DNA from: Mariprofundus sp. KV
Lineage (GTDB): Bacteria; Pseudomonadota; Zetaproteobacteria; Mariprofundales; Mariprofundaceae
NCBI RefSeq assembly: GCF_013387475.1
Contig: NZ_VWNB01000002.1
Location: 1 to 64,000, forward strand
DNA: 64,000 nucleotides
Reading direction: 5' to 3'
The number at the start of each line of letters is the position of its first letter. Positions within the stretch are counted from its first letter, which is position 1. Below are positions 1 through 64,000 of the stretch, one piece after another. Under the pieces are notes generated by a model. It made no database searches and was not told the origin of the DNA. It saw only the letters and a program-made list of their open reading frames with translations. The translations under genes were made by a program, and so were the position numbers.

Positions 1-114
1 ACAACGAACATCATGCACCGACGAGATTTTCTCGAACTGCTAATCGAGAAAGATCCTCCCGGAAAGCCAACATCAGCAGAAACTCATCGGCAAATGACGC
101 TCATCCATGCTTAA
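1..114 (+). CDS. C-terminal fragment of an unidentified protein (cut by window start)
   Basis: An open frame runs from the first base to a TAA at 112-114, giving 37 residues that begin TTNIMHRRDFLELLIEKDPP. An internal ATG lies at base 13, but the frame is open before it, so this is more likely the tail of a longer plus-strand gene than a whole gene. No family is recognisable. It converges with the minus-strand gene at 218-1201, and an inverted repeat at 119-154 lies just after its stop. It could be a chance open frame. Confidence 0.35.
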   Translation, partial: TTNIMHRRDFLELLIEKDPPGKPTSAETHRQMTLIHA

Positions 115-118
115 CCGG

Positions 119-154
119 ACAGCAGTGTTAATTTATATAAATTTTTGCTGCTGT
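119..154. repeat. Inverted repeat between convergent genes (possible terminator)
   Basis: ACAGCAG at 119-125 is complementary to CTGCTGT at 148-154. The AT-rich interior holds a second perfect palindrome, AATTTATATAAATT. It sits between the stop of the partial gene at 114 and the stop of the minus-strand gene at 218, where a shared terminator is expected. There is no clean U-run after the outer stem, so the terminator role is tentative. Confidence 0.35.
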
Positions 155-217
155 AGCGATTGATCACAACTGCAGGCAGATCACCATACCCTGATTACGC
201 AAAATCCGCATCTGTAC

Positions 218-1201
218 CTACGCATCATTCAGTAGGGAGATCACTTCTGCCGTAAGGCGGCGGCTGTAGTTGTTCACCTTCCAGTGGCCGGGCATCCAGC
301 CGGCAAGGAAGCGGTTGAAATCGACCCAGGCGATGGGGAAGAGGGCGCGCCACTCCGACTCCAATGCATTCCAATCGACATATTTACCATGTTTATCAAT
401 GCTTTGCTTAAGATTGTTAAAGTATAAATTGAGGAGTTCGTCCTGCCAGATTTCACAGAGATATTCATCCAGGCAGCTGCCGAGGAGGTAGATCACATCC
501 TTCATGCCGCAGCCGCCACCGACATACTGGAAATCCACAGCAGCGACCTTTTTACTGTCGTTTGAGAAACAGAAGTTGGCGACCTTGGCATCACCATGCA
601 CGAATGTTTTAAAACGGCAGCTATTGAGTTTGGCATCAATGGCCGCAGCAGCCTGTTTCAGCGCGGGATTATCGGTAACCGCCAGCTCATCCGGGCGGGT
701 GGCAAGGTGCCAGTAGGTGCCGGTCAGCCAAAGACCGTCCGGCTCTTCACTCATAAATGTCGCGTGGAAGTTGGCCAGCCATTGCAGGCAGAGTTCAACA
801 GCAGGGCGATCCATCTCATGTCTGCGTAAAGGAAAGCCAGCAGCATCCAGATCTTCAAGCACCATCACACGCTCATCATCTGCAAGTGTTGCCGAGTAGT
901 AGCAGTGGGGAAGACGTGCATTCTCATCACAGCGATTGGCATATTCGGCATACCAGGCCATCTCGACATCATAGGATTTCACCTTGCGTGCATGCGAGCG
1001 ATCAGAGTGCCAGCCACGCGGATGATCCGCTTCAGTTGGGAAACGCACATGTTTAAGCACCACGCTGGCCATCGGTGCGCCTTCAAGCTGTATACGCACA
1101 ATCTGGCCGTAACCGCTCCAGAGGGACTGGATAATCTCGCTCTGAGAGGCGCCAGAAGCGCCTGTAGCCTGTTTGACAATATCGAGAAGGTTCTGGTTCA
1201 T
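218..1201 (-). CDS. Phosphotransferase of the aminoglycoside/choline/ecdysteroid-kinase-like superfamily
   Basis: 327 aa. The kinase catalytic loop is visible as [11 protein letters not shown] near residue 200, followed by [11 protein letters not shown], which corresponds to the metal-binding D-F-x segment of APH/CHK-like kinases. An N-terminal lobe lysine (VVLKHVRF) is also present. Members of this superfamily phosphorylate hydroxyl groups on small molecules. The HGD-N-DFQ pattern and [13 protein letters not shown] resemble the ecdysteroid-kinase-like (CHK) branch, which is common in bacteria but has no assigned substrate there. ATG start at 1201. It is a single gene, with no neighbour that hints at a substrate. 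The superfamily call is firm; the substrate is unknown. Confidence 0.75.
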
Positions 1202-1286
1202 CAGCGAAAACTGAATGAAAAGAGGGTAAGTGCAAAGCCGTTCATAAGAGAGCCTCGATTACTAAGCGATGCCTCAACCTGGAGAG

Positions 1287-1904
1287 TTATGTATCTGGCT
1301 TGCCGGCTCTTTTCTTCTTGTTCTTATTACCAAAGTCGCAACGGACATCGTTTAACTCATCTCTCCACGCCTCTGCATCACCATAGTCGAGAAAGTGGCT
1401 ATAACGTGCATGGGGGCCAATAACACGACGAGCATGTTTAATAGGGCACCAGTACTGCTCGGTACGGGCAGCGATCTCACGTGCATATGAGATCAGGCCG
1501 TTGCCGTAGGCGCAGTAGAAGCAGTTGAACTTCTCCAGAAGGTTAAGATAACCGAGCCGATGCCGGTCAAATATAAAGTGATTCTGACGCCGCACTTTTG
1601 GAATGCCATAAACCGGAAAACAGACAAGTTGATAGAGGGTGACAAACAGGTCGAACAGCAGCATTGGCAGGATAATGATGTAGATGAAAGGTGCCGTCAG
1701 AACAACAAGCGGGCGTGCTTCAACGATATAGCGAATGAGTCTGGTTTTGAGTTGCCTGTGCCTCTTCAGAACCTCCAGTTCAAAGCGAACCTTGTGGCCA
1801 ATCAGCTCGAAGCGAAGCTCTTCACGTCGCTGATTCAATTCATTTTCAAGCTCTTCTTCCAGCGTCCGTATATTCTCGATTAATCTGCTGATATTTTCGT
1901 TCAT
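1287..1904 (-). CDS. Conserved membrane protein with coiled-coil N-terminus and a cysteine cluster
   Basis: About 205 aa. I chose the ATG at 1904 because AAAGGTGG lies a few bases upstream; the frame also allows GTG at 1913. Residues 1-55 are charged and heptad-like (LIENIRTLEEELENEL), suggesting a cytoplasmic coiled coil. A long hydrophobic stretch follows, probably two membrane segments (LVVLTAPFIYIIILPMLLF onward). The C-terminal half carries CFYC (a CxxC pair) and a later WCPIKHA, which could bind metal. I recognise it as a conserved hypothetical type seen in proteobacteria, but no function is known to me. It lies just upstream, on the same strand, of the phosphotransferase gene. Confidence 0.6.
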   Translation of the reverse strand: MNENISRLIENIRTLEEELENELNQRREELRFELIGHKVRFELEVLKRHRQLKTRLIRYIVEARPLVVLTAPFIYIIILPMLLFDLFVTLYQLVCFPVYGIPKVRRQNHFIFDRHRLGYLNLLEKFNCFYCAYGNGLISYAREIAARTEQYWCPIKHARRVIGPHARYSHFLDYGDAEAWRDELNDVRCDFGNKNKKKRAGKPDT

Positions 1905-1932
1905 ATACACCACCTTTGTATTGAAGACTGAG

Positions 1933-2976
1933 CTATATGATCGGCGTAGTTCCAGATAAACCCTCTGTTTCAGAAGGCTCTAGTTCAGACTGGAAAACAT
2001 CAACAGCCTCTGTTGCATTCTCTGTGTTGCGGAAGCGGGCCAGATGAACGAGGGCATCACCTTCATGAATCAGAGGTAAATTGGTTCTACCGATAATGAT
2101 ACCTGTGTTGGGGGCTGTAATCTCTGTTTGATTCTCGCCATACGGATCAGAGACATAGCCCAGTATATCATCTTTATTAACGCAGGCCCCGAGTTTAACA
2201 ACCAGCCTTAAAATGCCGCTCTGTGGTGCCCTGATCCAGGCATTGGATTTAACGGTGCGCGGCACAAAGCTTTTCAGGCTTATCGATTTACGCAACATGC
2301 CGATTTCACGCATAACATTTACAATGCCGCGCACACCGGCACGGATGCTTACCTCATCAAAACGCAGTGCCTCTCCGGCCTCATAGACCAGCCATGGAAT
2401 GCCTTTGGCTACCGCCGCTTCACGAATGGTGCCCGGACGCAGGGCGGCATCGATAATCAGTGGAGCGCGGAAGGCTTCAGCCAGTTTAAGTGTTACAGGG
2501 CATTCGAGATTACCCCTGATCTGCGGAAAATTGTCGCGGTGAATGGCTGCAGTGTGCAGATCAATGCCATGCGTGGCTTTGGACACAATCTCCTGCATAA
2601 AGAGGTTGGCCAGTCGTGCGGCAAGGGAGCCTTTATCTGAACCGGGGAATGAGCGGTTGAGGTCGCGCCTGTCAGGCAGATAGCGACTCATATGGATAAA
2701 GCCGTAGACATTCACAATCGGAATAGCGATGAGTGTACCACGCAGATTTGCGAGTGTTTTCAGACCAACCAGTCTGCGGATGATTTCAATGCCATTGATC
2801 TCATCACCATGCAGTGCGGCACATACCAGCAGGCATGGCCCGCTTTTTTTGCCGCGCAGTACATGGATAGGCATCTCGAGATCGGAATGGGTCGAAAGAG
2901 GGGGGAGAGGGAACTCTACAATTTCCCGACTTCCCGGTTTGATCTCTCTGCCGGCAATAATAAACGGTTCGGTCAC
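1933..2976 (-). CDS. Succinylglutamate desuccinylase/aspartoacylase-family zinc hydrolase
   Basis: 347 aa. The M14-like zinc amidohydrolase fold is indicated by LHGDE (His and Glu zinc ligands) near residue 55, DLNRSFPG near residue 105 and GIDLHT near residue 138, which supplies the third ligand. The C-terminal half forms a beta-rich domain ([22 protein letters not shown]), as in AstE/AspA-like proteins. The start ATG overlaps the rimK stop by 4 bases, so the two are translationally coupled. In many proteobacteria this hydrolase is fixed next to rimK and a RimB-like protease, which points to removal or trimming of glutamate tails rather than arginine catabolism; that role is inference. Confidence 0.82.
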
Positions 2977-3878
2977 CCTTTACCCCTGGTGCTGGTTTTA
3001 CCCGCTTTGGCATTCTTCTCAATGCAGCCGATGATCATACCTGCAACATCTTTACCCGTAGCCCGCTCAATACCTTCAAGGCCGGGAGATGAGTTCACCT
3101 CCATCACCACAGGCCCGTGATTGGAACGTAGCAGATCCACACCGGCCACATTCAGGCCCATGATACTGGCTGCGCGCACGGCTGTTGAGCGCTCTTCAGG
3201 GGTGATGCGAACCACTTCAGCAGTGCCTCCGCGGTGCAGATTGGAGCGGAATTCACCCTCTTTACCCTGCCGTTTCATCGCCGCCACCACCTTGCCATCA
3301 ACAACAAGGCAGCGGATATCTGCGCCACCGGCCTCCTCGATGAACTCCTGTACGAGAATATTGGCATTCAGCCCGAAGAATGCCTCAATCACACTCTCTG
3401 CAGCTTTCTTGTTCTCTGCCAGTACCACACCGATACCCTGCGTTCCCTCCAGCAGTTTGATGACGAATTTATTGCCGCCAACTGAGTTAAGCAGGTCATC
3501 AATATCATCGGGGTTGCGGGCAAAGCCAGTCACCGGCAGACCGATACCTTTGCGGGCCAGCAGCTGTATGGAGCGCAGTTTGTCGCGTGAGCGGGAGATC
3601 GCTACCGATTCGTTGAGTGGATAAACCCCCATCATCTCGAACTGCCTGAGCACTGCTGTACCGTAAAAGGTAACCGAGGCGCCAATACGCGGAATCACAG
3701 CATCAAAGCCTTCCAGTTTCGCCCCCTTATAGTGGATCGATGGTCGCATCGAGGTGATGTTCATATAACAGCGCAGATGATCAAATACCTCTACTTCATG
3801 ACCGCGCGCTTTAGCGGCCTCAACCAGACGGCGGGTTGAGTAGAGTTTCGGATTGCGTGAGAGGATAGCTATTTTCAT
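2973..3878 (-). CDS. rimK: RimK-family ATP-dependent alpha-L-glutamate ligase
   Basis: 301 aa, the usual length for RimK. It is an ATP-grasp ligase: [20 protein letters not shown] is the typical entry to the ATP-grasp domain, followed by [33 protein letters not shown] and [15 protein letters not shown] (metal-binding E and N). RimK adds glutamates to the C-terminus of ribosomal protein S6 in E. coli and can also make poly-glutamate. It is the middle gene of a minus-strand operon: the RimB-like gene ends 11 bases upstream, and the desuccinylase overlaps by 4 bases downstream. Confidence 0.92.
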
Positions 3879-3889
3879 ATGTGTTCCTT

Positions 3890-4333
3890 TTACTGTTGTG
3901 CGATTTTAGGCGTGCCTAACAGATAGGAGCGCTGCGGATCAATGAGGAAATCGCCTGTCATGGCTGTACGCCCCAGTAACATTCTGAATTTCATGTTTTC
4001 ACGATTGGTCAGGGTGATCTCTATCTTTTTACTGATACCGCCGAGTAGCAATGCGGTTGATATAACCGGTCGCAATTCGGTGTGACCGCCTGAGTCGGTG
4101 ACATTACGCTCATCAAGTAGTTCAGCAATGCATGTTTTCACGATGCTCGAATCATGCTGGTAGGGGTGGATGCTGAAACGCACCTTGGCAATGCCATCCT
4201 CACTGAATGTCTCCAGTTCAAAGGTGTGCAGGGCTGAGCTGCGGGCACCGGAATCCACCTTGGCCTTGACCGCCTCGATGCCGAGTTCAGGTAGTGAGAC
4301 CCACTCGCGCCAGCCCAGCGTTGTTTTATCCAT
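3890..4333 (-). CDS. RimB-like retropepsin-type protease (ATP-dependent zinc protease family, DUF785)
   Basis: 147 aa. The motif [13 protein letters not shown] near residue 25 is the D-[ST]-G-A signature of this retropepsin-like family, and [17 protein letters not shown] near the C-terminus is the other conserved block. RimB homologues trim glutamate tails added by RimK. The gene overlaps the upstream MscS gene by 8 bases and is followed 11 bases later by rimK, so all four genes probably share one transcript. The older name 'ATP-dependent zinc protease' is misleading, because no ATPase or zinc motif is present. Confidence 0.85.
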
Positions 4334-5645
4334 GATTACTCTCCACTGCTGTACGGACCACAGTACTATCCTTGATATGAATGTCGCGTTGTGGGTAGGG
4401 GATGGTAATGCCAGCCTTTTTAAAGGCGCGCCAGATAGCCAGATTCACTTCGGAGCGTACGCCACCAAGTCCGTTCTCAGGATCAAGAATCCAGATACGC
4501 AGCTCCAGCACAATGCCGTTGTCACCGAACTCCATGAGTCTGGTCAGCGGTACAGGATTATCCTGCACACGTGGTGATGCCTTGGCACACTCCAGCATCA
4601 GCTTCATCGCCTCTTCAGGATCATCGTCATAACTGATCTGCACACGCAGCTTCATACGGATATCAGGATCGGTATAGCTCCAGTTGATCACCTCTGAAGT
4701 CACCAGATTCTCGTTGGGAATCAGCGTCTCCACACCATCACGGTCGCGCACAACAATATAGCGGGCCCTGAGCTCCTGTACCCAGCCGAATTTGTCGCGT
4801 ACGGTGATCACATCGCCGGGTTTAATAGAGCGGTCAAAGAGCAGGATGAAGCCGCTGATAAAGTTACTGGAGATACGCTGCAGACCGAAACCGATTCCCA
4901 CACCAACCGCACCACTGAACACAGTAAGCGCTGTCAGATCCACACCCGCAGCATCAAGACCTACAAACATGGCGATGGCGATGAGCAGGAATTTGCTGGT
5001 TTTGGCCAGTGCGACGCGGGCACTGAGGCTGAAGTGCTCGAATGTACTCAGACGCTGCTCGATAAAACTGGCCAGCCAGAGCGCTGCAATCCAGAAAAAT
5101 GCGACAGTAAAGACCAGTTTAAGTGCCAGTAGCAGCGAGATGCGTGCCTCACCAAGATTAAAGGCCAGGCCGTCAAGTGCTGTCAGCACATCCGGAAGCC
5201 AGCCCAGCAGATGCAGGGCAACCAGAATCCATATCGTACTGGCAATCAGGTTTTCCCAGGCTTTTACCAGCGGGCCGGGTGAAAAGCCTTTGCGCAGCAT
5301 GAAGACAGCGATACGGATGCCAGCCAGTGAGAGCAGCAGGGGCGTTGCAATGCTTAGCAGGGGTGTATGCAGTTCAAGGTGTTGAAGAATGGCCTCGCCA
5401 ATCAGCGTGACCAGCAGCATTGAGATGGGAAACTGGATGCGGTTCAGTCCTTTGCGTGAAAGTCTGGCCAGGCGGCTGGCATCAGCACGACTCTCTTTAT
5501 CACCATCTTCTGCGCGCTGCATGAAGGTGCGCACAGCCGAGGCAACAGCAACAGCAACGGCGAGAATAACAAGCTGTAACCAGAAGTCGATCTGCATCAC
5601 ATGGCTCTGCAATGCTTCATAATTGTACTGAATGGCTTCTAACAT
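4326..5645 (-). CDS. MscS-family mechanosensitive channel
   Basis: About 439 aa. The ATG at 5645 is preceded by AGGGAGAACT, an ideal ribosome site, so I prefer it to the GTG at 5663. Five or so membrane segments fill the N-terminal half. The pore-lining helix and beta domain are visible as LTVFSGAVGVGIGFGLQRI followed by FISGFILLFDRSIKPGDVI, then the C-terminal alpha/beta domain with PYPQRDIHI at the end. It gates ion flux when membrane tension rises. It is the first gene of the RimB-RimK-desuccinylase operon, an arrangement that recurs in other bacteria. Confidence 0.9.
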   Translation of the reverse strand: MLEAIQYNYEALQSHVMQIDFWLQLVILAVAVAVASAVRTFMQRAEDGDKESRADASRLARLSRKGLNRIQFPISMLLVTLIGEAILQHLELHTPLLSIATPLLLSLAGIRIAVFMLRKGFSPGPLVKAWENLIASTIWILVALHLLGWLPDVLTALDGLAFNLGEARISLLLALKLVFTVAFFWIAALWLASFIEQRLSTFEHFSLSARVALAKTSKFLLIAIAMFVGLDAAGVDLTALTVFSGAVGVGIGFGLQRISSNFISGFILLFDRSIKPGDVITVRDKFGWVQELRARYIVVRDRDGVETLIPNENLVTSEVINWSYTDPDIRMKLRVQISYDDDPEEAMKLMLECAKASPRVQDNPVPLTRLMEFGDNGIVLELRIWILDPENGLGGVRSEVNLAIWRAFKKAGITIPYPQRDIHIKDSTVVRTAVESNHG

Positions 5646-5926
5646 AGTTCTCCCTGTTGTCACTGTAAAAGGCCGATGCGGCTATTATTTCACCGAATTT
5701 ATAATATGCACGTCTCTGTGTTGAAAGGGCAACGCGACACATCGGCTTCTCCCTTCTCCCCAATGGCGGTATTACTGCACTTTTGGGTTGTGTTAGCCAT
5801 GCTATCATCATTCGCAGGCTCTATCACTCTGGCATGATTTTATCTCTCCGATCCGGGCTTTGGCGAAGGGGAGGCATAAATCAGAATTTTGGACAACGTA
5901 GGCGCTATAAAGTTAGCATCAAGCTG

Positions 5927-7645
5927 GTGATAGTGATTGAGTGGTTGTTTTTTCTTATCAGGCGAATCCCCGGATCGCTGTTGGTCGTTTTGTTGATTAC
6001 CACCTTCTCTTTTCCCGCTCTTGCCGATAGTAGCAAACAGATTCACGACACTCCCGTTGCCGTTCCCGAATCGCTGCTTAAAAAAATGGATACATTAAAG
6101 CTTAAACCCTCAGCCGGAATCGCGCTGATTCGTTATATGGCCACTCAGGATGCCGGGCTGATTCGTGGCTGGTTACAGAGCGAAGGCTATCTTGATAGTG
6201 AGGTTATGGTTTCTGTCGAGGCGGGCGTGGCACACTGGCGTGTTCAGGCCGGTGAGTTGTGGCGCGTGCGCCATGTGGAGGTGATGCCTGCATCTGTTGC
6301 CAGGGTGGTTCTGCCACAGCAGGGGGATCCTTTTCGCAGCGAGGATTATGAGAAGGCAAAGACAGCCCTGCGCTGGGCCTGGCGTGATGAGGGCTATCTG
6401 AAGGCTGACTATATCAGGGCGGTTGTTACAGCGGACAGGCAGGCCAGAGTGGTGGATATCAGCTGGCATATTGAGCCGGGGACACGCTTCTATATTTCGC
6501 AGATCAATGTTGAGGGGGCCAGACAGTATAATCCGGAGCTGGCTTTGAAGATCAGTCGGCTTCAGCCCGGTCAAGTCGCAGAACAGCGGCTGCTGCAGGA
6601 TGCGATGAAGCATATTGCCGATGACTCCCGCTACCAGAATGCAATGGTAGTGCCGCAGCTCAATGAGGCCGACGGAGATCGTGTTCCGGTTCGCATCTCA
6701 GTGACCGAGACGCCATGGCGGAAGCTGACGGGTGATATCGGATATACGACCGATTCCGGCCTTGGCCTTGCCGCTGCCTGGGTGGATCGCAGCCTCTATC
6801 AGGGCAATATTGAATATTCACTGCGTGCTGAAGCTTCGAGAACCTCTTCGGGTGTCGGTGCGACAGTTATGCGGCCAGTCTGGCCTGCTGCTGATCAGAG
6901 TGTTGGTATCAATGCTGACTACAGCAGGGTAGATACAGATGGTCGCCGTTATGATGCGCTCAGCGCAGGACCCTTCTGGCAGTGGAATTTTGGCTTCAAT
7001 GATTACCTGCGCCTCTCGCTGCAGGGTGAAAACGTACGTGAAGCCGGTGTCAGCCTGGTTACCCTCGGCCCCCGTGTCGATTTCCATTTTGCACATGAAC
7101 ATGGCGGTATGCTTCCTGTTGATGGCTGGCGACTGGATACCGGTATTGGCCTGCCGCAGCGAGTCAACAGACAGGGGCTGTGGGTCGTATTCGATGTCAG
7201 TGGTCGCCTCTTCTACCGGCCATCTGACTGGCTGCTTATCTCTCCACGCGCTGGTTATGGTCGCACCCTCAACCTGCAGGGAACGGTTCCCAAGACCTAC
7301 CGTCAGTTTGCCGGTGGTGCTTCCAGCATCAGGGGTTATGCACTGGATTCTATTGGACCGGTCGGTATCGACGGACTGGCTACAGGTGGCCTGATGAAAA
7401 GTTACGGTGGCCTTGATCTGGTACTGATGCCGGATGCCGAAACGTTTTCGCCGGTGCTGTTCGGGGATGTGGCGAAGGTGTGGCAGGCATTAGGCACTAA
7501 AGCGCCGACACTCTGGTCTGCCGGTATCGGAGCAATTATGCGTACCCCGGCGGGCCCGTTACGGATTGACTTCGCAGTTCCGCTGAATCGACGGGCACAG
7601 GACAGGCATTTCCAGTTCTATATTACTCTCGGAGAGGTGTTCTGA
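5927..7645 (+). CDS. tamA: Translocation and assembly module outer-membrane protein TamA (Omp85 family)
   Basis: The frame is open from 5783, but no start has a good ribosome site. GTG at 5927 or 5933 places a clean signal peptide first (hydrophobic LLVVLLITTFSFPALA, cleavage after ALA). Three POTRA-like repeats follow, then a C-terminal 16-strand barrel with the Omp85 segment GGASSIRGYALDSIGP and TPAGPLRIDFAVPL near the end, finishing with FQFYITLGEVF. TamA works with TamB in moving lipids or outer-membrane proteins to the outer membrane. The stop overlaps the tamB ATG by one base. Divergent from the MscS operon; the intervening DNA (about 5646-5926) should hold both promoters. Confidence 0.88.
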   Translation: MIVIEWLFFLIRRIPGSLLVVLLITTFSFPALADSSKQIHDTPVAVPESLLKKMDTLKLKPSAGIALIRYMATQDAGLIRGWLQSEGYLDSEVMVSVEAGVAHWRVQAGELWRVRHVEVMPASVARVVLPQQGDPFRSEDYEKAKTALRWAWRDEGYLKADYIRAVVTADRQARVVDISWHIEPGTRFYISQINVEGARQYNPELALKISRLQPGQVAEQRLLQDAMKHIADDSRYQNAMVVPQLNEADGDRVPVRISVTETPWRKLTGDIGYTTDSGLGLAAAWVDRSLYQGNIEYSLRAEASRTSSGVGATVMRPVWPAADQSVGINADYSRVDTDGRRYDALSAGPFWQWNFGFNDYLRLSLQGENVREAGVSLVTLGPRVDFHFAHEHGGMLPVDGWRLDTGIGLPQRVNRQGLWVVFDVSGRLFYRPSDWLLISPRAGYGRTLNLQGTVPKTYRQFAGGASSIRGYALDSIGPVGIDGLATGGLMKSYGGLDLVLMPDAETFSPVLFGDVAKVWQALGTKAPTLWSAGIGAIMRTPAGPLRIDFAVPLNRRAQDRHFQFYITLGEVF

Positions 7646-10600
7646 TGCGGCGCTGGTTTATAGCTGCTACGGCAGCGCTACTGCTGCTTTTCACCTTCAC
7701 CTCAACTGGTCTCTGGTACTGGTTGGGAGGTGATGAGGGGCGTCAGTGGCTGGCTGCTGAGGTAGCAATGCTCAGTGATGGCACTGTTGAAGTGCACGGT
7801 CTTACTGGTCATCCGTTGTCACACCTCTCTGCTGAAAGGGTTGTGATTCAAAGCAGTGGTATGCAGACACTGCTCTCAGCAGTTACGATGGAGTGGTCAC
7901 CCTGGCGCTTGCTGGCTGGCGATCTCGCTATTGCACTGTTGAGTGTGGAGAGGGTCAGGCTTAACCAGCATGAGAGTGTTTCAGTCGAGGATGACAGATC
8001 TGCCGCTCTCCCTCCTCTCTCCCTGCGCCTGAACAGCTTGCGCATTGGCGAGCTTACGATCGGCAGTGGCGGTAAGAGTCAGAGGCGGGCAGGTGATATC
8101 CGGATCGATAATCTGCGTTTGAGCGGCGCTCTGGCAGGGCAGCTGCAGGCAATGCTTCCTGAGGGGGAACTTACCGTAGAGCTTGGCGGTTCACCGGGGC
8201 GATGGCTGGCTGATGCAAGAGTGGAGAGTGAAAGCTTCGGATCAGTCGCTGCAGAACTCACGGGCAAGCGGCTGCAGAGCGGTAAGCTAAAGCTGACCAG
8301 TGCGCTCAACGGCAACAGAGGTGTGCTGGAGGCTAACTGGCAGAGAGAGAAACAGGCCCTGAAGGCTGAGGGAACTGTTTATCTTGGCAGCGACATCGGC
8401 GGTATTAATGGCACATGGGTAATGCATGCGCCGCACTCGCTTGAACAGGGGGAGCTGAATGTGCATGCCACCATCACCGCTGAGTCGATGCTGAACAGGA
8501 CGATGGCGCTTGATATCACAGCCGACTGGGCAAAAAGCGGGCTGCAGGCAGCTCTCGAGGAGCGCAAGCAGGGCTTCAGGCTTGAACTGAACTATGCAGC
8601 ACAACAGTTGCATGGGCTGATGACGCTGGCGGGGTGGAACTCTCCGCTGAAAAATGCAGCTGGCCAGCTCAGCGGCAAGATTGATGGCACGTGGCAAGCC
8701 GGCAACTGGCGTCTTAAAGGTGATATTGATGAGGGCCGGTTGGCCGGTCTTGTCGCCCGCATGCAGCTCGATGGGATGGGGGACGGCAGCAACTGGAGCG
8801 TGAGCAGAGCCGATATCCAGGCGCTTGGCCTCACTCTCACACTTAACGGCAAGGGTGATGCGGATCGCTTCTCACTGACAGGTCGATTGCAGGGGGCGGA
8901 GATATCGTCAGCGTTGAAGTTTGCAGGCCTGGGGGATGGGGGCGGCAGTCTGAAGGGGGAGGTCGCTCTGCAGGGGGGGTATGGTAACCCGGAATTAACC
9001 GTTCAGGGGGAGGCAAAAAGGGTGCATCTTGAATCGGTTGCGATTGAGGCGGTTAAGCTCTCAGCCAGCCACAGCTCCGGTGATACCAGCTCTCATTTCA
9101 GGGTGTCGGGCATCTCTTACAGCGGCAGGCAGGAGATCGATTCTGTGAAGCTGGAGGCGCGACAAAAGGGGGATGAGGTGAGGCTCAACTGGGCCTCACA
9201 GGGGAGATTGCAGAGTAGCGCCCGTTTTGCTGGCTACTACTCAGGCAAAGATAAGATAGAGGGTGTGCTCAGTGAGCTACTGGTCAACTATGCTGGCAGT
9301 TCGGTGTTGAGTGCAAAACGCCTCCCTTTCGGTATCGACGGGAAGACGCTCTACCTTGAGAAATCTACGTTGCGTCTGCTGGGAGGCAACGGCAGTGCGG
9401 CCTTTACCATGAATTCTGCGCAGGTTTCCGGGCAACTGGATATTTCAGCAATGAAATTTTCAGGGAATGAGGATTGGATGAACGGGTTGCCGTTCCAGTT
9501 TGCAGGGCTGGCTGATCTGTCGCTCGCCGTTGGCGGGAACCCGGAAACACCGACTGCGGAGCTGGCGTTCACTTCCCGACAGCTGAAGCTGCGTCACCCG
9601 ATGTATGAGGGGGTGGCGGGGCGTGCACTGCAGCTCGACGATCTGCAGCTGAACCTCGATTACCGATTACAGAAGCTTCTATGGAAGCTGCAAGCGAAGG
9701 CTCCGGCCGAAGGGGTTCTGGCGGGAGAGGGCAGCACGATACTGCTGTTCAGCCTGACCCCCTGGCAGTTGACGCTCCCCGATGAGCAGGCAGGTAGTAG
9801 CGCAGCGCTTACTGTCAGGCTCGAACGCCTCTCCGATTTTCAGCCGCTTGTGCCACGTATCGATCCTGTCGAGGGGCGTAGCGATATCAATGTGAAGTGG
9901 GGTATGCCGCTTGATCTCCATTCGCTCAGTGGTGCCGGATCGATCCATCTGGATGCGGTCGGTATCCCTGAATTTGGACTGGATGTGAGTGGTGCACTTA
10001 AGGCGAGCATCAGCAAAGGAAAGCCGCTAATAGATCTCCATCTTAAGGGAGGGGACGGAGAGCTGAATATGAAGGGGGCGGTCGATATAGATAGCCGAAC
10101 TTTACCTGATATCCGGTTCAACAGGTTTCCGCTGATGCAGCTTCCGGATCAGCAGCTGGTGGTCAGTGGCAAGATAACCGCTTCGGAGAGGCAGAAGGTA
10201 AGCCTGATCCACGGCGAGCTCTTGATTGATCGTATGCGCCTTGAGATTCCTGATCCTGTGCCGGGGCTGACGGAGGATCTGCTTTGGGAAGATGAGCAAC
10301 AGACAGATACGGCAAAGAAGAAGGTGCCGCTTTCGAAAATCGATGTCGATCTCAACCTGAACGGCGATTCTGAAATTTATGGTCGCGGTATGAGTCTGAA
10401 ACCAAAAGGGAACCTGCATCTTGGTGGCAGCCTCTCACAACCACGCCTGACCGGCGTGCTTGAGATCAGCAGCGGTAAGATAGAGTTTCGCAGTGTTAAG
10501 CTTGAAATTGTTCCCGGCAGCAGGGTTCTTTTTTCGGGTGATCCCAAGCGGCCGACTATTCAGCTCAGGGCGGCACGCAAGGTGGGTGATGTTACCGCCG

Positions 10601-11064
10601 GCATTATGGTTGAGGGGGCTGCCGATCAGCTTAACACGCGACTCTATTCCGAGCCGGCAATGTCCAATGCCGAGATATTCTCCTACATCGCCACGGGTCG
10701 CCCGCTGGCCTCACTCGGCACGGACAGTGCCAGCGATATGATGACAGCCGCTGAATTCATTCTCGGTCCGGGCACGATGATGCAGGAGGTGCAGGGTAAG
10801 GTGATGCAGGTGACCGGACTGGATCTGTTCGAGGTAGGTGGTAATGCGGAGGGTGGACAGATCAGGGCAGGACGCAAGCTCTCTGAGCAGATGACGCTGG
10901 CTGTTGAACAGATCGTTGCCAAAGAGCCGAGCACAGCGGTTACGCTGGAGTATATGCTGACACGAAGTGTCTCCATCTTTGCCAGGCAGACCATGAATCT
11001 GGCTCCCAGGGTGGGGTTGCGCTACAGCAAGGAGTGGTTCGGTTCCGGGACGCAGAAGAGGTAG
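7645..11064 (+). CDS. tamB: Translocation and assembly module protein TamB (AsmA-like, DUF490)
   Basis: 1139 aa. An N-terminal membrane anchor (FIAATAALLLLFTFTSTGLWYWL) is followed by a very long repetitive beta-rich periplasmic region typical of TamB/YhdP-type lipid-transfer grooves. The C-terminal 300 residues match the TamB domain: LHLGGSLSQPRLTGVLEIS, GKIEF, FSGDPKRPTIQLRAARKVG, and a final LRYSKEWFGSGTQKR. The ATG lies in TGATG with the tamA stop and has GGAGAGG upstream. Slightly shorter than E. coli TamB (1259 aa). Converges with the MscS gene ending at 11103. Confidence 0.92.
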   Translation: MRRWFIAATAALLLLFTFTSTGLWYWLGGDEGRQWLAAEVAMLSDGTVEVHGLTGHPLSHLSAERVVIQSSGMQTLLSAVTMEWSPWRLLAGDLAIALLSVERVRLNQHESVSVEDDRSAALPPLSLRLNSLRIGELTIGSGGKSQRRAGDIRIDNLRLSGALAGQLQAMLPEGELTVELGGSPGRWLADARVESESFGSVAAELTGKRLQSGKLKLTSALNGNRGVLEANWQREKQALKAEGTVYLGSDIGGINGTWVMHAPHSLEQGELNVHATITAESMLNRTMALDITADWAKSGLQAALEERKQGFRLELNYAAQQLHGLMTLAGWNSPLKNAAGQLSGKIDGTWQAGNWRLKGDIDEGRLAGLVARMQLDGMGDGSNWSVSRADIQALGLTLTLNGKGDADRFSLTGRLQGAEISSALKFAGLGDGGGSLKGEVALQGGYGNPELTVQGEAKRVHLESVAIEAVKLSASHSSGDTSSHFRVSGISYSGRQEIDSVKLEARQKGDEVRLNWASQGRLQSSARFAGYYSGKDKIEGVLSELLVNYAGSSVLSAKRLPFGIDGKTLYLEKSTLRLLGGNGSAAFTMNSAQVSGQLDISAMKFSGNEDWMNGLPFQFAGLADLSLAVGGNPETPTAELAFTSRQLKLRHPMYEGVAGRALQLDDLQLNLDYRLQKLLWKLQAKAPAEGVLAGEGSTILLFSLTPWQLTLPDEQAGSSAALTVRLERLSDFQPLVPRIDPVEGRSDINVKWGMPLDLHSLSGAGSIHLDAVGIPEFGLDVSGALKASISKGKPLIDLHLKGGDGELNMKGAVDIDSRTLPDIRFNRFPLMQLPDQQLVVSGKITASERQKVSLIHGELLIDRMRLEIPDPVPGLTEDLLWEDEQQTDTAKKKVPLSKIDVDLNLNGDSEIYGRGMSLKPKGNLHLGGSLSQPRLTGVLEISSGKIEFRSVKLEIVPGSRVLFSGDPKRPTIQLRAARKVGDVTAGIMVEGAADQLNTRLYSEPAMSNAEIFSYIATGRPLASLGTDSASDMMTAAEFILGPGTMMQEVQGKVMQVTGLDLFEVGGNAEGGQIRAGRKLSEQMTLAVEQIVAKEPSTAVTLEYMLTRSVSIFARQTMNLAPRVGLRYSKEWFGSGTQKR

Positions 11065-11102
11065 TCGATATCAGTGCAGCGATGAATCAATTGCAGTTGA
11101 GA

Positions 11103-12065
11103 CTATTGCCCCAAATCAATGATGTGCACATCCCTTTGCGGGAACGGGATAGCGATATCATTGGCCTTGAACTTCTCCCATATGGAGAACATCACATCAC
11201 TCTGGGGTTTGTAGCGCCCTTCGGTGACATCGTCTACCCAGAAGATGAGCAGGAAGTTCACTGAACTCTCTGCATACTCGCGCAGATAACATTCAGGTTC
11301 CGGCTCGACGATGCAGCGCGGGTGCTCACGCGCCGCCTCCAGAATCAATTCACGAGCTTTCGTGATATCGGATTTGTATGAGACACCAACAGGAATATCG
11401 ACACGTCCTTTTTTGTTGCTGTAGGTCCAGTTGACCACCTTGTTGGTAATGAAATCCTCATTGGGAACCATGATCTCTTTACCATTGAACGTTTCAATCA
11501 GCGTAAATCTGGCGCTGTTGTGGCGCACAAAGCCGAAGGTGCCGTCATCAAGCTCAACCAGATCACCATTCTCTATGGTTCTTTCAACCAGCAGGATAAT
11601 GCCGCTGATATAGTTGGATGTAATCTTCTGCAGGCCAAAACCGATACCGATACCGATGGCACCACCAAGCACGGCAAAGGCGGTAAGATCAATGCCGATG
11701 ACGTTCATGGTAAAGATAAAGAGCAGGAAATAGACGATAAATTGCACCGCCTTGATAAACAGGGCACGACTGTTGCTGGAGATCGACGCAATGCTGTTGA
11801 TCCTTTTCTCAACAAAATCCAATGCAATGCTGCTCGACCAGAAGAGTGCCAGAGTCAGCAGAACTGCCTTGCCAATAAGATAAACCGAGAGGCGGAGATC
11901 TCCGACAAAGAAGGAGAGTGCATTACTGTCGAGCAGAGAGATGATCGGTTGCAGGTAGCCGAGGCTGGAGAGTAAAAGCAGCGCAGATGCAAAAAAGAGC
12001 AGCAGCAGCCAGGCCAGAACGGCGCGAGGCAGAATAAACGACTTGATCAGTTGCAGTAGTCGCAT
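11103..12065 (-). CDS. Small MscS-family mechanosensitive channel
   Basis: About 320 aa. The ATG at 12065 follows the corA stop by only 4 bases and has GGTGG in the end of corA as ribosome site; an upstream in-frame start exists inside corA but is less likely. Four hydrophobic segments lead into the pore helix and beta domain FAVLGGAIGIGIGFGLQKI / YISGIILLVERTIENGDLV, then the C-terminal domain ending IPFPQRDVHIIDL. It is a paralogue of the channel at 4326-5645 but lacks the extra N-terminal helices. Probably co-transcribed with corA. Confidence 0.9.
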   Translation of the reverse strand: MRLLQLIKSFILPRAVLAWLLLLFFASALLLLSSLGYLQPIISLLDSNALSFFVGDLRLSVYLIGKAVLLTLALFWSSSIALDFVEKRINSIASISSNSRALFIKAVQFIVYFLLFIFTMNVIGIDLTAFAVLGGAIGIGIGFGLQKITSNYISGIILLVERTIENGDLVELDDGTFGFVRHNSARFTLIETFNGKEIMVPNEDFITNKVVNWTYSNKKGRVDIPVGVSYKSDITKARELILEAAREHPRCIVEPEPECYLREYAESSVNFLLIFWVDDVTEGRYKPQSDVMFSIWEKFKANDIAIPFPQRDVHIIDLGQ

Positions 12066-12069
12066 CTGT

Positions 12070-13023
12070 TTACCACCATTTTTTATACTTGAAGAAGGCG
12101 GCCAGCATGGCTCCAAGGAGCAGCATACCCCAGACTGACATGGCGAAGCCGTTGGGGTTGGCCAGCACCTCCATCTGGGTGAAATTCATACCGAAGATAC
12201 CGGCGATAATTCCCATCGGAGTCAGTACAACGGTGATAACGGCAAGCAAGGTCATCACCTCATTCAGTCGCTGGCTGAGCAGGGATTGTGCTGCCTGCAT
12301 CACATTCAGGGCATGTTCAGCCTTTGATTCTGCAATGGCCGTGGCGCGATGCATATGCTCGTGCGCATCGGCAAGACGCAGGTTCTCTTTATAAGTCGGA
12401 TCAACCATCAGCTTTTCAATGGCAATGGCATTGGTTCTGGCGTGTCTTGCCAGTGTCGATATCTCCTTGCGCATGTTGAGAAGCTTGCCCAGATCGGCAT
12501 TGTTGACGTCGGCCAGACACTCCTCTTCAAACTCGTCCATCTCTTCACGCAGGATGTAAACGCGCGAGAGCAGGTAATCAACCAGCATATGAATAATTTT
12601 GCTGGCGCACTGATCGACATTCAACCCTTTCAGATCATCGCTGGTAAAGCGGTGGAATCGTTTGCCGGGCCAGATCAGGGCACACATGTCACTGTCAACG
12701 AGAATGGAGACACTGGTGATTTCGCTGGCCTCATCATCTGTCTGTTTTTCAACCGGAAAACGCAGAATAATATGCATAGTGCCATTTTTAAGCCGGGTGA
12801 AATGAGGCGGATGGTTCGAGTTGCAGATATCCTTAATATGCAGTCCATCCAGTGAAAAACGGTCACGCAGAGCCTCCAGCATCTCTGCTGAAGGACTGGC
12901 CATTCGCCACAGCGTGTGGGCTTTGGTAGCCAGCGCACTCTCCAGATCAATCTCCTGCATATCTTCCAGCAGGTGGGCGTGCATGGAGGTTCCGCTATCA
13001 ATGGTTTCTTCTACTGTCTGCAT
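12070..13023 (-). CDS. corA: CorA-family magnesium/divalent cation transporter
   Basis: 317 aa. The C-terminal signature is GIIAGIFGMNF, so the selectivity-loop GMN triad is intact, although the residue before it is F instead of the usual Y. Two membrane helices end the protein (VMTLLAVITVVLTPMGIIAGIF and MSVWGMLLLGAMLAAFFKY), followed by a basic tail, as in CorA. The N-terminal alpha/beta domain and long helical stalk precede them. CorA pentamers import Mg2+ (or Co2+/Ni2+); some family members (ZntB) export zinc. ATG with CGAGGA upstream. Divergent from the antiporter pair. Confidence 0.9.
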   Translation of the reverse strand: MQTVEETIDSGTSMHAHLLEDMQEIDLESALATKAHTLWRMASPSAEMLEALRDRFSLDGLHIKDICNSNHPPHFTRLKNGTMHIILRFPVEKQTDDEASEITSVSILVDSDMCALIWPGKRFHRFTSDDLKGLNVDQCASKIIHMLVDYLLSRVYILREEMDEFEEECLADVNNADLGKLLNMRKEISTLARHARTNAIAIEKLMVDPTYKENLRLADAHEHMHRATAIAESKAEHALNVMQAAQSLLSQRLNEVMTLLAVITVVLTPMGIIAGIFGMNFTQMEVLANPNGFAMSVWGMLLLGAMLAAFFKYKKWW

Positions 13024-13091
13024 ATCGTATCCTCGAGCAGAGGACTATAACATTAATATCCAAAACAGGGATAGTCCGATGGTGAGCTTAT

Positions 13092-14264
13092 ATGATTGAG
13101 TTGACGCAACATATTGAAATGCAGATGAGCCTGTTGTTGTTTACAGCACTGGGTGGCTACCTGCTCTCTTCATGGATGCATCAGCCCGGTGTGGTGGGAC
13201 AGATTCTGCTTGGTTTGATCATCGGCCCCAGTGTGCTGGGTTGGGTGACCTATACCGATTTTGTTGCCAATGTGGCGACCCTCGGTGCGGTAATCCTGCT
13301 GTTTGTTACAGGTTTGGAATTCAAGCTGCGTGATATTGTATCTATTCGTTACGCCATCATCGCTTTGTCAGGTGTCATCGTCCCATGGGTTGGTGGTTAT
13401 TTCCTAGCTATCGGCTTTGGATTTGCTCCGGGAAAGGCGATTCTTTTAGGAGTCGCGCTGACTGCGACCAGTATCGCCATTACCGCGGATGTGTTGCGCG
13501 AGCTTGGCAAACTTCAATCTGAAACGGCCAAGGCCATTATTGGCGCTGCCATCCTTGATGATATTCTGGCCCTGTTGGCGCTGTCGGTATCCATTCAACT
13601 GGCAGAGGGCTCTTTCACTGCTTCAGTTGTCATGCAGTCGGTGGTCGCAGCGATTCTTTTTCTGGTGATTGGTGCACTGATGGGGGTGTTTGTTTTCGGA
13701 CGCTTAATTATTCGCGTCGATGCGACTGATTTTGCCAGTCGCTATCCTGATTTTGTTTTTGCAGCAGTGATGATGATCGCCTTTCTCTATGCCATGATTG
13801 CAGAGATGATAGGCCTCTCGGCTATTGTCGGTGCCTTTGTCGCAGGCGTTTCCCTTGAAGCGATTCAACTACGTAACAGCCGCTCATTCCGGGAGGGGGC
13901 GGAATACCTGCGGGTTGTTTTTGGTTCGATATTTTTTATATCGCTGGGGGTTCTGGCTGATGTTCGCGCCTTTGATAGCGACCTGATCTGGTTCGTGCTG
14001 GCGTTAACCATGATGGCAATCGCAACCAAACTGATCGGCTGTGGACTTCCTGCCTGGATGATGGGCATAAAAATTCGTGACGCATTGATTATCGGCGTTG
14101 GCATGATGCCTAGGGGTGAAGTGGCAATGGTTGTGGCGTTGCTGGCTCTGCAGGGTGGTGTGATTGCCCAGCCAGCCTATGTGGCCATTGTTCTGATGAG
14201 TCTGCTGACCACACTTATTGTGCCGCTGCTTTTGAGAAACTGGCTCTACAGGGGGAGTGAATAA
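13092..14264 (+). CDS. CPA2-family cation:proton antiporter, DD-type
   Basis: 390 aa, with about 12 membrane segments filling the protein; there is no C-terminal RCK/TrkA domain. The fold is Na_H_Exchanger (KefB/NapA-like): LLSSWMHQPGVVGQILLGLIIGP at the N-terminus and TATSIAITADVLRELGK in the unwound helix region. The ion-binding helix carries the adjacent pair in IGAAILDDILALL, the DD motif linked to electrogenic Na+/H+ exchange in NapA and NhaA. It is followed by a second antiporter gene and is divergent from corA. Confidence 0.87.
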   Translation: MIELTQHIEMQMSLLLFTALGGYLLSSWMHQPGVVGQILLGLIIGPSVLGWVTYTDFVANVATLGAVILLFVTGLEFKLRDIVSIRYAIIALSGVIVPWVGGYFLAIGFGFAPGKAILLGVALTATSIAITADVLRELGKLQSETAKAIIGAAILDDILALLALSVSIQLAEGSFTASVVMQSVVAAILFLVIGALMGVFVFGRLIIRVDATDFASRYPDFVFAAVMMIAFLYAMIAEMIGLSAIVGAFVAGVSLEAIQLRNSRSFREGAEYLRVVFGSIFFISLGVLADVRAFDSDLIWFVLALTMMAIATKLIGCGLPAWMMGIKIRDALIIGVGMMPRGEVAMVVALLALQGGVIAQPAYVAIVLMSLLTTLIVPLLLRNWLYRGSE

Positions 14265-14265
14265 T

Positions 14266-15444
14266 ATGCATATGGATCCGGCACTACCCGCGTTGGTGAT
14301 TGTACTGCTGGTGATCTTTCTGCTCGGCCTGAGCTTGAGGTTGTTGAATCAGCCGCACGTCGTGGGTTACCTCTTGGCGGGTATCTGCCTGGGGCCTGAA
14401 ATTCTGGGGCTGATCACTGATAAAGTGCTGCTTGAACGACTTGGTGCCTTTGGTGTGGTGCTGCTGCTGTTTTTTGTTGGCATGGAGGTCTCTCCGCAGC
14501 GACTGATGAGCAACTGGCGTGTTGCACTGCTGGGAACCCTTTTGCAGATCATTATCAGTGTTGGCGCAATCTGGATCCTGGGGACATGGTTTGACTGGAG
14601 CGTGGGTAAAACTGTGTTGTTCGGTTTTGTTATCAGTCTGAGTAGCACGGCCGTTGTGTTGAAAATGTTACAGGATTGGGGTGAATTAGATACTCCGGTC
14701 GGGCAAAATTCACTGGCTATTCTGCTTACTCAGGATCTGGCCATCATTCCGATGCTCATTGTTGTGAATCTGCTTGGCGGCAAAGAGATAGAGGCCGGGG
14801 ATCTGGCCATACAGCTGGTCGGAGGTGCCCTCATGATCGGCCTGTTTGCCTGGATCGTCTATCACGGGAAAATACGTCTGCCACTGGCGCACTTTATTAA
14901 ACGGGACCACGAACTTCAGGTCTTTGCTGCCATGATCATCTGTCTGGGGCTGGGCATGCTGACCGGACTGTTCAGCCTGTCTACTGCATTAGGTGCCTTT
15001 ATCGGTGGTATGATTATTGGTGCAGCCAAAGAGACACAGTGGGTTCATCACAGCCTGGAACCATTCAGAGTTATTTTTGTGGCGCTGTTTTTTGTCTCTG
15101 TAGGCATGTTGGTGGATATCTCCCTGATCCTGCAAAACTGGATGCAGATTGGCCTGCTGGTGCTGGCTGTTTTTGTGACCAATATGGCTATTAATGCCTT
15201 GATCTTGCGAGGGCTTGGCAGCTGTTGGGGAGATAGCATCTATGCTGGCGCTCTGCTGGCTCAGATTGGTGAGTTCGCCTTCGTGCTGGCAGCAGTCGGC
15301 ATGCATGCAGGGGTAATTATAGAGGCCTCCTATCAGTTGGTCATAGCTGTGATTTCTCTAACCCTGCTGTTGAGTCCCGCCTGGGTGACATTGACCCGGT
15401 ATCTGATAAAGAGGAACGGATTTTTCCTCTCACAAAGAGAATAG
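14266..15444 (+). CDS. CPA2-family cation:proton antiporter, QD-type
   Basis: About 392 aa from the ATG at 14266, which has GGGGGAG at 14251-14257; a GTG at 14257 would overlap the previous gene by 8 bases. About 12-13 membrane segments and no regulatory C-terminal domain. The ion-binding helix reads NSLAILLTQDLAIIPML, so QD replaces DD, as in KefB/KefC-type proteins. LRLLNQPHVVGYLLAGICLGPEIL marks the family at the N-terminus. The close spacing suggests it is expressed with, and perhaps pairs with, the upstream antiporter. Confidence 0.87.
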   Translation: MHMDPALPALVIVLLVIFLLGLSLRLLNQPHVVGYLLAGICLGPEILGLITDKVLLERLGAFGVVLLLFFVGMEVSPQRLMSNWRVALLGTLLQIIISVGAIWILGTWFDWSVGKTVLFGFVISLSSTAVVLKMLQDWGELDTPVGQNSLAILLTQDLAIIPMLIVVNLLGGKEIEAGDLAIQLVGGALMIGLFAWIVYHGKIRLPLAHFIKRDHELQVFAAMIICLGLGMLTGLFSLSTALGAFIGGMIIGAAKETQWVHHSLEPFRVIFVALFFVSVGMLVDISLILQNWMQIGLLVLAVFVTNMAINALILRGLGSCWGDSIYAGALLAQIGEFAFVLAAVGMHAGVIIEASYQLVIAVISLTLLLSPAWVTLTRYLIKRNGFFLSQRE

Positions 15445-15458
15445 ACAGCCATGAAAAA

Positions 15459-15477
15459 GGGCCGCATATCGCGGCCC
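15459..15477. terminator. Terminator hairpin between the antiporter pair and gltD
   Basis: GGGCCGC at 15459-15465 pairs perfectly with GCGGCCC at 15471-15477 across a 5-base loop. On the minus strand the stem is followed by CTTTTTC, so it best serves gltD; on the plus strand TTCGTTGTTT follows, so it may work in both directions. Confidence 0.75.
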
Positions 15478-15503
15478 TTCGTTGTTTCGGTTAATGCCTC
15501 AAT

Positions 15504-16940
15504 TTAGCGGGGCAGGGTGGTTGAACCCATGAGGAATTCATCGACAGCACGAGCGCACTGACGGCCTTCGCGAATAGCCCAGACAACCAGTGACTGACCA
15601 CGACGCATATCGCCGGCAGCAAAGACCTTGTCGATGCTGGTGGCATAATCGGAGTCGTTGGCGGCAACGTTACCGCGACCATCCTTCTCTACGCCGAGCT
15701 CTTCGAGCATGCCTTCGTGCACAGGGTGTACAAAACCCATCGCCAGAGTAACCAGCTGTGCAGGCAGTTCAAATTCAGAGCCTTTGATCTCGTTCATTCG
15801 CCACTGACCATCAACCTGCGTCCACTCCACGCGAACACACTCAACAGCCTGCAGGTTGCCGTCGGCATCACCGATGAAACGCTTGGTGGAGACCTCCCAG
15901 TCGCGCTCGCAACCCTCCTCCTGAGAGGTGGAGGTGCGCAGCTTCATCGGCCAGTTCGGCCAGGTGGTCAGTTTGTTCGGTACAGCTTCAGGTTTGGGCA
16001 GAATTTCAATCTGAGTTACTGATTTGGCGCCGTGACGAACAGAGGTTCCGATACAGTCAGAACCGGTATCACCACCACCGATCACCACCACATGTTTACC
16101 GGCAGCAGAGATGAACTCATCGTCAGGGATCTCATCACCGAGAACGCGTTTGGTGTTCTTGGTCAGAAAATCCATGGCGAAATGGACGCCATTGAGCTCA
16201 CGGCCCGGCACAGGCAGATCACGCGGTTTTTCAGAACCACCGGAGAGGATTACCGCATCAAAACGGTTGAGCAGGTCTGCTGCGGAAACATTGTCACCGA
16301 CAGTTGAGTTCACACGGAACTCCACACCCTCTGCACGCATCTGGGACATACGACGATCAATGACAGCTTTGTCGAACTTGAAGTTCGGAATGCCATAGCG
16401 CATCAGGCCACCGATACGATCATTCTTCTCAAAGACGACCACTTCATGGCCGACACGGGCCAACTGCTGGGCCGCTGCCATGCCTGAAGGGCCTGAACCG
16501 ACAACCGCAACACGTTTGCCGGTTTTAACCTCTGCAATCTGGGGTGTGATCCAGCCTTCCTCCCACCCTTTTTCAACAACTGAGAGCTCGATATTTTTAA
16601 TCGAGATAGGATCGCCGATCAGGCCAACAGTACACGCCTCCTCACATGGAGCAGGGCAGATACGACCGGTAAATTCGGGGAAGTTGTTGGTGGAGTGCAG
16701 CACATCCAGCGCTTCACGCCAGTTGCCGTGATAGACCGCATCATTCCAGTCAGGGATGATGTTGTTGATCGGGCAGCCGTTGTGGCAGAAGGGGATGCCG
16801 CAATCCATGCAGCGTGCACCCTGTGTTGCCATATCTTCAGGTAGTTTGGAAAACTCTTTAAAATGTACAATACGGTCTGCGACCGGTGCATAGCTCAGGT
16901 TTTCGCGTGCGAATTCTTTAAATCCGGTTGCCTTACCCAT
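15504..16940 (-). CDS. gltD: Glutamate synthase (NADPH) small subunit
   Basis: 478 aa from the ATG at 16940 ([10 protein letters not shown]), which overlaps the gltB stop by 8 bases and has AGGAGAG upstream; the longer open frame upstream lies inside gltB. N-terminal iron-sulfur cysteines appear in [17 protein letters not shown] and [16 protein letters not shown]. The FAD-binding [14 protein letters not shown] comes near residue 153 and the NADPH-binding [18 protein letters not shown] near residue 285. It feeds electrons from NADPH to GltB for making glutamate from glutamine and 2-oxoglutarate. Confidence 0.96.
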
Positions 16941-19900
16941 TGATACTCTCCTTTGCAGTTGCTGCTTTTTCCGCTTCCATATCGGCCAGTGCACGGCGGT
17001 AATCCACCGGAATCACTTTGACAAACTGACCAAGGTAATCGCTCCAGTTCTCGAGAATCCGCTTGCCAACATCAGAGTTGGTGTAGTGCACATGACGCTG
17101 AATCAGTGTACGCAGAATCTTCTGATCATTCTGAGAGAGGGTGTGTTTAATATTTACACGACCATGTGTCTCCAGATCAGGTCCCTGATGATCCAGCGCT
17201 TCCAGCGCATCGGCTTCAGAAGCCACAGGCTCCAGCGCTACCTGCGCCATATTACAACGGCTCTCAAAGGTGCCATCGGCATCCAGAACATAAGCGATAC
17301 CACCGGACATGCCTGCAGCAAAGTTTCGGCCTGTATCACCGAGTACTACGATGGTGCCACCGGTCATATATTCACAACCGTGGTCGCCAACGCCCTCAAC
17401 AACAGCTACGGCGCCTGAGTTACGCACGGCAAAACGTTCACCGCCGACACCGTTGAAATAGCATTCACCCTCGGTTGCACCGAACAGAACAGTGTTACCA
17501 ACAATGATGTTCTCTTCAGCGACAAGTTTGGACTCGGCAGGCGGATAGATGGCGATGCGGCCACCGGATAGGCCTTTGCCAACATAATCGTTACCTTCAC
17601 CGGCCAGATCGATCGATACACCACGTGTTAACCATGCACCGAGAGACTGACCAGCCGTACCCTTGGCCTTGATGGCAATGGTATCTTCAGCCAGACCTTC
17701 ATGGCCGAAGCGTTTGGCTACTTCACCGGAGAGCATGGTGCCGAAACTGCGATCAACATTGCAGATCGGTGTTTCGATGACAACAGGGGTTCTGTTCTCC
17801 AGCGCCGGCTTTGCCTGTTCGATCAGTTTATTATCGATCAGTTTGTCCAGCCCGTGATCCTGCGTCTCGGTATGAGATACCGATGTACCGTTGGCATCGA
17901 CCTGATGCAGGATAGGGGAGAGATCCAGCCCTTCAGACTTCCAGTGTTTAATCGCGTCATTGGTATCGAGCATATCAACACGGCCAATCATCTCGGCAAA
18001 GGTGCGGAAACCGAGCTCTGCCATAATTTCACGCGCCTCTTCAGCCAGATAGAGGAAGAAGTTGACCACATCTTCCGGTTTGCCGACAAACTTCTTGCGC
18101 AGCTCCGGATCCTGGGTGGCAACACCAACAGGACAGGTGTTGAGATGACACTTGCGCATCATAATACAGCCCTCGGCAATCAGAGCGATGGTGCCGAATG
18201 CAACCTCATCTGCACCAAGCAGGGCGGCAATAACAACATCGCGACCGGTACGCATCTGACCATCGGCCTGCACAACGGTGCGGCCACGCAGACGGTTGAG
18301 AACCAGTGTCTGCTGTGTCTCAGCCAGACCCAGCTCCCATGCAGAGCCTGCATGTTTTATCGAGGTGAGTGGTGAGGCGCCTGTACCGCCATCATGGCCG
18401 GCAATCACCACATGATCGGCGTGTGCTTTGACCACGCCGGCAGCAACGGTTCCAACACCGATCTCGGAAACCAGTTTTACTGAGATATCAGCAGCCGGGT
18501 TGGTATTCTTAAGATCAAAGATCAGCTGTGCCAGATCCTCAATCGAGTAGATATCGTGATGCGGAGGCGGGGAGATCAGTCCCACACCCGGTGTGGAGTG
18601 GCGTACGCGGCCAATACGTTTATCAACCTTATGGCCCGGCAGCTGTCCACCTTCACCCGGTTTTGCACCCTGTGCCATCTTGATCTGAATCTGATCGGAG
18701 TTGGCCAGGTATTCAGTGGTTACACCAAAACGACCAGAAGCCACCTGCTTAATGGCAGAGCGCATGGAGTCGCCATTGGCCATCGGTTTGAAACGCTCAG
18801 GCTCTTCACCGCCTTCACCGGTATTGGACTTGCCGCCAAGACGGTTCATGGCGATCGCCAGCGTGCTGTGCGCCTCATGCGAGATCGAGCCGAAACTCAT
18901 CGCACCGGTTGCAAAGCGCTTCACAATCGATGTTGCAGGCTCTACCTCATCCAGTGGGACAGGGGTGGAGGCTTTAAATTTAAACAGTCCGCGCAGTGTT
19001 TTAAGTTTGCCTGCCTGATTGTTTATCTCATCGGCATACTCTTTATAAAGCGAGTAGTTAGATGTCCTGATTGCATGTTGAACTTTAGCGATAACACCCG
19101 GTGTCAGGGTGTGATCTTCACCGCGTGCACGCCATGCGTATTCGCCGCCGACATCGAGTGCATTCTTGTAGATCATCACACCACGGAAGGCATCGATATG
19201 ACGCTGGGTAGCCTCCTGTGCAATCTCTGCAAGAGAAGCGCCCTCAATCTGAGAGGCTGTGCCGGTGAAGTATTTGGCTACGAAATCAGAAGCAAGTCCA
19301 ACTGCTTCAAAGATCTGCGCGCCACAGTAGGACTGATAGGTCGAAATGCCCATCTTGGACATCACCTTAAACAGCCCTTTGCCGATCGCTTTGGTATAAC
19401 GCTTGGCAATCTCCTCTTCAGAGAGATCTTCAGGCAGTTGCCCCTGACGTTTCATGTCCACCAGAGTTTCAAAAGCGAGGTATGGATTGATCGCCTCTGC
19501 ACCAAAACCTGCCAGGCAGGCAAAGTGATGCACTTCACGTGCGGAACCGGTTTCAACTACAAGGCCTGTTTCAGTTCTCAAACCTTCGCGGATCAGGTGG
19601 TGATGTACTGCCGAGGTGGCCAGCAGGGCTGGAATGGCGATGTGCTGCGCATCCATCTTGCGATCGGAGAGGATAATGATATTGAAACGATCACGTACGG
19701 CCTCTTCCGCCTGTCTGCAGAGGTTGGCAATAGCTGTCTCCATGCCCGCAGCACCCTGATCAATGGCATAACAGGATGAGAGCGTGATGGTGCGGAAACG
19801 GTTGTCGGTGTACTGATCGATATGGCGAATCTTCTCAACATCAACATTGGAGAGGATCGGCTGATGCACTTCCAGACGCAGCTGCGGCTCGCTCTCTTCA

Positions 19901-21591
19901 AGGCCAAGCAGGTTCGGGCGAGGGCCGATGATCGAGGTCAGGCTCATCACCATCTCTTCCCGAATCGGATCAATCGGTGGATTGGTAACCTGTGCAAAGA
20001 GCTGACGGAAGTAGTTGTAGAGTGGTTTGGCACGGTTGGAGAGGACAGCGAAAGGACTGTCATTACCCATCGAACCGGTAGCTTCCTGACCGGAAACAGC
20101 CATTGGAGTCATCAGGAACTTGATATCCTCCTGAGTGTAACCGAATGATTGCTGGCGATGCAGCATGGTGTCGTGATCAGGAGCCTGTGGCGCAACCTCT
20201 TCAGGCAGGCTCTCCAGCTGAATCTGGGTTTTAGCCAGCCACTCTTTATACGGCTTGGCTGAAGCAAGCTGCTGCTTGATTTCGGCATCATCAATGATGC
20301 GCCCCTCTTCAAGGTCGATAAGCAGCATCTTACCCGGCTGCAGGCGCCACTTCTTGATAATCTTCTCTTCAGGGATGTCCAGAACACCCATCTCGGATGC
20401 GCCGAGTACCAAATCATCTTCAGTCACCAGATAACGGGTAGGACGCAGGCCGTTACGGTCCAGGGTTGCACCTATCTGACGGCCATCGGTAAAGGCGACA
20501 GCAGCGGGGCCGTCCCATGGTTCCATCAGGGCTGCATTGTGCTCATAGAAGGCTTTGCGCTGCTCATCCATCAGTTTGTTGCCAGCCCAGGCTTCCGGGA
20601 TCATCAGCATGGCAGCGTGTGCCAGTGAATAGCCACCTGCAACCAGCAGTTCCAGTGCATTATCAAAACATGCGGTATCTGACTGGCCATCGTGGCTGAT
20701 TGGCCACAATTTGGTCAGATCATCACCCAGCAGTTCAGATTTCATGGACTGACGGCGGGCGTTCATCCAGTTGATATTACCGCGTACAGTATTGATCTCA
20801 CCGTTATGTGCCATCATGCGGAACGGGTGGGCCAGCTCCCACGACGGGAAGGTGTTGGTAGAGAAGCGCTGATGAACCAGAGCCAGAGCACTGGTCACGC
20901 GCGCATCACGCAGATCTTCATAATAGGGGGAGACCTGGTGGGAGTGGAACATACCCTTATAGACGATGGTGCGGCTTGAGAATGATGCCGTATAGAAGTT
21001 GGCGGCATCATCTCTGCCCAGAGCCGATACAGCGCTGCTGGCCACTTTGCGGATCACATACAGCTTGCGCTCAAATGCGTCCTGATCTGCGCAGCTTTCA
21101 CCTTTAGCTACAAACAGCTGGCGAATCACAGGTTCACAGGCGGTAACACTCTCCGGCAGATCAGCACGTACAGCATCTGTCGGCACATCACGCCAGCCAA
21201 GCATAATCTGACCTTCATCGGCAACTGCCTTTTCATATATCTCCTGACACTGCTTGCGGTAGGCCTCATCCTGCGGGAAGAAGACCATGCCAACGCCGTA
21301 CTCACCGACAGCAGGGAGATCAAATCCGAGGTCTGTGGTTACTGCTTCTAAGAACTGATGAGGAATCTGCAGAAGAATGCCCGCACCATCGCCTTCGCGA
21401 GGGTCGGCACCGGCGGCGCCGCGATGGGTCAGGCGCTCAAGGATTTCCAGTCCTTTCTCAACAATATCATGGCTTTTTTTGTTTTTGATGTGGGCGACAA
21501 AACCAACGCCACATGCATCGTGTTCGTTTCTTGGATCGTAGAGACCCTGCTTAACAGGCTTTCTGTTCACACTTGGATGTGAATTACTCAT
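16933..21591 (-). CDS. gltB: Glutamate synthase large subunit
   Basis: 1552 aa, full length. The class II glutaminase domain starts at Cys27 in [13 protein letters not shown], so a 26-residue propeptide is expected to be removed. The FMN-binding synthase domain includes [17 protein letters not shown] and [18 protein letters not shown]. The 3Fe-4S cysteines lie in [15 protein letters not shown] near residue 1180. A C-terminal beta-helix domain ([26 protein letters not shown]) ends the protein. ATG at 21591 with GAGG 8 bases upstream. Forms an operon with gltD. Confidence 0.97.
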
Positions 21592-21785
21592 TCTATTAAC
21601 CTCACAGATTTAGACTCAAAACACTCGGCAAAACCGGACGCACGACGTATCTGAATCTGAATTCCTCAATCAAACTTTCTGATCACTCCCCCCGGAGCGA
21701 AAAGGGGGCGCAATCTAGCGAAAGTGGAGAGAATTCTCCACCCTAATTGCATCCTGAAATAGTTTGGAAAAAAAAGAGCCTCTCA
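21592..21785 (-). promoter_or_regulatory. gltB upstream region with a palindrome near GAGAATTCTC
   Basis: This spacer separates gltB from the SDR gene end. Around 21724-21741 the sequence reads GTGGAGAGAATTCTCCAC, an imperfect palindrome around a perfect GAGAATTCTC core, about 135 bases upstream of the gltB start. It could be an operator for nitrogen control, but I cannot match it to a named regulator. No clear promoter hexamers were found by eye. Confidence 0.25.
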
Positions 21786-21806
21786 TCAGGGGCGAAGATG
21801 ACTCTC
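21768..21806 (-). terminator. Weak terminator after the SDR gene
   Basis: On the minus strand the SDR stop is followed by GATGAGAGGCTCTTTTTTTT. AGAG and CATC within the gene end can pair imperfectly with GATG and CTCT, and the run of eight T (A on the plus strand, 21768-21775) follows. The stem is short and interrupted. Confidence 0.4.
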
Positions 21807-22556
21807 CATGATCTTTAGGGAGATTGATCGCGGTACAATTTTCTGCAATAAAAACAGCAGTTTATGCCTCCACCCCGGAACGCAGAAGCCACCGCCTTTG
21901 GCGAGTGTACTCAGAGATGCTCCTACAACCAGCGGGATCGGGGTGCGAAAGAAGCTGCCCGGCCCCTTCGGCATTCCCGAAACTTCACGGAAACCTGTGG
22001 GTGAAGGCCCGGGAGCCAGCGTGACAATGCGCAGCTTGCCAGCAAGTTCCGTGCGCAGTGACTCACTCCAGTAGGTCAGTCCGGACTTAGCCGCAGCATA
22101 GGTGCTCATGTAGGGCAGTGGTGCTTCGCCGGCCAGTGATGAGACATTGATGATAAAGCCGTTGTTTCTGAGCAGATTGGGAAGCAGGGCATGGGTGATG
22201 GCAATCGGTGCGTTGAGATCGGTTTTGATCACATCGATCTGCGGCACGATGCCGGTTCGCTCAAAACTGCCCCAGATACCGAAGCCGGCATTGTTGACCA
22301 GCCCAATCAGCTTCTCCTTTTCAATGGCCTGCAGCAGGGTGGCTACGCCGGTTTTGGTTGTCATATCGCCCTGCAGGAGCTGATGACGTTCAGGATGCTT
22401 CAGAGCACCCAGCGTCATCTTCAGACGGGGCAGATCGCGTCCGTGCAGAATCAGCCGGTAGCCCTGCGGTTCAATCTGTTTGGCGAACTCCAGACCGAAA
22501 CCACCGGAAGCTCCGGTGATCAGTACTGCCGCCTGTTTCTCGTTGTTGTTAACCAT
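21786..22556 (-). CDS. Short-chain dehydrogenase/reductase
   Basis: 256 aa from the ATG at 22556, which overlaps the stop of the phosphatase gene by 8 bases; a TTG lies two codons upstream. It is a classical SDR: TGASGGFG (nucleotide binding) near residue 14, VNNAGFG, Ser in INVSSLAG and the catalytic YAAAK near residue 152. The C-terminus (FLLQKIVPRSISLKIM) resembles the YqjQ/DltE-like SDR group. The substrate cannot be told from sequence. Confidence 0.85.
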   Translation of the reverse strand: MVNNNEKQAAVLITGASGGFGLEFAKQIEPQGYRLILHGRDLPRLKMTLGALKHPERHQLLQGDMTTKTGVATLLQAIEKEKLIGLVNNAGFGIWGSFERTGIVPQIDVIKTDLNAPIAITHALLPNLLRNNGFIINVSSLAGEAPLPYMSTYAAAKSGLTYWSESLRTELAGKLRIVTLAPGPSPTGFREVSGMPKGPGSFFRTPIPLVVGASLSTLAKGGGFCVPGWRHKLLFLLQKIVPRSISLKIMESHLRP

Positions 22557-23373
22557 GTTCAATCGCTATCATGGTGCGTTGGCGCTGTTTAAAGCTGGCG
22601 ATCTCGTTGATTCCGAATGATTCCAGCAGAGCAAGGCAGTCAGCACTGCCATGGCCGACTTCAGTGGGGGCGTGGGCATCGGAGCCGTAAGAGAAGGGGA
22701 TGCCCAACTCGGCGGCACGCTTCACGATTGTTTTATGGGGATAGATCTCGGCTACCGGTTTGCGCAGGCCCGCCGAACTGATCTCCAGTGTCACATCCGC
22801 CTGTTTGACCGCCTGTAACATCGCTTCCATCGCCTCTTTCACCGCCAATGAATCAGCTGGTGGTCGGTGGCCGAATTTCTTGATCAGGTCGGGATGCCCG
22901 ATGATATCGAACAGACCGGATTCAGCCGATTGCTGCACCAGCTTGAAATAGGCGCAGTAGGCCTCTTCAATCTTCCAGGTGTCCCAGATCTGTATGGTGT
23001 CGGGATTATCAAATCCCCAGTCGCCGATGTAGTGCACCGAGCCGATCACATAATCCCAGTTGTATGAATCAATCATCTCAGCCACATAAGGCTCTGTGCC
23101 GGGATGAAAATCAGCTTCCAGCCCAATCCGTACTGTTAACCGCACTTTCACTGCATCGCGAGCCTGCTCTACCTCCAGCAGATAGTCGGGCAGCTCGCTG
23201 CGATCCATGCGCCAGGGTTTATCAAAGCCGTCCGGCATCGGGGAGTGATCCGACATGCCGATCTCGTTGAGTCCGGCATCAATGGCCGCCTGCACATACT
23301 CCATCACCGTGCCGGTGGCGTGGTTACAGCGAGGCGTATGCATGTGATAGTCGGGGAGAGGTCGATAAGTCAT
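22549..23373 (-). CDS. PHP-family histidinol-phosphatase (HisJ/HisK type)
   Basis: 274 aa. The PHP metal site is visible: DYHMHTPRCNHATG at residue 8, MSDHSPMP near 40, GLEADFHPG near 83, GSVHYIG near 112, DIIGHPDLIKKFG near 157 and YGSDAHAP near 230. This arrangement matches HisJ-type histidinol-phosphate phosphatases, which perform the penultimate step of histidine synthesis. No other his gene is in the window, so a related phosphatase role is possible. Operon with the SDR by an 8-base overlap. Confidence 0.82.
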   Translation of the reverse strand: MTYRPLPDYHMHTPRCNHATGTVMEYVQAAIDAGLNEIGMSDHSPMPDGFDKPWRMDRSELPDYLLEVEQARDAVKVRLTVRIGLEADFHPGTEPYVAEMIDSYNWDYVIGSVHYIGDWGFDNPDTIQIWDTWKIEEAYCAYFKLVQQSAESGLFDIIGHPDLIKKFGHRPPADSLAVKEAMEAMLQAVKQADVTLEISSAGLRKPVAEIYPHKTIVKRAAELGIPFSYGSDAHAPTEVGHGSADCLALLESFGINEIASFKQRQRTMIAIEHG

Positions 23374-23441
23374 GTGCCGATTGTAAAGCTGTGAAGCAAA
23401 GCCGCAACGAATGTTTCTTCAGGAGAGAGGAGATGATAAAG

Positions 23442-23473
23442 AAAAAAGGGGTCACGATTGCTCGTAACCCCTT
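23442..23473 (-). terminator. Rho-independent terminator of tRNA-Lys
   Basis: On the minus strand AAGGGGT and ACCCCTT (23467-23473 with 23446-23452) pair, with ACG/CGT inside, followed by a run of T (A at 23442-23447 on the plus strand). It lies 8 bases after the tRNA-Lys 3' end. Confidence 0.8.
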
Positions 23474-23481
23474 GTCTCATA

Positions 23482-23557
23482 TGGTGCGCCCAGAAGGACT
23501 CGAACCTTCGGCCCACGGATTAAAAGTCCGCTACTCTACCAACTGAGCTATAGGCGC
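23482..23557 (-). tRNA. tRNA-Lys (anticodon TTT)
   Basis: 76 bases with the 3' CCA encoded. Acceptor GCGCCTA pairs with TGGGCGC (one G-T). The D arm AGCTCAGTTGGTAGAGT, anticodon arm CGGAC-TTTTAAT-CCG with TTT, and T arm with GGTTCGAGTCC are all intact. A promoter lies just upstream and a terminator just downstream, so it is a single-gene unit. Confidence 0.96.
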
Positions 23558-23576
23558 ATCGCTTTGCAGCGCGGCG

Positions 23577-23605
23577 AAGTGTGCGAATTTAGACGCACGT
23601 GTCAA
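23577..23605 (-). promoter_or_regulatory. Probable sigma70 promoter of tRNA-Lys
   Basis: Minus strand TTGACA (plus 23600-23605) and ACACTT (plus 23577-23582) are 17 bases apart, followed by a GC-rich discriminator CGCCGCGC, as at stringently controlled stable-RNA promoters. The -10 is poor, so the call is moderate. Confidence 0.5.
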
Positions 23606-23729
23606 ACCCTTTTCTGCATCCATTGGCCGAATCCAAAAAAGAGGCTATAGTCACGGGGAAGGTATTGGGGCCTGTCAGGCTTAATCTCTATTATAAACAT
23701 GAGATCTACTCTCCTGTGCAAGAGGTGAT

Positions 23730-24791
23730 ATGAACGAAAAAAATGATTCTGTTACTGGAAGTGGTAAAATAAAGGTCGAAAAAGACAATGAATCCAAGTC
23801 CTTCCAACATCAACTTGATGTATTTATGGAGCAGGAGGAGTCGCTTCTTTTCGATGAGAATAGCGATTCAGACGCAGCAGTTCAGGATCATCTCGATCAC
23901 TTTGTTGAGGATATAGATCATCAGCTTGAGACCGGCCAGGAGGAGGCTTTTGATCGTGAACTCTCCCACCTTGACCCCTTTGCAGATGAGCAGCTGGCAG
24001 CTTTTGAAGATGACCCAACGCACCCCTCCAGCCAGTCTGATAGTGGCAAAGGCTCGTATGGCAAGTTGATCTCCGCTGCCCTGGTGGCAACGTTGTTACT
24101 GGTTATAGTCGTCGTCTGGTTTGTCTGGCCATCAGGGCCTGTAAATCACTATGCTACAAATGATGAGCCGGTGGCTGCAGAGCCTGGCCTTCCGGTGATC
24201 GATGCAGAGCCTGATGCCCTGGTTATTGACCCTGAGCCTGAAGTGGTTGCTATGATTGAAGATAGTACCGTTGAGCCGGTAGTTGAAACGATGATTGAGG
24301 AGCAGGCAGCTGCCGTTGAAGCTGATGTGTCTGATGGCGATTTACAGATGCCTGCGGTTTCAGACAGAACGATGAAAATCTCGGTGAGCTTTGGCAACGT
24401 GCGCGCCATGCCTGAGGCCGGGGCCAAAGTTGTGGCAAAACTGCCACGTCACACACCGGTACTGGTTGTGGCCGAGCGGGGAGAGTGGTATCAGATTCGC
24501 CTTAGTGGTGATCAGAGCGGCTGGGCACACAACTCTGTGCTGACAGCGGTCAAAAAACCTGCAGCCACGACACGATCTGCAGCCACGTCACGCGTAGTGG
24601 TAAACGTAGATGTAGGCAATATCCGCAGAGATCCGCATCCTAAAAGCCAGATTATCTATAAGCTGAAGCATGGGACTGCTGTGACACGTATCAGTATTGA
24701 AGGTGAGTGGTATCAGGTACGCCTGGATAATGGTGTTGAAGCGTGGGCTCATCAATCCATTTTTAACCTGAACCTGTTTGGAAGTTTTTAA
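23730..24791 (+). CDS. Membrane-anchored protein with two bacterial SH3 domains (SH3b paralogue 1)
   Basis: 353 aa. ATG with AGAGG 4 bases upstream. There is no signal peptide; residues 1-105 are very acidic and presumably cytoplasmic. A membrane helix follows near 110-132 (LISAALVATLLLVIVVVWFVW), then a Pro/Glu/Val-rich linker (EPEPDALVIDPEPEVV) and two SH3b repeats: KISVSFGNVRAMPEAGAKVV...GEWYQIRL...GWAHNSVL and VVNVDVGNIRRDPHPKSQII...GEWYQVRLDNGVEAWAHQSIF. SH3b domains of this kind usually bind peptidoglycan or cell-wall peptides. First of three tandem paralogues; function unknown. Confidence 0.75.
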   Translation: MNEKNDSVTGSGKIKVEKDNESKSFQHQLDVFMEQEESLLFDENSDSDAAVQDHLDHFVEDIDHQLETGQEEAFDRELSHLDPFADEQLAAFEDDPTHPSSQSDSGKGSYGKLISAALVATLLLVIVVVWFVWPSGPVNHYATNDEPVAAEPGLPVIDAEPDALVIDPEPEVVAMIEDSTVEPVVETMIEEQAAAVEADVSDGDLQMPAVSDRTMKISVSFGNVRAMPEAGAKVVAKLPRHTPVLVVAERGEWYQIRLSGDQSGWAHNSVLTAVKKPAATTRSAATSRVVVNVDVGNIRRDPHPKSQIIYKLKHGTAVTRISIEGEWYQVRLDNGVEAWAHQSIFNLNLFGSF

Positions 24792-24815
24792 TAAATAACA
24801 ACTTTTCTGCATAAG

Positions 24816-24835
24816 TATGGCATAGATCACATTTT
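24816..24835 (+). promoter_or_regulatory. Shared upstream motif TATGG-N6-TCACA (copy 1)
   Basis: TATGGCATAGATCACATTTT ends about 63 bases before the start of the second SH3b gene. A near-identical motif with the same spacing occurs before the third gene (26117-26136). The right half TCACA matches the CRP/FNR-family half site; the left half is degenerate. Confidence 0.4.
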
Positions 24836-24874
24836 CTATCTGCTCAGCCCCATAGTGTTCGCGAAAATAAATCA

Positions 24875-24886
24875 GTCCTGCGGGAC
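24875..24886 (+). promoter_or_regulatory. Leader hairpin GTCC-TGCG-GGAC before the SH3b gene 2 start
   Basis: A 4-bp stem with a TGCG loop sits just before GGGATGAG and the ATG at 24898. The third SH3b gene has the related hairpin GTCCTGCAAGGAC at 26177-26189 in the same place. A stem beside the ribosome site may affect translation; this is inference. Confidence 0.3.
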
Positions 24887-24897
24887 AATGGGATGAG

Positions 24898-26022
24898 ATG
24901 GATCATATGAGTAGATCAGACAGTGAAATAGAGCATCAGGGCGCAGACCTGCGAGAGCAGCTGCATGCCATCGTGAATAGCGAGATGGATCTCTTCGCAG
25001 ACGTCGACAAAATTGCTGAAGTGAGCCAGTTGCAGGCAGAGGTAAGCCAGTTCATGGCTAATCTGCAGCAGCGCTTTGACGATTACATCCTCGAAATCGA
25101 GAGAGAGAATGCATCAGCAGCCGAACGGGCTGAGGACGATGCAGTGGAAGCCGCGCTGGCAGCAACAGCGACTGAGCATGCCGCGCGCGATAACGAAGAG
25201 ATCATGAACCTTGAAAAAGAGTTCGGCACCTACGGCATCAGGCAGGCCAATGGTATTTTTGAACGCAAACGCTCAACGCGCGAAACCATTATCCAGACTC
25301 TGGCCGGTGCAACCATTGCAGTCGCTTTGATGTGGGTATTTTGGCCGGCATCTGAACAGCGTGAGAGTGCAACTGCAGTCACAGAGGTTGCTGTTGAGGT
25401 CGCACAGCCAGCTATCGTTGCAACAGCTGAAGAGAATACTGCAACTGTTGAAGCGAAAGTTGTTGAAGCACTTATACCTGCTAAAGAGGAGGTTGCAGTG
25501 CAACCTGAAGCTGTTGTGGTCGAGCCTGAACAGAGCGCTAAACCTGTTATCGTTGCCAAAGCAACGGCACCTGCTGCAGTGGAGGAAGTTGTAGCGCCTG
25601 AAATGGCTGAAGCCGTAATCTCTGAAGAAGCTGAAAAAGTGGCTGCGGCCATAATTAAGGGTGAGAGGATCAAGGTGACTGCCCATTTCGGTAATGTGCG
25701 CAGCGCTCCTGATAACAGCGGTAAAGTAGTTTCACGTCTGAAAAAGGGTGAAGTCGTTTATAAACTCGAAGAGAAGGATGGCTGGTACCGCGTCAGACTC
25801 GATGCAGAGAAAACAGCATGGGTACACAAATCCCTGTTTGCGCCACGTATGCGGGTTGGTGTCGATGTTGCGAATATTCGCACCGTTCCGTCCGGTAATG
25901 GAAAAATTGTTACACGCCTGAAGAAGGGTGATTACGTCACCAAAACGGGTGAGCAGAAGGGGTGGTATCAGGTCAAACTCGATAGCGGCAAAACAGCTTG
26001 GGCACACAGCTCAATCTTCTGA
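24898..26022 (+). CDS. Membrane-anchored protein with two bacterial SH3 domains (SH3b paralogue 2)
   Basis: 374 aa. Residues 1-95 look helical and coiled-coil (SQLQAEVSQFMANLQQRFDDYILEIE). A conserved block MNLEKEFGTYGIRQANGI precedes the membrane helix (AGATIAVALMWVFWP, about 137-153). A long Ala/Val/Glu/Pro-rich linker (about residues 160-245) leads to two SH3b repeats, each with a GNVR/ANIR, W-Y-x-V-x-L and W-x-HxS pattern. The last 75 residues are almost the same as in paralogue 3. ATG at 24898 with GGATGAG adjacent; a second ATG lies three codons later. A strong terminator follows at 26049. Confidence 0.75.
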   Translation: MDHMSRSDSEIEHQGADLREQLHAIVNSEMDLFADVDKIAEVSQLQAEVSQFMANLQQRFDDYILEIERENASAAERAEDDAVEAALAATATEHAARDNEEIMNLEKEFGTYGIRQANGIFERKRSTRETIIQTLAGATIAVALMWVFWPASEQRESATAVTEVAVEVAQPAIVATAEENTATVEAKVVEALIPAKEEVAVQPEAVVVEPEQSAKPVIVAKATAPAAVEEVVAPEMAEAVISEEAEKVAAAIIKGERIKVTAHFGNVRSAPDNSGKVVSRLKKGEVVYKLEEKDGWYRVRLDAEKTAWVHKSLFAPRMRVGVDVANIRTVPSGNGKIVTRLKKGDYVTKTGEQKGWYQVKLDSGKTAWAHSSIF

Positions 26023-26048
26023 TTGGTTTTTTCTATCAATATTAATTA

Positions 26049-26074
26049 GCCGCCCAATACGGGCGGCTTTTTTT
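26049..26074 (+). terminator. Rho-independent terminator after SH3b gene 2
   Basis: GCCGCCC at 26049-26055 pairs with GGGCGGC at 26061-26067 across AATAC, followed by seven T. It separates the second and third SH3b genes into different transcripts. Confidence 0.92.
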
Positions 26075-26116
26075 GGTCAGCTGATCGGAGGTCTGTAAAT
26101 CAACATCGTCTCTTCA

Positions 26117-26136
26117 TATGGTGTGGATCACAGTTT
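26117..26136 (+). promoter_or_regulatory. Shared upstream motif TATGG-N6-TCACA (copy 2)
   Basis: TATGGTGTGGATCACAGTTT ends about 65 bases before the third SH3b gene, matching the motif and spacing upstream of the second gene (24816-24835). The flanking bases differ, so this is not simple duplication of the whole leader. Confidence 0.4.
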
Positions 26137-26176
26137 CATTTGACCGATTGATGCACTATCTGCTGATAAGCAGATC

Positions 26177-26189
26177 GTCCTGCAAGGAC
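26177..26189 (+). promoter_or_regulatory. Leader hairpin GTCCTGCAAGGAC before the SH3b gene 3 start
   Basis: GTCCT and AGGAC form a 5-bp stem with a GCA loop, directly before GGGAGG and the ATG at 26201. It matches the position of the hairpin before the second SH3b gene. Confidence 0.3.
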
Positions 26190-26200
26190 GGGAGGTAGAT

Positions 26201-26755
26201 ATGGATAAAGCAGAAAGTGGAATTGAACATGTAATGAATCTGGATGAAGAGTTCGATACCTACGGCATTAAACAGGCCAATGGAATCACTGAAGCGAAAC
26301 GTGTTTCTGTAAAGCAGATGCTCGCCACAGGCGTGATTGGCTCACTGGTTCTGGTATTGGGGTTGTGGCCAGCTGCGGAGCAGAGCAGTGCTGAACAGAT
26401 CACAGTAACTGCCCACTATGGCAATGTGCGCGATACTCCGGATAACAGTGGCAAGGTTATCTCACGCGTAAAAATGGGTGAAATCGTTTATAAACTTGCA
26501 GAGAAAGATGGTTGGTTCCATATCAGACAGACGGATAGTGAGACCACAGCATGGGTACACAGATCGGTATTCTCTCCTCGACTGCAGGTTGGCGTGCAAC
26601 TTGCCAATATTCGTCAGCAGCCGACGGCTAAAGGCGGCATCGTCACTCGTTTGAAAAAGGGCGATTACGTCACCAAAACGGGTGAGCAGGAGGGGTGGTA
26701 TCAGGTTAAACTCGACAGTGGCAAAACGGCCTGGGCACACAGCTCGATCTTTTAA
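26201..26755 (+). CDS. Membrane-anchored protein with two bacterial SH3 domains (SH3b paralogue 3, short form)
   Basis: 184 aa. It begins almost at the juxtamembrane block (MNLDEEFDTYGIKQANGI), then a membrane helix (MLATGVIGSLVLVLGLW, about 44-60) and, with almost no linker, two SH3b repeats: ITVTAHYGNVRDTPDNSGKV and LQVGVQLANIRQQPTAKGGI, each ending in W-x-HRS/HSS. It is paralogue 2 without the N-terminal coiled coil and the Ala/Val/Glu linker. GGGAGG lies 7 bases before the ATG. It has its own terminator. Confidence 0.78.
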   Translation: MDKAESGIEHVMNLDEEFDTYGIKQANGITEAKRVSVKQMLATGVIGSLVLVLGLWPAAEQSSAEQITVTAHYGNVRDTPDNSGKVISRVKMGEIVYKLAEKDGWFHIRQTDSETTAWVHRSVFSPRLQVGVQLANIRQQPTAKGGIVTRLKKGDYVTKTGEQEGWYQVKLDSGKTAWAHSSIF

Positions 26756-26783
26756 ACTCGCGCTCTATTGAAGCAGTAAAAAG

Positions 26784-26807
26784 CCGTCCGATCTGGGCGG
26801 TTTTTTT
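26784..26807 (+). terminator. Rho-independent terminator after SH3b gene 3
   Basis: CCGTCC at 26784-26789 pairs with GGGCGG at 26795-26800 (one G-T) and is followed by seven T. It also separates this gene from tolA, which converges. Confidence 0.85.
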
Positions 26808-26889
26808 ATTGTACACCGTCCTGTTTACCGAAGGCTTCTAACGATCACATGGCGGGAGAGGGGTGTTCGATCAGTTATACAGTGTTCTG

Positions 26890-27681
26890 TTATTTCAGCG
26901 GGCGGAAACGGAGGCGATTGGTACGGAAGTACTCGAACTGCTGTTGGGGAAGCTGAAATGGTGCTGCTGCCTGAATCGCACGGATGAGTGATGCATCCAT
27001 CATTTCATTGCCGGAGCTCTCAATGACTTTCACGGATACGACTGCACCACTGGGGGCAAGCACCATCTCAACCAGCGGGTCGGTGAGTTTGTCGCTACTG
27101 GCAGGCACCTTCCACTGCTCCTGAACTGCAGCCTGCATCAGCGCAACATAGCGCTCGATCTCATTTTTAGAGAGCTGCTGGCCTGCGATGTTGGCGATAT
27201 CGGGGCGTGAGGTGGAGGCTTTGTTGGTTGAGCTGCTGCGATCAGTAGATGAGCCGATAGGGGCGAATGGATCGAAATCATCCTCCACCTTCTTGGCTAC
27301 AGCTTTGGGTTCAACCTTTGCCGCCACTTTAGGCTCTGCTTTTGGTTTGGGTTTTGGTTTCTCTTCAAGTTTCAAAACCGGAGCCTTTTTAGTATCTACC
27401 TTGGGCTTCTCTACTGCGGCTGGTTTTTGCTCCTGCTTTTTGACCGGTTTCATCTTGCGCCGAGACTGCTGCTCAATGGCAGCGAGCTGTTTGGCAGAGA
27501 TCATCATCACCTCGATGCGCTGCAGTGGCTGCTCCTTCTTCTGGCTTTGCCAGAAGGAGAGGGTGACCACGACAATCAGGATCAGAGCATGCAGCAGAAA
27601 AGCATAGAGCAGATCGAGTTTAGTCAGATCTGCTGAATGATCTTCGGCCGGGACTCGTCTAACGGCGCGGCTCTGTGACAA
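26890..27681 (-). CDS. tolA: TolA, membrane-spanning linker of the Tol-Pal system
   Basis: About 263 aa. I prefer the TTG at 27681, since AGGAAGG ends 6 bases upstream; another TTG lies at 27687. Both overlap the tolR end. One N-terminal membrane helix (FLLHALILIVVVTLSFW) is followed by a Lys/Pro/Glu/Ala-rich segment (KPKPKAEPKVAAKVEPKAVA), the extended domain II, and a TonB/TolA-like C-terminal domain ending FRTNRLRFRPLK. Shorter than E. coli TolA (421 aa) because domain II is reduced. TolA couples TolQR to Pal and the outer membrane during division. Confidence 0.85.
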   Translation of the reverse strand: MSQSRAVRRVPAEDHSADLTKLDLLYAFLLHALILIVVVTLSFWQSQKKEQPLQRIEVMMISAKQLAAIEQQSRRKMKPVKKQEQKPAAVEKPKVDTKKAPVLKLEEKPKPKPKAEPKVAAKVEPKAVAKKVEDDFDPFAPIGSSTDRSSSTNKASTSRPDIANIAGQQLSKNEIERYVALMQAAVQEQWKVPASSDKLTDPLVEMVLAPSGAVVSVKVIESSGNEMMDASLIRAIQAAAPFQLPQQQFEYFRTNRLRFRPLK

Positions 27682-28081
27682 GACCAACCTTCCTGATGCC
27701 TGCTGTTTCGAGAAGACTCATCACCTCAGCGACACGACCATAGGGCGTTTTTGCATCGCCACGAATGAATACGGGCAGTTCCGGCTTCTGCTGGCGCATC
27801 GCCTGGATGCGCGGAGCCAGCTGTTTAATGCTGATCGGCTGCTTCTGCTTCTGCATATAAATATCACCATTGGCACGAATGGTCACAACCAGCGGTTCAA
27901 TATTCTGTTGCATGGCAGGCGCTTCGGCATCCGGAAGGTCGACATTTACCCCTTGGGTGAGCAGGGGAGCCGTGACCATAAAGATAATCAGCAACACCAG
28001 CATCACATCAACCAGTGGCGTGACATTGATCTCACCCATCGGTTCGTTCTCTTTACTCCATTTGCTCTGTCCGGCCCACAT
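27659..28081 (-). CDS. tolR: TolR, ExbD-family proton-channel subunit
   Basis: 140 aa from the ATG at 28081, which has AGGAG 6 bases upstream; the frame continues further upstream but only through the intergenic element. The single membrane helix INVTPLVDVMLVLLIIFMV carries the conserved Asp needed for proton use. A periplasmic domain follows, with VFIRGDAKTPYGRVAEVM and GLVTEP. It pairs with TolQ. Unusually, 247 bases separate it from tolQ (see 28089-28327), and its ribosome site overlaps the end of that element. Confidence 0.92.
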   Translation of the reverse strand: MWAGQSKWSKENEPMGEINVTPLVDVMLVLLIIFMVTAPLLTQGVNVDLPDAEAPAMQQNIEPLVVTIRANGDIYMQKQKQPISIKQLAPRIQAMRQQKPELPVFIRGDAKTPYGRVAEVMSLLETAGIRKVGLVTEPRR

Positions 28082-28088
28082 ACTCAGC

Positions 28089-28327
28089 TCCTGTGATCCA
28101 TAAGATTGCAGAAATATGGCGCAGAATATTTGCGTTCGAGGTGGTTCTGCAGCCAAAAGGCATAGCTTGAGCTATGGCTTGCAGGCGAGGGACCGCATTC
28201 GCTGCAAATGGGCAAGCCAGATTCTGCAAATGGCTTGCATACAACTTTAAACAGATCAGTCACTGCAGCGGTCAAGCTGCTTAGCAAAGGGATTAAGGCT
28301 CCAGGCCTGTTGTTGTGGATCACAGGA
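28089..28327. mobile_element. Structured 239-bp element with perfect 12-bp terminal inverted repeats (MITE-like)
   Basis: TCCTGTGATCCA at 28089-28100 and its exact complement TGGATCACAGGA at 28316-28327 bound the whole tolQ-tolR gap. Inside are further inverted repeats: AAATAT/ATATTT (28112-28131), CATAGC-TTGA-GCTATG (28161-28176) and GCAAGCC/GGCTTGC (28212-28238). tolQ and tolR are usually adjacent, so an insertion is plausible. No target duplication is visible. A minus-strand frame of about 79 codons crosses it but is not protein-like. It could instead be a native regulatory leader. Confidence 0.5.
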
Positions 28328-28328
28328 T

Positions 28329-29018
28329 CTAACCTTTTATGTGGCGCGAAATGATGTTCAGGAACTCGGAGTTGAACTGCTCCATATTCGAGGCCAGACG
28401 CTTTAGATCAGCGGTAAACTTGTTGTAGGCGACAACGGCTGGGATCGCAGCGATCAGGCCGAATGCGGTCGCTACCAGTGCTTCAGCAATGCCCGGTGCA
28501 ACGGCGGTAAGGGAAGTGTTCTGGGTCAGAGCGATACTCTGAAACGCATTAACAATACCCCAGACGGTACCAAACAGGCCGATGAAGGGTGAGGTGGAAC
28601 CTACTGTGGCGAGAAAGGCGAGGTTGCGGGAGAGGCGCTCCATCTCTCGGGAGAAGGCGGCATCAAGGGCACGTCGGATGCCGTCCATGCCACCGGCAGC
28701 AACAATTTTACCCGCTTCACTCTGCTTGGCATCACGTCGGGTGCGCATGAATTCGCGGTAACCGGCCTGAAAGATGTTGGGCAGTGACGAGTTGGGATAC
28801 TGCTGCGGAATGCCTGCCAGTACAGTGTCCATATCGGTGCCACTCCAGAAGGTTTTGGAGAAGGACTCGGCCTGACGGCGGGTTTTGCTGTAAAGACGCC
28901 ATTTATTGAAGATAATCGCCCATGAGACAAGCGATAGCAGCATCAGCAGGATGAGTACGCCCTGAACGACAAAACCGGCGTTCAGGATAAGGGTTAGGAT
29001 CGACAGGTCCTGATTCAT
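28329..29018 (-). CDS. tolQ: TolQ, MotA/TolQ/ExbB-family proton channel
   Basis: 229 aa, standard length. Three membrane helices: near 13-35 (AGFVVQGVLILLMLLSLVSWAIIF), near 135-160 (LAFLATVGSTSPFIGLFGTVWGIVNAF) and near 170-195 (VAPGIAEALVATAFGLIAAIPAVVAYN). The TVGSTSPFIGLFGTVWGI segment is the family signature. With TolR it converts the proton gradient into TolA movement. Its ATG overlaps the ybgC stop by 4 bases. Confidence 0.96.
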   Translation of the reverse strand: MNQDLSILTLILNAGFVVQGVLILLMLLSLVSWAIIFNKWRLYSKTRRQAESFSKTFWSGTDMDTVLAGIPQQYPNSSLPNIFQAGYREFMRTRRDAKQSEAGKIVAAGGMDGIRRALDAAFSREMERLSRNLAFLATVGSTSPFIGLFGTVWGIVNAFQSIALTQNTSLTAVAPGIAEALVATAFGLIAAIPAVVAYNKFTADLKRLASNMEQFNSEFLNIISRHIKG

Positions 29019-29452
29019 GAAGAAGACTCCTCGGGTTGATTTAAATGGCTTTGCAAACGTTCAGTTACAGCTTTGGGTATGCGGCTAACGCTACCATCCC
29101 GGCTGATGCAGGCGAGCTGGATATCACCTTCGGTGAGCAACAGACCATCACTCTGGCGGTAGATCTGCTGTTTAAAGGCGATACGGGCACCGCGCATCTC
29201 AACCAGTGCGCTTTCAACATTCAACATCTCATTGAAGCGGGCAGGGGCATGATAGCTGACATTGGCCTGACGAACGGCAAACATCACACCGAACTCCGCT
29301 TCGATTGTATCAAGCTCCAGACCTGCACAGCGCAGGAATTCACTGCGCGCACGCTCCATGAATTTGAGGTAGTTGGCATAATAGACAACACCACCATGGT
29401 CGGTGTCCTCATAGTAGACGCGGATGGGCCATGATTCACTGAAGCTGGTCAC
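29015..29452 (-). CDS. ybgC: YbgC-family acyl-CoA thioesterase of the Tol-Pal operon
   Basis: 145 aa hotdog-fold protein. [28 protein letters not shown] holds the catalytic Asp of the 4-hydroxybenzoyl-CoA thioesterase-like family. [19 protein letters not shown] and [10 protein letters not shown] complete the fold. It hydrolyses acyl-CoA or acyl-ACP and is usually the first gene of tol-pal operons. It overlaps ruvB upstream and tolQ downstream by 4 bases each. Confidence 0.93.
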
Positions 29453-30477
29453 AGCAGTGACTCCTGCCTGCCTGTGCCCGGCAGTTCACGTTTAAGATGT
29501 GCATAGGCCAGCGGTGTGGCGGTGCGGCCACGCGGCGTGCGGGCTATGAGCCCCTCCTGCAACAGGTAGGGCTCCAGCACATCTTCGATGGTATCACGCT
29601 CTTCTGAGATGGAGGCAGCCAAGGTATCCAGACCAACCGGACCACCACTGTATTTATCAATGATCACCAGTAACAGGCGTCGATCCTGATGATCCAGACC
29701 GAGATGATCGACCTCAAGTCGCTTCAGGGATGAGTCGGCAACGGCCTGATCAATCAGCCCATCATGTTCGATCTCGGCAAAATCGCGGACCCGGCGCAGC
29801 AGGCGATTGGCGATACGCGGTGTGCCGCGTGAACGTTTGGCGATCTCCATTGAGCCGACAGCGGCAGTCTGAATTTGCAACAGGGAGGCAGAGCGGCTGA
29901 CAATGCGTGCCAGCTGTTCATGGGTGTAGAACTCCAACCGTTCAATCACGCCGAAACGGTCACGCAGCGGATTGGTCAGCAGTCCTGCACGTGTGGTGGC
30001 TCCAATCAGGGTGAAACGGGGAATATCCATCTTGATCGAGCGGGCCGCCGGGCCCTGACCAATGACAATATCGAGCTGAAAGTCTTCCATGGCAGGGTAG
30101 AGAATCTCCTCAACCTGCGGACTTAAGCGGTGGATCTCATCAATAAAGAGTACATCACCCTCCTCAATATTGGTCAGCATCGCCGCCAGATCACCGGGAC
30201 GCTCAATAACAGGGCCGGAGGTGGCACGGATATTCACACCCATTTCGGTAGCAATAATATTGGCCAGCGTGGTTTTACCCAGTCCGGGCGGGCCATAGAG
30301 CAGCACATGATCAAGTGATTCACTGCGCGCTTTGGCAGCCTGAATATAGATTTTCAGATTAGCCCGGATCTTCTCCTGCCCCACATACTCATCAAGACTT
30401 TTGGGGCGCAGCGCTGCATCCCAGTTGTCCGCAGGGCTTGAGATACCATCAATCAGGCGCTCTTCAGCATCACTCAT
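29449..30477 (-). CDS. ruvB: Holliday junction branch-migration helicase RuvB
   Basis: 342 aa. Walker [18 protein letters not shown] near residue 60, Walker [11 protein letters not shown] near 112, sensor GATTRAGLL and the arginine-finger stretch [13 protein letters not shown], then a winged-helix C-terminal domain with the RTPRGRTAT motif. It is the AAA+ motor that moves junctions with RuvA. Its ATG overlaps the ruvA stop by one base. Confidence 0.98.
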
Positions 30478-31043
30478 TACAGTACCTTCAGTGTGTTACG
30501 GAACATCGTTTCAAAGTCAGCCGGTTCCACCTTTTTCAGTGCGGCATCTATCTGGGCCGGTTTATAACCGAGGTTGGCAAGGGCCGAGCGCACATCGTCA
30601 TGGCTATTGCCAACGCTTACACCGCTGCTGCTAACTGCACCGGCATCGAGTTTGCCCTGCAGTTCAAGAATCAGGCGCTGGGCAGTCTTTTTACCGATAC
30701 CCGGGGTGCGCGAGATGGCGAGATCATCTGCGTTTTCAATGGCACGCACCAGATCTTCGGTAGACATCCCACTCATCAGATTCAGCCCCATGCGGGCACC
30801 GATACCCGATACACTGGTTAACTTACGGAACAGGGCGCGCTCAGCGCCATTGGCAAAACCGAACAGGGTAATCTGATCTTCGCGCACATAGGTGTGGATG
30901 GAGAGTTCAGCTTTGCCGCCCTGTTTAAGCTTGCAGAGGGTCTGCAGGCTCAGGGCCACTTCATAACCGACACCACCGGTCTCCACGATGACTAGGCCTG
31001 CCGGATCGAGCTCACGCACTGTACCTGATAACCAACCGATCAA
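30477..31043 (-). CDS. ruvA: Holliday junction-binding protein RuvA
   Basis: 188 aa. An N-terminal OB-fold ([12 protein letters not shown]) is followed by two helix-hairpin-helix motifs, [21 protein letters not shown] and [20 protein letters not shown], and a C-terminal domain III ([22 protein letters not shown]) that contacts RuvB. It starts 36 bases after the ruvC stop. Confidence 0.97.
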
Positions 31044-31079
31044 TTTAGACTCTCCCGTAGCAGCTGTAAGTGGCAGTGA

Positions 31080-31580
31080 TCATTTTTTTTCAGCCAGTTT
31101 CTGCATCGGTGAATGATGCGCATGGCAGATGGCTACGGCAAGGGCGTCTGCAGCATCTTCAGGGCATGGCTCAGGCGGATGCAGTAGCATGCGAACCATA
31201 TGGCCGACCTGATCCTTATCAGCACGTCCGAAGCCGACGACCGACTGCTTGACCGTGGTTGGAGAGTAGGCGGTTACGCGCAGCCCGTGAAAGCCGCAGG
31301 CCGCTACCAGAGCACCGCGTGCCTGACCCAGCTTCAAGGCTGAACTGACATTTTTGGAGACAAAAACATCCTCAATGGCTGCGCTCTCCGGTTTGAATTC
31401 TGCGATAATCTTTGACAGGCCGGCATAGAGAAGAAACAGGCGCTCATCAAACTCGCCTTTGCCGGTTCGGATCATGGCGTGATAGACATGGCGAATACGG
31501 CTGCCCTGCACATCAATAATGCCTACCCCCGTTTTTACCGATCCCGGGTCAACACCGATGATTCTCAAGGGCACATCCAC
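31080..31580 (-). CDS. ruvC: Holliday junction resolvase RuvC
   Basis: About 166 aa. Acidic catalytic residues occur in IIGVDPGSVKTGVGII (Asp), AAIEDVFVSKN (Glu) and PEDAADALAVAICHAH (two Asp). The start is uncertain: GTG at 31580, GTG at 31574 and TTG at 31568 are all possible and none has a strong ribosome site. It leads the ruvCAB-ybgC-tolQRA cluster. No tolB or pal follows tolA in this window. Confidence 0.96.
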   Translation of the reverse strand: MDVPLRIIGVDPGSVKTGVGIIDVQGSRIRHVYHAMIRTGKGEFDERLFLLYAGLSKIIAEFKPESAAIEDVFVSKNVSSALKLGQARGALVAACGFHGLRVTAYSPTTVKQSVVGFGRADKDQVGHMVRMLLHPPEPCPEDAADALAVAICHAHHSPMQKLAEKK

Positions 31581-31695
31581 AGCGCTGAATTGGCTATAAT
31601 CACTGTCACAGCATGTTGAATCGTGGACCGTTTACGATGTCCTGACATGAAAGATCCCCTCAGAATTAGCTTCATGCGTACCATAACAGGGGGGG

Positions 31696-31774
31696 AGTGA
31701 GTGTGAAACGTTAGGTGTGAGGTGAAGGGTGAAGAATCTCACTCCTCATGCTTTACGCCTAACCCTTCACTCAG
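31696..31774. repeat. Degenerate heptamer repeats in inverted arrangement
   Basis: From 31696 the plus strand reads in sevens GAGTGAG, TGTGAAA, CGTTAGG, TGTGAGG, TGAAGGG, and after a short centre TCACTCC, TCATGCT, TTACGCC, TAACCCT, TCACTCA. The two halves are roughly complementary and can fold into an imperfect hairpin. It lies between ruvC and the end of coq7 and may also act as the coq7 terminator. Confidence 0.5.
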
Positions 31775-31775
31775 T

Positions 31776-32429
31776 TTATATCTTTTCAGCGACGCTGGTC
31801 ATCACCTTGGAGGTCAGTTTCATCATCTGTTTGATCGGTTGAGGCAGATCAGCTGCACCAAGACCTTCGGCCAGCTCGGCATGACTCTGCTCATCAATCT
31901 TCATCTGCTCCACAATCGCCCGGCTACGGCTGTCATTGGCAGGCAGGTTATCCAGATGGGAGTTGAGGTGGCGCACTACCTGATGTTCTGTTTCAGCCAG
32001 AAATCCGAGATTCCAGCGATCACCGGCAATGCCGGCAGCCATGCCGATGGCAAAGGAGCCTGCATACCAGAGGGGGTCGAACAGACTGGGTCGCTCTCCC
32101 AGTTCATCTAGGCGACTACGACACCAGTTCAGGTGATCAGCCTCCTCAATGGAGGCGTGACGCAGTTTATCCACCAGCCTGGGATCACGCGCTGTCAGGC
32201 TCTGCCCCTGATAGAGGGCCTGGGCGGCCATCTCACCGGAGTGATTCACCCGCATCAGACCAGCTGCCAATCGCTTCTCATCAGCTGTGAGTTGTGGTGT
32301 CTGATCATCTGCTGTGGAGGCGGGGTAGGTGCGAGAGCTGACCTGCCTGCAAAAGATGTTATTCAGGGCGCGATCAATCTCGCCAATAAACTGATCTGCC
32401 AGGGACGGATTACGGAATGGTTTGTTCAT
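31776..32429 (-). CDS. coq7: 2-polyprenyl-3-methyl-6-methoxy-1,4-benzoquinone monooxygenase (Coq7/UbiF-type)
   Basis: 217 aa from the ATG at 32429 (MNKPFRNPSL); the frame is open further upstream but that part is not protein-like. The di-iron residues are in MRVNHSGEMAAQALY, IEEADHLNWC, LAETEHQVVRHL and KIDEQSHAEL (E, ExxH, E, ExxH). It hydroxylates the ubiquinone ring and needs O2, so the cell makes ubiquinone under oxic conditions. Single gene. Confidence 0.93.
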   Translation of the reverse strand: MNKPFRNPSLADQFIGEIDRALNNIFCRQVSSRTYPASTADDQTPQLTADEKRLAAGLMRVNHSGEMAAQALYQGQSLTARDPRLVDKLRHASIEEADHLNWCRSRLDELGERPSLFDPLWYAGSFAIGMAAGIAGDRWNLGFLAETEHQVVRHLNSHLDNLPANDSRSRAIVEQMKIDEQSHAELAEGLGAADLPQPIKQMMKLTSKVMTSVAEKI

Positions 32430-32526
32430 GAATGAATCATAAATCGCTAATTCCTTAACGCAACAATGGATATACACAGGCCTAATCCCTTTGTTTTCAA
32501 CGCCTTCCAAGGCTCTCCACAGTGCC

Positions 32527-32547
32527 TGTGGATAACTGTGTGGATGA
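32527..32547 (-). promoter_or_regulatory. Two closely spaced DnaA-box-like 9-mers
   Basis: TGTGGATAA (complement TTATCCACA, the consensus) at 32527-32535 and TGTGGATGA at 32539-32547, 12 bases apart and in the same orientation, about 100 bases upstream of the coq7 start. This is not an origin: there is no AT-rich unwinding region and no dnaA/dnaN/gidA neighbour. Confidence 0.35.
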
Positions 32548-32597
32548 AACCGGTTTGAGGCCTCTGTTTATTACACTTCGGTGACATGTCTGCCGAT

Positions 32598-32614
32598 TGC
32601 CTAATAATTAGGCA
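32598..32614. promoter_or_regulatory. Operator-like palindrome TGCCTAATAATTAGGCA
   Basis: An 8-base arm on each side of a central A, perfectly symmetric, in the DNA between hpnE and coq7. It has the size of a dimeric repressor site, but the cognate regulator is unknown. Confidence 0.35.
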
Positions 32615-32730
32615 TTTCTAATAGTGCTTATTATTCAGTAGCTTAAGGGAATTATATCGACTTCGACAGCAAGAAAATGCGCCATGTGTGCTTTTGCGTT
32701 AAATATGACCTGTCAAGTGGATAAAAAGGA

Positions 32731-33990
32731 TCAGGTGAGCAGTTTGCAGACTTCTGAGGCTGCTTTTTCGCCGCGCAATACAGCAAACTCAATGGTGGCA
32801 GGCAGTTGACCAGGGGTAGGCGCTTCGCATGCATCAATAATTCTGGAGGAGGCTGTGAACATCGGCTGGTAGTTTCGAACAAGAACAGTTGCCCGCTTTT
32901 CACGAATAATCCGGTGATGAACAGGCGCCAAATCGACACCAGAAATAAGTCCGATTTCGTGACTGATCTGTGCCACCAAAGCCTCATCGCTGATCCTGTT
33001 TTCATCGGCACTGATGACGGCACAGAGATGCCTTAGGGACGGAGTCTGTTGAAAGGCCTGTGACACATCGAAAAACCACTCCCCGGTGGTGCCAATACCA
33101 CCAATCAAAGGTTCGGGCAGTCCGCAGTGATCCCTGAACCAGAGGTGCACGTTGGTGATGGCGCGTGTTTGGAAGCAGTTATCTATGCCTAACAGGGTAG
33201 CCGCTGCATAAGCAGGCAGTGCAAGGATTGCTGCTGCAAACGGTTTGCCATTCACCTCTACGATACCACCGGCCTGCTCTTGAACAGAACGAACCCGGTA
33301 ACCGGTTCTAATGGTTACACCCAGCTGCTCAGCCTTCTCTAGCAAGGGTGTAATCAGAGCCTTATCCAGAGGTGCGTTAAACCAGCCAAGTCTGGCCGAG
33401 GTTTTGGATGCAAAGCTCTCTTTGATAACCCGTTTGAAAGTTGCAGCACTGGCCGTACTTATATCCTCATTCATCACACCCAGGCAGATCGGTTCAAGCA
33501 TATCGCGCCGCAGGTTTGCGGGGATGGCAGCTATTGTGAACAGCTCAGCAACAGAGGTGTTAATTTGGTCGTTTTGATCCAGCTGACGGGCCAGCCGTAA
33601 CATCGCCGCTGCTGAACGCCAGTCATGATCGGGCAGTGCTTTCACGGCAACCAGCAGAGCCATAGCAAATGGCATATAGGCATTAGGTTGAAGCCTGAAG
33701 TGGTTGCGCTGCTCATCCCATAACGAAAGTTTCAGTGATGGCTGCCATGTGACATTAGCTGTGGCATCGCAATCGTTCAGCAGTCGCTGTGTCGCTTCAT
33801 AAGCACCAATAAGCAGATGAGGGCCGTTGTCGCATAGCTCACCTGTGGTTTTATCAATAAATGAACGGGTTCGACCACCCGCTTTAGGGGCGGCTTCAAA
33901 GAGTTCAACCTTAATGCCGGTCTGAGCCAGCCGGATTGCAGCGGTGAGGCCGCAGAGGCCGCCACCAATCACCGCAACAGATCGGCTAAT
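32731..33990 (-). CDS. hpnE: Hydroxysqualene dehydroxylase HpnE
   Basis: About 419 aa FAD-dependent amine-oxidase-like protein. The dinucleotide fold begins SRSVAVIGGGLCGLTAAIRLA. The first standard start (GTG at 33972) would remove the first beta strand. An ATT at 33990, one base after the hpnD stop and 7 bases after GGAG, gives a complete fold, so I use it. Other family blocks: APKAGGRTRSFID and DNGPHLLIGAYEAT. HpnE reduces hydroxysqualene to squalene, the last step after HpnC and HpnD. Confidence 0.9.
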   Translation of the reverse strand: MSRSVAVIGGGLCGLTAAIRLAQTGIKVELFEAAPKAGGRTRSFIDKTTGELCDNGPHLLIGAYEATQRLLNDCDATANVTWQPSLKLSLWDEQRNHFRLQPNAYMPFAMALLVAVKALPDHDWRSAAAMLRLARQLDQNDQINTSVAELFTIAAIPANLRRDMLEPICLGVMNEDISTASAATFKRVIKESFASKTSARLGWFNAPLDKALITPLLEKAEQLGVTIRTGYRVRSVQEQAGGIVEVNGKPFAAAILALPAYAAATLLGIDNCFQTRAITNVHLWFRDHCGLPEPLIGGIGTTGEWFFDVSQAFQQTPSLRHLCAVISADENRISDEALVAQISHEIGLISGVDLAPVHHRIIREKRATVLVRNYQPMFTASSRIIDACEAPTPGQLPATIEFAVLRGEKAASEVCKLLT

Positions 33991-33991
33991 C

Positions 33992-34867
33992 TCAGAACTC
34001 CAGTTTCAGCGGCATGTTCTTCTTCACCGCTCTGGTTTCATAACGCCATGTCTTCCACGCTGTCCATATTTTGCGCAGGGGCAGGATATGAACCGGTTTC
34101 TGCCACATATCATAATCCGCATCACGCAGTCGCTGCAGGTAGTTATAATAGATTGTACCCATCAGAATCGATGGCCGCAGGCTCTCACGATCCTCATCAG
34201 GAAGGCTCTCCAGAGCCTGGCGATAGGCTTTTTCAGCACGTTCGGCATAATCACTAAGCAGGGCGCGCATACCATCGCTCATATTGCCATCCTTGAAATC
34301 CTGATCACTGACCCGATAGCGGATGCGCTCCTCCTGCGGGAAATAGATGCGGCCCATTTTGGCATCGGTGGCGACATCACGCAGGATATTGGTCAGCTGC
34401 AGTGCTTCACCGAGCGAGGTGGCAAAGTCGCGGCTTTTACGGTTTTTGTAACCGAACACCTCAATGGTCAACAGCCCTACAACACCGGCAACCCGATAGG
34501 CGTAGAGCGACAGATCGGCATGTTTAAGCATTGGCTGGCGCTTCACATCCATCAGCATGCCATCGATAATCTCAACCAGTAGCTCCTCATTAATGGGGAA
34601 ATGTTTAGCCGTCCAGGCCAGCTCTCTACCCACCGGATGCTGCGCTCTGCCTTTAAATGCGCGGCTTAGCTCTTCACGCCAGAAGGCCAGCTTGGAGAGA
34701 GCAACCTCCTGCTCTTTCACCTCATCAGCGATATCATCGACTTCACGGCAGAAGGCGTAGAGCGCCATCATCGCCCGGCGCTGCTCATCATCCAGAAACA
34801 GGAATGCATAGAAAAAAGAGGAGCCGGAGCCACGGGTTTTGTTGCGACAATACTGTTCAGGTGTCAT
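33992..34867 (-). CDS. hpnD: Presqualene diphosphate synthase HpnD
   Basis: 291 aa from the ATG at 34867 (MTPEQYCRNK), overlapping the hpnC stop by 4 bases. Trans-isoprenyl synthase family: first Asp motif CREVDDIADEV near residue 51, second NILRDVATDAKMGRIYFP near 170. It joins two farnesyl diphosphates into presqualene diphosphate, the first committed step of the bacterial HpnCDE squalene route. Confidence 0.93.
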   Translation of the reverse strand: MTPEQYCRNKTRGSGSSFFYAFLFLDDEQRRAMMALYAFCREVDDIADEVKEQEVALSKLAFWREELSRAFKGRAQHPVGRELAWTAKHFPINEELLVEIIDGMLMDVKRQPMLKHADLSLYAYRVAGVVGLLTIEVFGYKNRKSRDFATSLGEALQLTNILRDVATDAKMGRIYFPQEERIRYRVSDQDFKDGNMSDGMRALLSDYAERAEKAYRQALESLPDEDRESLRPSILMGTIYYNYLQRLRDADYDMWQKPVHILPLRKIWTAWKTWRYETRAVKKNMPLKLEF

Positions 34868-35772
34868 GCAGGCTTCCTTTTGATCGCACTGGCGGGAAAA
34901 AATGAATCTTTTAAAACCGGCAACAGCATCGCTCGCCACTCACCACGGCCCAGGCTTGGCCTCTGCTGCAGTGGTTGTTCACTCTGTTCAATCTTATGAA
35001 GCATGCGGCGGCCCCCATGGATGGTTGCAGCAATCTGCAGACGCAGTCTGAAGGGCAGCTTCAAGAGCAGGGGAACACCCGACTCAAGTTGATCTCTGGT
35101 GCTTTGCAGGGCGAAGCTGAGAACTGGCTGCAACATCGCATCACTAACCTCGCCATCGAGCATATCCTGACTGCTAAACCCTGACTCCTGCAGCCATGTT
35201 TGTGGCAGATAGCAGCGCCCGCGTGGCAGATCAATGCTCAGATCCTGCCAAAAATTGATCAACTGCAGTGCGCTGCAGATACTATCAGAGCAGCGATTGG
35301 CTTCAGCATCATGAATGCCGTGCAGGGCAAGCATCAGACGCCCGACCGGATTGGCAGAGTGTTTGCAGTAGAAGAGCAGCTCATCAAAGCTTGAGTAGGC
35401 GTGGATGGTGACATCCATACGGAATGCGATGAGCAGATTATACAGCTCTTCAACCGGAAGGTTGTGCCTGCGAATGGCATCACCGAGTGCCATAAAGACC
35501 GGATGATCGATGTTCGCATCCGTTTCACAGCGCTCCAGTAGTGTCTCCCAGGCATCAATCTGTTTGATTCGGGTCTCAGGTGCCGCATTACCCTCATCAG
35601 CCAGGTCATCGGCGTGACGGGCAAAGGCGTAGATCGCCGCTACAGCCGGGCGCAGGTCAGCGCGCAGCAGTTTGGATGCTGTAGGGAAGTTCTCATAGTG
35701 GTTCCGTGCGATATCCAGACAATGTTGATAAGCTTGCGCTAGCTGCATTGGCTGGCCTGTAGAGGCTGACAT
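34864..35772 (-). CDS. hpnC: Hydroxysqualene synthase HpnC
   Basis: About 302 aa from the ATG at 35772; an alternative ATG lies at 35748, and neither has a strong ribosome site. The longer open frame runs under thiO and is not protein-like. Asp motifs ARHADDLADEG near residue 60 and LINFWQDLSIDLPRGRCYLP near 178 identify the squalene/phytoene synthase family. HpnC converts presqualene diphosphate to hydroxysqualene. No squalene-hopene cyclase is in the window, so the end product is not shown here. Divergent from thiO. Confidence 0.9.
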   Translation of the reverse strand: MSASTGQPMQLAQAYQHCLDIARNHYENFPTASKLLRADLRPAVAAIYAFARHADDLADEGNAAPETRIKQIDAWETLLERCETDANIDHPVFMALGDAIRRHNLPVEELYNLLIAFRMDVTIHAYSSFDELLFYCKHSANPVGRLMLALHGIHDAEANRCSDSICSALQLINFWQDLSIDLPRGRCYLPQTWLQESGFSSQDMLDGEVSDAMLQPVLSFALQSTRDQLESGVPLLLKLPFRLRLQIAATIHGGRRMLHKIEQSEQPLQQRPSLGRGEWRAMLLPVLKDSFFPASAIKRKPA

Positions 35773-35838
35773 TGCGGCATGGTGGCAATGCAGCAGTGAT
35801 TCCGCAAGCCCATAAACGATGAATCCGGGGAGAGTTTC

Positions 35839-37029
35839 GTGAGCAGTTTCAAACAGGGTAGTGGTAAACGCGTAGCAGTTGTCGGTGGCGGCGTCATCGG
35901 CTGCCTGACAGCGCTCTATCTGCACCGCCTTGGTGCAACCCCCATTATCCTTGAAAAAGGCAATACTGGTCGTGAATCGAGCTGGGCCGGTGCCGGTATT
36001 CTCTGCCCGATTCACCCCTGGCTCTATCCCGACAGTTTCACCCATCTGGTGGATACCAGTCTCGCTATGTTCCCTGAAATGAATGGTATGCTGCAAGAGT
36101 TGAGCGGCCTGAAAACCGAGTGGCAGTCATGCGGCCTGATGATTCCGATGTTTGCCGATGATCGCATTCACCACCGTCAGGATGCCCTGAACTGGTCCAA
36201 ACGCTTCGGATGGAAGGTTGAAGAGCTGGATACCAGAGAGACATGCGAGCATGAGCCGACCATGAGCGATCAGGTTTCTGGTTCTCTGCTCTGGCCTGAA
36301 GTAGGGCAGGTACGCAATCCACGCCTGCTGGCTGCTGTCAAACAGGCGCTGCTTAACGCCGAGGTTCCGATTCGCGAACAGGCCGAGGTGATTGGCGTCG
36401 GTAAAAACGGAGAGGGTGAGATTGCATCGGTCACACTTGCCGGTGGTGAAACCATTGATTGCGATGCTGTTCTGCTGGCTGCCGGCAGCTGGAGTGGTGA
36501 TCTGGCCTGTCAGATTGGGCTTGAATTGCCGGTAGAGCCAGTAAAAGGGCAGATCGTACTGCTTAAAGATCAGCCGGGCAGAGTGAAGAGCATCATCAAA
36601 CATGACGATGTCTATCTTGTGCCGCGTGTAGATGGTCATATTCTCGTTGGTGCCAGCATGGAACGGGTAGGTTTTCAGCCCGGCACCACTGAATCCGTCG
36701 TCAATAATCTGCTGGAAGCGACATATCGCATTACACCGGGGCTAAAAGGTGCCGAGATTATCGAGCAGTGGATGGGTTTCCGCCCGGGTAGCCCCGACGG
36801 CATGCCGTATCTCGGCCCTGTAGATGGCCATCCCGGTCTGTTTGTAGCCACCGGCCACTACCGTAATGGCGTAGCCTTAGCCCCCGGCACAGCCGATATC
36901 ATGAGCCGCTGGATTATGGGTGAAGCCCCATCGATGGATCTCTCCGATTTTCGGGTGAACAGACCCGTGGTTAATCTGGAAAAAGTCGGTTTCCCCGCCA
37001 GCGTAACCTCCGTAAAATCCTCAACGTAG
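35839..37029 (+). CDS. thiO: Glycine oxidase ThiO (FAD-dependent)
   Basis: 396 aa. GTG start with GGGGAG 6 bases upstream. FAD site VAVVGGGVIGCLTALYLHRLGA at residue 13, then GRESSWAGAGILCPIHPWLYP, and the C-terminal DAO motif VATGHYRNGVALAPGTADIM. It oxidises glycine to the imine used by ThiG to form the thiazole of thiamine. No other thi genes are adjacent, so another D-amino-acid-type substrate cannot be excluded. Followed by a strong terminator. Confidence 0.88.
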   Translation: MSSFKQGSGKRVAVVGGGVIGCLTALYLHRLGATPIILEKGNTGRESSWAGAGILCPIHPWLYPDSFTHLVDTSLAMFPEMNGMLQELSGLKTEWQSCGLMIPMFADDRIHHRQDALNWSKRFGWKVEELDTRETCEHEPTMSDQVSGSLLWPEVGQVRNPRLLAAVKQALLNAEVPIREQAEVIGVGKNGEGEIASVTLAGGETIDCDAVLLAAGSWSGDLACQIGLELPVEPVKGQIVLLKDQPGRVKSIIKHDDVYLVPRVDGHILVGASMERVGFQPGTTESVVNNLLEATYRITPGLKGAEIIEQWMGFRPGSPDGMPYLGPVDGHPGLFVATGHYRNGVALAPGTADIMSRWIMGEAPSMDLSDFRVNRPVVNLEKVGFPASVTSVKSST

Positions 37030-37041
37030 GAACCATAAAAA

Positions 37042-37070
37042 AGCCCCGACTGACAAAGTCGGGGCTTTTA
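37042..37070 (+). terminator. Rho-independent terminator of thiO
   Basis: AGCCCCGACT at 37042-37051 pairs perfectly with AGTCGGGGCT at 37057-37066, followed by TTTTA. Confidence 0.9.
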
Positions 37071-37381
37071 AAGACCCTCGCCTGTGAGGGGGAGGGGGAG
37101 AGGCGAAGGTCTGTTTTCTGCTGTTTGGCTAGTATATATGGTCATGGAAGCGTTGACCTGTGAACTATTTCACAAATTCACTATCTGCCTGCAATTCAAT
37201 CGGTTTAACTAAGGTAAAATTCCCGGCAGCAGCCTGAGCAAAGACTTAAAGCAGAATAAAAAGAATGGGGTTTGACTAGAACAGGGTGTGCTCATGGAGT
37301 GTAGTCTATACAGTGATTGTTCCGAATTGCGCTCAAGCCACGTTACAAAAGATTATTAGTGGAAGAGTCGTAATGCCACAA
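37071..37381. other. Convergent intergenic region with a CRP-like site and a G-rich hairpin
   Basis: About 310 bases between thiO and the haemoglobin gene, without a protein frame of note. AGACCCTCGCCT at 37072-37083 pairs (11 of 12) with AGGCGAAGGTCT at 37101-37112 around a G-rich loop. A perfect TGTGA-N6-TCACA site lies at 37159-37174. A promoter-like site here would have no protein gene to serve, so a small RNA is possible. Confidence 0.45.
37159..37174. promoter_or_regulatory. Perfect CRP/FNR-family palindrome TGTGAACTATTTCACA
   Basis: This is TGTGA-N6-TCACA, the CRP consensus. It overlaps a possible promoter with TTGACC at 37153-37158. No start codon of an annotated gene is nearby; the flanking genes both end toward it. 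Confidence 0.45.
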
Positions 37382-37780
37382 TCAATTCGGATGGTTGCGC
37401 ATGAAATCGGCGACGCCGTAGAGGGCGGCGTAGAGCTCATCTGAGAGAGTTTTATCAGTTACAACGTCTGCCAGTGCATGTCTCATGCAGAGCATCCACT
37501 GGTCGCGTTCAGATTCGCCGATTTTGAAAGGCATGTGGCGCATGCGCAGGCGAGGGTGGCCGAACTTTTCGATATAGAGTGAGGGGCCTCCCATCCAGCC
37601 GGAGAGGAACATGAAGAGCTTATCTTCGGCCGATTGCAGGTTGTCCGCATGCATCCAGCGGATGGTCTCTGCTTCCTTTAATGCATCCATATGAAAATAG
37701 AATCGCTGCACGAGGCGGCGCAGCGGTGCTTCACCACCAATGCGTTCATAAAAGGTGCGGCTATCACTCTGGATTTGCAT
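37382..37780 (-). CDS. Group II truncated haemoglobin
   Basis: 132 aa. FYERIGGEAPLRRLVQRFYFHMD carries the TyrB10 region. DKLFMFLSGWMGGPSLY and HPRLRMRHMPFKIG carry the proximal His, and RDQWMLCM the conserved Trp of group II. It binds O2 or NO and may scavenge either. It sits upstream of hemN on the same strand but is separated from it by a strong terminator. Confidence 0.92.
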   Translation of the reverse strand: MQIQSDSRTFYERIGGEAPLRRLVQRFYFHMDALKEAETIRWMHADNLQSAEDKLFMFLSGWMGGPSLYIEKFGHPRLRMRHMPFKIGESERDQWMLCMRHALADVVTDKTLSDELYAALYGVADFMRNHPN

Positions 37781-37821
37781 AGGTATTCCTCGTCTTGTTT
37801 ATGGGCGGGCAAGATAGCTAT

Positions 37822-37847
37822 AAAAAAGGCCGGGGTTAAACCCGGCC
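37822..37847 (-). terminator. Rho-independent terminator of hemN
   Basis: GGCCGGG at 37828-37834 pairs with CCCGGCC at 37841-37847; on the minus strand a run of six T follows (A at 37822-37827). It separates hemN from the downstream haemoglobin gene. Confidence 0.9.
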
Positions 37848-37882
37848 TTAATATGGTCTTACGTTTACTCTGATAAGAGCAA

Positions 37883-39304
37883 TCAGATGGTTTTAGAGAA
37901 GCTGGAACCCTCTTTTTTCTTCTGCAGATACTCATCGAATACCATCGCAACGTTACGGATCAGCAGGCGACCTGCAGGCAGCACGGTCAGACCGTCTTCA
38001 CGCAGTTCAACAAGGTTATCCCTGGCCATCTCATCAAGGTCGGCAATGCCATCGGCAAAGTGCTCCTTGAAGTTGATGCCGAACTCGGACTCAAACTGCG
38101 AGTAATCGAGTGAAAAGTCACACATCAGGCGCATAATCACCTGACGACGCAGATGATCTTCATCCGAGAGGATATAACCGCGGAATACCGCAAACTCATC
38201 GTTGTTGATGGCCTCGGCATAAGGATCCATCTCTTTGGCATTCTGGAAGAATCCACCACCAACATAACCGATTGAGGTAACCCCCAGACCAATCAGATCG
38301 CAATCGGCCTGGGTGCTGTAACCCTGGAAGTTTCTGTAGAGCTTGCCGCTCTGCTGGGCGATGGTCAGTTCATCTTCGGGTTTGGCAAAGTGATCCATGC
38401 CGATAAATACGTAACCTGCATCCAGCAGCTTGTTGATGCTGTGCTCAAGGATGTTGAGCTTCTCCTGCGGCGTAGGCATGGCTGACTCATCAATACGACG
38501 CTGTGGCATAAACATGTGCGGCATATGTGCATAGTTAAACAGCGCAATCCGGTCAGGATCACATTCGATAATGGTGTTCAAGGTGGCATCAAAGGTTTCA
38601 ACAGTCTGATGTGGCAGGCCATACATCAGATCGATATTCATCGACTCAAAGCCGTGCTGACGTGCTTCAGCGAGCACGCGCAGCGTCTCTTCCTTGGACT
38701 GAATGCGATTCACCGCCTTCTGTACAATCGGATCGAAATCCTGAACACCCATGCTCATGCGATTGAGGCCAATTTCCTGCAGGACACGAACCGTATCCTG
38801 ATCACACTCACGCGGATCAATTTCAATACTGAACTCACCCTCATCTTTGGGGACAAAGTTAAAACGCTCACGCAGGCGCGTCATGATCGCACGCATCTGA
38901 TCATTGTTCATAAAGGTTGGTGTGCCACCGCCAAAGTGCAGCTGGGTGACCGGACGCCGTGTATTGCCCATCACATCAGCAACACGGTCAATCTCTTTGA
39001 GCAGCAGCTCCAGATAGGGCGCTGCACGATCATACTGTTTGGTGACGATTTTACTGCAGCCACAGTAGTAACAGACTGTGTTGCAGAACGGGATATGGAT
39101 ATAGAGTGAAAGCGGAGCATCACTATCAGCCACATCTTTCAGTGTCTGCGCATACTCTTTGGCACCGATACCGGTGTGAAACATCGGAGCGGTAGGGTAG
39201 GAGGTGTAACGCGGCCCGGCCTTGTCATACTTTTTGATAACTTCCAGGTCAAAAAGATCAGCGCCCCCCAATTGGGAGGCGCCTCTATCGGAGTGTAACG
39301 TCAT
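37883..39304 (-). CDS. hemN: Oxygen-independent coproporphyrinogen III oxidase
   Basis: 473 aa radical-SAM enzyme. YIHIPFCNTVCYYCGCSKI holds the 4Fe-4S cysteines in the HemN-specific CxxxCxxCxC pattern, and HFGGGTPTFMNNDQMR follows. The C-terminal HemN domain (MDHFAKPEDELTIAQQSGKLYRNFQGY) distinguishes it from HemW. It makes protoporphyrinogen without O2, useful in a low-oxygen, haem-rich cell. Its ATG overlaps the upstream cytochrome stop by one base, linking haem supply to cytochrome production. Confidence 0.95.
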   Translation of the reverse strand: MTLHSDRGASQLGGADLFDLEVIKKYDKAGPRYTSYPTAPMFHTGIGAKEYAQTLKDVADSDAPLSLYIHIPFCNTVCYYCGCSKIVTKQYDRAAPYLELLLKEIDRVADVMGNTRRPVTQLHFGGGTPTFMNNDQMRAIMTRLRERFNFVPKDEGEFSIEIDPRECDQDTVRVLQEIGLNRMSMGVQDFDPIVQKAVNRIQSKEETLRVLAEARQHGFESMNIDLMYGLPHQTVETFDATLNTIIECDPDRIALFNYAHMPHMFMPQRRIDESAMPTPQEKLNILEHSINKLLDAGYVFIGMDHFAKPEDELTIAQQSGKLYRNFQGYSTQADCDLIGLGVTSIGYVGGGFFQNAKEMDPYAEAINNDEFAVFRGYILSDEDHLRRQVIMRLMCDFSLDYSQFESEFGINFKEHFADGIADLDEMARDNLVELREDGLTVLPAGRLLIRNVAMVFDEYLQKKKEGSSFSKTI

Positions 39305-40125
39305 TATTTAGTACTCTTCCTCATATGCGCAATGATATCGGAGATATTATCAGCAGAGAGTTTACCAACATCCTTACCTGCACGATCGATATGACGACCA
39401 TGAGTGATGCGCAGGTCAAGCAGACGGTCAGAGAGATCAGCAAGTGTACGCTTGGATGCAGCATTGCCGGTCAGCTTGATCGCTGAAGGTGTGCTATGGC
39501 AGGAGGCACAGTTTGAGGCGTAGAGTTTCTTACCCTTGGCCGCATCTGCTTTGTAACGCAGCTCATGGGCGTAGTTGGCAACATCGGCGATATCCTTGTT
39601 GGTCAACTGATGACGTTTACTGGTCATCTTGGTGCCCGGGCGACCATAACGCATGGTGTGCGCCATCTCCTGCAGGGTCAGTGTTGAATAAACCAGATTT
39701 TTGGCACCCATGCCTGTCTTGGCACGACCATCGAGCCCATGACAACTTGCGCAGACCGCTTCAAAACGGACTTTACCATTCGCCAGGTCAGGGGTGTATT
39801 TGAAGGTCTCCATATAATCGATTACAGCTTCAATCTGCAGGCCATCAAGATCATACTTCTTCGGCGTCATCTCTGTGCCGGCAATGCCGTAGTTGATAAT
39901 GCGGCGCAGTTCATCGCGCTCAACCAGTCCTACCACTGCGCGATGGTCGCGAGCAGGGAATGGCTTCAGTGATTTACCAAATTCCGTTGGATTGCCATCA
40001 ACCCCATGACATGCAGCACAGTTTGCCTGGTAGAGCGCCTTGCCATTAAGGCTGTCGTCTGCATTTGCAGAGATAGGCATAATGAGAAGGGCAAGTGCAA
40101 CCCCTGTTATTCGTTTGAAATCCAT
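39304..40125 (-). CDS. Secreted tri-haem c-type cytochrome
   Basis: 273 aa. Signal peptide (residues 1-22, cleaved after ANA) and three cytochrome c domains in a row, with haem motifs CAACH at 36-40, CASCH at 125-129 and CASCH at 206-210. MTPKK and MTSKR supply likely axial Met for the first two. The first two domains resemble class I cytochromes of cbb3/c4 type. It should be a periplasmic electron carrier. Co-transcribed with hemN. Confidence 0.88.
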   Translation of the reverse strand: MDFKRITGVALALLIMPISANADDSLNGKALYQANCAACHGVDGNPTEFGKSLKPFPARDHRAVVGLVERDELRRIINYGIAGTEMTPKKYDLDGLQIEAVIDYMETFKYTPDLANGKVRFEAVCASCHGLDGRAKTGMGAKNLVYSTLTLQEMAHTMRYGRPGTKMTSKRHQLTNKDIADVANYAHELRYKADAAKGKKLYASNCASCHSTPSAIKLTGNAASKRTLADLSDRLLDLRITHGRHIDRAGKDVGKLSADNISDIIAHMRKSTK

Positions 40126-40231
40126 AAGTAATCTCCTCCCGTGTGAAGTGCTAACTATTTACCACACGGATTCTTAGCGCAAGGGTTTGTGCAGCAGATC
40201 AACCAAGGCCAACCAGCTTATTGCAGCTTTT

Positions 40232-40263
40232 AAAAAATAGAGCCCTGAAATGATCAGGGCTCT
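40232..40263 (-). terminator. Rho-independent terminator of the small cytochrome gene
   Basis: AGAGCCCTGA at 40239-40248 pairs perfectly with TCAGGGCTCT at 40254-40263; on the minus strand ATTTTTT follows. It separates the small cytochrome from the tri-haem cytochrome-hemN operon. Confidence 0.92.
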
Positions 40264-40272
40264 ACCAAATCT

Positions 40273-40560
40273 TTACTGATTGCTCTGAATGAATGCAACC
40301 AGTGCATCAATCTCTTCGCCGCTCAGTTTGTTGCCATAGGTAGGCATCATTTTACGACCATCTGTGATAGTAGCCTTCAGAGCAGCGGCATCAGTTGTCA
40401 TCTGCTTCAGGCCAGGGCCCATCTTTTTGCCATCGATCTTGTGGCACATTTTGCATTTGCTACCGAAGAGCTTGGAAGCATCAATATCAGAGGCCAGAGC
40501 AGACTGGGCACTCAGGCCGAAAAAGGCTGCTGCCATCATCATCACAACTGTTTTTTTCAT
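40273..40560 (-). CDS. Small periplasmic mono-haem cytochrome c
   Basis: 95 aa. Signal peptide to about residue 23 (SALA-S), haem motif CKMCH at 36-40, probable axial Met at 71/72 in KMMPTYG, and a final helix EEIDALVAFIQSNQ. The mature protein of about 72 residues is a class I cytochrome of the c5/c551 size. ATG with GGAGAAACCCC upstream. Its own terminator implies separate, perhaps high, expression. Confidence 0.9.
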   Translation of the reverse strand: MKKTVVMMMAAAFFGLSAQSALASDIDASKLFGSKCKMCHKIDGKKMGPGLKQMTTDAAALKATITDGRKMMPTYGNKLSGEEIDALVAFIQSNQ

Positions 40561-40669
40561 GGGGTTTCTCCTTGTTTTCTCCGCTATGGGAGGATATTAA
40601 TCTCTTGTTGCAACTGTTGTAAGAGTAATGTTTGCGCGACAAGCCTCAAACATTACACCTCTTAACCTC

Positions 40670-41410
40670 TTACATCTCAATAGGCTCTACTTTTGGATGA
40701 TAGAACCACATCTGGTAGAGCGACACCAGAATCTGAATGGTCAGGGATATTCCCATCAGGCCACCGGCAATCACAACCACAAAGGCAAAGCCGGGAATAA
40801 ACTTGGTGATATACCAGGAGAGGATATCAACAAGGATGGCCAGGAACGGTATGGCAACGGTAATGCGTTTGGTCATCACAGGCATTTCACAAAGAATAAA
40901 GATACGGCCAACGAAGAAGAGAATAAAAGCTATGCCGAAGAGATGGATATGGGAGACGCGCACCAGACTCTGGATCGAAGCGCCGGTATCAGCATGGGTC
41001 AGTTTTACAACATCTTCATAGCTGGTCAGAGGCGGCAGCCCCATTTCGGCTTCGGCCGAGTGGCAACCGATACAGTTGCTGTTCAGGATAGGTGCCACAT
41101 TGAGTTCAAATGCAGCTTTATCATTGCCGCCCTCAATCCAGTCAACAATCACCTGTTTCTGCTCATCATTATCCAGATTGCCAGCCATGCCGCCGTTTAG
41201 TGCAGCACCGAGGCGGGTCTGCTGGTGTTCACCGTAGTAGGCGATCTTCACATCCTCGACTGATAGCCCAGCTTGCCCATCACGCCCTTCGTGAGAAAAA
41301 AATGTATGGCCCAGGGCGAAAAGATAACCCAGTCCGATGGTGACAAGGAACATGGTATCAAGTATTTTTTCACTGACAGAGGCATCGGAAAAACGACGAT
41401 AGTGGGGCAT
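40670..41410 (-). CDS. Membrane protein with one c-type haem motif
   Basis: 246 aa from the ATG at 41410, which has AGGAG 5 bases upstream. One membrane helix near the N-terminus (MFLVTIGLGYLFALGHTFF), a periplasmic loop with the single haem motif CIGCH at 113-117 followed by HSAEAEMGLPPLTSYEDV (planctomycete-type cytochrome pattern), then about four C-terminal helices starting HIHLFGIAFILFFVGRIF. It may pass electrons between quinone and soluble cytochromes; this is inference. I cannot name the family. Confidence 0.7.
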   Translation of the reverse strand: MPHYRRFSDASVSEKILDTMFLVTIGLGYLFALGHTFFSHEGRDGQAGLSVEDVKIAYYGEHQQTRLGAALNGGMAGNLDNDEQKQVIVDWIEGGNDKAAFELNVAPILNSNCIGCHSAEAEMGLPPLTSYEDVVKLTHADTGASIQSLVRVSHIHLFGIAFILFFVGRIFILCEMPVMTKRITVAIPFLAILVDILSWYITKFIPGFAFVVVIAGGLMGISLTIQILVSLYQMWFYHPKVEPIEM

Positions 41411-41494
41411 GGAAACTCCTGATTTTTCTTGCAACGGCATTATAGCGGCACGAATAAAATCGTCAATGAAAGACCAATAAAATCAAATAGTTGA

Positions 41495-42928
41495 CTATTG
41501 ACCTCGGGTATCTTCCTCTAACCCCTGATTCCAGGGCCTGTAATCGTGGTACCACTGCATGGCTGAAGGCCGGTCGAAAATGGTCCCATCAAGTTGCGCC
41601 TGATAGGCCTTGCTGAGGATTTCTCCCATGCCAGGGCCAGATCTTTCGCCCAGCTCAAGCAGCATCTGACCAGTGAGCAGGGGTTCGGGCCTGTTGTGCT
41701 GATGTTTCAGCTTGCGGGCAAGATTGAGCCAGATAAGCGCCGGGCGCGATGGTGGGGCCGGATAGCGGCCAGAGGCATCGGCTTCGACCAGCATCTCCCA
41801 TAACTCAATGTTTGCCGGCATCAGTCGGTCAGCAAGTCTGCGCACAGCGCGAGCGGTCGGTTCTCCATGCAGGTGGGTAATGTGCTCTTTGACCAGCGGT
41901 AAAATCAGATCAACAAGCCTCGAAGGTGTCGCAATCCTCTTCAAAAATGATCTGCTTATGGCGACACCGGCCTCAGCATGGCCTGGAGAGCAGATGTTCC
42001 CTTTGTCGTTGATAAATGTTGTGTCCGGTTTGCCCACATCATGGCAGAGCGAAGAGAGTACAAGAAGCAGACGAGTCTCCTCCGGAAGTTTTTCTCTGCT
42101 GGAGATCATCGCAGCCTGATCACAAACCTGAAGCGTGTGATTCCATACTGTGCCTTCCGGGTGCCAGTGTGGCGCCTGATCGCAACCAATCATCGTTTTC
42201 AGCTCAGGGTAGATGGCCAACCAGCCGGAATCTAAGAGAGCAGCCAATCCATATGAGGGGTGAGTGGAGAGCGCCCACTTTTTCCACTCATGCCAAATGC
42301 GTGAGGTGGGGAGTTTTTCCGCTTCAGCAAGCAGACCTTTACAGAGAAGAGCGGTGTCAGGGTGAAGTGACAGCTGGAAGCGGGCGGCAAACTGCATCGC
42401 CCGCAGAGGTCGAAGCGGGTCTTCTGCAAAGGCAGGGCTGACATGTCTTAGTGTGCCCGCTTGCAGATCCTGCAGGCCGCCATGAAAATCGAGCAGTGAC
42501 TCATCCAGTGGATCAAACATCATGGCATTAATGGTGAAATCGCGACGCAGAGAGGCTTTTTCAGGACTCAGGTGTGGATCTGTCTGTATAGAGAAGCCGC
42601 AATGGCCCGTTGCTGTTTTTCGCTCGGTACGAGGCAGGGCAACATCGATCTCAAGATTGTCCATCCAGAGCTTCTGAATGCCAAACTGTTTGCCAACAGA
42701 CTCTGTCCTGCCCATTGCTGTTAACAGTATCTTAAGTTGATCTGCCTCAAGGCCGTAGACTTCAAGATCAAAATCTTTGGGGTTTTGGCCCAGCAGCATA
42801 TCACGCACAGAGCCGCCAACCAGCCAGCCCAGACCGCCAGCCTCCCTGATCCTGTTGCAGAGCTTGATGAGTCCGGCAGGAAGGGGAATGGCTTTTAACT
42901 GCTCTATTGCGCTCTTCTCATTCGACAT
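41495..42928 (-). CDS. cca: CCA tRNA nucleotidyltransferase with HD domain
   Basis: 477 aa. The class II nucleotidyltransferase head has GWLVGGSVRDMLLGQNPKDFDLEVYG (catalytic DxD) and RRDFTINAMMFDP. An HD phosphohydrolase motif CHDVGKPD lies near residue 300. It adds or repairs the 3' CCA of tRNAs; the HD domain trims phosphates as in E. coli Cca. The three tRNAs here already encode CCA, so repair is its likely main use. Confidence 0.88.
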   Translation of the reverse strand: MSNEKSAIEQLKAIPLPAGLIKLCNRIREAGGLGWLVGGSVRDMLLGQNPKDFDLEVYGLEADQLKILLTAMGRTESVGKQFGIQKLWMDNLEIDVALPRTERKTATGHCGFSIQTDPHLSPEKASLRRDFTINAMMFDPLDESLLDFHGGLQDLQAGTLRHVSPAFAEDPLRPLRAMQFAARFQLSLHPDTALLCKGLLAEAEKLPTSRIWHEWKKWALSTHPSYGLAALLDSGWLAIYPELKTMIGCDQAPHWHPEGTVWNHTLQVCDQAAMISSREKLPEETRLLLVLSSLCHDVGKPDTTFINDKGNICSPGHAEAGVAISRSFLKRIATPSRLVDLILPLVKEHITHLHGEPTARAVRRLADRLMPANIELWEMLVEADASGRYPAPPSRPALIWLNLARKLKHQHNRPEPLLTGQMLLELGERSGPGMGEILSKAYQAQLDGTIFDRPSAMQWYHDYRPWNQGLEEDTRGQ

Positions 42929-42978
42929 CGCCTCATTCCACGTATGAACATCGGCAATGGCAAGCCCTCATAGCATAA

Positions 42979-43001
42979 GAGCCGGAAACCAGGCCCGGCT
43001 C
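42979..43001 (-). terminator. Possible terminator of sodB
   Basis: GAGCCGG at 42979-42985 pairs with CCGGCTC at 42995-43001. The T-run that should follow is weak (TTATGC), so function is uncertain. Confidence 0.4.
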
Positions 43002-43056
43002 ATTTAAATTATGCTGAATTTTTTACATTAAGATACACTATGTAAACTATTGTTCG

Positions 43057-43632
43057 TTAAAGGTTATCTGAAACAAATTTCCAGTTTACCAGTTTCCAGA
43101 ATGCCTGCAGGTAAACGGGGCGGGCATTGCGGTAATCGATGTAGTAGGCGTGCTCCCACACATCACAGGTGAGCAGGGGGTTATAGCCATCGGTCATCGG
43201 ATTGGCTGCATTGCTGGTGTTGATAATCTCAAGTCCACCATCTTCATTTTTCACAAGCCAGGTCCAGCCTGCCCCAAAATTGGTGGCTGCCGAGGTGGTG
43301 AACTTCTCTCTAAATACCTCAAATGAACCGAAGGTCTCGTTGATGGCCTCAGCCAGTGCACCGGCAGGTTCACCGCCACCTTGAGGTGACAAGCAGTTCC
43401 AGTAGAAGGTGTGATTCCACACTTGTGCGGCGTTATTAAACAATCCTCCGGTTGAGTTGAGAATGATCTCTTCCAGTGAGCTGTTCTCATGCTCGGTACC
43501 GGCAATCAGATTATTCAGATTGGTCACATAGGTGTTGTGATGCTTGCCATAGTGATAATCCAGCGTCTCCTCGGAAATATGAGGGACCAGTGCATCTCTG
43601 GCATAGGGCAGTGCAGGCAGTTCAAAAGGCAT
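43057..43632 (-). CDS. sodB: Iron superoxide dismutase
   Basis: 191 aa. Metal ligands are in [13 protein letters not shown] (His), [13 protein letters not shown] (His) and [28 protein letters not shown] (Asp, His). The [10 protein letters not shown] form is typical of Fe-type enzymes. AGGAG lies 7 bases before the ATG. Cytoplasmic defence against superoxide. Divergent from the cation transporter gene. Confidence 0.95.
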
Positions 43633-43865
43633 TGTTTCACTCCTGTTAACATTCTTTCAGAGCCAAAGTGGCCCATAGTTAGCTATTGTAGTTCAGCCTG
43701 ACCATTTCAGCCAACCCCATGCAGATCATGGCTTTGGCAACCTGCTTCTGTTAATGCCGATCTTTTGGTCTCGTGGATTTGCCTTGATTTTCTAATGGTT
43801 GAATTCTTGTCTCTGTTTCTCAATGATTAACTGATGAATGAATCTTCTGTTTTGAGCGATCTCTA

Positions 43866-44753
43866 GTGTCCGGTCACCATCATCATGGACATACGCATTA
43901 CCATCTGGATATGGCGCTGCTGTTAACTGCGCTGTTTGCTATTGTGGAGTTTGCTGGCGGATGGATATCCAACTCGCTGGCGCTACTGGCGGATGCCGTG
44001 CATATGAGTTCTGACGTCATAGCACTTGGCGTTGCTGCATTCGCAGGGCGAGTTGCCATGCGGCCGGCACACAGCGGTATGACCTACGGTTATGGCAGGG
44101 CAAGGGTGCTAGCTGCACAAGCCAATGGTGTGGCGCTCTGGTTTTTGAGTGGCTGGATCGTATGGGAAGCGCTGGGTCGCCTGCTTGATCCTCCCGAGGT
44201 AGAGGGCTGGATCGTAATTGTAATTGGTTGTGTCGGCCTTGTGGTCAATCTGGTCATACTAAGATGGCTGCATGGAGCGGATGATATCAATACACGTGCT
44301 GCCTACTGGCATGTACTTGGCGATGCGCTGGGTTCAGTCGCTGCCATTGTTGCCGGAGCTGTAATTTTTCTCACCGGCTGGATGCCGATTGATCCGATTC
44401 TCTCGTTTCTGGTTGCAGGCATTCTGGCCTGGGGTGGCTGGAGCCTGCTGCGCGAGACCACCGGCGAACTAATGGCGGCTACCCCTTCCGATGTTGATAT
44501 TGTGGTGCTTGAGAAGCTTATGTGCGGCGTAACCGGTGTATCAGGGGCGCATCATATCCATCTTTGGAAACTGCCGGCAGGAGGCAGGGCATTATCAGCC
44601 CATATCGTTGTTGAAGAGTTACAGCATTGGGATCAAACACTGGCACTTCTGCAACAGCATCTGCGTGAAGCAGCCATTGAACACGTCACACTGCAGCCGG
44701 AATCAGATTCTCAGAACTGCAATCATCACTGCTGCGAACCCTGTGACCACTAA
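43866..44753 (+). CDS. Cation diffusion facilitator (CzcD/ZitB-type)
   Basis: 295 aa, GTG start (MSGHHHHGHTHYHLDM) without a strong ribosome site. Six membrane segments, with metal-site residues in LLADAVHMSSDVIALG (HxxxD) and HVLGDALGSVAAI (HxxxD). The N-terminus is His-rich and the C-terminus ends NCNHHCCEPCDH, both likely to bind metal. It exports Zn2+ or a related ion in exchange for protons. The stop is followed after one base by the glycerate kinase ATG. Confidence 0.92.
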   Translation: MSGHHHHGHTHYHLDMALLLTALFAIVEFAGGWISNSLALLADAVHMSSDVIALGVAAFAGRVAMRPAHSGMTYGYGRARVLAAQANGVALWFLSGWIVWEALGRLLDPPEVEGWIVIVIGCVGLVVNLVILRWLHGADDINTRAAYWHVLGDALGSVAAIVAGAVIFLTGWMPIDPILSFLVAGILAWGGWSLLRETTGELMAATPSDVDIVVLEKLMCGVTGVSGAHHIHLWKLPAGGRALSAHIVVEELQHWDQTLALLQQHLREAAIEHVTLQPESDSQNCNHHCCEPCDH

Positions 44754-44754
44754 C

Positions 44755-45624
44755 ATGGATACCGCTTTAAGTAATGCGCTGAACCATTTTTTCAAACAGG
44801 AGGGGCTGCCTGAAGGTTATATGAATCTCGTTCACGGGCATTTAATACCTCTGACTGCATGGATACACGAGCGCAAACAGGAAAAACCTTTGGTGATCGG
44901 CATTAACGGTGCACAGGGCAGTGGCAAATCGACCATGAGTGTAGCCCTGGCAATCATCCTGAAGCACTGTTTCGGGCACCGTGTTGCGACACTCTCCATT
45001 GATGATCTTTACCTGAGAAAAGAAGAGCGCAACAGACTCGCCACTACAGTTCATCCACTATTTAAAACCCGTGGTGTACCGGGCACCCATGATATTCAGC
45101 TGGGTGTAGATACGATCGTCAAGCTGATCACTGAATCAGGAGACGTTGCGGTGCCACGTTTTGATAAATCCACCGATGATAGATGGGACGAAACCGAATG
45201 GCCTTGCTACCGGACACCTGTCGATATCCTGTTCCTTGAGGGGTGGTGTGTCGCAACGCCGCCGCAGCCTCAGAATCAGCTTCTTACAACAGTCAATGAA
45301 CTTGAGGCATCAGAAGATAGAGAGGGAGTCTGGAGACGTTTTGCAAATGAGGCACTGGCGAGTGACTACCAGCGGCTCTTTAGCAAGATTGATGTGCTGT
45401 TATTCCTGAAGGTGCCTGGATTTGATGCTGTCATGCAATGGCGGGGCAGGCAGGAGCGTCAAACATTCAAGGCAGGTGAGGGGATGGAGACTCAGCAACT
45501 GACACGATTTATTCAACATTTTGAACGACTGACGCGGCACAGTCTTGAGAAACTTCCAGGACTTGCAGATGTAGTGATTGAACTGGATGATCAACAACAA
45601 ATCATTCACAGGATTCACAGATAA
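44755..45624 (+). CDS. D-glycerate 3-kinase-like P-loop kinase (plant GLYK type)
   Basis: 289 aa from the ATG at 44755, one base after the transporter stop; the longer open frame lies inside that gene. P-loop GINGAQGSGKSTMSVAL near residue 45, LSIDDLYLRKEERNRLA, and RGVPGTHDIQLG, which is typical of the GLYK/YggC group related to pantothenate kinase. VPRFDKSTDDR and VDILFLEGWCV follow. It should make 3-phosphoglycerate from glycerate. Its coupling to a metal exporter is unexplained. Confidence 0.82.
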   Translation: MDTALSNALNHFFKQEGLPEGYMNLVHGHLIPLTAWIHERKQEKPLVIGINGAQGSGKSTMSVALAIILKHCFGHRVATLSIDDLYLRKEERNRLATTVHPLFKTRGVPGTHDIQLGVDTIVKLITESGDVAVPRFDKSTDDRWDETEWPCYRTPVDILFLEGWCVATPPQPQNQLLTTVNELEASEDREGVWRRFANEALASDYQRLFSKIDVLLFLKVPGFDAVMQWRGRQERQTFKAGEGMETQQLTRFIQHFERLTRHSLEKLPGLADVVIELDDQQQIIHRIHR

Positions 45625-45642
45625 CCGAGGTGCAATTTTTGA

Positions 45643-45670
45643 TTGACGCAAAAAAAACCTTCGCTATTGT
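45643..45670 (+). promoter_or_regulatory. Sigma70 promoter of tRNA-Glu(TTC)
   Basis: TTGACG at 45643-45648 and TATTGT at 45665-45670 are 16 bases apart, followed by a GC-rich stretch TCGCCGCG and the tRNA 17 bases later. The layout is typical of stable-RNA promoters. Confidence 0.65.
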
Positions 45671-45686
45671 TCGCCGCGTCCAACAG

Positions 45687-45763
45687 GTCCCCATCGTCTA
45701 GTCGGCCTAGGACACCGCCCTTTCACGGCGGCAACAGGGGTTCGAATCCCCTTGGGGACGCCA
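45687..45763 (+). tRNA. tRNA-Glu (anticodon TTC)
   Basis: 77 bases with CCA encoded. Acceptor GTCCCCA pairs with TGGGGAC, discriminator G. Anticodon arm CCGCC-CTTTCAC-GGCGG with TTC; T arm AGGGGTTCGAATCCCCT. Confidence 0.96.
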
Positions 45764-45769
45764 ATATAA

Positions 45770-45802
45770 AGCACTTACGGGAAACCGTGAGTGCTTTTTT
45801 TT
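45770..45802 (+). terminator. Rho-independent terminator of tRNA-Glu(TTC)
   Basis: AGCACTTACGG at 45770-45780 pairs with CCGTGAGTGCT at 45785-45795, then a run of T. The stem sequence is nearly the same as the terminator of the second tRNA-Glu gene (50743-50774). Confidence 0.9.
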
Positions 45803-45852
45803 ATTCAGACATCAAAGTATTTAATGGTTTAAAGTCGCTAATTCCCGATCAC

Positions 45853-46314
45853 TTACTGAGAAACAAAATCCACAAAGAAGATGTCGCGTATGGGATCCTG
45901 CCCGACAAGTCGGTTAATACGTTCAATGAGGTCTCTCTTCAGAGACTCTTTGCCTTCCTGAGTGCGAATATCGGCAAAGGTTTGAGCTGAGAGGAGATTC
46001 AGAATCAGGTCTGTCACCTGTGTAATATTGCGGGTGATTCGCTCCTGTGAATCGGCTCCATTCAACAGGACAGTTATCTTGATACGCAGGAAGTTGTTGT
46101 CCGAATCACTGCCATGCAGGTTGACTGTTGTCTCACCCAGATCCATGAAAACAGGCTCGACCTCTACAGTCTCTTCTTCCTCCGCAACAGCCACCTCATC
46201 CGCTGTCTGCTCGACTGGTGCGCTCTTCTCATGAAGTTTCCACGCTACAAACCCTTCAGCAGAGAGCGTGATAAGCAGCAGAAATGTGCTGATAATTGGA
46301 AGCAGCTTGTTCAT
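45853..46314 (-). CDS. FliL-like basal-body-associated protein
   Basis: 153 aa from the ATG at 46314. N-terminal membrane helix (LLPIISTFLLLITLSAEGFVAW), a Glu-rich linker (EVAVAEEEETVEVEPV) and a FliL domain: FMDLGETTVNLHG, FLRIKITVLL, VTDLILNLLSAQTFADIRTQEGKESLKRDLIERIN, ending VRDIFFVDFVSQ-like. FliL stabilises flagellar stators. No other flagellar genes are nearby, so this may be a stray copy or serve another MotAB-like motor. Confidence 0.8.
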   Translation of the reverse strand: MNKLLPIISTFLLLITLSAEGFVAWKLHEKSAPVEQTADEVAVAEEEETVEVEPVFMDLGETTVNLHGSDSDNNFLRIKITVLLNGADSQERITRNITQVTDLILNLLSAQTFADIRTQEGKESLKRDLIERINRLVGQDPIRDIFFVDFVSQ

Positions 46315-46437
46315 GAATGGCAATCATAAGCCACAAGCTGCTAGGTACAAGAGCCTTGTAAGCGCATCCATTGCGCATGTGTATTTCCGCAACCTCAAAA
46401 TCTGGTCGCCATTGTTATCTCCTGTTATTGTGCAGAG

Positions 46438-47619
46438 ATGAACGCTCCATTCAGTTTTGCTTCCACCCCTCATATCCATTTTGGTGCAGGAGTTCGCTTT
46501 AAACTCGCGGATATCCTTCACACCTATGGCACCAGAATCCTGCTGGTAACCGGTGGCAGATCATTTGATGACTCACCGCTGTGTGGTGATTTGATGCAGC
46601 AACTTGCCTCAATGTTCGAAATACACCGCATTAAAGTCACCGGAGAGCCTTCACCGCAGCTTGTAGATGGCGCTGTTACTGAACATCGCGCGTGGGCTCC
46701 TGATGCAGTGGTGGCGATTGGCGGTGGCAGTGCTGTGGATGCAGCCAAGGCTATTGCAGGACTACTGCCTTCAGGGGAGTCGGTCATGGAGTACCTGGAA
46801 GGGGTAGGGCGCGGAAAATGTTATCAGGGACCCTCCACACCCTTTGTTGCTCTGCCAACAACGGCCGGAACCGGCGGAGAGACCAGTAAAAATGCTGTAT
46901 TGTCGGTGATTGGTGAAGCGGGTTATAAAAAATCATTCAGGGATGACGCGCTGGTCGCAAAACAGATACTTCTTGACCCTGAACTGACACTAAGTTGCCC
47001 TAAAGCTGTCACAGCCTCCTGTGGCATGGATGCTTTCACGCAACTGCTTGAATCCTATGTTTCAAGCAGAGCATCTGCGATGAGCGATGCGCTGGCCCTA
47101 AGCGGGCTGGAGAAAGTAAGGGATTCACTGCTCGTGGCCGTTCAGGACGGTAGTAATCTGAATGCGCGCTCAGGCATGCTCTACGCTTCATCCATCTCAG
47201 GCCTGACGCTGGCCAATGCCGGGCTGGGGTCGGTACATGGACTGGCATCCCCGCTTGGAGCCTTTTATCCGATTCCACACGGCGTGGTCTGCGGAACACT
47301 ACTGTTTGAAGCAACGCGTTTGAATATCCAGGCCATGCTGGAGCGCGAGCCTGAGAATCCGGGACTATTCAAATATGCACATGCAGGGCGCCTGTTAACG
47401 AATCAACCCGAACTCAGTGAAAGTGAAGCGCGTAGCGCGCTTTTGAAGCTGCTAGAGGAGTGGAGTAAGAGACTGGAGATGCCTCTGATATCCCATTATG
47501 GCGTTGATGAGGCCGGGCTTGAGAAGATTATTGCTAATATCAGTGGGGGCAGCATGGCTACGAACCCCATTGTTTTAACCGACAAAGAGATCAGAGCGCT
47601 TCTTCTTTCCCGTCTGTAG
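46438..47619 (+). CDS. Iron-containing alcohol dehydrogenase family protein
   Basis: 393 aa, full length. NAD-binding IGGGSAVDAAKAIAG near residue 97 and TTAGTGGETSKNAVLS. Metal ligands: Asp in GMDAFTQLLESYVSS and two His in SVHGLASPLGAFYPIPHGVVCG. The His normally four residues after the Asp is a Gln here (DAFTQ instead of DALTH). The family oxidises or reduces many alcohols and aldehydes; the substrate is unknown. Its 3' end overlaps pgsA on the other strand by 29 bases. Confidence 0.88.
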   Translation: MNAPFSFASTPHIHFGAGVRFKLADILHTYGTRILLVTGGRSFDDSPLCGDLMQQLASMFEIHRIKVTGEPSPQLVDGAVTEHRAWAPDAVVAIGGGSAVDAAKAIAGLLPSGESVMEYLEGVGRGKCYQGPSTPFVALPTTAGTGGETSKNAVLSVIGEAGYKKSFRDDALVAKQILLDPELTLSCPKAVTASCGMDAFTQLLESYVSSRASAMSDALALSGLEKVRDSLLVAVQDGSNLNARSGMLYASSISGLTLANAGLGSVHGLASPLGAFYPIPHGVVCGTLLFEATRLNIQAMLEREPENPGLFKYAHAGRLLTNQPELSESEARSALLKLLEEWSKRLEMPLISHYGVDEAGLEKIIANISGGSMATNPIVLTDKEIRALLLSRL

Positions 47620-48187
47620 GCTTTTGAGGATTCTCTTCATCTGATCGACTCATCAGTTCAGGCCATGCCCCTTTGATATAGTCGTAAGCCGACCAGAGGG
47701 TGAGCGCTGCAGCGACCCACAGCAGGGTGAGTCCGACATCGTGCATTGATATGCCAAGAATATCGACGTGCAGGAGAAGAGCGATGATCGAGACCATCTG
47801 CAGGGCGGTTTTCCATTTGGCAATGAGTGAGACATGCACCACTGTAGAGCGCTCTGCCAGCCATTCACGAAGTGCACCAATGGTGATTTCACGGCCAATA
47901 ATAACCACTGCCAGAACCGCAGGGGCCATCTCAGCAGAGACAAGCATCACAAGTGCAGCAGCTACAAGCAGCTTATCTGCTACAGGATCAAGAAAACGAC
48001 CGAATGCAGTGATTTCACCACGGCTTCTTGCCAGGTACCCATCCAGCCAATCTGTAAATGAGGCAAGCGTGAACAGCAGGGCGGAGATCCAGTAGCTAAG
48101 CTCACCGGGAAGATAAAAGGCGGCCATGAACACCGGGATGATAACAACACGGCCGAGGGTAAGCTGATTGGATATAGTCCATTGCAT
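47591..48187 (-). CDS. pgsA: CDP-diacylglycerol--glycerol-3-phosphate 3-phosphatidyltransferase
   Basis: 198 aa. CDP-alcohol phosphotransferase motif DWLDGYLARSRGEITAFGRFLDPVADK (D-x2-DG-x2-AR-x8-G-x3-D-x3-D) near residue 43. Four to five membrane helices. It makes phosphatidylglycerol phosphate. ATG at 48187 without a strong ribosome site. Converges with and overlaps the Fe-ADH gene. Confidence 0.93.
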   Translation of the reverse strand: MQWTISNQLTLGRVVIIPVFMAAFYLPGELSYWISALLFTLASFTDWLDGYLARSRGEITAFGRFLDPVADKLLVAAALVMLVSAEMAPAVLAVVIIGREITIGALREWLAERSTVVHVSLIAKWKTALQMVSIIALLLHVDILGISMHDVGLTLLWVAAALTLWSAYDYIKGAWPELMSRSDEENPQKPTDGKEEAL

Positions 48188-48245
48188 GGTGATAAGTATT
48201 ACCGTCCTGTATTTAACGTAAAGAGTTAATCTTAACTATTTGTTT

Positions 48246-48551
48246 TTAATGGGTTTTTACCTTAGCGGCGGGCGCGGAAGAGAGGGGGCTTACATTAATT
48301 TCACCAAATGTAGCCTCGTAACGAATGATATTCTCCTGAAGTGCGGCAACCATACGCTTGGCATGTGCAGGAGAGATGACCACGCGTGAATTTACAACAC
48401 CAGCTGGCGGCGTGACGAAAATAAAATCGAGAATAAACTCCTCAGGACTATGGGCAACCACCAGTTGATTGGCATAACTGCCACGTTGCACCTCAGGTGG
48501 AATCTGAACCTGAATATCCTGTGGCGCCTCTGGATTATCATTGTTATCCAT
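48246..48551 (-). CDS. DUF3467 family protein
   Basis: 101 aa. GSYANQLVVAHSPEEFILDFIFVTPPAGVVNSRVVISPAHAKRMVAALQENI is the DUF3467 core. It is small, soluble and of unknown function. Start ATG with AAGGAG 5 bases upstream. It follows mazG by 9 bases on the same strand and probably shares its transcript. Confidence 0.85.
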   Translation of the reverse strand: MDNNDNPEAPQDIQVQIPPEVQRGSYANQLVVAHSPEEFILDFIFVTPPAGVVNSRVVISPAHAKRMVAALQENIIRYEATFGEINVSPLSSAPAAKVKTH

Positions 48552-48560
48552 TGTAACTCC

Positions 48561-49352
48561 TTAACCTGTAATGCTTTTTGAACGACTGTAGAGCTCTTCC
48601 TGTTGATCAAGGTCGAGATCTTTAAGTGAAATTCCTTGCTGATCAGCCAAACGCTCCATCATTCTAAAGCGATCAGCAAACTTTCGGTTGGTGCTCATCA
48701 GGCAGAGTTCTGCATCCAGATCGAGTTTTCGGGCGAGGTTGGCCAGCGTAAACAGCACGTCACCAAACTCATCTTCAATACGCTTCAGATCCTTGCTATG
48801 TGTCACTTCATGCTCAAGCTCATCTAGCTCTTCACGCATTTTTGCCAACACATCGGTTGCCTTGACCCAGTCAAATCCGACACGTGCAGCACGCTGTTGC
48901 TGCTTCTGTGCATATTTAAGAGCTGGCAGAGGAGGGATTTCATCCATCAGACTTGTCCGGCTCTGATGCTCTGCATCCTTCAGGCTGTTCCATTGGTCAG
49001 TTAGATCATCCGGATTGGCCTTGTCAAAAACATGTGGGTGGCGATAGATCATTTTATCGATCAGCGCATCGATAACATCAGAGAAGGCAAATTTATCGGA
49101 CTCCTCGGCAATGCGTGAATAGAAGAGTACCTGGATGAGCAGATCTCCGAGCTCTGATTTCAGTGGCTCCCAGTTATCATCTGAATCGGCGATATCAATC
49201 GCCTCAAGGACTTCGTGCACTTCTTCAAGTGTATAGCGTCGAAGAGAGAGCAGGGTTTGCTCCTTATCCCATGGACACTCTTCACGCAAAACCTTCATAA
49301 GAGCGTATAACTTTTCGTAATGATTATCTTTATTCTTAATACGTCCTGGCAC
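48561..49352 (-). CDS. mazG: Nucleoside triphosphate pyrophosphohydrolase MazG
   Basis: 263 aa. Two MazG repeats: CPWDKEQTLLSLRRYTLEEVHEVLEAID with ELGDLLIQVLFYSRIA, and KMREELDELEHEV with RIEDEFGDVLFTLANLARKL. The EExxE and ExxD metal-binding groups are intact in both. It removes abnormal or excess NTPs. GTG start with GGAG 7 bases upstream. Confidence 0.93.
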   Translation of the reverse strand: MPGRIKNKDNHYEKLYALMKVLREECPWDKEQTLLSLRRYTLEEVHEVLEAIDIADSDDNWEPLKSELGDLLIQVLFYSRIAEESDKFAFSDVIDALIDKMIYRHPHVFDKANPDDLTDQWNSLKDAEHQSRTSLMDEIPPLPALKYAQKQQQRAARVGFDWVKATDVLAKMREELDELEHEVTHSKDLKRIEDEFGDVLFTLANLARKLDLDAELCLMSTNRKFADRFRMMERLADQQGISLKDLDLDQQEELYSRSKSITG

Positions 49353-49621
49353 GCACTATCTCCAATACTTTACATAATATCCATTATGCGACGTTATGTA
49401 TTTTATTATGCAAGTCGACCTGAAGGGCGAAAAAATTAAAATCAGCTGCACACTACCATAACATGCGCCCTCTCGTTCATCATAGCTATGAATACACTAT
49501 AAACACACAGAGATAAAATTAAGAGCCTCTGCCCACCAACATAAAAAGATTGTATCAAAGCAAATGGAATGCACAGCAACTTATTTCAAATCAGAAGAGA
49601 AAATGAGAGAACTAGAAAATC
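49353..49621. other. AT-rich intergenic region
   Basis: About 270 bases between mazG and the arm-domain gene, clearly richer in A and T than the surrounding genes. It has short palindromic bits such as ATAATATCCATTAT near 49375 but no gene, tRNA fragment or clear terminator that I can support. The base composition fits acquired DNA. Confidence 0.4.
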
Positions 49622-50287
49622 CTACTCCTGCTCTGTAGAAAATTCAGGCTTCCGGATGCCGGGAATCCATACACTGCCCAGTGATGCATCCAATCCGGGT
49701 TGTGTTAAATAGATACCCCATAGTGCACCACATTTAAGTTGAATCGCATGTTGTTCAGATAACCAGGCAAGATCTGTTCTCAGGCGATCAAAGGAAATAT
49801 GAAACCCTTCTGAATGCAATGATTCAAGCAGAGTCGCTTCATTTGTCGTGAAATTTTTTGTGCGAGCAAGAATCTGAATAATACGCAATCGACGCCCTTC
49901 TAACCGCTGCTGTTCAGCATCATCAATCACCGCCGGTCGCTGTTGCACACTACGTTGATTTGACTCTTGTGCTGATGTTACAGAATTCTTTTGCTCTACA
50001 GATGCACGAATCTCTTCGCGCTCCTGTTTTCTGATCTCTCCAGGGTCGATGTTTTGCGCCAACAACGCCTTTGCTGCCTCACGCTTTTCGCGAGCTTCAT
50101 CCAGGCCGACAGTCGGATGAACACCAAATGCCAGTGTCTTCTGTTTGCCGTCAAAACGGTAAGCCAACTTCCAGTATCGACCTGAGGATTTAACCAGCAG
50201 GTAGAGTCCGCCACCATCACTGACCTTAAACTGGTTTCTTCCATACGGAACTTTCATTGCTTCGATCTCTGCTTCAGATAACGCCAT
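49622..50287 (-). CDS. Fusion of an integrase arm DNA-binding domain and a phage-type winged-helix-like domain
   Basis: 221 aa from the ATG at 50287, with GAGAGG upstream. Residues 1-90 match the arm-type DNA-binding domain (DUF4102) of P4-like tyrosine integrases: LSEAEIEAMKV, VSDGGGLYLLVKSSGRYWKL, YRFDGKQKTLAFGVHP and LDEAREKREAAKALLAQNIDP. Instead of a recombinase core, a Gln-rich linker leads to a C-terminal domain with FTTNEATLLESLHSEGFHISFDRLRTDLAWLSEQ and ITQPGLDASLGSVWIPGIRKP-like text. This resembles a Mu-like phage protein family (VpaChn25_0724-like). No catalytic R-H-R-Y is present. Likely a DNA-binding regulator; the repeat array upstream may be its target. Confidence 0.7.
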   Translation of the reverse strand: MALSEAEIEAMKVPYGRNQFKVSDGGGLYLLVKSSGRYWKLAYRFDGKQKTLAFGVHPTVGLDEAREKREAAKALLAQNIDPGEIRKQEREEIRASVEQKNSVTSAQESNQRSVQQRPAVIDDAEQQRLEGRRLRIIQILARTKNFTTNEATLLESLHSEGFHISFDRLRTDLAWLSEQHAIQLKCGALWGIYLTQPGLDASLGSVWIPGIRKPEFSTEQE

Positions 50288-50299
50288 TCCCGACCTCTC

Positions 50300-50443
50300 T
50301 GTTGGTTCTTTTTCATAAAATAAGAACCAACATAAAGACCAACATCTTAACGTGTTGGTTCTTTTGTTGGTTGTATCATATTGCACGCTATAAAAACAAC
50401 AAGACAATCATTAAAACCAATCATAAAAATAAAAGAACCAACA
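50300..50443. repeat. Array of AAGAACCAACA 11-mers in both orientations
   Basis: Perfect copies: 50300-50310 (minus), 50322-50332 (plus), 50353-50363 (minus) and 50433-50443 (plus). Shorter or altered copies: AAGACCAACA at 50335-50344 and TGTTGGTTGT at 50365-50374. The array begins 13 bases upstream of the arm-domain gene start, where an operator for autoregulation would lie. Arm-type sites of integrases are short repeats of this sort. Confidence 0.8.
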
Positions 50444-50652
50444 ATTATATCCATGCCGTCACTTCACGTGTCGATGCATCAATTCAGCTCATGTACGCTT
50501 AGATAAACGTACCTTAAACGAATATAAGAGTGTCACTTTGCCCCCTTCTCTCTGTTAAATTGAATCAGATAAGAGTGTTGCTGGTGAGTTTTCAGAATCC
50601 ACGCATGAGCTTATTTTCATTACTGATAAAGCAGTAGTAGTTGGTCTGGATA

Positions 50653-50745
50653 ATGCGCGAATTCGATACAACCCCGGAGTCGGAGCGCATTGAAAACAAG
50701 GTCATGTTTCACGAATTATTCATTACGGGCGATGAACAGGCATAA
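50653..50745 (+). CDS. Possible 30-aa small protein
   Basis: ATG at 50653 to TAA at 50743, encoding MREFDTTPESERIENKVMFH and ten more residues. It is highly charged, has no recognised family and no convincing ribosome site. Its end overlaps the tRNA terminator on the other strand. It could be chance or a remnant. Confidence 0.2.
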   Translation: MREFDTTPESERIENKVMFHELFITGDEQA

Positions 50746-50774
50746 AAAAAGCACTCACGCGTTAACGTAAGTGC
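50743..50774 (-). terminator. Rho-independent terminator of tRNA-Glu(CTC)
   Basis: GCACTCACG at 50751-50759 pairs with CGTAAGTGC at 50766-50774 (one mismatch position), and seven T follow on the minus strand (A at 50744-50750). The stem repeats the one after tRNA-Glu(TTC). Confidence 0.85.
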
Positions 50775-50784
50775 TTGATTTGTT

Positions 50785-50859
50785 TGGTACTCCGTAGGGG
50801 AATCGAACCCCTGTTTCCGGCGTGAGAGGCCAGCGTCCTAACCGCTAGACGAACAGAGC
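50785..50859 (-). tRNA. tRNA-Glu (anticodon CTC)
   Basis: 75 bases with CCA encoded. Acceptor GCTCTGT pairs with ACGGAGT (two G-T pairs). Anticodon arm CTGGC-CTCTCAC-GCCGG with CTC; T arm with GGTTCGATTCC. Intact by eye. Many proteobacteria have only the TTC form, so this is a second isoacceptor. Confidence 0.92.
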
Positions 50860-50875
50860 ATTTTGCGGAGGGCGA

Positions 50876-50904
50876 TTTCTATTGCGATCACTCCCCTACG
50901 TCAA
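50876..50904 (-). promoter_or_regulatory. Sigma70 promoter of tRNA-Glu(CTC), inside the end of the cheA gene
   Basis: On the minus strand TTGACG (plus 50899-50904) and TAGAAA (plus 50876-50881) are 17 bases apart. The -35 box is part of the last codons of the kinase gene, which stops at 50888. The tRNA begins 16 bases after the -10. Confidence 0.6.
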
Positions 50905-53320
50905 TGCCCAGAATCGATCTTATCGTCTTATTTAGAAGATCTTCATGGCCTTTCAGGTGCCGTTTGCCCAGAAATGCGTTGGCGCCGGCTTGCATGGCTC
51001 GTTTTTTATCTTTTTCTGCTTCCAGCGTGGCAATCACCATAATTGGAAGTTCGGCATAGCGCTCATCTGCCCTGACTTGTGCAATCAACTCAGCACCATC
51101 AATGCCGGGCATCTTCATGTCTGTAACCATAAGCTGGTAGACCTGCAGGCCGATCTTCTCCAGTGCATCCATACCGCCAACTGCAGTTTCTACAGTGAAT
51201 CCAAGCGATTCGAAGATCATCTTCTCTATTTTAAGGGCGATTGTTGAATCATCGACAAGCAGTACTTTGTGAGAGAACTCAGAAGCCTCTGCAGCAGTGG
51301 CCTCTTCTATAAGGCCGGAATCATACTCAGGAGATGTCCGCCACATCTCTTTGAGCCCGTTGGGTTCGATAAGTAGCAGAACGGTGCCATCCTCAGCAAT
51401 GGCATTACCCATAAGCCCTACTGGCTGGTAGAACTTCAGGTATGGATCAATATCACGCACGATAATTTCACATTCATCATGCACTTCATCAACCAACACA
51501 CCGAGAAACCCTTCAAAATGCTCAACAATCATGATGTTAGAGCCTTGGTGACTCCTTTCTGATGTATTGAGTGCCGGATAGAGATCGATAATGGGTACGC
51601 GATGCCCCTGATAACTGATATAACCCTGATGGTAGGCTCCGTGCCCCTTCTCAACGGTCTGTGTATCCAGAGAGAGTACCTTCACGATCAGATTGGACAG
51701 CATGCCAAAACGGTTGCCTGCAACAGAGAATGTATTGGCCTTCTGAATGGCCACACTCACCGGTAGATTAAGAATAAATTTGGTTCCTTTACCAGGTTGA
51801 GTCTGAATGTGGACTGAACCGGTCACTTCCCGCATGGCATTCATTACAACATTCAGCCCGATGCCCCTGCCCGCCGCCTCATTTGCCACCGCCAGCGTAG
51901 AAAAGCCGGGGTGGAATATAAGTTCAAGAATCTCTGATGAGTCCATCTCTTCTGCTTCACTGGCACTGATGATGCCTGAACTTACTGCTTTATTGCGCAG
52001 CTGTTCAATTTTAATGCCCCTGCCATCATCAATAACCTCGATGCAAACCTTAGTTCCCTGCTGCCTTGCGGTAATGGTGATCTGCGCCTCTTCAGGTTTA
52101 CCTGCTGCAAGCCTCTCTTCAGGCGTTTCAATGCCGTGGGCTACTGCATTATTGATGAGGTGTATTAGAGGCTCTGATAGCGACTCTGCTGCCAACTGAT
52201 CCATCTCAATGGCATCACCAGAGATAAGCAACTGCACTTTTTTACCACTTCGGGCAGCAAGATCACGTACTGTTCTTGGAAACACTGAAAACAGACTGCT
52301 GATCGGGCGCAACATCAGGCCGAAAACCTGCTTGCGCAGATCATCCAGCATGGCTGAGGAGCGCCTCTGCTGCATGCGTAGATGCTCTCCGGTTTTATGC
52401 AGTTGACGCAGTCGCTGGTCAAATTCAGAGCGATGATCAACGCTTTCCTGTGTCGATGAAGGGGCAAACAGCAACTCTCTGAGCTGTATAAAATCCTGCA
52501 TCAACCGATCCAGTTCGCCTTCTAAAGCACTGCTACGATAACGATCCGAGCTCAGTTCGATAATCTGATTTGAGAGTCTGTTCAAGCGACTTCTATCCAC
52601 GCGCAGGAAATTTCCGGAGCTGTTATCAACCTCGCGCTTGGATGCCTGTTCAAGCGAAGCGATATCAGGGCGAAAGCAGATCTCCTCTACTGCAACCGAA
52701 ATGTCGGCATCACCACCCTTCTGCTTTGAAACTGCTTGATCGGAACCCTTCTCAGGTTTGGGCTTCTTCAGTGACCCCTCAATGGTGCCCATGACTGCTG
52801 CAATGAGATTCCTGTTGATCGTCATCTTCTTCGCAGCCGGTTTGCGTGGCCGCCTTCTCACAGCCGGTTCAGCTCCCTCCTTTTGAACTGGCGCAGTGTT
52901 ACCTTCTGCCTGCTCAGCCTTTTTAATCTCGGAGGTTTTACCGCAAATCTTATTGAACTGCTCTGCATATGGTGCGCTATCAATTCGTATTTCAGCATCA
53001 GGATGTTTAAGTCGCTCCACTAGCTGATCATGAATATCGAAAATAAACTGCATCATCGGATGTGATTTTGGATCCGGTTTTTCAGCTTTTACAAACGCAA
53101 CAGCATCTTCGAGCAGGTGACTGAGCGCACTGATATCCTTGACGCCAAGCATCTCTGCAGAGCCTTTGATGGTGTGTGCATCTCGGCACAACTGTGCCAG
53201 CCCCTGTTCATCAAGTTTTCCTGACTCAAGAAGCACCAGCCTTCGATTTACGGCTACCAGTCGCTCTTTGGCCTCGTCAAAAAACTGAAGCAGAAAACCA
53301 GATAGATCAAAATCTGTCAT
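50888..53320 (-). CDS. CheA-type hybrid histidine kinase with C-terminal receiver domain
   Basis: 810 aa. Domains in order: Hpt with phospho-acceptor His49 in CRDAHTIKGSAEMLG; a Lys/Arg-rich linker (about 130-220), with no recognisable P2 domain; dimerisation and CheA ATPase with N-box LIHLINNAVAHGIETPEERL, DDGRGIKIEQLRN and G-box AGRGIGLNVV; a CheW-like domain (VSVAIQKANTFSVAGNRFGML); and a receiver domain from about 688 (KVLLVDDSTIALKIEKM, phospho-Asp in MVTDMKMPGIDG). It phosphorylates its own receiver and probably partner receivers. It is the last gene of the PilB-REC/CheW/MCP operon; there is no CheR, CheB or free CheY nearby. Confidence 0.92.
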   Translation of the reverse strand: MTDFDLSGFLLQFFDEAKERLVAVNRRLVLLESGKLDEQGLAQLCRDAHTIKGSAEMLGVKDISALSHLLEDAVAFVKAEKPDPKSHPMMQFIFDIHDQLVERLKHPDAEIRIDSAPYAEQFNKICGKTSEIKKAEQAEGNTAPVQKEGAEPAVRRRPRKPAAKKMTINRNLIAAVMGTIEGSLKKPKPEKGSDQAVSKQKGGDADISVAVEEICFRPDIASLEQASKREVDNSSGNFLRVDRSRLNRLSNQIIELSSDRYRSSALEGELDRLMQDFIQLRELLFAPSSTQESVDHRSEFDQRLRQLHKTGEHLRMQQRRSSAMLDDLRKQVFGLMLRPISSLFSVFPRTVRDLAARSGKKVQLLISGDAIEMDQLAAESLSEPLIHLINNAVAHGIETPEERLAAGKPEEAQITITARQQGTKVCIEVIDDGRGIKIEQLRNKAVSSGIISASEAEEMDSSEILELIFHPGFSTLAVANEAAGRGIGLNVVMNAMREVTGSVHIQTQPGKGTKFILNLPVSVAIQKANTFSVAGNRFGMLSNLIVKVLSLDTQTVEKGHGAYHQGYISYQGHRVPIIDLYPALNTSERSHQGSNIMIVEHFEGFLGVLVDEVHDECEIIVRDIDPYLKFYQPVGLMGNAIAEDGTVLLLIEPNGLKEMWRTSPEYDSGLIEEATAAEASEFSHKVLLVDDSTIALKIEKMIFESLGFTVETAVGGMDALEKIGLQVYQLMVTDMKMPGIDGAELIAQVRADERYAELPIMVIATLEAEKDKKRAMQAGANAFLGKRHLKGHEDLLNKTIRSILGIDVGE

Positions 53321-53338
53321 TTGAATGGCCTTATGTCT

Positions 53339-54778
53339 TTACGACATGTTCTGCAGACTTTCAGATGCTTTGCTTAATCGCGCAGAGGCTTCGTTGGATG
53401 CATGGAGCTTACTGCCGGAGACCTGCAGTAGCTCCGAGATGTGCTTCAGGGCCTGCAGAATTTTCTGATTCCGCTCATTTTGACGCAATGTAGCTTGAAT
53501 CACAGTGCCGGAAGAGAGGCTACCCTTCTCTGACATGTTATGAATCTTACTCAGTAATCCTGAGACACGATGAGAAAGTTCTTCAATACTTTCAATGTGT
53601 TGGGCTCTATCACCTGAGGTTGAAGCAGCCACACCATCGCGCAACTCTTTTACAATGGCACGGATCTCATCACTGTTTAAGCGAATCTGATTTGCCATGC
53701 GCTCCATCTCATCTACCACTGAGCCAGATGTCCCGGATGATTCGATCGAGGCATTCACAGCCATGAGCTGCGCCTCATCTGAAACCTCACAGATCTGCTC
53801 AAGCACACCGATCAGCTGGTCGGCTTTACTGTTTACCATACTGATTTTGCTATGGTCCTGGTTTACATCACCTTTCAGCGCTTCGACAGCTGCAAGGATA
53901 TTCTCCACCTCCATCAAACCGCCCTTGGCAAATGAGGCTGAGACAGAGGTAGCTTTCTCTACGCCGGACGCTGTTGTTGCAATGTTACTTCCGGAGTCGG
54001 CAATGAGTTCAAGTCCTTTAATCACCTTCTCCATGAAGCGTGTCTGTTGCTCTGAAGCACTGGCCTGCGCTTTGTTGGCATCAAGAATGTCTCCGATTCC
54101 GGTTGCTACACTTGAAGATGCCCTGGAGAGCTGCTGGGCATGTTTGAGTAGCCTCCGGCTCAGGAACTCCAGCAGAAGCACAATAAAAATGATGAAAGCG
54201 AGCAGAATATAGAGCTGCATGGTCGCCTTCTCCTGTCGTGCTGCCGAACTTCGATTAAGCTGTTCTTCAAGTCCTTGAACAATGGATTCAAGCCTGGACT
54301 GGGCACCCAGCACCAGATTCTGAGCAAGAATGGTTACTGTTCCGGCCTGATTGACTGCAATCTTCTGATCGGCCACATCGCTGGCGATATTCATCACCTC
54401 GCTCATCAACTGATGCACTTTGACCAGTGACTTGTGATGCTCTGCTGTCAGATTTGGGATCGTTTTAATTACAGCATAGGTCGTTTCATAATGCTTGATG
54501 GCATCTTTCAGCTTCTGAAAATTTTTCTCATCAGCAGTCAGGGCAAAGTCATTCAGCGGAGAGATGACATCAAACAATGTGGCTTTGAAATGTTCAATAT
54601 TAAACTGATCGCGATAAACATCTTCCAGCGTTGCCATGGCGTCCCGGTCACGCTGGAAGGCAACAAAAATAATAGCGATAAGAGTAATGAAAAGTAACAG
54701 TGATAGTACAGAGTTACGCTTGGCCATCTGCATCAATGAAACCTGCTTTACTGACCTGTTTTCAATACTATCTTCCAT
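53339..54778 (-). CDS. Membrane chemoreceptor-like protein with degenerate signalling tip
   Basis: 479 aa. Membrane helix near 23-43 (VLSLLLFITLIAIIFVAF), a helical periplasmic region of about 140 residues, and a second helix near 187-208 (LYILLAFIIFIVLLLEFLS). A long coiled coil follows. At the hairpin tip ICEVSDEAQLMAVNASIESSG replaces the usual IAEQTNLLALNAAIEAA, and the following GRGFAVVA segment is missing. It ends in LQNMS without a CheR-binding pentapeptide. GAGGGGAG precedes the ATG. It probably senses a periplasmic or envelope signal for the CheA kinase downstream. Confidence 0.82.
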   Translation of the reverse strand: MEDSIENRSVKQVSLMQMAKRNSVLSLLLFITLIAIIFVAFQRDRDAMATLEDVYRDQFNIEHFKATLFDVISPLNDFALTADEKNFQKLKDAIKHYETTYAVIKTIPNLTAEHHKSLVKVHQLMSEVMNIASDVADQKIAVNQAGTVTILAQNLVLGAQSRLESIVQGLEEQLNRSSAARQEKATMQLYILLAFIIFIVLLLEFLSRRLLKHAQQLSRASSSVATGIGDILDANKAQASASEQQTRFMEKVIKGLELIADSGSNIATTASGVEKATSVSASFAKGGLMEVENILAAVEALKGDVNQDHSKISMVNSKADQLIGVLEQICEVSDEAQLMAVNASIESSGTSGSVVDEMERMANQIRLNSDEIRAIVKELRDGVAASTSGDRAQHIESIEELSHRVSGLLSKIHNMSEKGSLSSGTVIQATLRQNERNQKILQALKHISELLQVSGSKLHASNEASARLSKASESLQNMS

Positions 54779-54868
54779 GATGCTCCCCTCTCTGCTTCAG
54801 CAATTCCCCTGCCGAATCAACTTTAGCAGGATATTTTAAAACAGTTCAATACTTTATACTTTGTCGGA

Positions 54869-55321
54869 TCAGTGAAATAGCTTGCCTGTATCGAGGAGAG
54901 CGAATCTAGAGCCGTCGATGTCGATGTCGTGCACCGTATCAGAGCTACTCTTTGTCGGCTTCAACAATCGGGTTTCTACTTTTCTAAGTCGTTTCACCTC
55001 ATCCACCCATACAGCCACATGCATCACCGGGTGGCGCAGAACCAGAAAACGGGCTTTGGAACTACTCCCGTCACTGCTGATGGCAGACAGCGAAGATACT
55101 TTGACCACATCAATAACCGAGACGATCTGACCATGAATGTTGGCAAGCCCCAGAATATGGTCTGGCCCCATAGGCACCCTGGTCAGCGGCAGAGGTCGTA
55201 CCACCTCACGAATCTCTGATGAGCGAATCAGCACCTCACGGCCGCCGATCACGACCTGAAGAAGATCCGTCTGCTCACTGCTCATAGCGGCTACTTCACC
55301 TTTATCTGCTTTAATCTCCAT
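54869..55321 (-). CDS. CheW-like adaptor protein
   Basis: 150 aa. It starts at the ATG that overlaps the PilB-REC stop in TGATG. CheW-fold blocks: LLQVVIGGREVLIRSSEIREVVRPLPLTRVP, ILGLANIHGQIVSVIDV and RFLVLRHPVMHVAVWVDEVKRLRKV. It should link the chemoreceptor to the CheA kinase; both are encoded just downstream. Confidence 0.92.
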   Translation of the reverse strand: MEIKADKGEVAAMSSEQTDLLQVVIGGREVLIRSSEIREVVRPLPLTRVPMGPDHILGLANIHGQIVSVIDVVKVSSLSAISSDGSSSKARFLVLRHPVMHVAVWVDEVKRLRKVETRLLKPTKSSSDTVHDIDIDGSRFALLDTGKLFH

Positions 55322-57516
55322 CAATGTAACCTGGACCGGAAATTCTGATACAGAGCCAGCGTTTTTCTTACCCTGGCTTGTAGCTTCAGGGGTTCAACCG
55401 GCTTACCAATGTAATCATCTGCACCGGCTTTTAGGCCAAAGACCTCATCCTCTTCACTCTTGCGTGCCGTCAGCAAAATAATCGGCACATCATTAAAACG
55501 TTCCTGTTCACGCATGCGTTGCAGAAGCTCCACCCCGGTCATGTTCGGCATCTCATAATCTGTAAGCACAAGGCTCGGTTTTACGCGCTGCAGCATCTGC
55601 CATGCCTGCTGCCCATCTTCGGCCTGAATCACCTTATAACCGTCGGCATCCAGGATGAACTCCACCAGATTACGAACACTACTGGAATCATCTACGATCA
55701 GAATGATCTGCTGATCGGTATCTGTACTCTCTTGCAACTGCGCCCTATCGCGTTGCTTCTGCAGTTCACCAAAAGAGATAAGCTGCTGATTCTCATCCAG
55801 ATGCTCGCTTACCTTATAATCTTCAGGATGAGGACAAACACGCATCACCTCCTGAATGCTGGTCTGACCGGAAAGCACCTTAGAGAGGCCATCCTCAAAC
55901 ATGGTAAACATCCCCTCCTCCCGGGCAACGTGCATCAATTCACGATCTGTTGCCCCTCTGGCGATGAGTTTGCGCATACGATCATTAACATAGAGCACTT
56001 CATGGATGCCAAGTCGCCCTTTATAACCGATATCCATACATGACTTACAACCCACCTTGTCATAAAAGACAACATCTTCAGGAATATCCAGTCGTTCAAT
56101 CAACTCTGCAGACGGCTTCACCTGTGTTCGGCATTTTGGACAGAGGCGGCGCACCAGTCTCTGTGCAACCACCAGATTCAGAGAGGAGGAGAGCATCATC
56201 GGCTCGATACCCATATCGATCAGGCGGGTAATGGTAGATGGCGCATCATTGGTATGCAGCGTGGAGAGCACAAGATGGCCTGTCTGAGCGGCATGCAGCG
56301 CAATTTCAGCAGTCTCCTCATCACGAATCTCACCAATCATCACCACATCGGGATCCTGTCGCAGAATCGAGCGCAGCACTGTGGCGAATGTCATACCCGC
56401 TTTAACGTTAACCTGAACCTGATTGATCCCCTCGATCTGGAACTCAACAGGATCTTCAATGGTGATCAGGTTCATCTCCTCATCTTTGATGTGATGCAGG
56501 AATGAGTAGAGCGTTGTGGTTTTACCACTACCCGTTGGGCCGGTTACCAGCACGGCACCGGTAGACTGGCCGATACACTCTCGAATGCGCTTGTAGGCAA
56601 GCTCTTCAAAACATAACACATCAAGATTAAGGGCAAGGCCACCCTTATCCAGAATTCGCATTACCACCTTTTCGCCATGCATGGCGGGCAGCGTGGAGAT
56701 GCGCATGTCGTAACTCTTGCCCCACAACTTGATACGGGAGCGACCATCCTGAGGTGTTCTGGCGTTAGCAATATCGAGTTTGGACATGATTTTAATACGA
56801 GAGACAACAAGCGCATGCGCTTTGGACGGGAACCTGAGCATGGGCCGCAGGCGGCCATCAACACGCAGGCGTACCACACTCTGACGCTCACCCGGTTCAA
56901 TATGGATATCCGAACTGCCGATTTTCATGGCCTGCACAATGACACCGTTGACCAGTTTGATGATGGGTGAATCCTCAGCGCCCCGTTTGAGTTCATCCAG
57001 GTTGGCAGACTCTGTTGTTGAGTCCATCTCCTGAGTAAGGGTGTGCTCCTCATCCAGATCTTCCATCGCCGCATCAAATGCACTATCACTATCCTGATAC
57101 ACCTCTGATATTTTACGGTGAATGTGATCAGGTCGGGTAAAGTGAGGAATAATACGTTTGCCCAGCTTAAAGCCGAGTGCGTTAAGCATGTTCAAATCCA
57201 GCGGATCGCCTGTGGCGATATGGATATCAGTAGCATTATGCTTTAAAGGTACAAAATGGTAATCCAGACAGAGCTTTTCCGGACAGATCTCAAGAAGCTC
57301 ATCATCGATTTTAATGTTGGTGAGATCGATATAGGGCGTTTTAAAAATTTTGGAGAGTGCAGAGAGAAGCGCATCAGGCTCCACATCCGGCAATTCCAGA
57401 AGACAGAGCAGAAGCCCCTTCTTTTTGTTGGCTTTAGCCTGCAGCTCAGCCTCGGCAATTTGAGCCTCTGTTACCACCCCCAGCTGAATCAGTTGCCGTT
57501 GCTGCTTTAAATGCAT
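55321..57516 (-). CDS. PilB/GspE-family assembly ATPase fused to a C-terminal receiver domain
   Basis: 731 aa. An N-terminal MshEN/T2SSE_N-like region (about 1-140) precedes the ATPase: Walker A GPTGSGKT at 326-333, Asp box ITIEDPVEFQ at 351, Walker B VVMIGEIRDEE at 391-401, His box GHLVLSTLHTN, and zinc cysteines 459, 462, 490 and 493. After a 30-residue linker comes a full receiver domain at about 603-725, with acidic pair D609/D610, phospho-Asp D653 in LTDYEMP and the Lys in YIGKPVEP. PilB/GspE ATPases drive type IV pilus extension or type II secretion. The fusion suggests direct control by phosphorylation from the CheA kinase in the same operon; that is inference. Confidence 0.9.
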   Translation of the reverse strand: MHLKQQRQLIQLGVVTEAQIAEAELQAKANKKKGLLLCLLELPDVEPDALLSALSKIFKTPYIDLTNIKIDDELLEICPEKLCLDYHFVPLKHNATDIHIATGDPLDLNMLNALGFKLGKRIIPHFTRPDHIHRKISEVYQDSDSAFDAAMEDLDEEHTLTQEMDSTTESANLDELKRGAEDSPIIKLVNGVIVQAMKIGSSDIHIEPGERQSVVRLRVDGRLRPMLRFPSKAHALVVSRIKIMSKLDIANARTPQDGRSRIKLWGKSYDMRISTLPAMHGEKVVMRILDKGGLALNLDVLCFEELAYKRIRECIGQSTGAVLVTGPTGSGKTTTLYSFLHHIKDEEMNLITIEDPVEFQIEGINQVQVNVKAGMTFATVLRSILRQDPDVVMIGEIRDEETAEIALHAAQTGHLVLSTLHTNDAPSTITRLIDMGIEPMMLSSSLNLVVAQRLVRRLCPKCRTQVKPSAELIERLDIPEDVVFYDKVGCKSCMDIGYKGRLGIHEVLYVNDRMRKLIARGATDRELMHVAREEGMFTMFEDGLSKVLSGQTSIQEVMRVCPHPEDYKVSEHLDENQQLISFGELQKQRDRAQLQESTDTDQQIILIVDDSSSVRNLVEFILDADGYKVIQAEDGQQAWQMLQRVKPSLVLTDYEMPNMTGVELLQRMREQERFNDVPIILLTARKSEEDEVFGLKAGADDYIGKPVEPLKLQARVRKTLALYQNFRSRLH

Positions 57517-57646
57517 AGATCCCTTTAAAACCCCGAAGCATGATTTGATACGTTAATGACTTTCAGTCAACCTACCAAACATAAACCACTTTTATGAAAC
57601 TGGAAAGAACTCCTGCAATTGACTACAGGAACATCAACGTATAAAC

Positions 57647-57676
57647 AAAAAAATAGCCGGACTCAAAGAGCCCGGC
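57647..57676 (-). terminator. Terminator after the small secreted-protein pair
   Basis: GCCGG and CTC at 57656-57664 pair with GAG and CCGGC at 57668-57676 with one mismatch. On the minus strand TATTTTTTT follows. It separates the secreted-protein pair from the PilB-REC operon. Confidence 0.8.
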
Positions 57677-57700
57677 CAGTTCTTATTGCCAGCGAATTAT

Positions 57701-58234
57701 TTAGTGAACGCTTACGTTGGCGTAAAATGCGATACCGCTGGCTTCATCTTCATAGAGCATAATCCAGGCATCAACACCCTGTGCCGTGTCAGGAAGCCCT
57801 GTCATGGGAATAATCGCCAGAAGTTTATTCTCACGCCCGTCACCAACATCAAGGATCTTACAGAAACCGCCTACCTCATAGGAAGTGCTTTCAGGAGTGC
57901 TCTCATCAAGATAGCTGAGCTGACAGTTGATGCCAACATCACCAAGCCCCTCTTTGCCCTGTCTTAACACATCCTGCTGAATATTGATCACATCGTTATT
58001 GATCGAGTCAGCCGTGTGGGAGAGAATAAGAATCTGTGCGCCATCCATCACCGAAATGAAATCACTGAATTTACCCAGCACAATCGGATCAAATTCAAAA
58101 TTCGGATCAACCTTCTGAAAGGCAGCGAAATTCACATTTCGGACATCACCAGCCTCTACTTCTGTCGAAAACATAGCAATCCCTGCTGCCAGGGTGATCA
58201 AAAAGGCTCTTGTTAATAGTGTTAACCTGCTCAA
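57701..58234 (-). CDS. Secreted protein of unknown function
   Basis: 177 aa. TTG start with GGAGG 5 bases upstream. Signal peptide of about 28 residues (LLTRAFLITLAAGIAMFSTEVEAG). The mature part has two Cys (NCQLSYL and GGFCKIL) that could form a disulfide, and a C-terminal beta-rich stretch GVDAWIMLYEDEASGIAFYANVSVH. No family recognised. It starts 9 bases after the previous small secreted protein's stop, so they are probably co-transcribed. Confidence 0.65.
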   Translation of the reverse strand: MSRLTLLTRAFLITLAAGIAMFSTEVEAGDVRNVNFAAFQKVDPNFEFDPIVLGKFSDFISVMDGAQILILSHTADSINNDVINIQQDVLRQGKEGLGDVGINCQLSYLDESTPESTSYEVGGFCKILDVGDGRENKLLAIIPMTGLPDTAQGVDAWIMLYEDEASGIAFYANVSVH

Positions 58235-58243
58235 AACGACCTC

Positions 58244-58552
58244 CTACAGACTACGGATTGCGTAGATAGCATCTTCCATCATCTGGCGGATTTTAGACTC
58301 CATCGCCTGGCGCATGCGATCGACATCTTTTTTGTTCAACCCTGCCTTTTCCAGTTCATCAAAATCTTTCATGCTACCCATGGCGTCACGCAGTTTTTTG
58401 ATAATAAGATTCAGACGCTTCATTCCATCGACTGAGCTTTCAGCTGCTACAGTCTGCTGATAGCCCGTGGATAAACCGGTGTCTGACAAACTTAGTGGTG
58501 CTGTCAAAGCAAATGCAGCCGCCAATGTCATTGCAATTAAATGTCTCTTCAC
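58244..58552 (-). CDS. Small secreted helical protein of unknown function
   Basis: 102 aa. GTG start with AGGGGAA 7 bases upstream. Signal peptide (about 1-22, LIAMTLAAAFALTAPLSLS), then a mostly helical charged region (MKRLNLIIKKLRDAMGSMKDFDELEKAGLNKKDVDRMRQAMESKIRQMMEDA). No Cys and no known domain. First gene of a two-gene unit with the 57701-58234 protein. Confidence 0.62.
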   Translation of the reverse strand: MKRHLIAMTLAAAFALTAPLSLSDTGLSTGYQQTVAAESSVDGMKRLNLIIKKLRDAMGSMKDFDELEKAGLNKKDVDRMRQAMESKIRQMMEDAIYAIRSL

Positions 58553-58705
58553 AGAAATTCCCCTTCCCGCTTAAAATATAAGGGAGTGGATAAGAGCAAT
58601 CTTGCGCTTTGATGTCAAGTTGCGCAGCGATTACCGTTCAAAATCGTCAAAAACCCCACACCAGAGAGACCTGTTTTTTTTAATGCGGCTAAGTATAGTC
58701 CACCC

Positions 58706-59689
58706 GTGACCCAATACCTGTTGAAACGACTTGCCGGCATGATTCCCCTGCTGTTCGGCATCACCATTATCTCTTTCGGCATGATGCACCTTGCGCCGGG
58801 CGAACCTGTTGTGGTTGGTCAGGAGTTTAACCCTAAGGTTTCAGCCCAGGATATCGAACGACTGCGTGCCTACTACGGCCTGGACAAACCTCTTTATGAA
58901 CAGTACCTGAACTGGCTGAATCGACTGGTTGTCCTTGATTTCGGCAAATCATTCTCCGCAGATGGGCGCGATGTGATCGATAAAATCTCTGAACGCATCC
59001 CCGTTACCCTGTGGATCAATATCCTCGCCATGCTGTTGATTATCGCCATTGCCATCCCCATCGGCATTATCAGTGCAGTTAAACGTGACTCATGGCTGGA
59101 TAAGTGTATGACGGTATTCGTTTTTATCGGTTTTGCCATCCCCTCTTTCTGGCTGGGGCTGCTGCTGATGATCGGACTTGGCGTGAATATGGGCTGGTTA
59201 CCTATTTCCGGTCTGCATGATTACAACTGGCAGCAGATGGGCTTCTGGCAACAGCAGATGGATCTTCTCAGCCATCTGGTGCTACCGATCTTTGTATCTG
59301 CCATAGGTGGACTTGCCGGCATGAGTCGCTTTATGCGCTCAGGCATGCTTGAGGTAATCCGCTCCGATTACATTACAACAGCCCGCGCCATGGGCGTACC
59401 TGAACAGAGCATCCGGTATCGTCTTGCCCTTAAGAATGCGATGTTACCGATCATCACTCTGCTCGGCCTCTCTATTCCCGGCCTGATTGGTGGCTCGGTG
59501 ATTGTTGAACAGCTCTTTTCACTGCCTGGCATGGGGCTACTCTTCTTTGAAGCGGTGATGTCGCGTGACTACCCGCTGGTGATGGGTATTACCGTGATTG
59601 GCGCAGTGCTTACCCTGCTGGGCAATCTGATCGCTGATATCTCCTACGCATGGGCTGATCCGCGCATTCGCCACGGGAGAAACGGATGA
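58706..59689 (+). CDS. Peptide/nickel-type ABC transporter permease (DppB/OppB family)
   Basis: 327 aa. Six membrane helices. N-terminal [32 protein letters not shown] is typical of DppB. The EAA loop is [30 protein letters not shown]. It imports di- or oligopeptides or similar solutes with a partner permease. Its stop overlaps the next gene's ATG by 4 bases. No binding protein or ATPase gene is adjacent, so those subunits are encoded elsewhere. Confidence 0.92.
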
Positions 59690-60507
59690 TCAGCTTTGCC
59701 AGATCATTTCCATTGATGTTTATCGGTGGCCTCATTGTAGCCTGCGTTACCTTGCTGGCGCTTCTCGCCCCCTGGATAGCCCCCTACGACCCCTCAGAGA
59801 TCAATGTCAAAGTGATCTTACTGCCACCATCCTGGGAGCACTGGTGCGGCACTGACACCCTTGGCCGTGATGTCTTCTCACGCATGTTATACGGCGCACG
59901 CGTCTCTCTGGCAGTTGGCTTTGTCGCCGTCGGCATCTCACTGGTTATAGGTCTGATTCTTGGTGCTGTTGCCGGTTTTAGTGGTGGTCGTATTGATGGC
60001 GTAATGATGCGATTGACCGATATGGTGCTCTGTTTTCCTACCTTCTTTCTTATTCTTGCTGTGATCGCCTTTCTTGAGCCTTCGATCTGGAATATCATGA
60101 TTGTCATCGGACTCACCTCATGGATGGGTGTAACCCGTCTGGTGCGTGCCGAATTTCTCTCTCTGCGTCATCGTGAGTTTGTCATGGCTGCGCAAGGTCT
60201 AGGTGTCTCTTCGATCCGTATGATGTGGCGGTATCTTCTGCCTAATGCCATGGGCCCTGTTCTTGTCTCAGCTGTTCTGGGCATTGCCGGTGCCGTACTG
60301 GTGGAATCAGGTCTCTCTTTTCTCGGGCTTGGCGTGCAGCCACCCGATGCCTCCTGGGGCAATATTCTGACTGAGGGTAAAGACAATATTCAGATCGCCT
60401 GGTGGCTCTCGATGTTTCCCGGTCTGGCTATCCTGATCACAGTGCTGGGTTATAATCTGCTCGGTGAAGGGTTGAGGGATTACTTTGACCCCAAGTTGAA
60501 ATCATAA
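59686..60507 (+). CDS. Peptide/nickel-type ABC transporter permease (DppC/OppC family)
   Basis: 273 aa. Six membrane helices. The OppC-type N-terminal segment [50 protein letters not shown] is clear, with the EAA loop [31 protein letters not shown] and C-terminal [16 protein letters not shown]. It forms the channel with the preceding permease. Its stop overlaps the tadA ATG in TAATG. Confidence 0.92.
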
Positions 60508-60965
60508 TGAAAGACGATAACTACTACATGAGCATAGCGCTGCAACAGGCTGAAATTGCAGCTGAAATGGAAGAGGTGCCAGTTGGCGCCCTGCTCCTGC
60601 TTGCCGATGGCAGTGAAGTTGCCTCCCACAACGCTCCGATCGATCTTCATGATGCTTCCGCCCATGCCGAAATGCGAGTGATTCGTGAAGCGTGTCGCTT
60701 GAGCGAAAACTACCGTCTTGCCGGCAGTACGCTTTATGTGACGCTGGAGCCCTGTTTGATGTGTGCCGGAGCCATTGTGCATGCCCGTATTGGACGTGTT
60801 GTTTACGGAGCCAGTGATTCTAAAACCGGAGCTGTGGAGTCTCTCTACCAGATCCTCTCAGACAAACGACTAAACCATCAGCCTGAAATCACTGCAGGCA
60901 TCCTGGCTGGGGAGAGCAGCGAACTGCTCAAGTCCTTTTTCAAATCCCGTCGAAAAAAAGTTTGA
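60507..60965 (+). CDS. tadA: tRNA-specific adenosine deaminase TadA
   Basis: 152 aa. Zinc deaminase motifs ASAHAEMRVIREA (HAE) near residue 53 and TLEPCLMCAGAIVHARIGRVVYGASD (PCxxC) near 82. It converts the wobble A34 of tRNA-Arg(ACG) to inosine, an essential step. The 1-base overlap with the permease gene shows translational coupling. Confidence 0.94.
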   Translation: MKDDNYYMSIALQQAEIAAEMEEVPVGALLLLADGSEVASHNAPIDLHDASAHAEMRVIREACRLSENYRLAGSTLYVTLEPCLMCAGAIVHARIGRVVYGASDSKTGAVESLYQILSDKRLNHQPEITAGILAGESSELLKSFFKSRRKKV

Positions 60966-61062
60966 ACTAAAGATTCACTCCAAGGCGCTTTGTCTTGCAC
61001 TAGTGCGCATTAGTGTCACTTTTTATAGTTTTTCTCTGTGCCCTTCGTGTTCTCTGTGGTAA

Positions 61063-61710
61063 TTAATTATCGCCCTTGAAATCAAGTCCCAGAATGAAGA
61101 ATTCAGGCGAAGTTTTGCGGCTGGCAGCAGGTTTGATATTTTTAATGCGTTTGAATGAAATACCCATTTGACGTCTGAAGGTGTCATAACCTTCACCCAT
61201 AAAGGTTTTCATCAGCACATCGCCACCCGGGCGCAGATGCTGGCGTGCAAAGTGCAGGGTCATCTCATTAAGCCCGATCATGCGCATCTGATCGACCAGC
61301 TTATTGCCACTCATCTCGGGTGCCATATCGGAAACCACAGCATCGATCTTCCTGCCACCCAGAGCCTGCTCCAGAGCAGCCTGACCTGCAGGTGAATCAA
61401 AATCACCCTTAATCAGTGTTACACCGGTAATCGGGCTGAGTTCCAGCAGATCAATACCGATCACCAACCCTTCAGGGCCAACCTTTTTGGCAAGTTCAAC
61501 ACTCCATGATCCCGGCGCGCAACCGAGATCAACCACCACCGAACCCCTTTTGATCTCAAGCTGACTCTGCTCTAGAATCTCGGTCAGTTTAAATGCGGCA
61601 CGTGAACGCTTCCCCTCTTTCTGGGCCCGTTTCACATGCGGATCATTAGCGTGGCGCTGAAACCAGGCAGAGGTTTTTCGCGCAGCTTTACTCTTTGAAC
61701 TGAATCCCAT
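61063..61710 (-). CDS. rlmE: 23S rRNA (uridine-2'-O-)-methyltransferase RlmE (FtsJ/RrmJ)
   Basis: 215 aa from the ATG at 61710 (MGFSSKSKAARKTSAWF); the frame extends upstream into repeats but that part is unlikely. KRSRAAFKLTEI holds the first catalytic Lys, VVDLGCAPGSWS the SAM site, and VVSDMAPEMSGN the catalytic Asp; KTFMGEGYD holds the second Lys. It methylates U2552 of 23S rRNA. Confidence 0.95.
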   Translation of the reverse strand: MGFSSKSKAARKTSAWFQRHANDPHVKRAQKEGKRSRAAFKLTEILEQSQLEIKRGSVVVDLGCAPGSWSVELAKKVGPEGLVIGIDLLELSPITGVTLIKGDFDSPAGQAALEQALGGRKIDAVVSDMAPEMSGNKLVDQMRMIGLNEMTLHFARQHLRPGGDVLMKTFMGEGYDTFRRQMGISFKRIKNIKPAASRKTSPEFFILGLDFKGDN

Positions 61711-61720
61711 AAACCACCTT

Positions 61721-61811
61721 AACCACGAATAGACACAAATGAGCACGAATGAAAAGACACTCAACCAGCACTGCATCTCTTATTCGTGTTAATTCGAGTG
61801 CATTCGTGGTT
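61721..61811. repeat. CACGAAT-type dispersed repeat in inverted arrangement
   Basis: AACCACGAAT at 61721-61730 is the exact complement of ATTCGTGGTT at 61802-61811. Between them further variants occur in both orientations: ACACAAATGAGCACGAATG and TTATTCGTGTTAATTCGAG. The whole can fold into an imperfect hairpin just upstream of rlmE. Similar CACGAATG-rich repeats are known in intergenic DNA of many bacteria. Confidence 0.6.
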
Positions 61812-61827
61812 CGATTTTATGTTTTTT

Positions 61828-61848
61828 GTAACTATATTGAATAGTTAC
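61828..61848. repeat. Perfect hairpin GTAACTAT/ATAGTTAC
   Basis: An 8-bp stem with loop ATTGA, between the CACGAAT repeat and the tandem hairpins. No T-run is attached on the minus strand; on the plus strand TTTTATTATT follows. Its role is unknown. Confidence 0.4.
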
Positions 61849-61864
61849 TTTTATTATTGAACTA

Positions 61865-61949
61865 TCGCACCAAACAGAGCAACCCCATTGCTTTGTTTTT
61901 GCTTTAACTAGCGCACCTCAACAAAGCAACACCCATTGCTTTGTTGAGG
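61865..61949 (-). repeat. Two tandem hairpin repeats after the ABC-2 permease gene
   Basis: Two direct repeats of about 45 bases share CGCACC, AGCAAC and CCATTGCTTTGTT. The second forms a perfect 14-bp stem (CCTCAACAAAGCAA at 61916-61929 with its complement at 61936-61949). The first forms the same stem less perfectly (about 61873-61897). On the minus strand the 14-bp hairpin lies one base after the permease stop and probably ends transcription or protects the mRNA, although no long T-run follows it. Confidence 0.6.
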
Positions 61950-61950
61950 T

Positions 61951-62721
61951 TTACTCCTTCATTCTCCAGCCTGTCTGCCACAAATACCAGCAGCCCAGAA
62001 CCGTAACCACTACCGAGCCAATAACAATAGAAATTGATGCAAAGGGATCAGTATCGCCAATACCAAGGAATCCATATCGGAATCCGTCAGTAAGGTAGAA
62101 GAATGGATTGGCATAATTAAACTGCTGCCAAATCTCAGGCAGCTGCTTCACCGAATAGAAAACACCGGAGAGAAAGGTCAGAGGCATAATCACAAAATTG
62201 GTAATCATGGCGATATTATCAAAATCCTTGGCCCACATGCCGCCAATCAGCCCCAGACCACCCATAATAATACTGGCAGCAACACCATAGAGCAGAATGA
62301 TACCCGGATGCAGCAGCTGCAGATCAACAAAGGGGTAGAGCACAGCAAGGAATACCGTAGCCACAACCACAGCCCGCACCACTGCAGCAGCGAGGAAAGC
62401 AGCAACGACCTCAATAGAGGAGAGTGGTGCCATCAGCAGATAGATCTGCATGCCCATTACCTTACCCATCATCATCGAGCTTGAGGTGTTGGCAAAGGCA
62501 TTCTGCATCATCGCCATCATCGCAAGACCGGGCACCAGAAAGGTGAAATAATCGATCTGCATGCCCGGCACTTGCCTCTCTCCCATCGCATAACGAAAAA
62601 TCACCAGATAGAGTATCGCTGTAAGTGCCGGGGTGAAAATGGTCTGCATTTTCACCTTCAGAAAACGGCGAATCTCTCGTTGAAACAGTGTCCAGGTACC
62701 ACGCGGGTTAACAGGCATCAT
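61951..62721 (-). CDS. ABC-2 type exporter permease
   Basis: 256 aa. Six membrane helices of the ABC-2 family; N-terminal TWTLFQREIRRFLKVKMQTIFTPALTAILYLVIF and the segment ITNFVIMPLTFLSGVFYSVKQLPEIWQQFNYANPFFYLTDGFRYG are typical of YadH-like permeases. It pairs with the ATPase encoded just upstream (4-base overlap). The substrate is unknown. Confidence 0.9.
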   Translation of the reverse strand: MMPVNPRGTWTLFQREIRRFLKVKMQTIFTPALTAILYLVIFRYAMGERQVPGMQIDYFTFLVPGLAMMAMMQNAFANTSSSMMMGKVMGMQIYLLMAPLSSIEVVAAFLAAAVVRAVVVATVFLAVLYPFVDLQLLHPGIILLYGVAASIIMGGLGLIGGMWAKDFDNIAMITNFVIMPLTFLSGVFYSVKQLPEIWQQFNYANPFFYLTDGFRYGFLGIGDTDPFASISIVIGSVVVTVLGCWYLWQTGWRMKE

Positions 62722-63662
62722 CGCTCTTGATCCTTACTCTGTTTGGCTGTCAGACGCAGGAAGACATCCTCCAGATCTTCAGAGCGCACACCCGCATCAA
62801 TGGGTGGGCCAAAGCGGCCTACAGCCGCCTGATAGGCATCATGAAAGGTTGTTTTCCCCCCTTCCAGCTGTCCAAGTTTCAAACAGACCCCATCGTCATG
62901 ACCTCTGGGCTCAAATCCAGCCAGAGCCTGTTGATCATCAGCCGTAAGCTGAATCTCCCTGCCATAATTCAGCCAGAGGTGTGAAGAGGCAATATCAGAC
63001 ATCATCTCTTGCATTGGACGCGCCGTCAGAAGATTGCCCTGATCAATAATAGCCACATGGTCACACAGCTCCTCCGCCTCATCGAGATAATGGGTGGTGA
63101 GCAGTATGGTGATGCCCTTCTCATTAAGCTCACGCATAAAGGTCCATAGACGCTTGCGCAGCTCCACATCAACACCAGCTGTCGGCTCATCAAGAATAAC
63201 CAGCTCAGGGCGATGTACGAGTGCTTGAGCCACCAGCAGTCTGCGCCGCATGCCTCCTGAGAGCTGGCGGGTATTCTTAGCCTGATGCTGTGTCAGTTCC
63301 AGGCGCTCTAAAAGTTCATCAATCCAGGCCTCATCAGGTTTGCAACCAAATAGTCCTGAGGTGAAACGCAGCACTTCGCGGGGTGTGAAAAAGGGATCAA
63401 AAGCGATCTCCTGGGGCACTACACCCATACGCCTTTTACACTCTTCCCGTTCCGCAAACAGGTTGCGACCAAAGAACTTCACCTCTCCGGAGGTAGAGCG
63501 AACGATATCGGCCAGCATATTGATCAGGGTACTTTTACCCGCGCCGTTGGGTCCAAGCAGTGCAAAAAAGCTTCCCTGCGGCACCGTCAGTGTCACATTG
63601 TTCAAGGCAGTTTTACCGTTGGCGTAGGTTTTGGTCAGACCATTTATTTCAAGCGCGCTCAT
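62718..63662 (-). CDS. ABC transporter ATP-binding protein (YadG-like)
   Basis: 314 aa. Walker A LLGPNGAGKST near residue 36, Q-loop VVPQEIAFDPFFTPRE, signature LSGGMRRRLLVAQAL, Walker B LVILDEPTAGVD and switch His TTHYLDEAEELCDH. A 70-residue C-terminal extension follows. Two copies of this subunit and two of the ABC-2 permease should form the exporter. It lies 81 bases after the erpA stop, with a terminator between. Confidence 0.93.
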   Translation of the reverse strand: MSALEINGLTKTYANGKTALNNVTLTVPQGSFFALLGPNGAGKSTLINMLADIVRSTSGEVKFFGRNLFAEREECKRRMGVVPQEIAFDPFFTPREVLRFTSGLFGCKPDEAWIDELLERLELTQHQAKNTRQLSGGMRRRLLVAQALVHRPELVILDEPTAGVDVELRKRLWTFMRELNEKGITILLTTHYLDEAEELCDHVAIIDQGNLLTARPMQEMMSDIASSHLWLNYGREIQLTADDQQALAGFEPRGHDDGVCLKLGQLEGGKTTFHDAYQAAVGRFGPPIDAGVRSEDLEDVFLRLTAKQSKDQER

Positions 63663-63696
63663 GCAGGCAATCCTACTCCCAAATGTGACATAAACA

Positions 63697-63722
63697 AAAA
63701 GGCGGCGCTAATAGCCCCGCCT
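63697..63722 (-). terminator. Probable terminator of erpA
   Basis: On the minus strand AAGGCGGGGC and GCGCCGCC pair with one mismatch around TATTA, then TTTTTG. It is 21 bases after the erpA stop. Confidence 0.65.
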
Positions 63723-63743
63723 TCTGTCGTAACAAAAAAACTA

Positions 63744-64000
63744 TCAGTAACCGGCGTTCGCACAACCGCCACCGGAATCCGATGGTGTAAAGGATTTGCC
63801 ACAACCGCATGTGGATGCGGCATTGGGATTGCGGATGACAAAGGATTCACCCTGAATCGAGGTCTGATAATCGATCTCGGCACCATTGAGCAGATCAAGA
63901 CTGGACTGATCAACCAGCAGTTTAACGCCATGATTTTCAACAATGGTATCGTTGTCATTGATCTGGTCATCAAATGTAAAACCGTACTGGAAACCGGAGC
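63744..64000 (-). CDS. erpA: Iron-sulfur cluster insertion protein ErpA/IscA family (N-terminus outside window)
   Basis: 84 residues are visible before the TGA at 63744-63746. FQYGFTFDD and [16 protein letters not shown] lead to the family end [19 protein letters not shown] with the two C-terminal Cys; a third conserved Cys would be expected upstream. A-type carriers deliver Fe-S clusters to enzymes such as IspG/IspH. A Gly-rich tail with an extra Cys ([10 protein letters not shown]) ends it. ErpA and IscA cannot be separated surely from this fragment. Confidence 0.85.

Follow-up and report, generated by a model that had tools for sequence, protein, structure and literature searches.

A gene of 221 aa in the marine iron-oxidising bacterium Mariprofundus sp. 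KV probably encodes a domesticated fragment of an integrase that represses its own gene, and the cluster of 11-mers directly in front of it would be its arm-type sites. The gene and its repeat array, hereafter the module, lie in a 64,000-nucleotide stretch that was analysed as a whole (the window). Judged from sequence comparison, the 11-mers are almost certainly binding sites for the protein encoded beside them.

The module gene (49622..50287, minus strand; start codon 50287-50285) is a fusion of an integrase arm DNA-binding domain and a phage winged helix, as identified from its open reading frame and from Pfam, PHROGs, and NCBIfam profiles. The N-terminal domain is Arm-DNA-bind_3 (PF13356, formerly DUF4102; aa 3-89, 50021..50281, minus strand; E 4e-22) and scores 78.5 bits vs the Pfam gathering cut-off of 27, and the same profile matches 15/15 aligned module proteins. 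The arm half, together with its extension, is also hit by phrog_3423 (E 1e-25), a group of short phage proteins that have an arm-type domain; at 157 positions this profile is too short to contain the fused winged helix as well. The PDB relatives of the arm domain, by sequence and by fold, are 3ju0 and 3jtz; such Arm-DNA-bind_3 structures are parts of full integrases, and the comparison with the module covered the domain. Profile searches found no core-binding or catalytic recombinase domain in the 221-aa protein, which has only the arm domain of an integrase and falls outside the tyrosine integrases (PRK09692, 51 bits vs 434).

The C-terminal winged helix (aa 130-215, 49643..49900, minus strand) resembles phage proteins of the VpaChn25_0724 and Mu gp26 type (phrog_436, E 9e-19; NF050184), which stand alone whereas the domain is fused in the module. 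By sequence it is homologous to the NF050184 family while formally just below its cut-off (63.2 bits vs 65, positions 1-87 of 88), and the profile matches 15/15 module proteins with a best E of 8.5e-27. A deletion phenotype has been published for the Vibrio gene VpaChn25_0724 (PMC7756092), and the literature found establishes no biochemical function for it. A relative in Alteromonadaceae phage B23 is annotated as Mup26 and lies directly ahead of the small terminase gene. The structure model of the window protein is confident in the winged helix (pLDDT about 90) and less so in the arm domain. A Foldseek search with this model placed the HAI7 and HPI integrase arm domains at the top, followed mostly by winged-helix regulators. 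The winged helix may have targets of its own. Both domains are under purifying selection, with dN/dS below 0.2 (0.04-0.10 for the arm domain and 0.13-0.18 for the winged helix, dS being high in several of the pairs), and the strands of the arm domain are near-invariant among orthologues.

Exact copies of AAGAACCAACA, the predicted arm-type site, were located by word search at 50300-50310 (minus strand, adjoining the ribosome-binding site), 50322-50332 (plus strand), 50353-50363 (minus strand), and 50433-50443 (plus strand), the last an outlier upstream of the putative promoter. Two weaker predicted sites with two mismatches each, AAAGACCAACA (50334-50344, plus strand) and TACAACCAACA (50365-50375, minus strand), lie between them, the latter sharing the last base of the putative -10. 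The original prediction, which had described four perfect copies in alternating orientation, two weaker ones, and a position right before the start codon, is thereby borne out; the nearest site ends 12 bases ahead of the ATG. The window contains no further copy of AAGAACCAACA when up to one mismatch is allowed, and a scan of the genome for other clusters returned these four as the only exact copies in 2,533,868 bases, which hold 0 copies of the reversed control word. The 450 bases upstream of the gene hold four exact copies and six at up to two mismatches, vs 0.000 and 0.23, respectively, in 300 dinucleotide shuffles.

The array travels with the gene. It is present in front of the orthologue in 16/16 genomes, and repeats missing there, named at the outset as evidence against the prediction, did not occur. 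Each orthologue has 3 to 10 upstream copies at up to two mismatches (n=16), one of which, in all 16, occupies -22 to -32 relative to the start codon. At least one exact upstream copy was found in 14/16; G010 and G002 have upstream variants only, with an exact copy located downstream in G002. The site words are kept at distances where the surrounding intergenic DNA has diverged. The eight Mariprofundus genomes that do not carry the gene have no array either, and one stray copy of the 11-mer among them all. Almost every exact copy in Mariprofundus sits at the module, and the scattered rest turn up roughly as often as the reversed control word; nothing therefore points to a regulon built on the 11-mer, and this candidate was set aside. 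A search of viral contigs for the 11-mer in inverted pairs gave one match, which was rejected: it resembles a terminator hairpin and has no arm-domain gene in the 1.4 kb examined. The deep-branching modules (PV-1 L140, G002, G005, G010, and G115) have one or two sites past the stop codon, which in PV-1 lie 20-60 bases after it and form an inverted pair ahead of a recG-like gene.

Similar arrays stand in front of related tyrosine integrases located next to tRNA genes, over the promoter and in the stretch from the tRNA to the integrase start, usually with one copy near the ribosome-binding site. The site cores of these ordinary integrases are TACCAACA or TACCGTCA, where the module has AAGAACCAACA. 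Covariation between arm domain and site was counted in a set of 119 arm-domain genes wherever the site base was callable, with base 4 left free in the motif search. Residue 40 is the X of W-X-x-x-Y-R-F: Arg, His, or Gln at this position pairs with T at site base 4 (81/81), and Lys pairs with A (16/17). Gln at residue 49 pairs with A at site base 8 (87/87), and Arg at residue 49, together with D42, pairs with G (6/6). All modules have Lys at residue 40, the codon of which is at 50168..50170 (minus strand) in the window.

The AACC sites also occur before unrelated K-type integrases outside the module. The integrase L059 of Sulfuriferula has exact AAGAACCAACA three times, the viral integrase L149 combines K40 with A4, and L185 follows the pairing in part, with two AACC and two CACC sites. 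PV-1 (L010) has K40 yet mostly GACC sites, and this counts against the explanation favoured here. Two viral loci with Ser or Thr at residue 40 (L179 and L181) have mixed sites, some of them CACCAACA, and are too few to judge. On a weakly resolved tree K40 requires four changes, with A4 each time, of which the well-supported branches force one; with so few forced changes and such poor resolution, a phylogenetic test of the covariation has no power. The association is thus strong and the phylogenetic statistics weak. Because the site base follows the arm-domain residue, though with few independent changes, and does so in unrelated K-type integrases too, the 11-mers are best read as arm-type sites for the arm domain that the gene encodes, which favours the arm-type-site reading given in the original prediction. 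The pairs Lys40-A4, Arg40-T4, Gln49-A8, and Arg49-G8, seen in arm domains and upstream DNA of L012-L084 and L129-L186, suggest a possible code by which integrase arm domains recognise their sites.

A sequence scan identified a putative promoter on the minus strand (50375..50402), consisting of TTGTTG (50402-50397), a 16-nt spacer, and TATGAT (50380-50375). It matches the consensus at 8/12 positions, which is weak, and for this reason is absent from the listing of a stricter scan; a similar -35/-10 pair (TTGCCA..TAnnAT) is found in the same place in most orthologues. Five of the six predicted sites span the region from the putative -10 down to the site nearest the ATG. In KplE1, the intS promoter overlaps attL and is repressed by the integrase IntS, and other tRNA-adjacent integrases of KplE1-like arrangement are self-repressing as well (PMC2951348); single arm-site mutations left the KplE1 repression in place, a point against the explanation favoured here. 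Since the predicted sites cover the likely -10 and start up to the ribosome-binding site, and given the precedent of KplE1 intS, negative autoregulation is the best candidate mechanism, and the array most likely serves it. The operator reading, which had been put forward as an alternative to arm-type sites, gains support from the same overlap with the putative promoter and from the published integrases; the two readings do not compete, and the array is probably both.

The module probably arose from a P4/KplE1-type tyrosine integrase gene with arm-type sites across its promoter region. The promoter region and the N-terminal arm DNA-binding domain would have been retained, and a Mu gp26-like winged helix would have taken the place of the core-binding and catalytic domains. 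The site sequence, with AACC instead of TACC, matches Lys40. By occupying the -10/start region up to the ribosome-binding site, the protein most likely represses its own transcription, and this self-repression would keep its level low and constant. Also against this explanation, the searches turned up no intermediate form linking an integrase to the fusion. The arm domains of the modules form a single clade (SH-aLRT 99), and an origin from the resident integrases of Mariprofundus was rejected as their arm domains fall outside it.

Other readings of the repeats were weighed against self-repression. The inverted copies could act in RNA, as alternative 5' leader hairpins that control translation or termination: the leader folds well (z -3.8; z -2.4 to -8.2 vs shuffles for the window and relatives), and one copy adjoins the ribosome-binding site. 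Any conserved DNA word present in both orientations necessarily folds, however, and RNA structure gives no explanation for a change at base 4 that tracks an arm-domain residue. Copies also lie upstream of the putative transcription start and past the stop codon, and no Rfam family exceeded its threshold in the leader; we consider control by RNA structure quite improbable. The array might instead be a recombination region that still works, with a resident integrase acting on it in trans. A tRNA-Glu(CTC) gene (50785-50859) some 500 bases ahead of the gene in G000, the genome of the window, and integrases of G019 and G020 that sit at the same tRNA-Glu(CTC) would fit this idea, but the tRNA neighbours only three modules. 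Its 3' end has a single occurrence within the window, with no repeat, and a functional att region with a duplicated tRNA-Glu 3' end was therefore rejected; the integrases found in G000 carry other site words, and the K-type signature in that genome belongs to the module only. Recombination in trans is accordingly given very little probability. Still fainter is the prospect that the gene is decaying and the repeats are functionless leftover attL arm sites. The catalytic domain is absent and 8/23 genomes of the genus do not have the gene, but dN/dS is far below 1 in both domains, the reading frame is open in all 16 genomes with the module, and the conserved arm strands and the site words, which outlast the intergenic DNA around them, do not suggest decay.

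The protein could also act mainly on incoming K-type elements by occupying their arm sites, with autoregulation secondary, so that both their integration and the expression of their integrase would be blocked. A genuine integrase, that of Sulfuriferula L059, bears the identical 11-mer, and within Mariprofundus the K-type signature matches modules alone. K-type integrases are rare everywhere sampled, however (two signature matches outside the module in 398 genomes, and none added by a wider search around G126), so their absence says little, and TACC is the site word of the common Mariprofundus integrases, one that the module should recognise poorly. We see a low probability both for the occupation of arm sites as the main role and, to the same degree, for the resulting block. 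A related idea, unlikely but not negligible, is that of a host regulator that guards the genome, sets its own level, blocks elements with Lys40 arm domains, and ignores the common Arg40 elements. Were it true, integrase expression and integration of incoming Lys40 elements would be what is blocked, and the residue-base pairs would form a simple code for site recognition by the arm domains of integrases.

As a probable self-repressing integrase fragment, the module is like KplE1 IntS and the other tRNA-adjacent integrases in that the predicted arm-type sites for its protein overlap the putative promoter of the gene, ahead of the start codon. It differs in having no core-binding or catalytic domain and no known recombination partner, in the second DNA-binding domain fused to it, and in the gene usually not being beside a tRNA. 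A domesticated fusion free of catalysis has probably kept the self-regulating promoter of an integrase, an arrangement known in kind and new in this variant. It looks like the regulatory half of an integrase, reused after the catalytic half was lost and with its binding sites kept alongside. If the residue-base rule holds, the arm-type sites of a very common class of integrases would be predictable from protein sequence, which would help in placing the att regions of genomic islands and prophages.

The full-length fusion is found in 15/23 Mariprofundus genomes and in one genome of a sister genus in the same family. It was not found in the other genomes of the class that were searched, in a 398-genome sample of the phylum, or in viral contigs, where arm domains alone were matched; a longer match at first sight in Serratia (L053) is a plain integrase. 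The gene neighbourhood is variable, often with mazG nearby, and a defence island was rejected since the neighbours, by eye, look like usual genes of a chromosome, mazG and recG-like ORFs among them. Distances for gyrB and for the module correlate (r 0.67). Strict vertical descent was rejected because the modules of G012 and G019, and those of G022 and G011, group more closely than gyrB suggests; for G012 and G000, gyrB stands at 94% and the module at 61%. The disagreement between gyrB and module distances in places suggests exchange between lineages, or horizontal replacement within the genus. At L139 (G015:C34, 3310-3380) there is a second, nearly identical module upstream region that has no gene and lies near a contig end, and is either a duplication or an assembly artefact.
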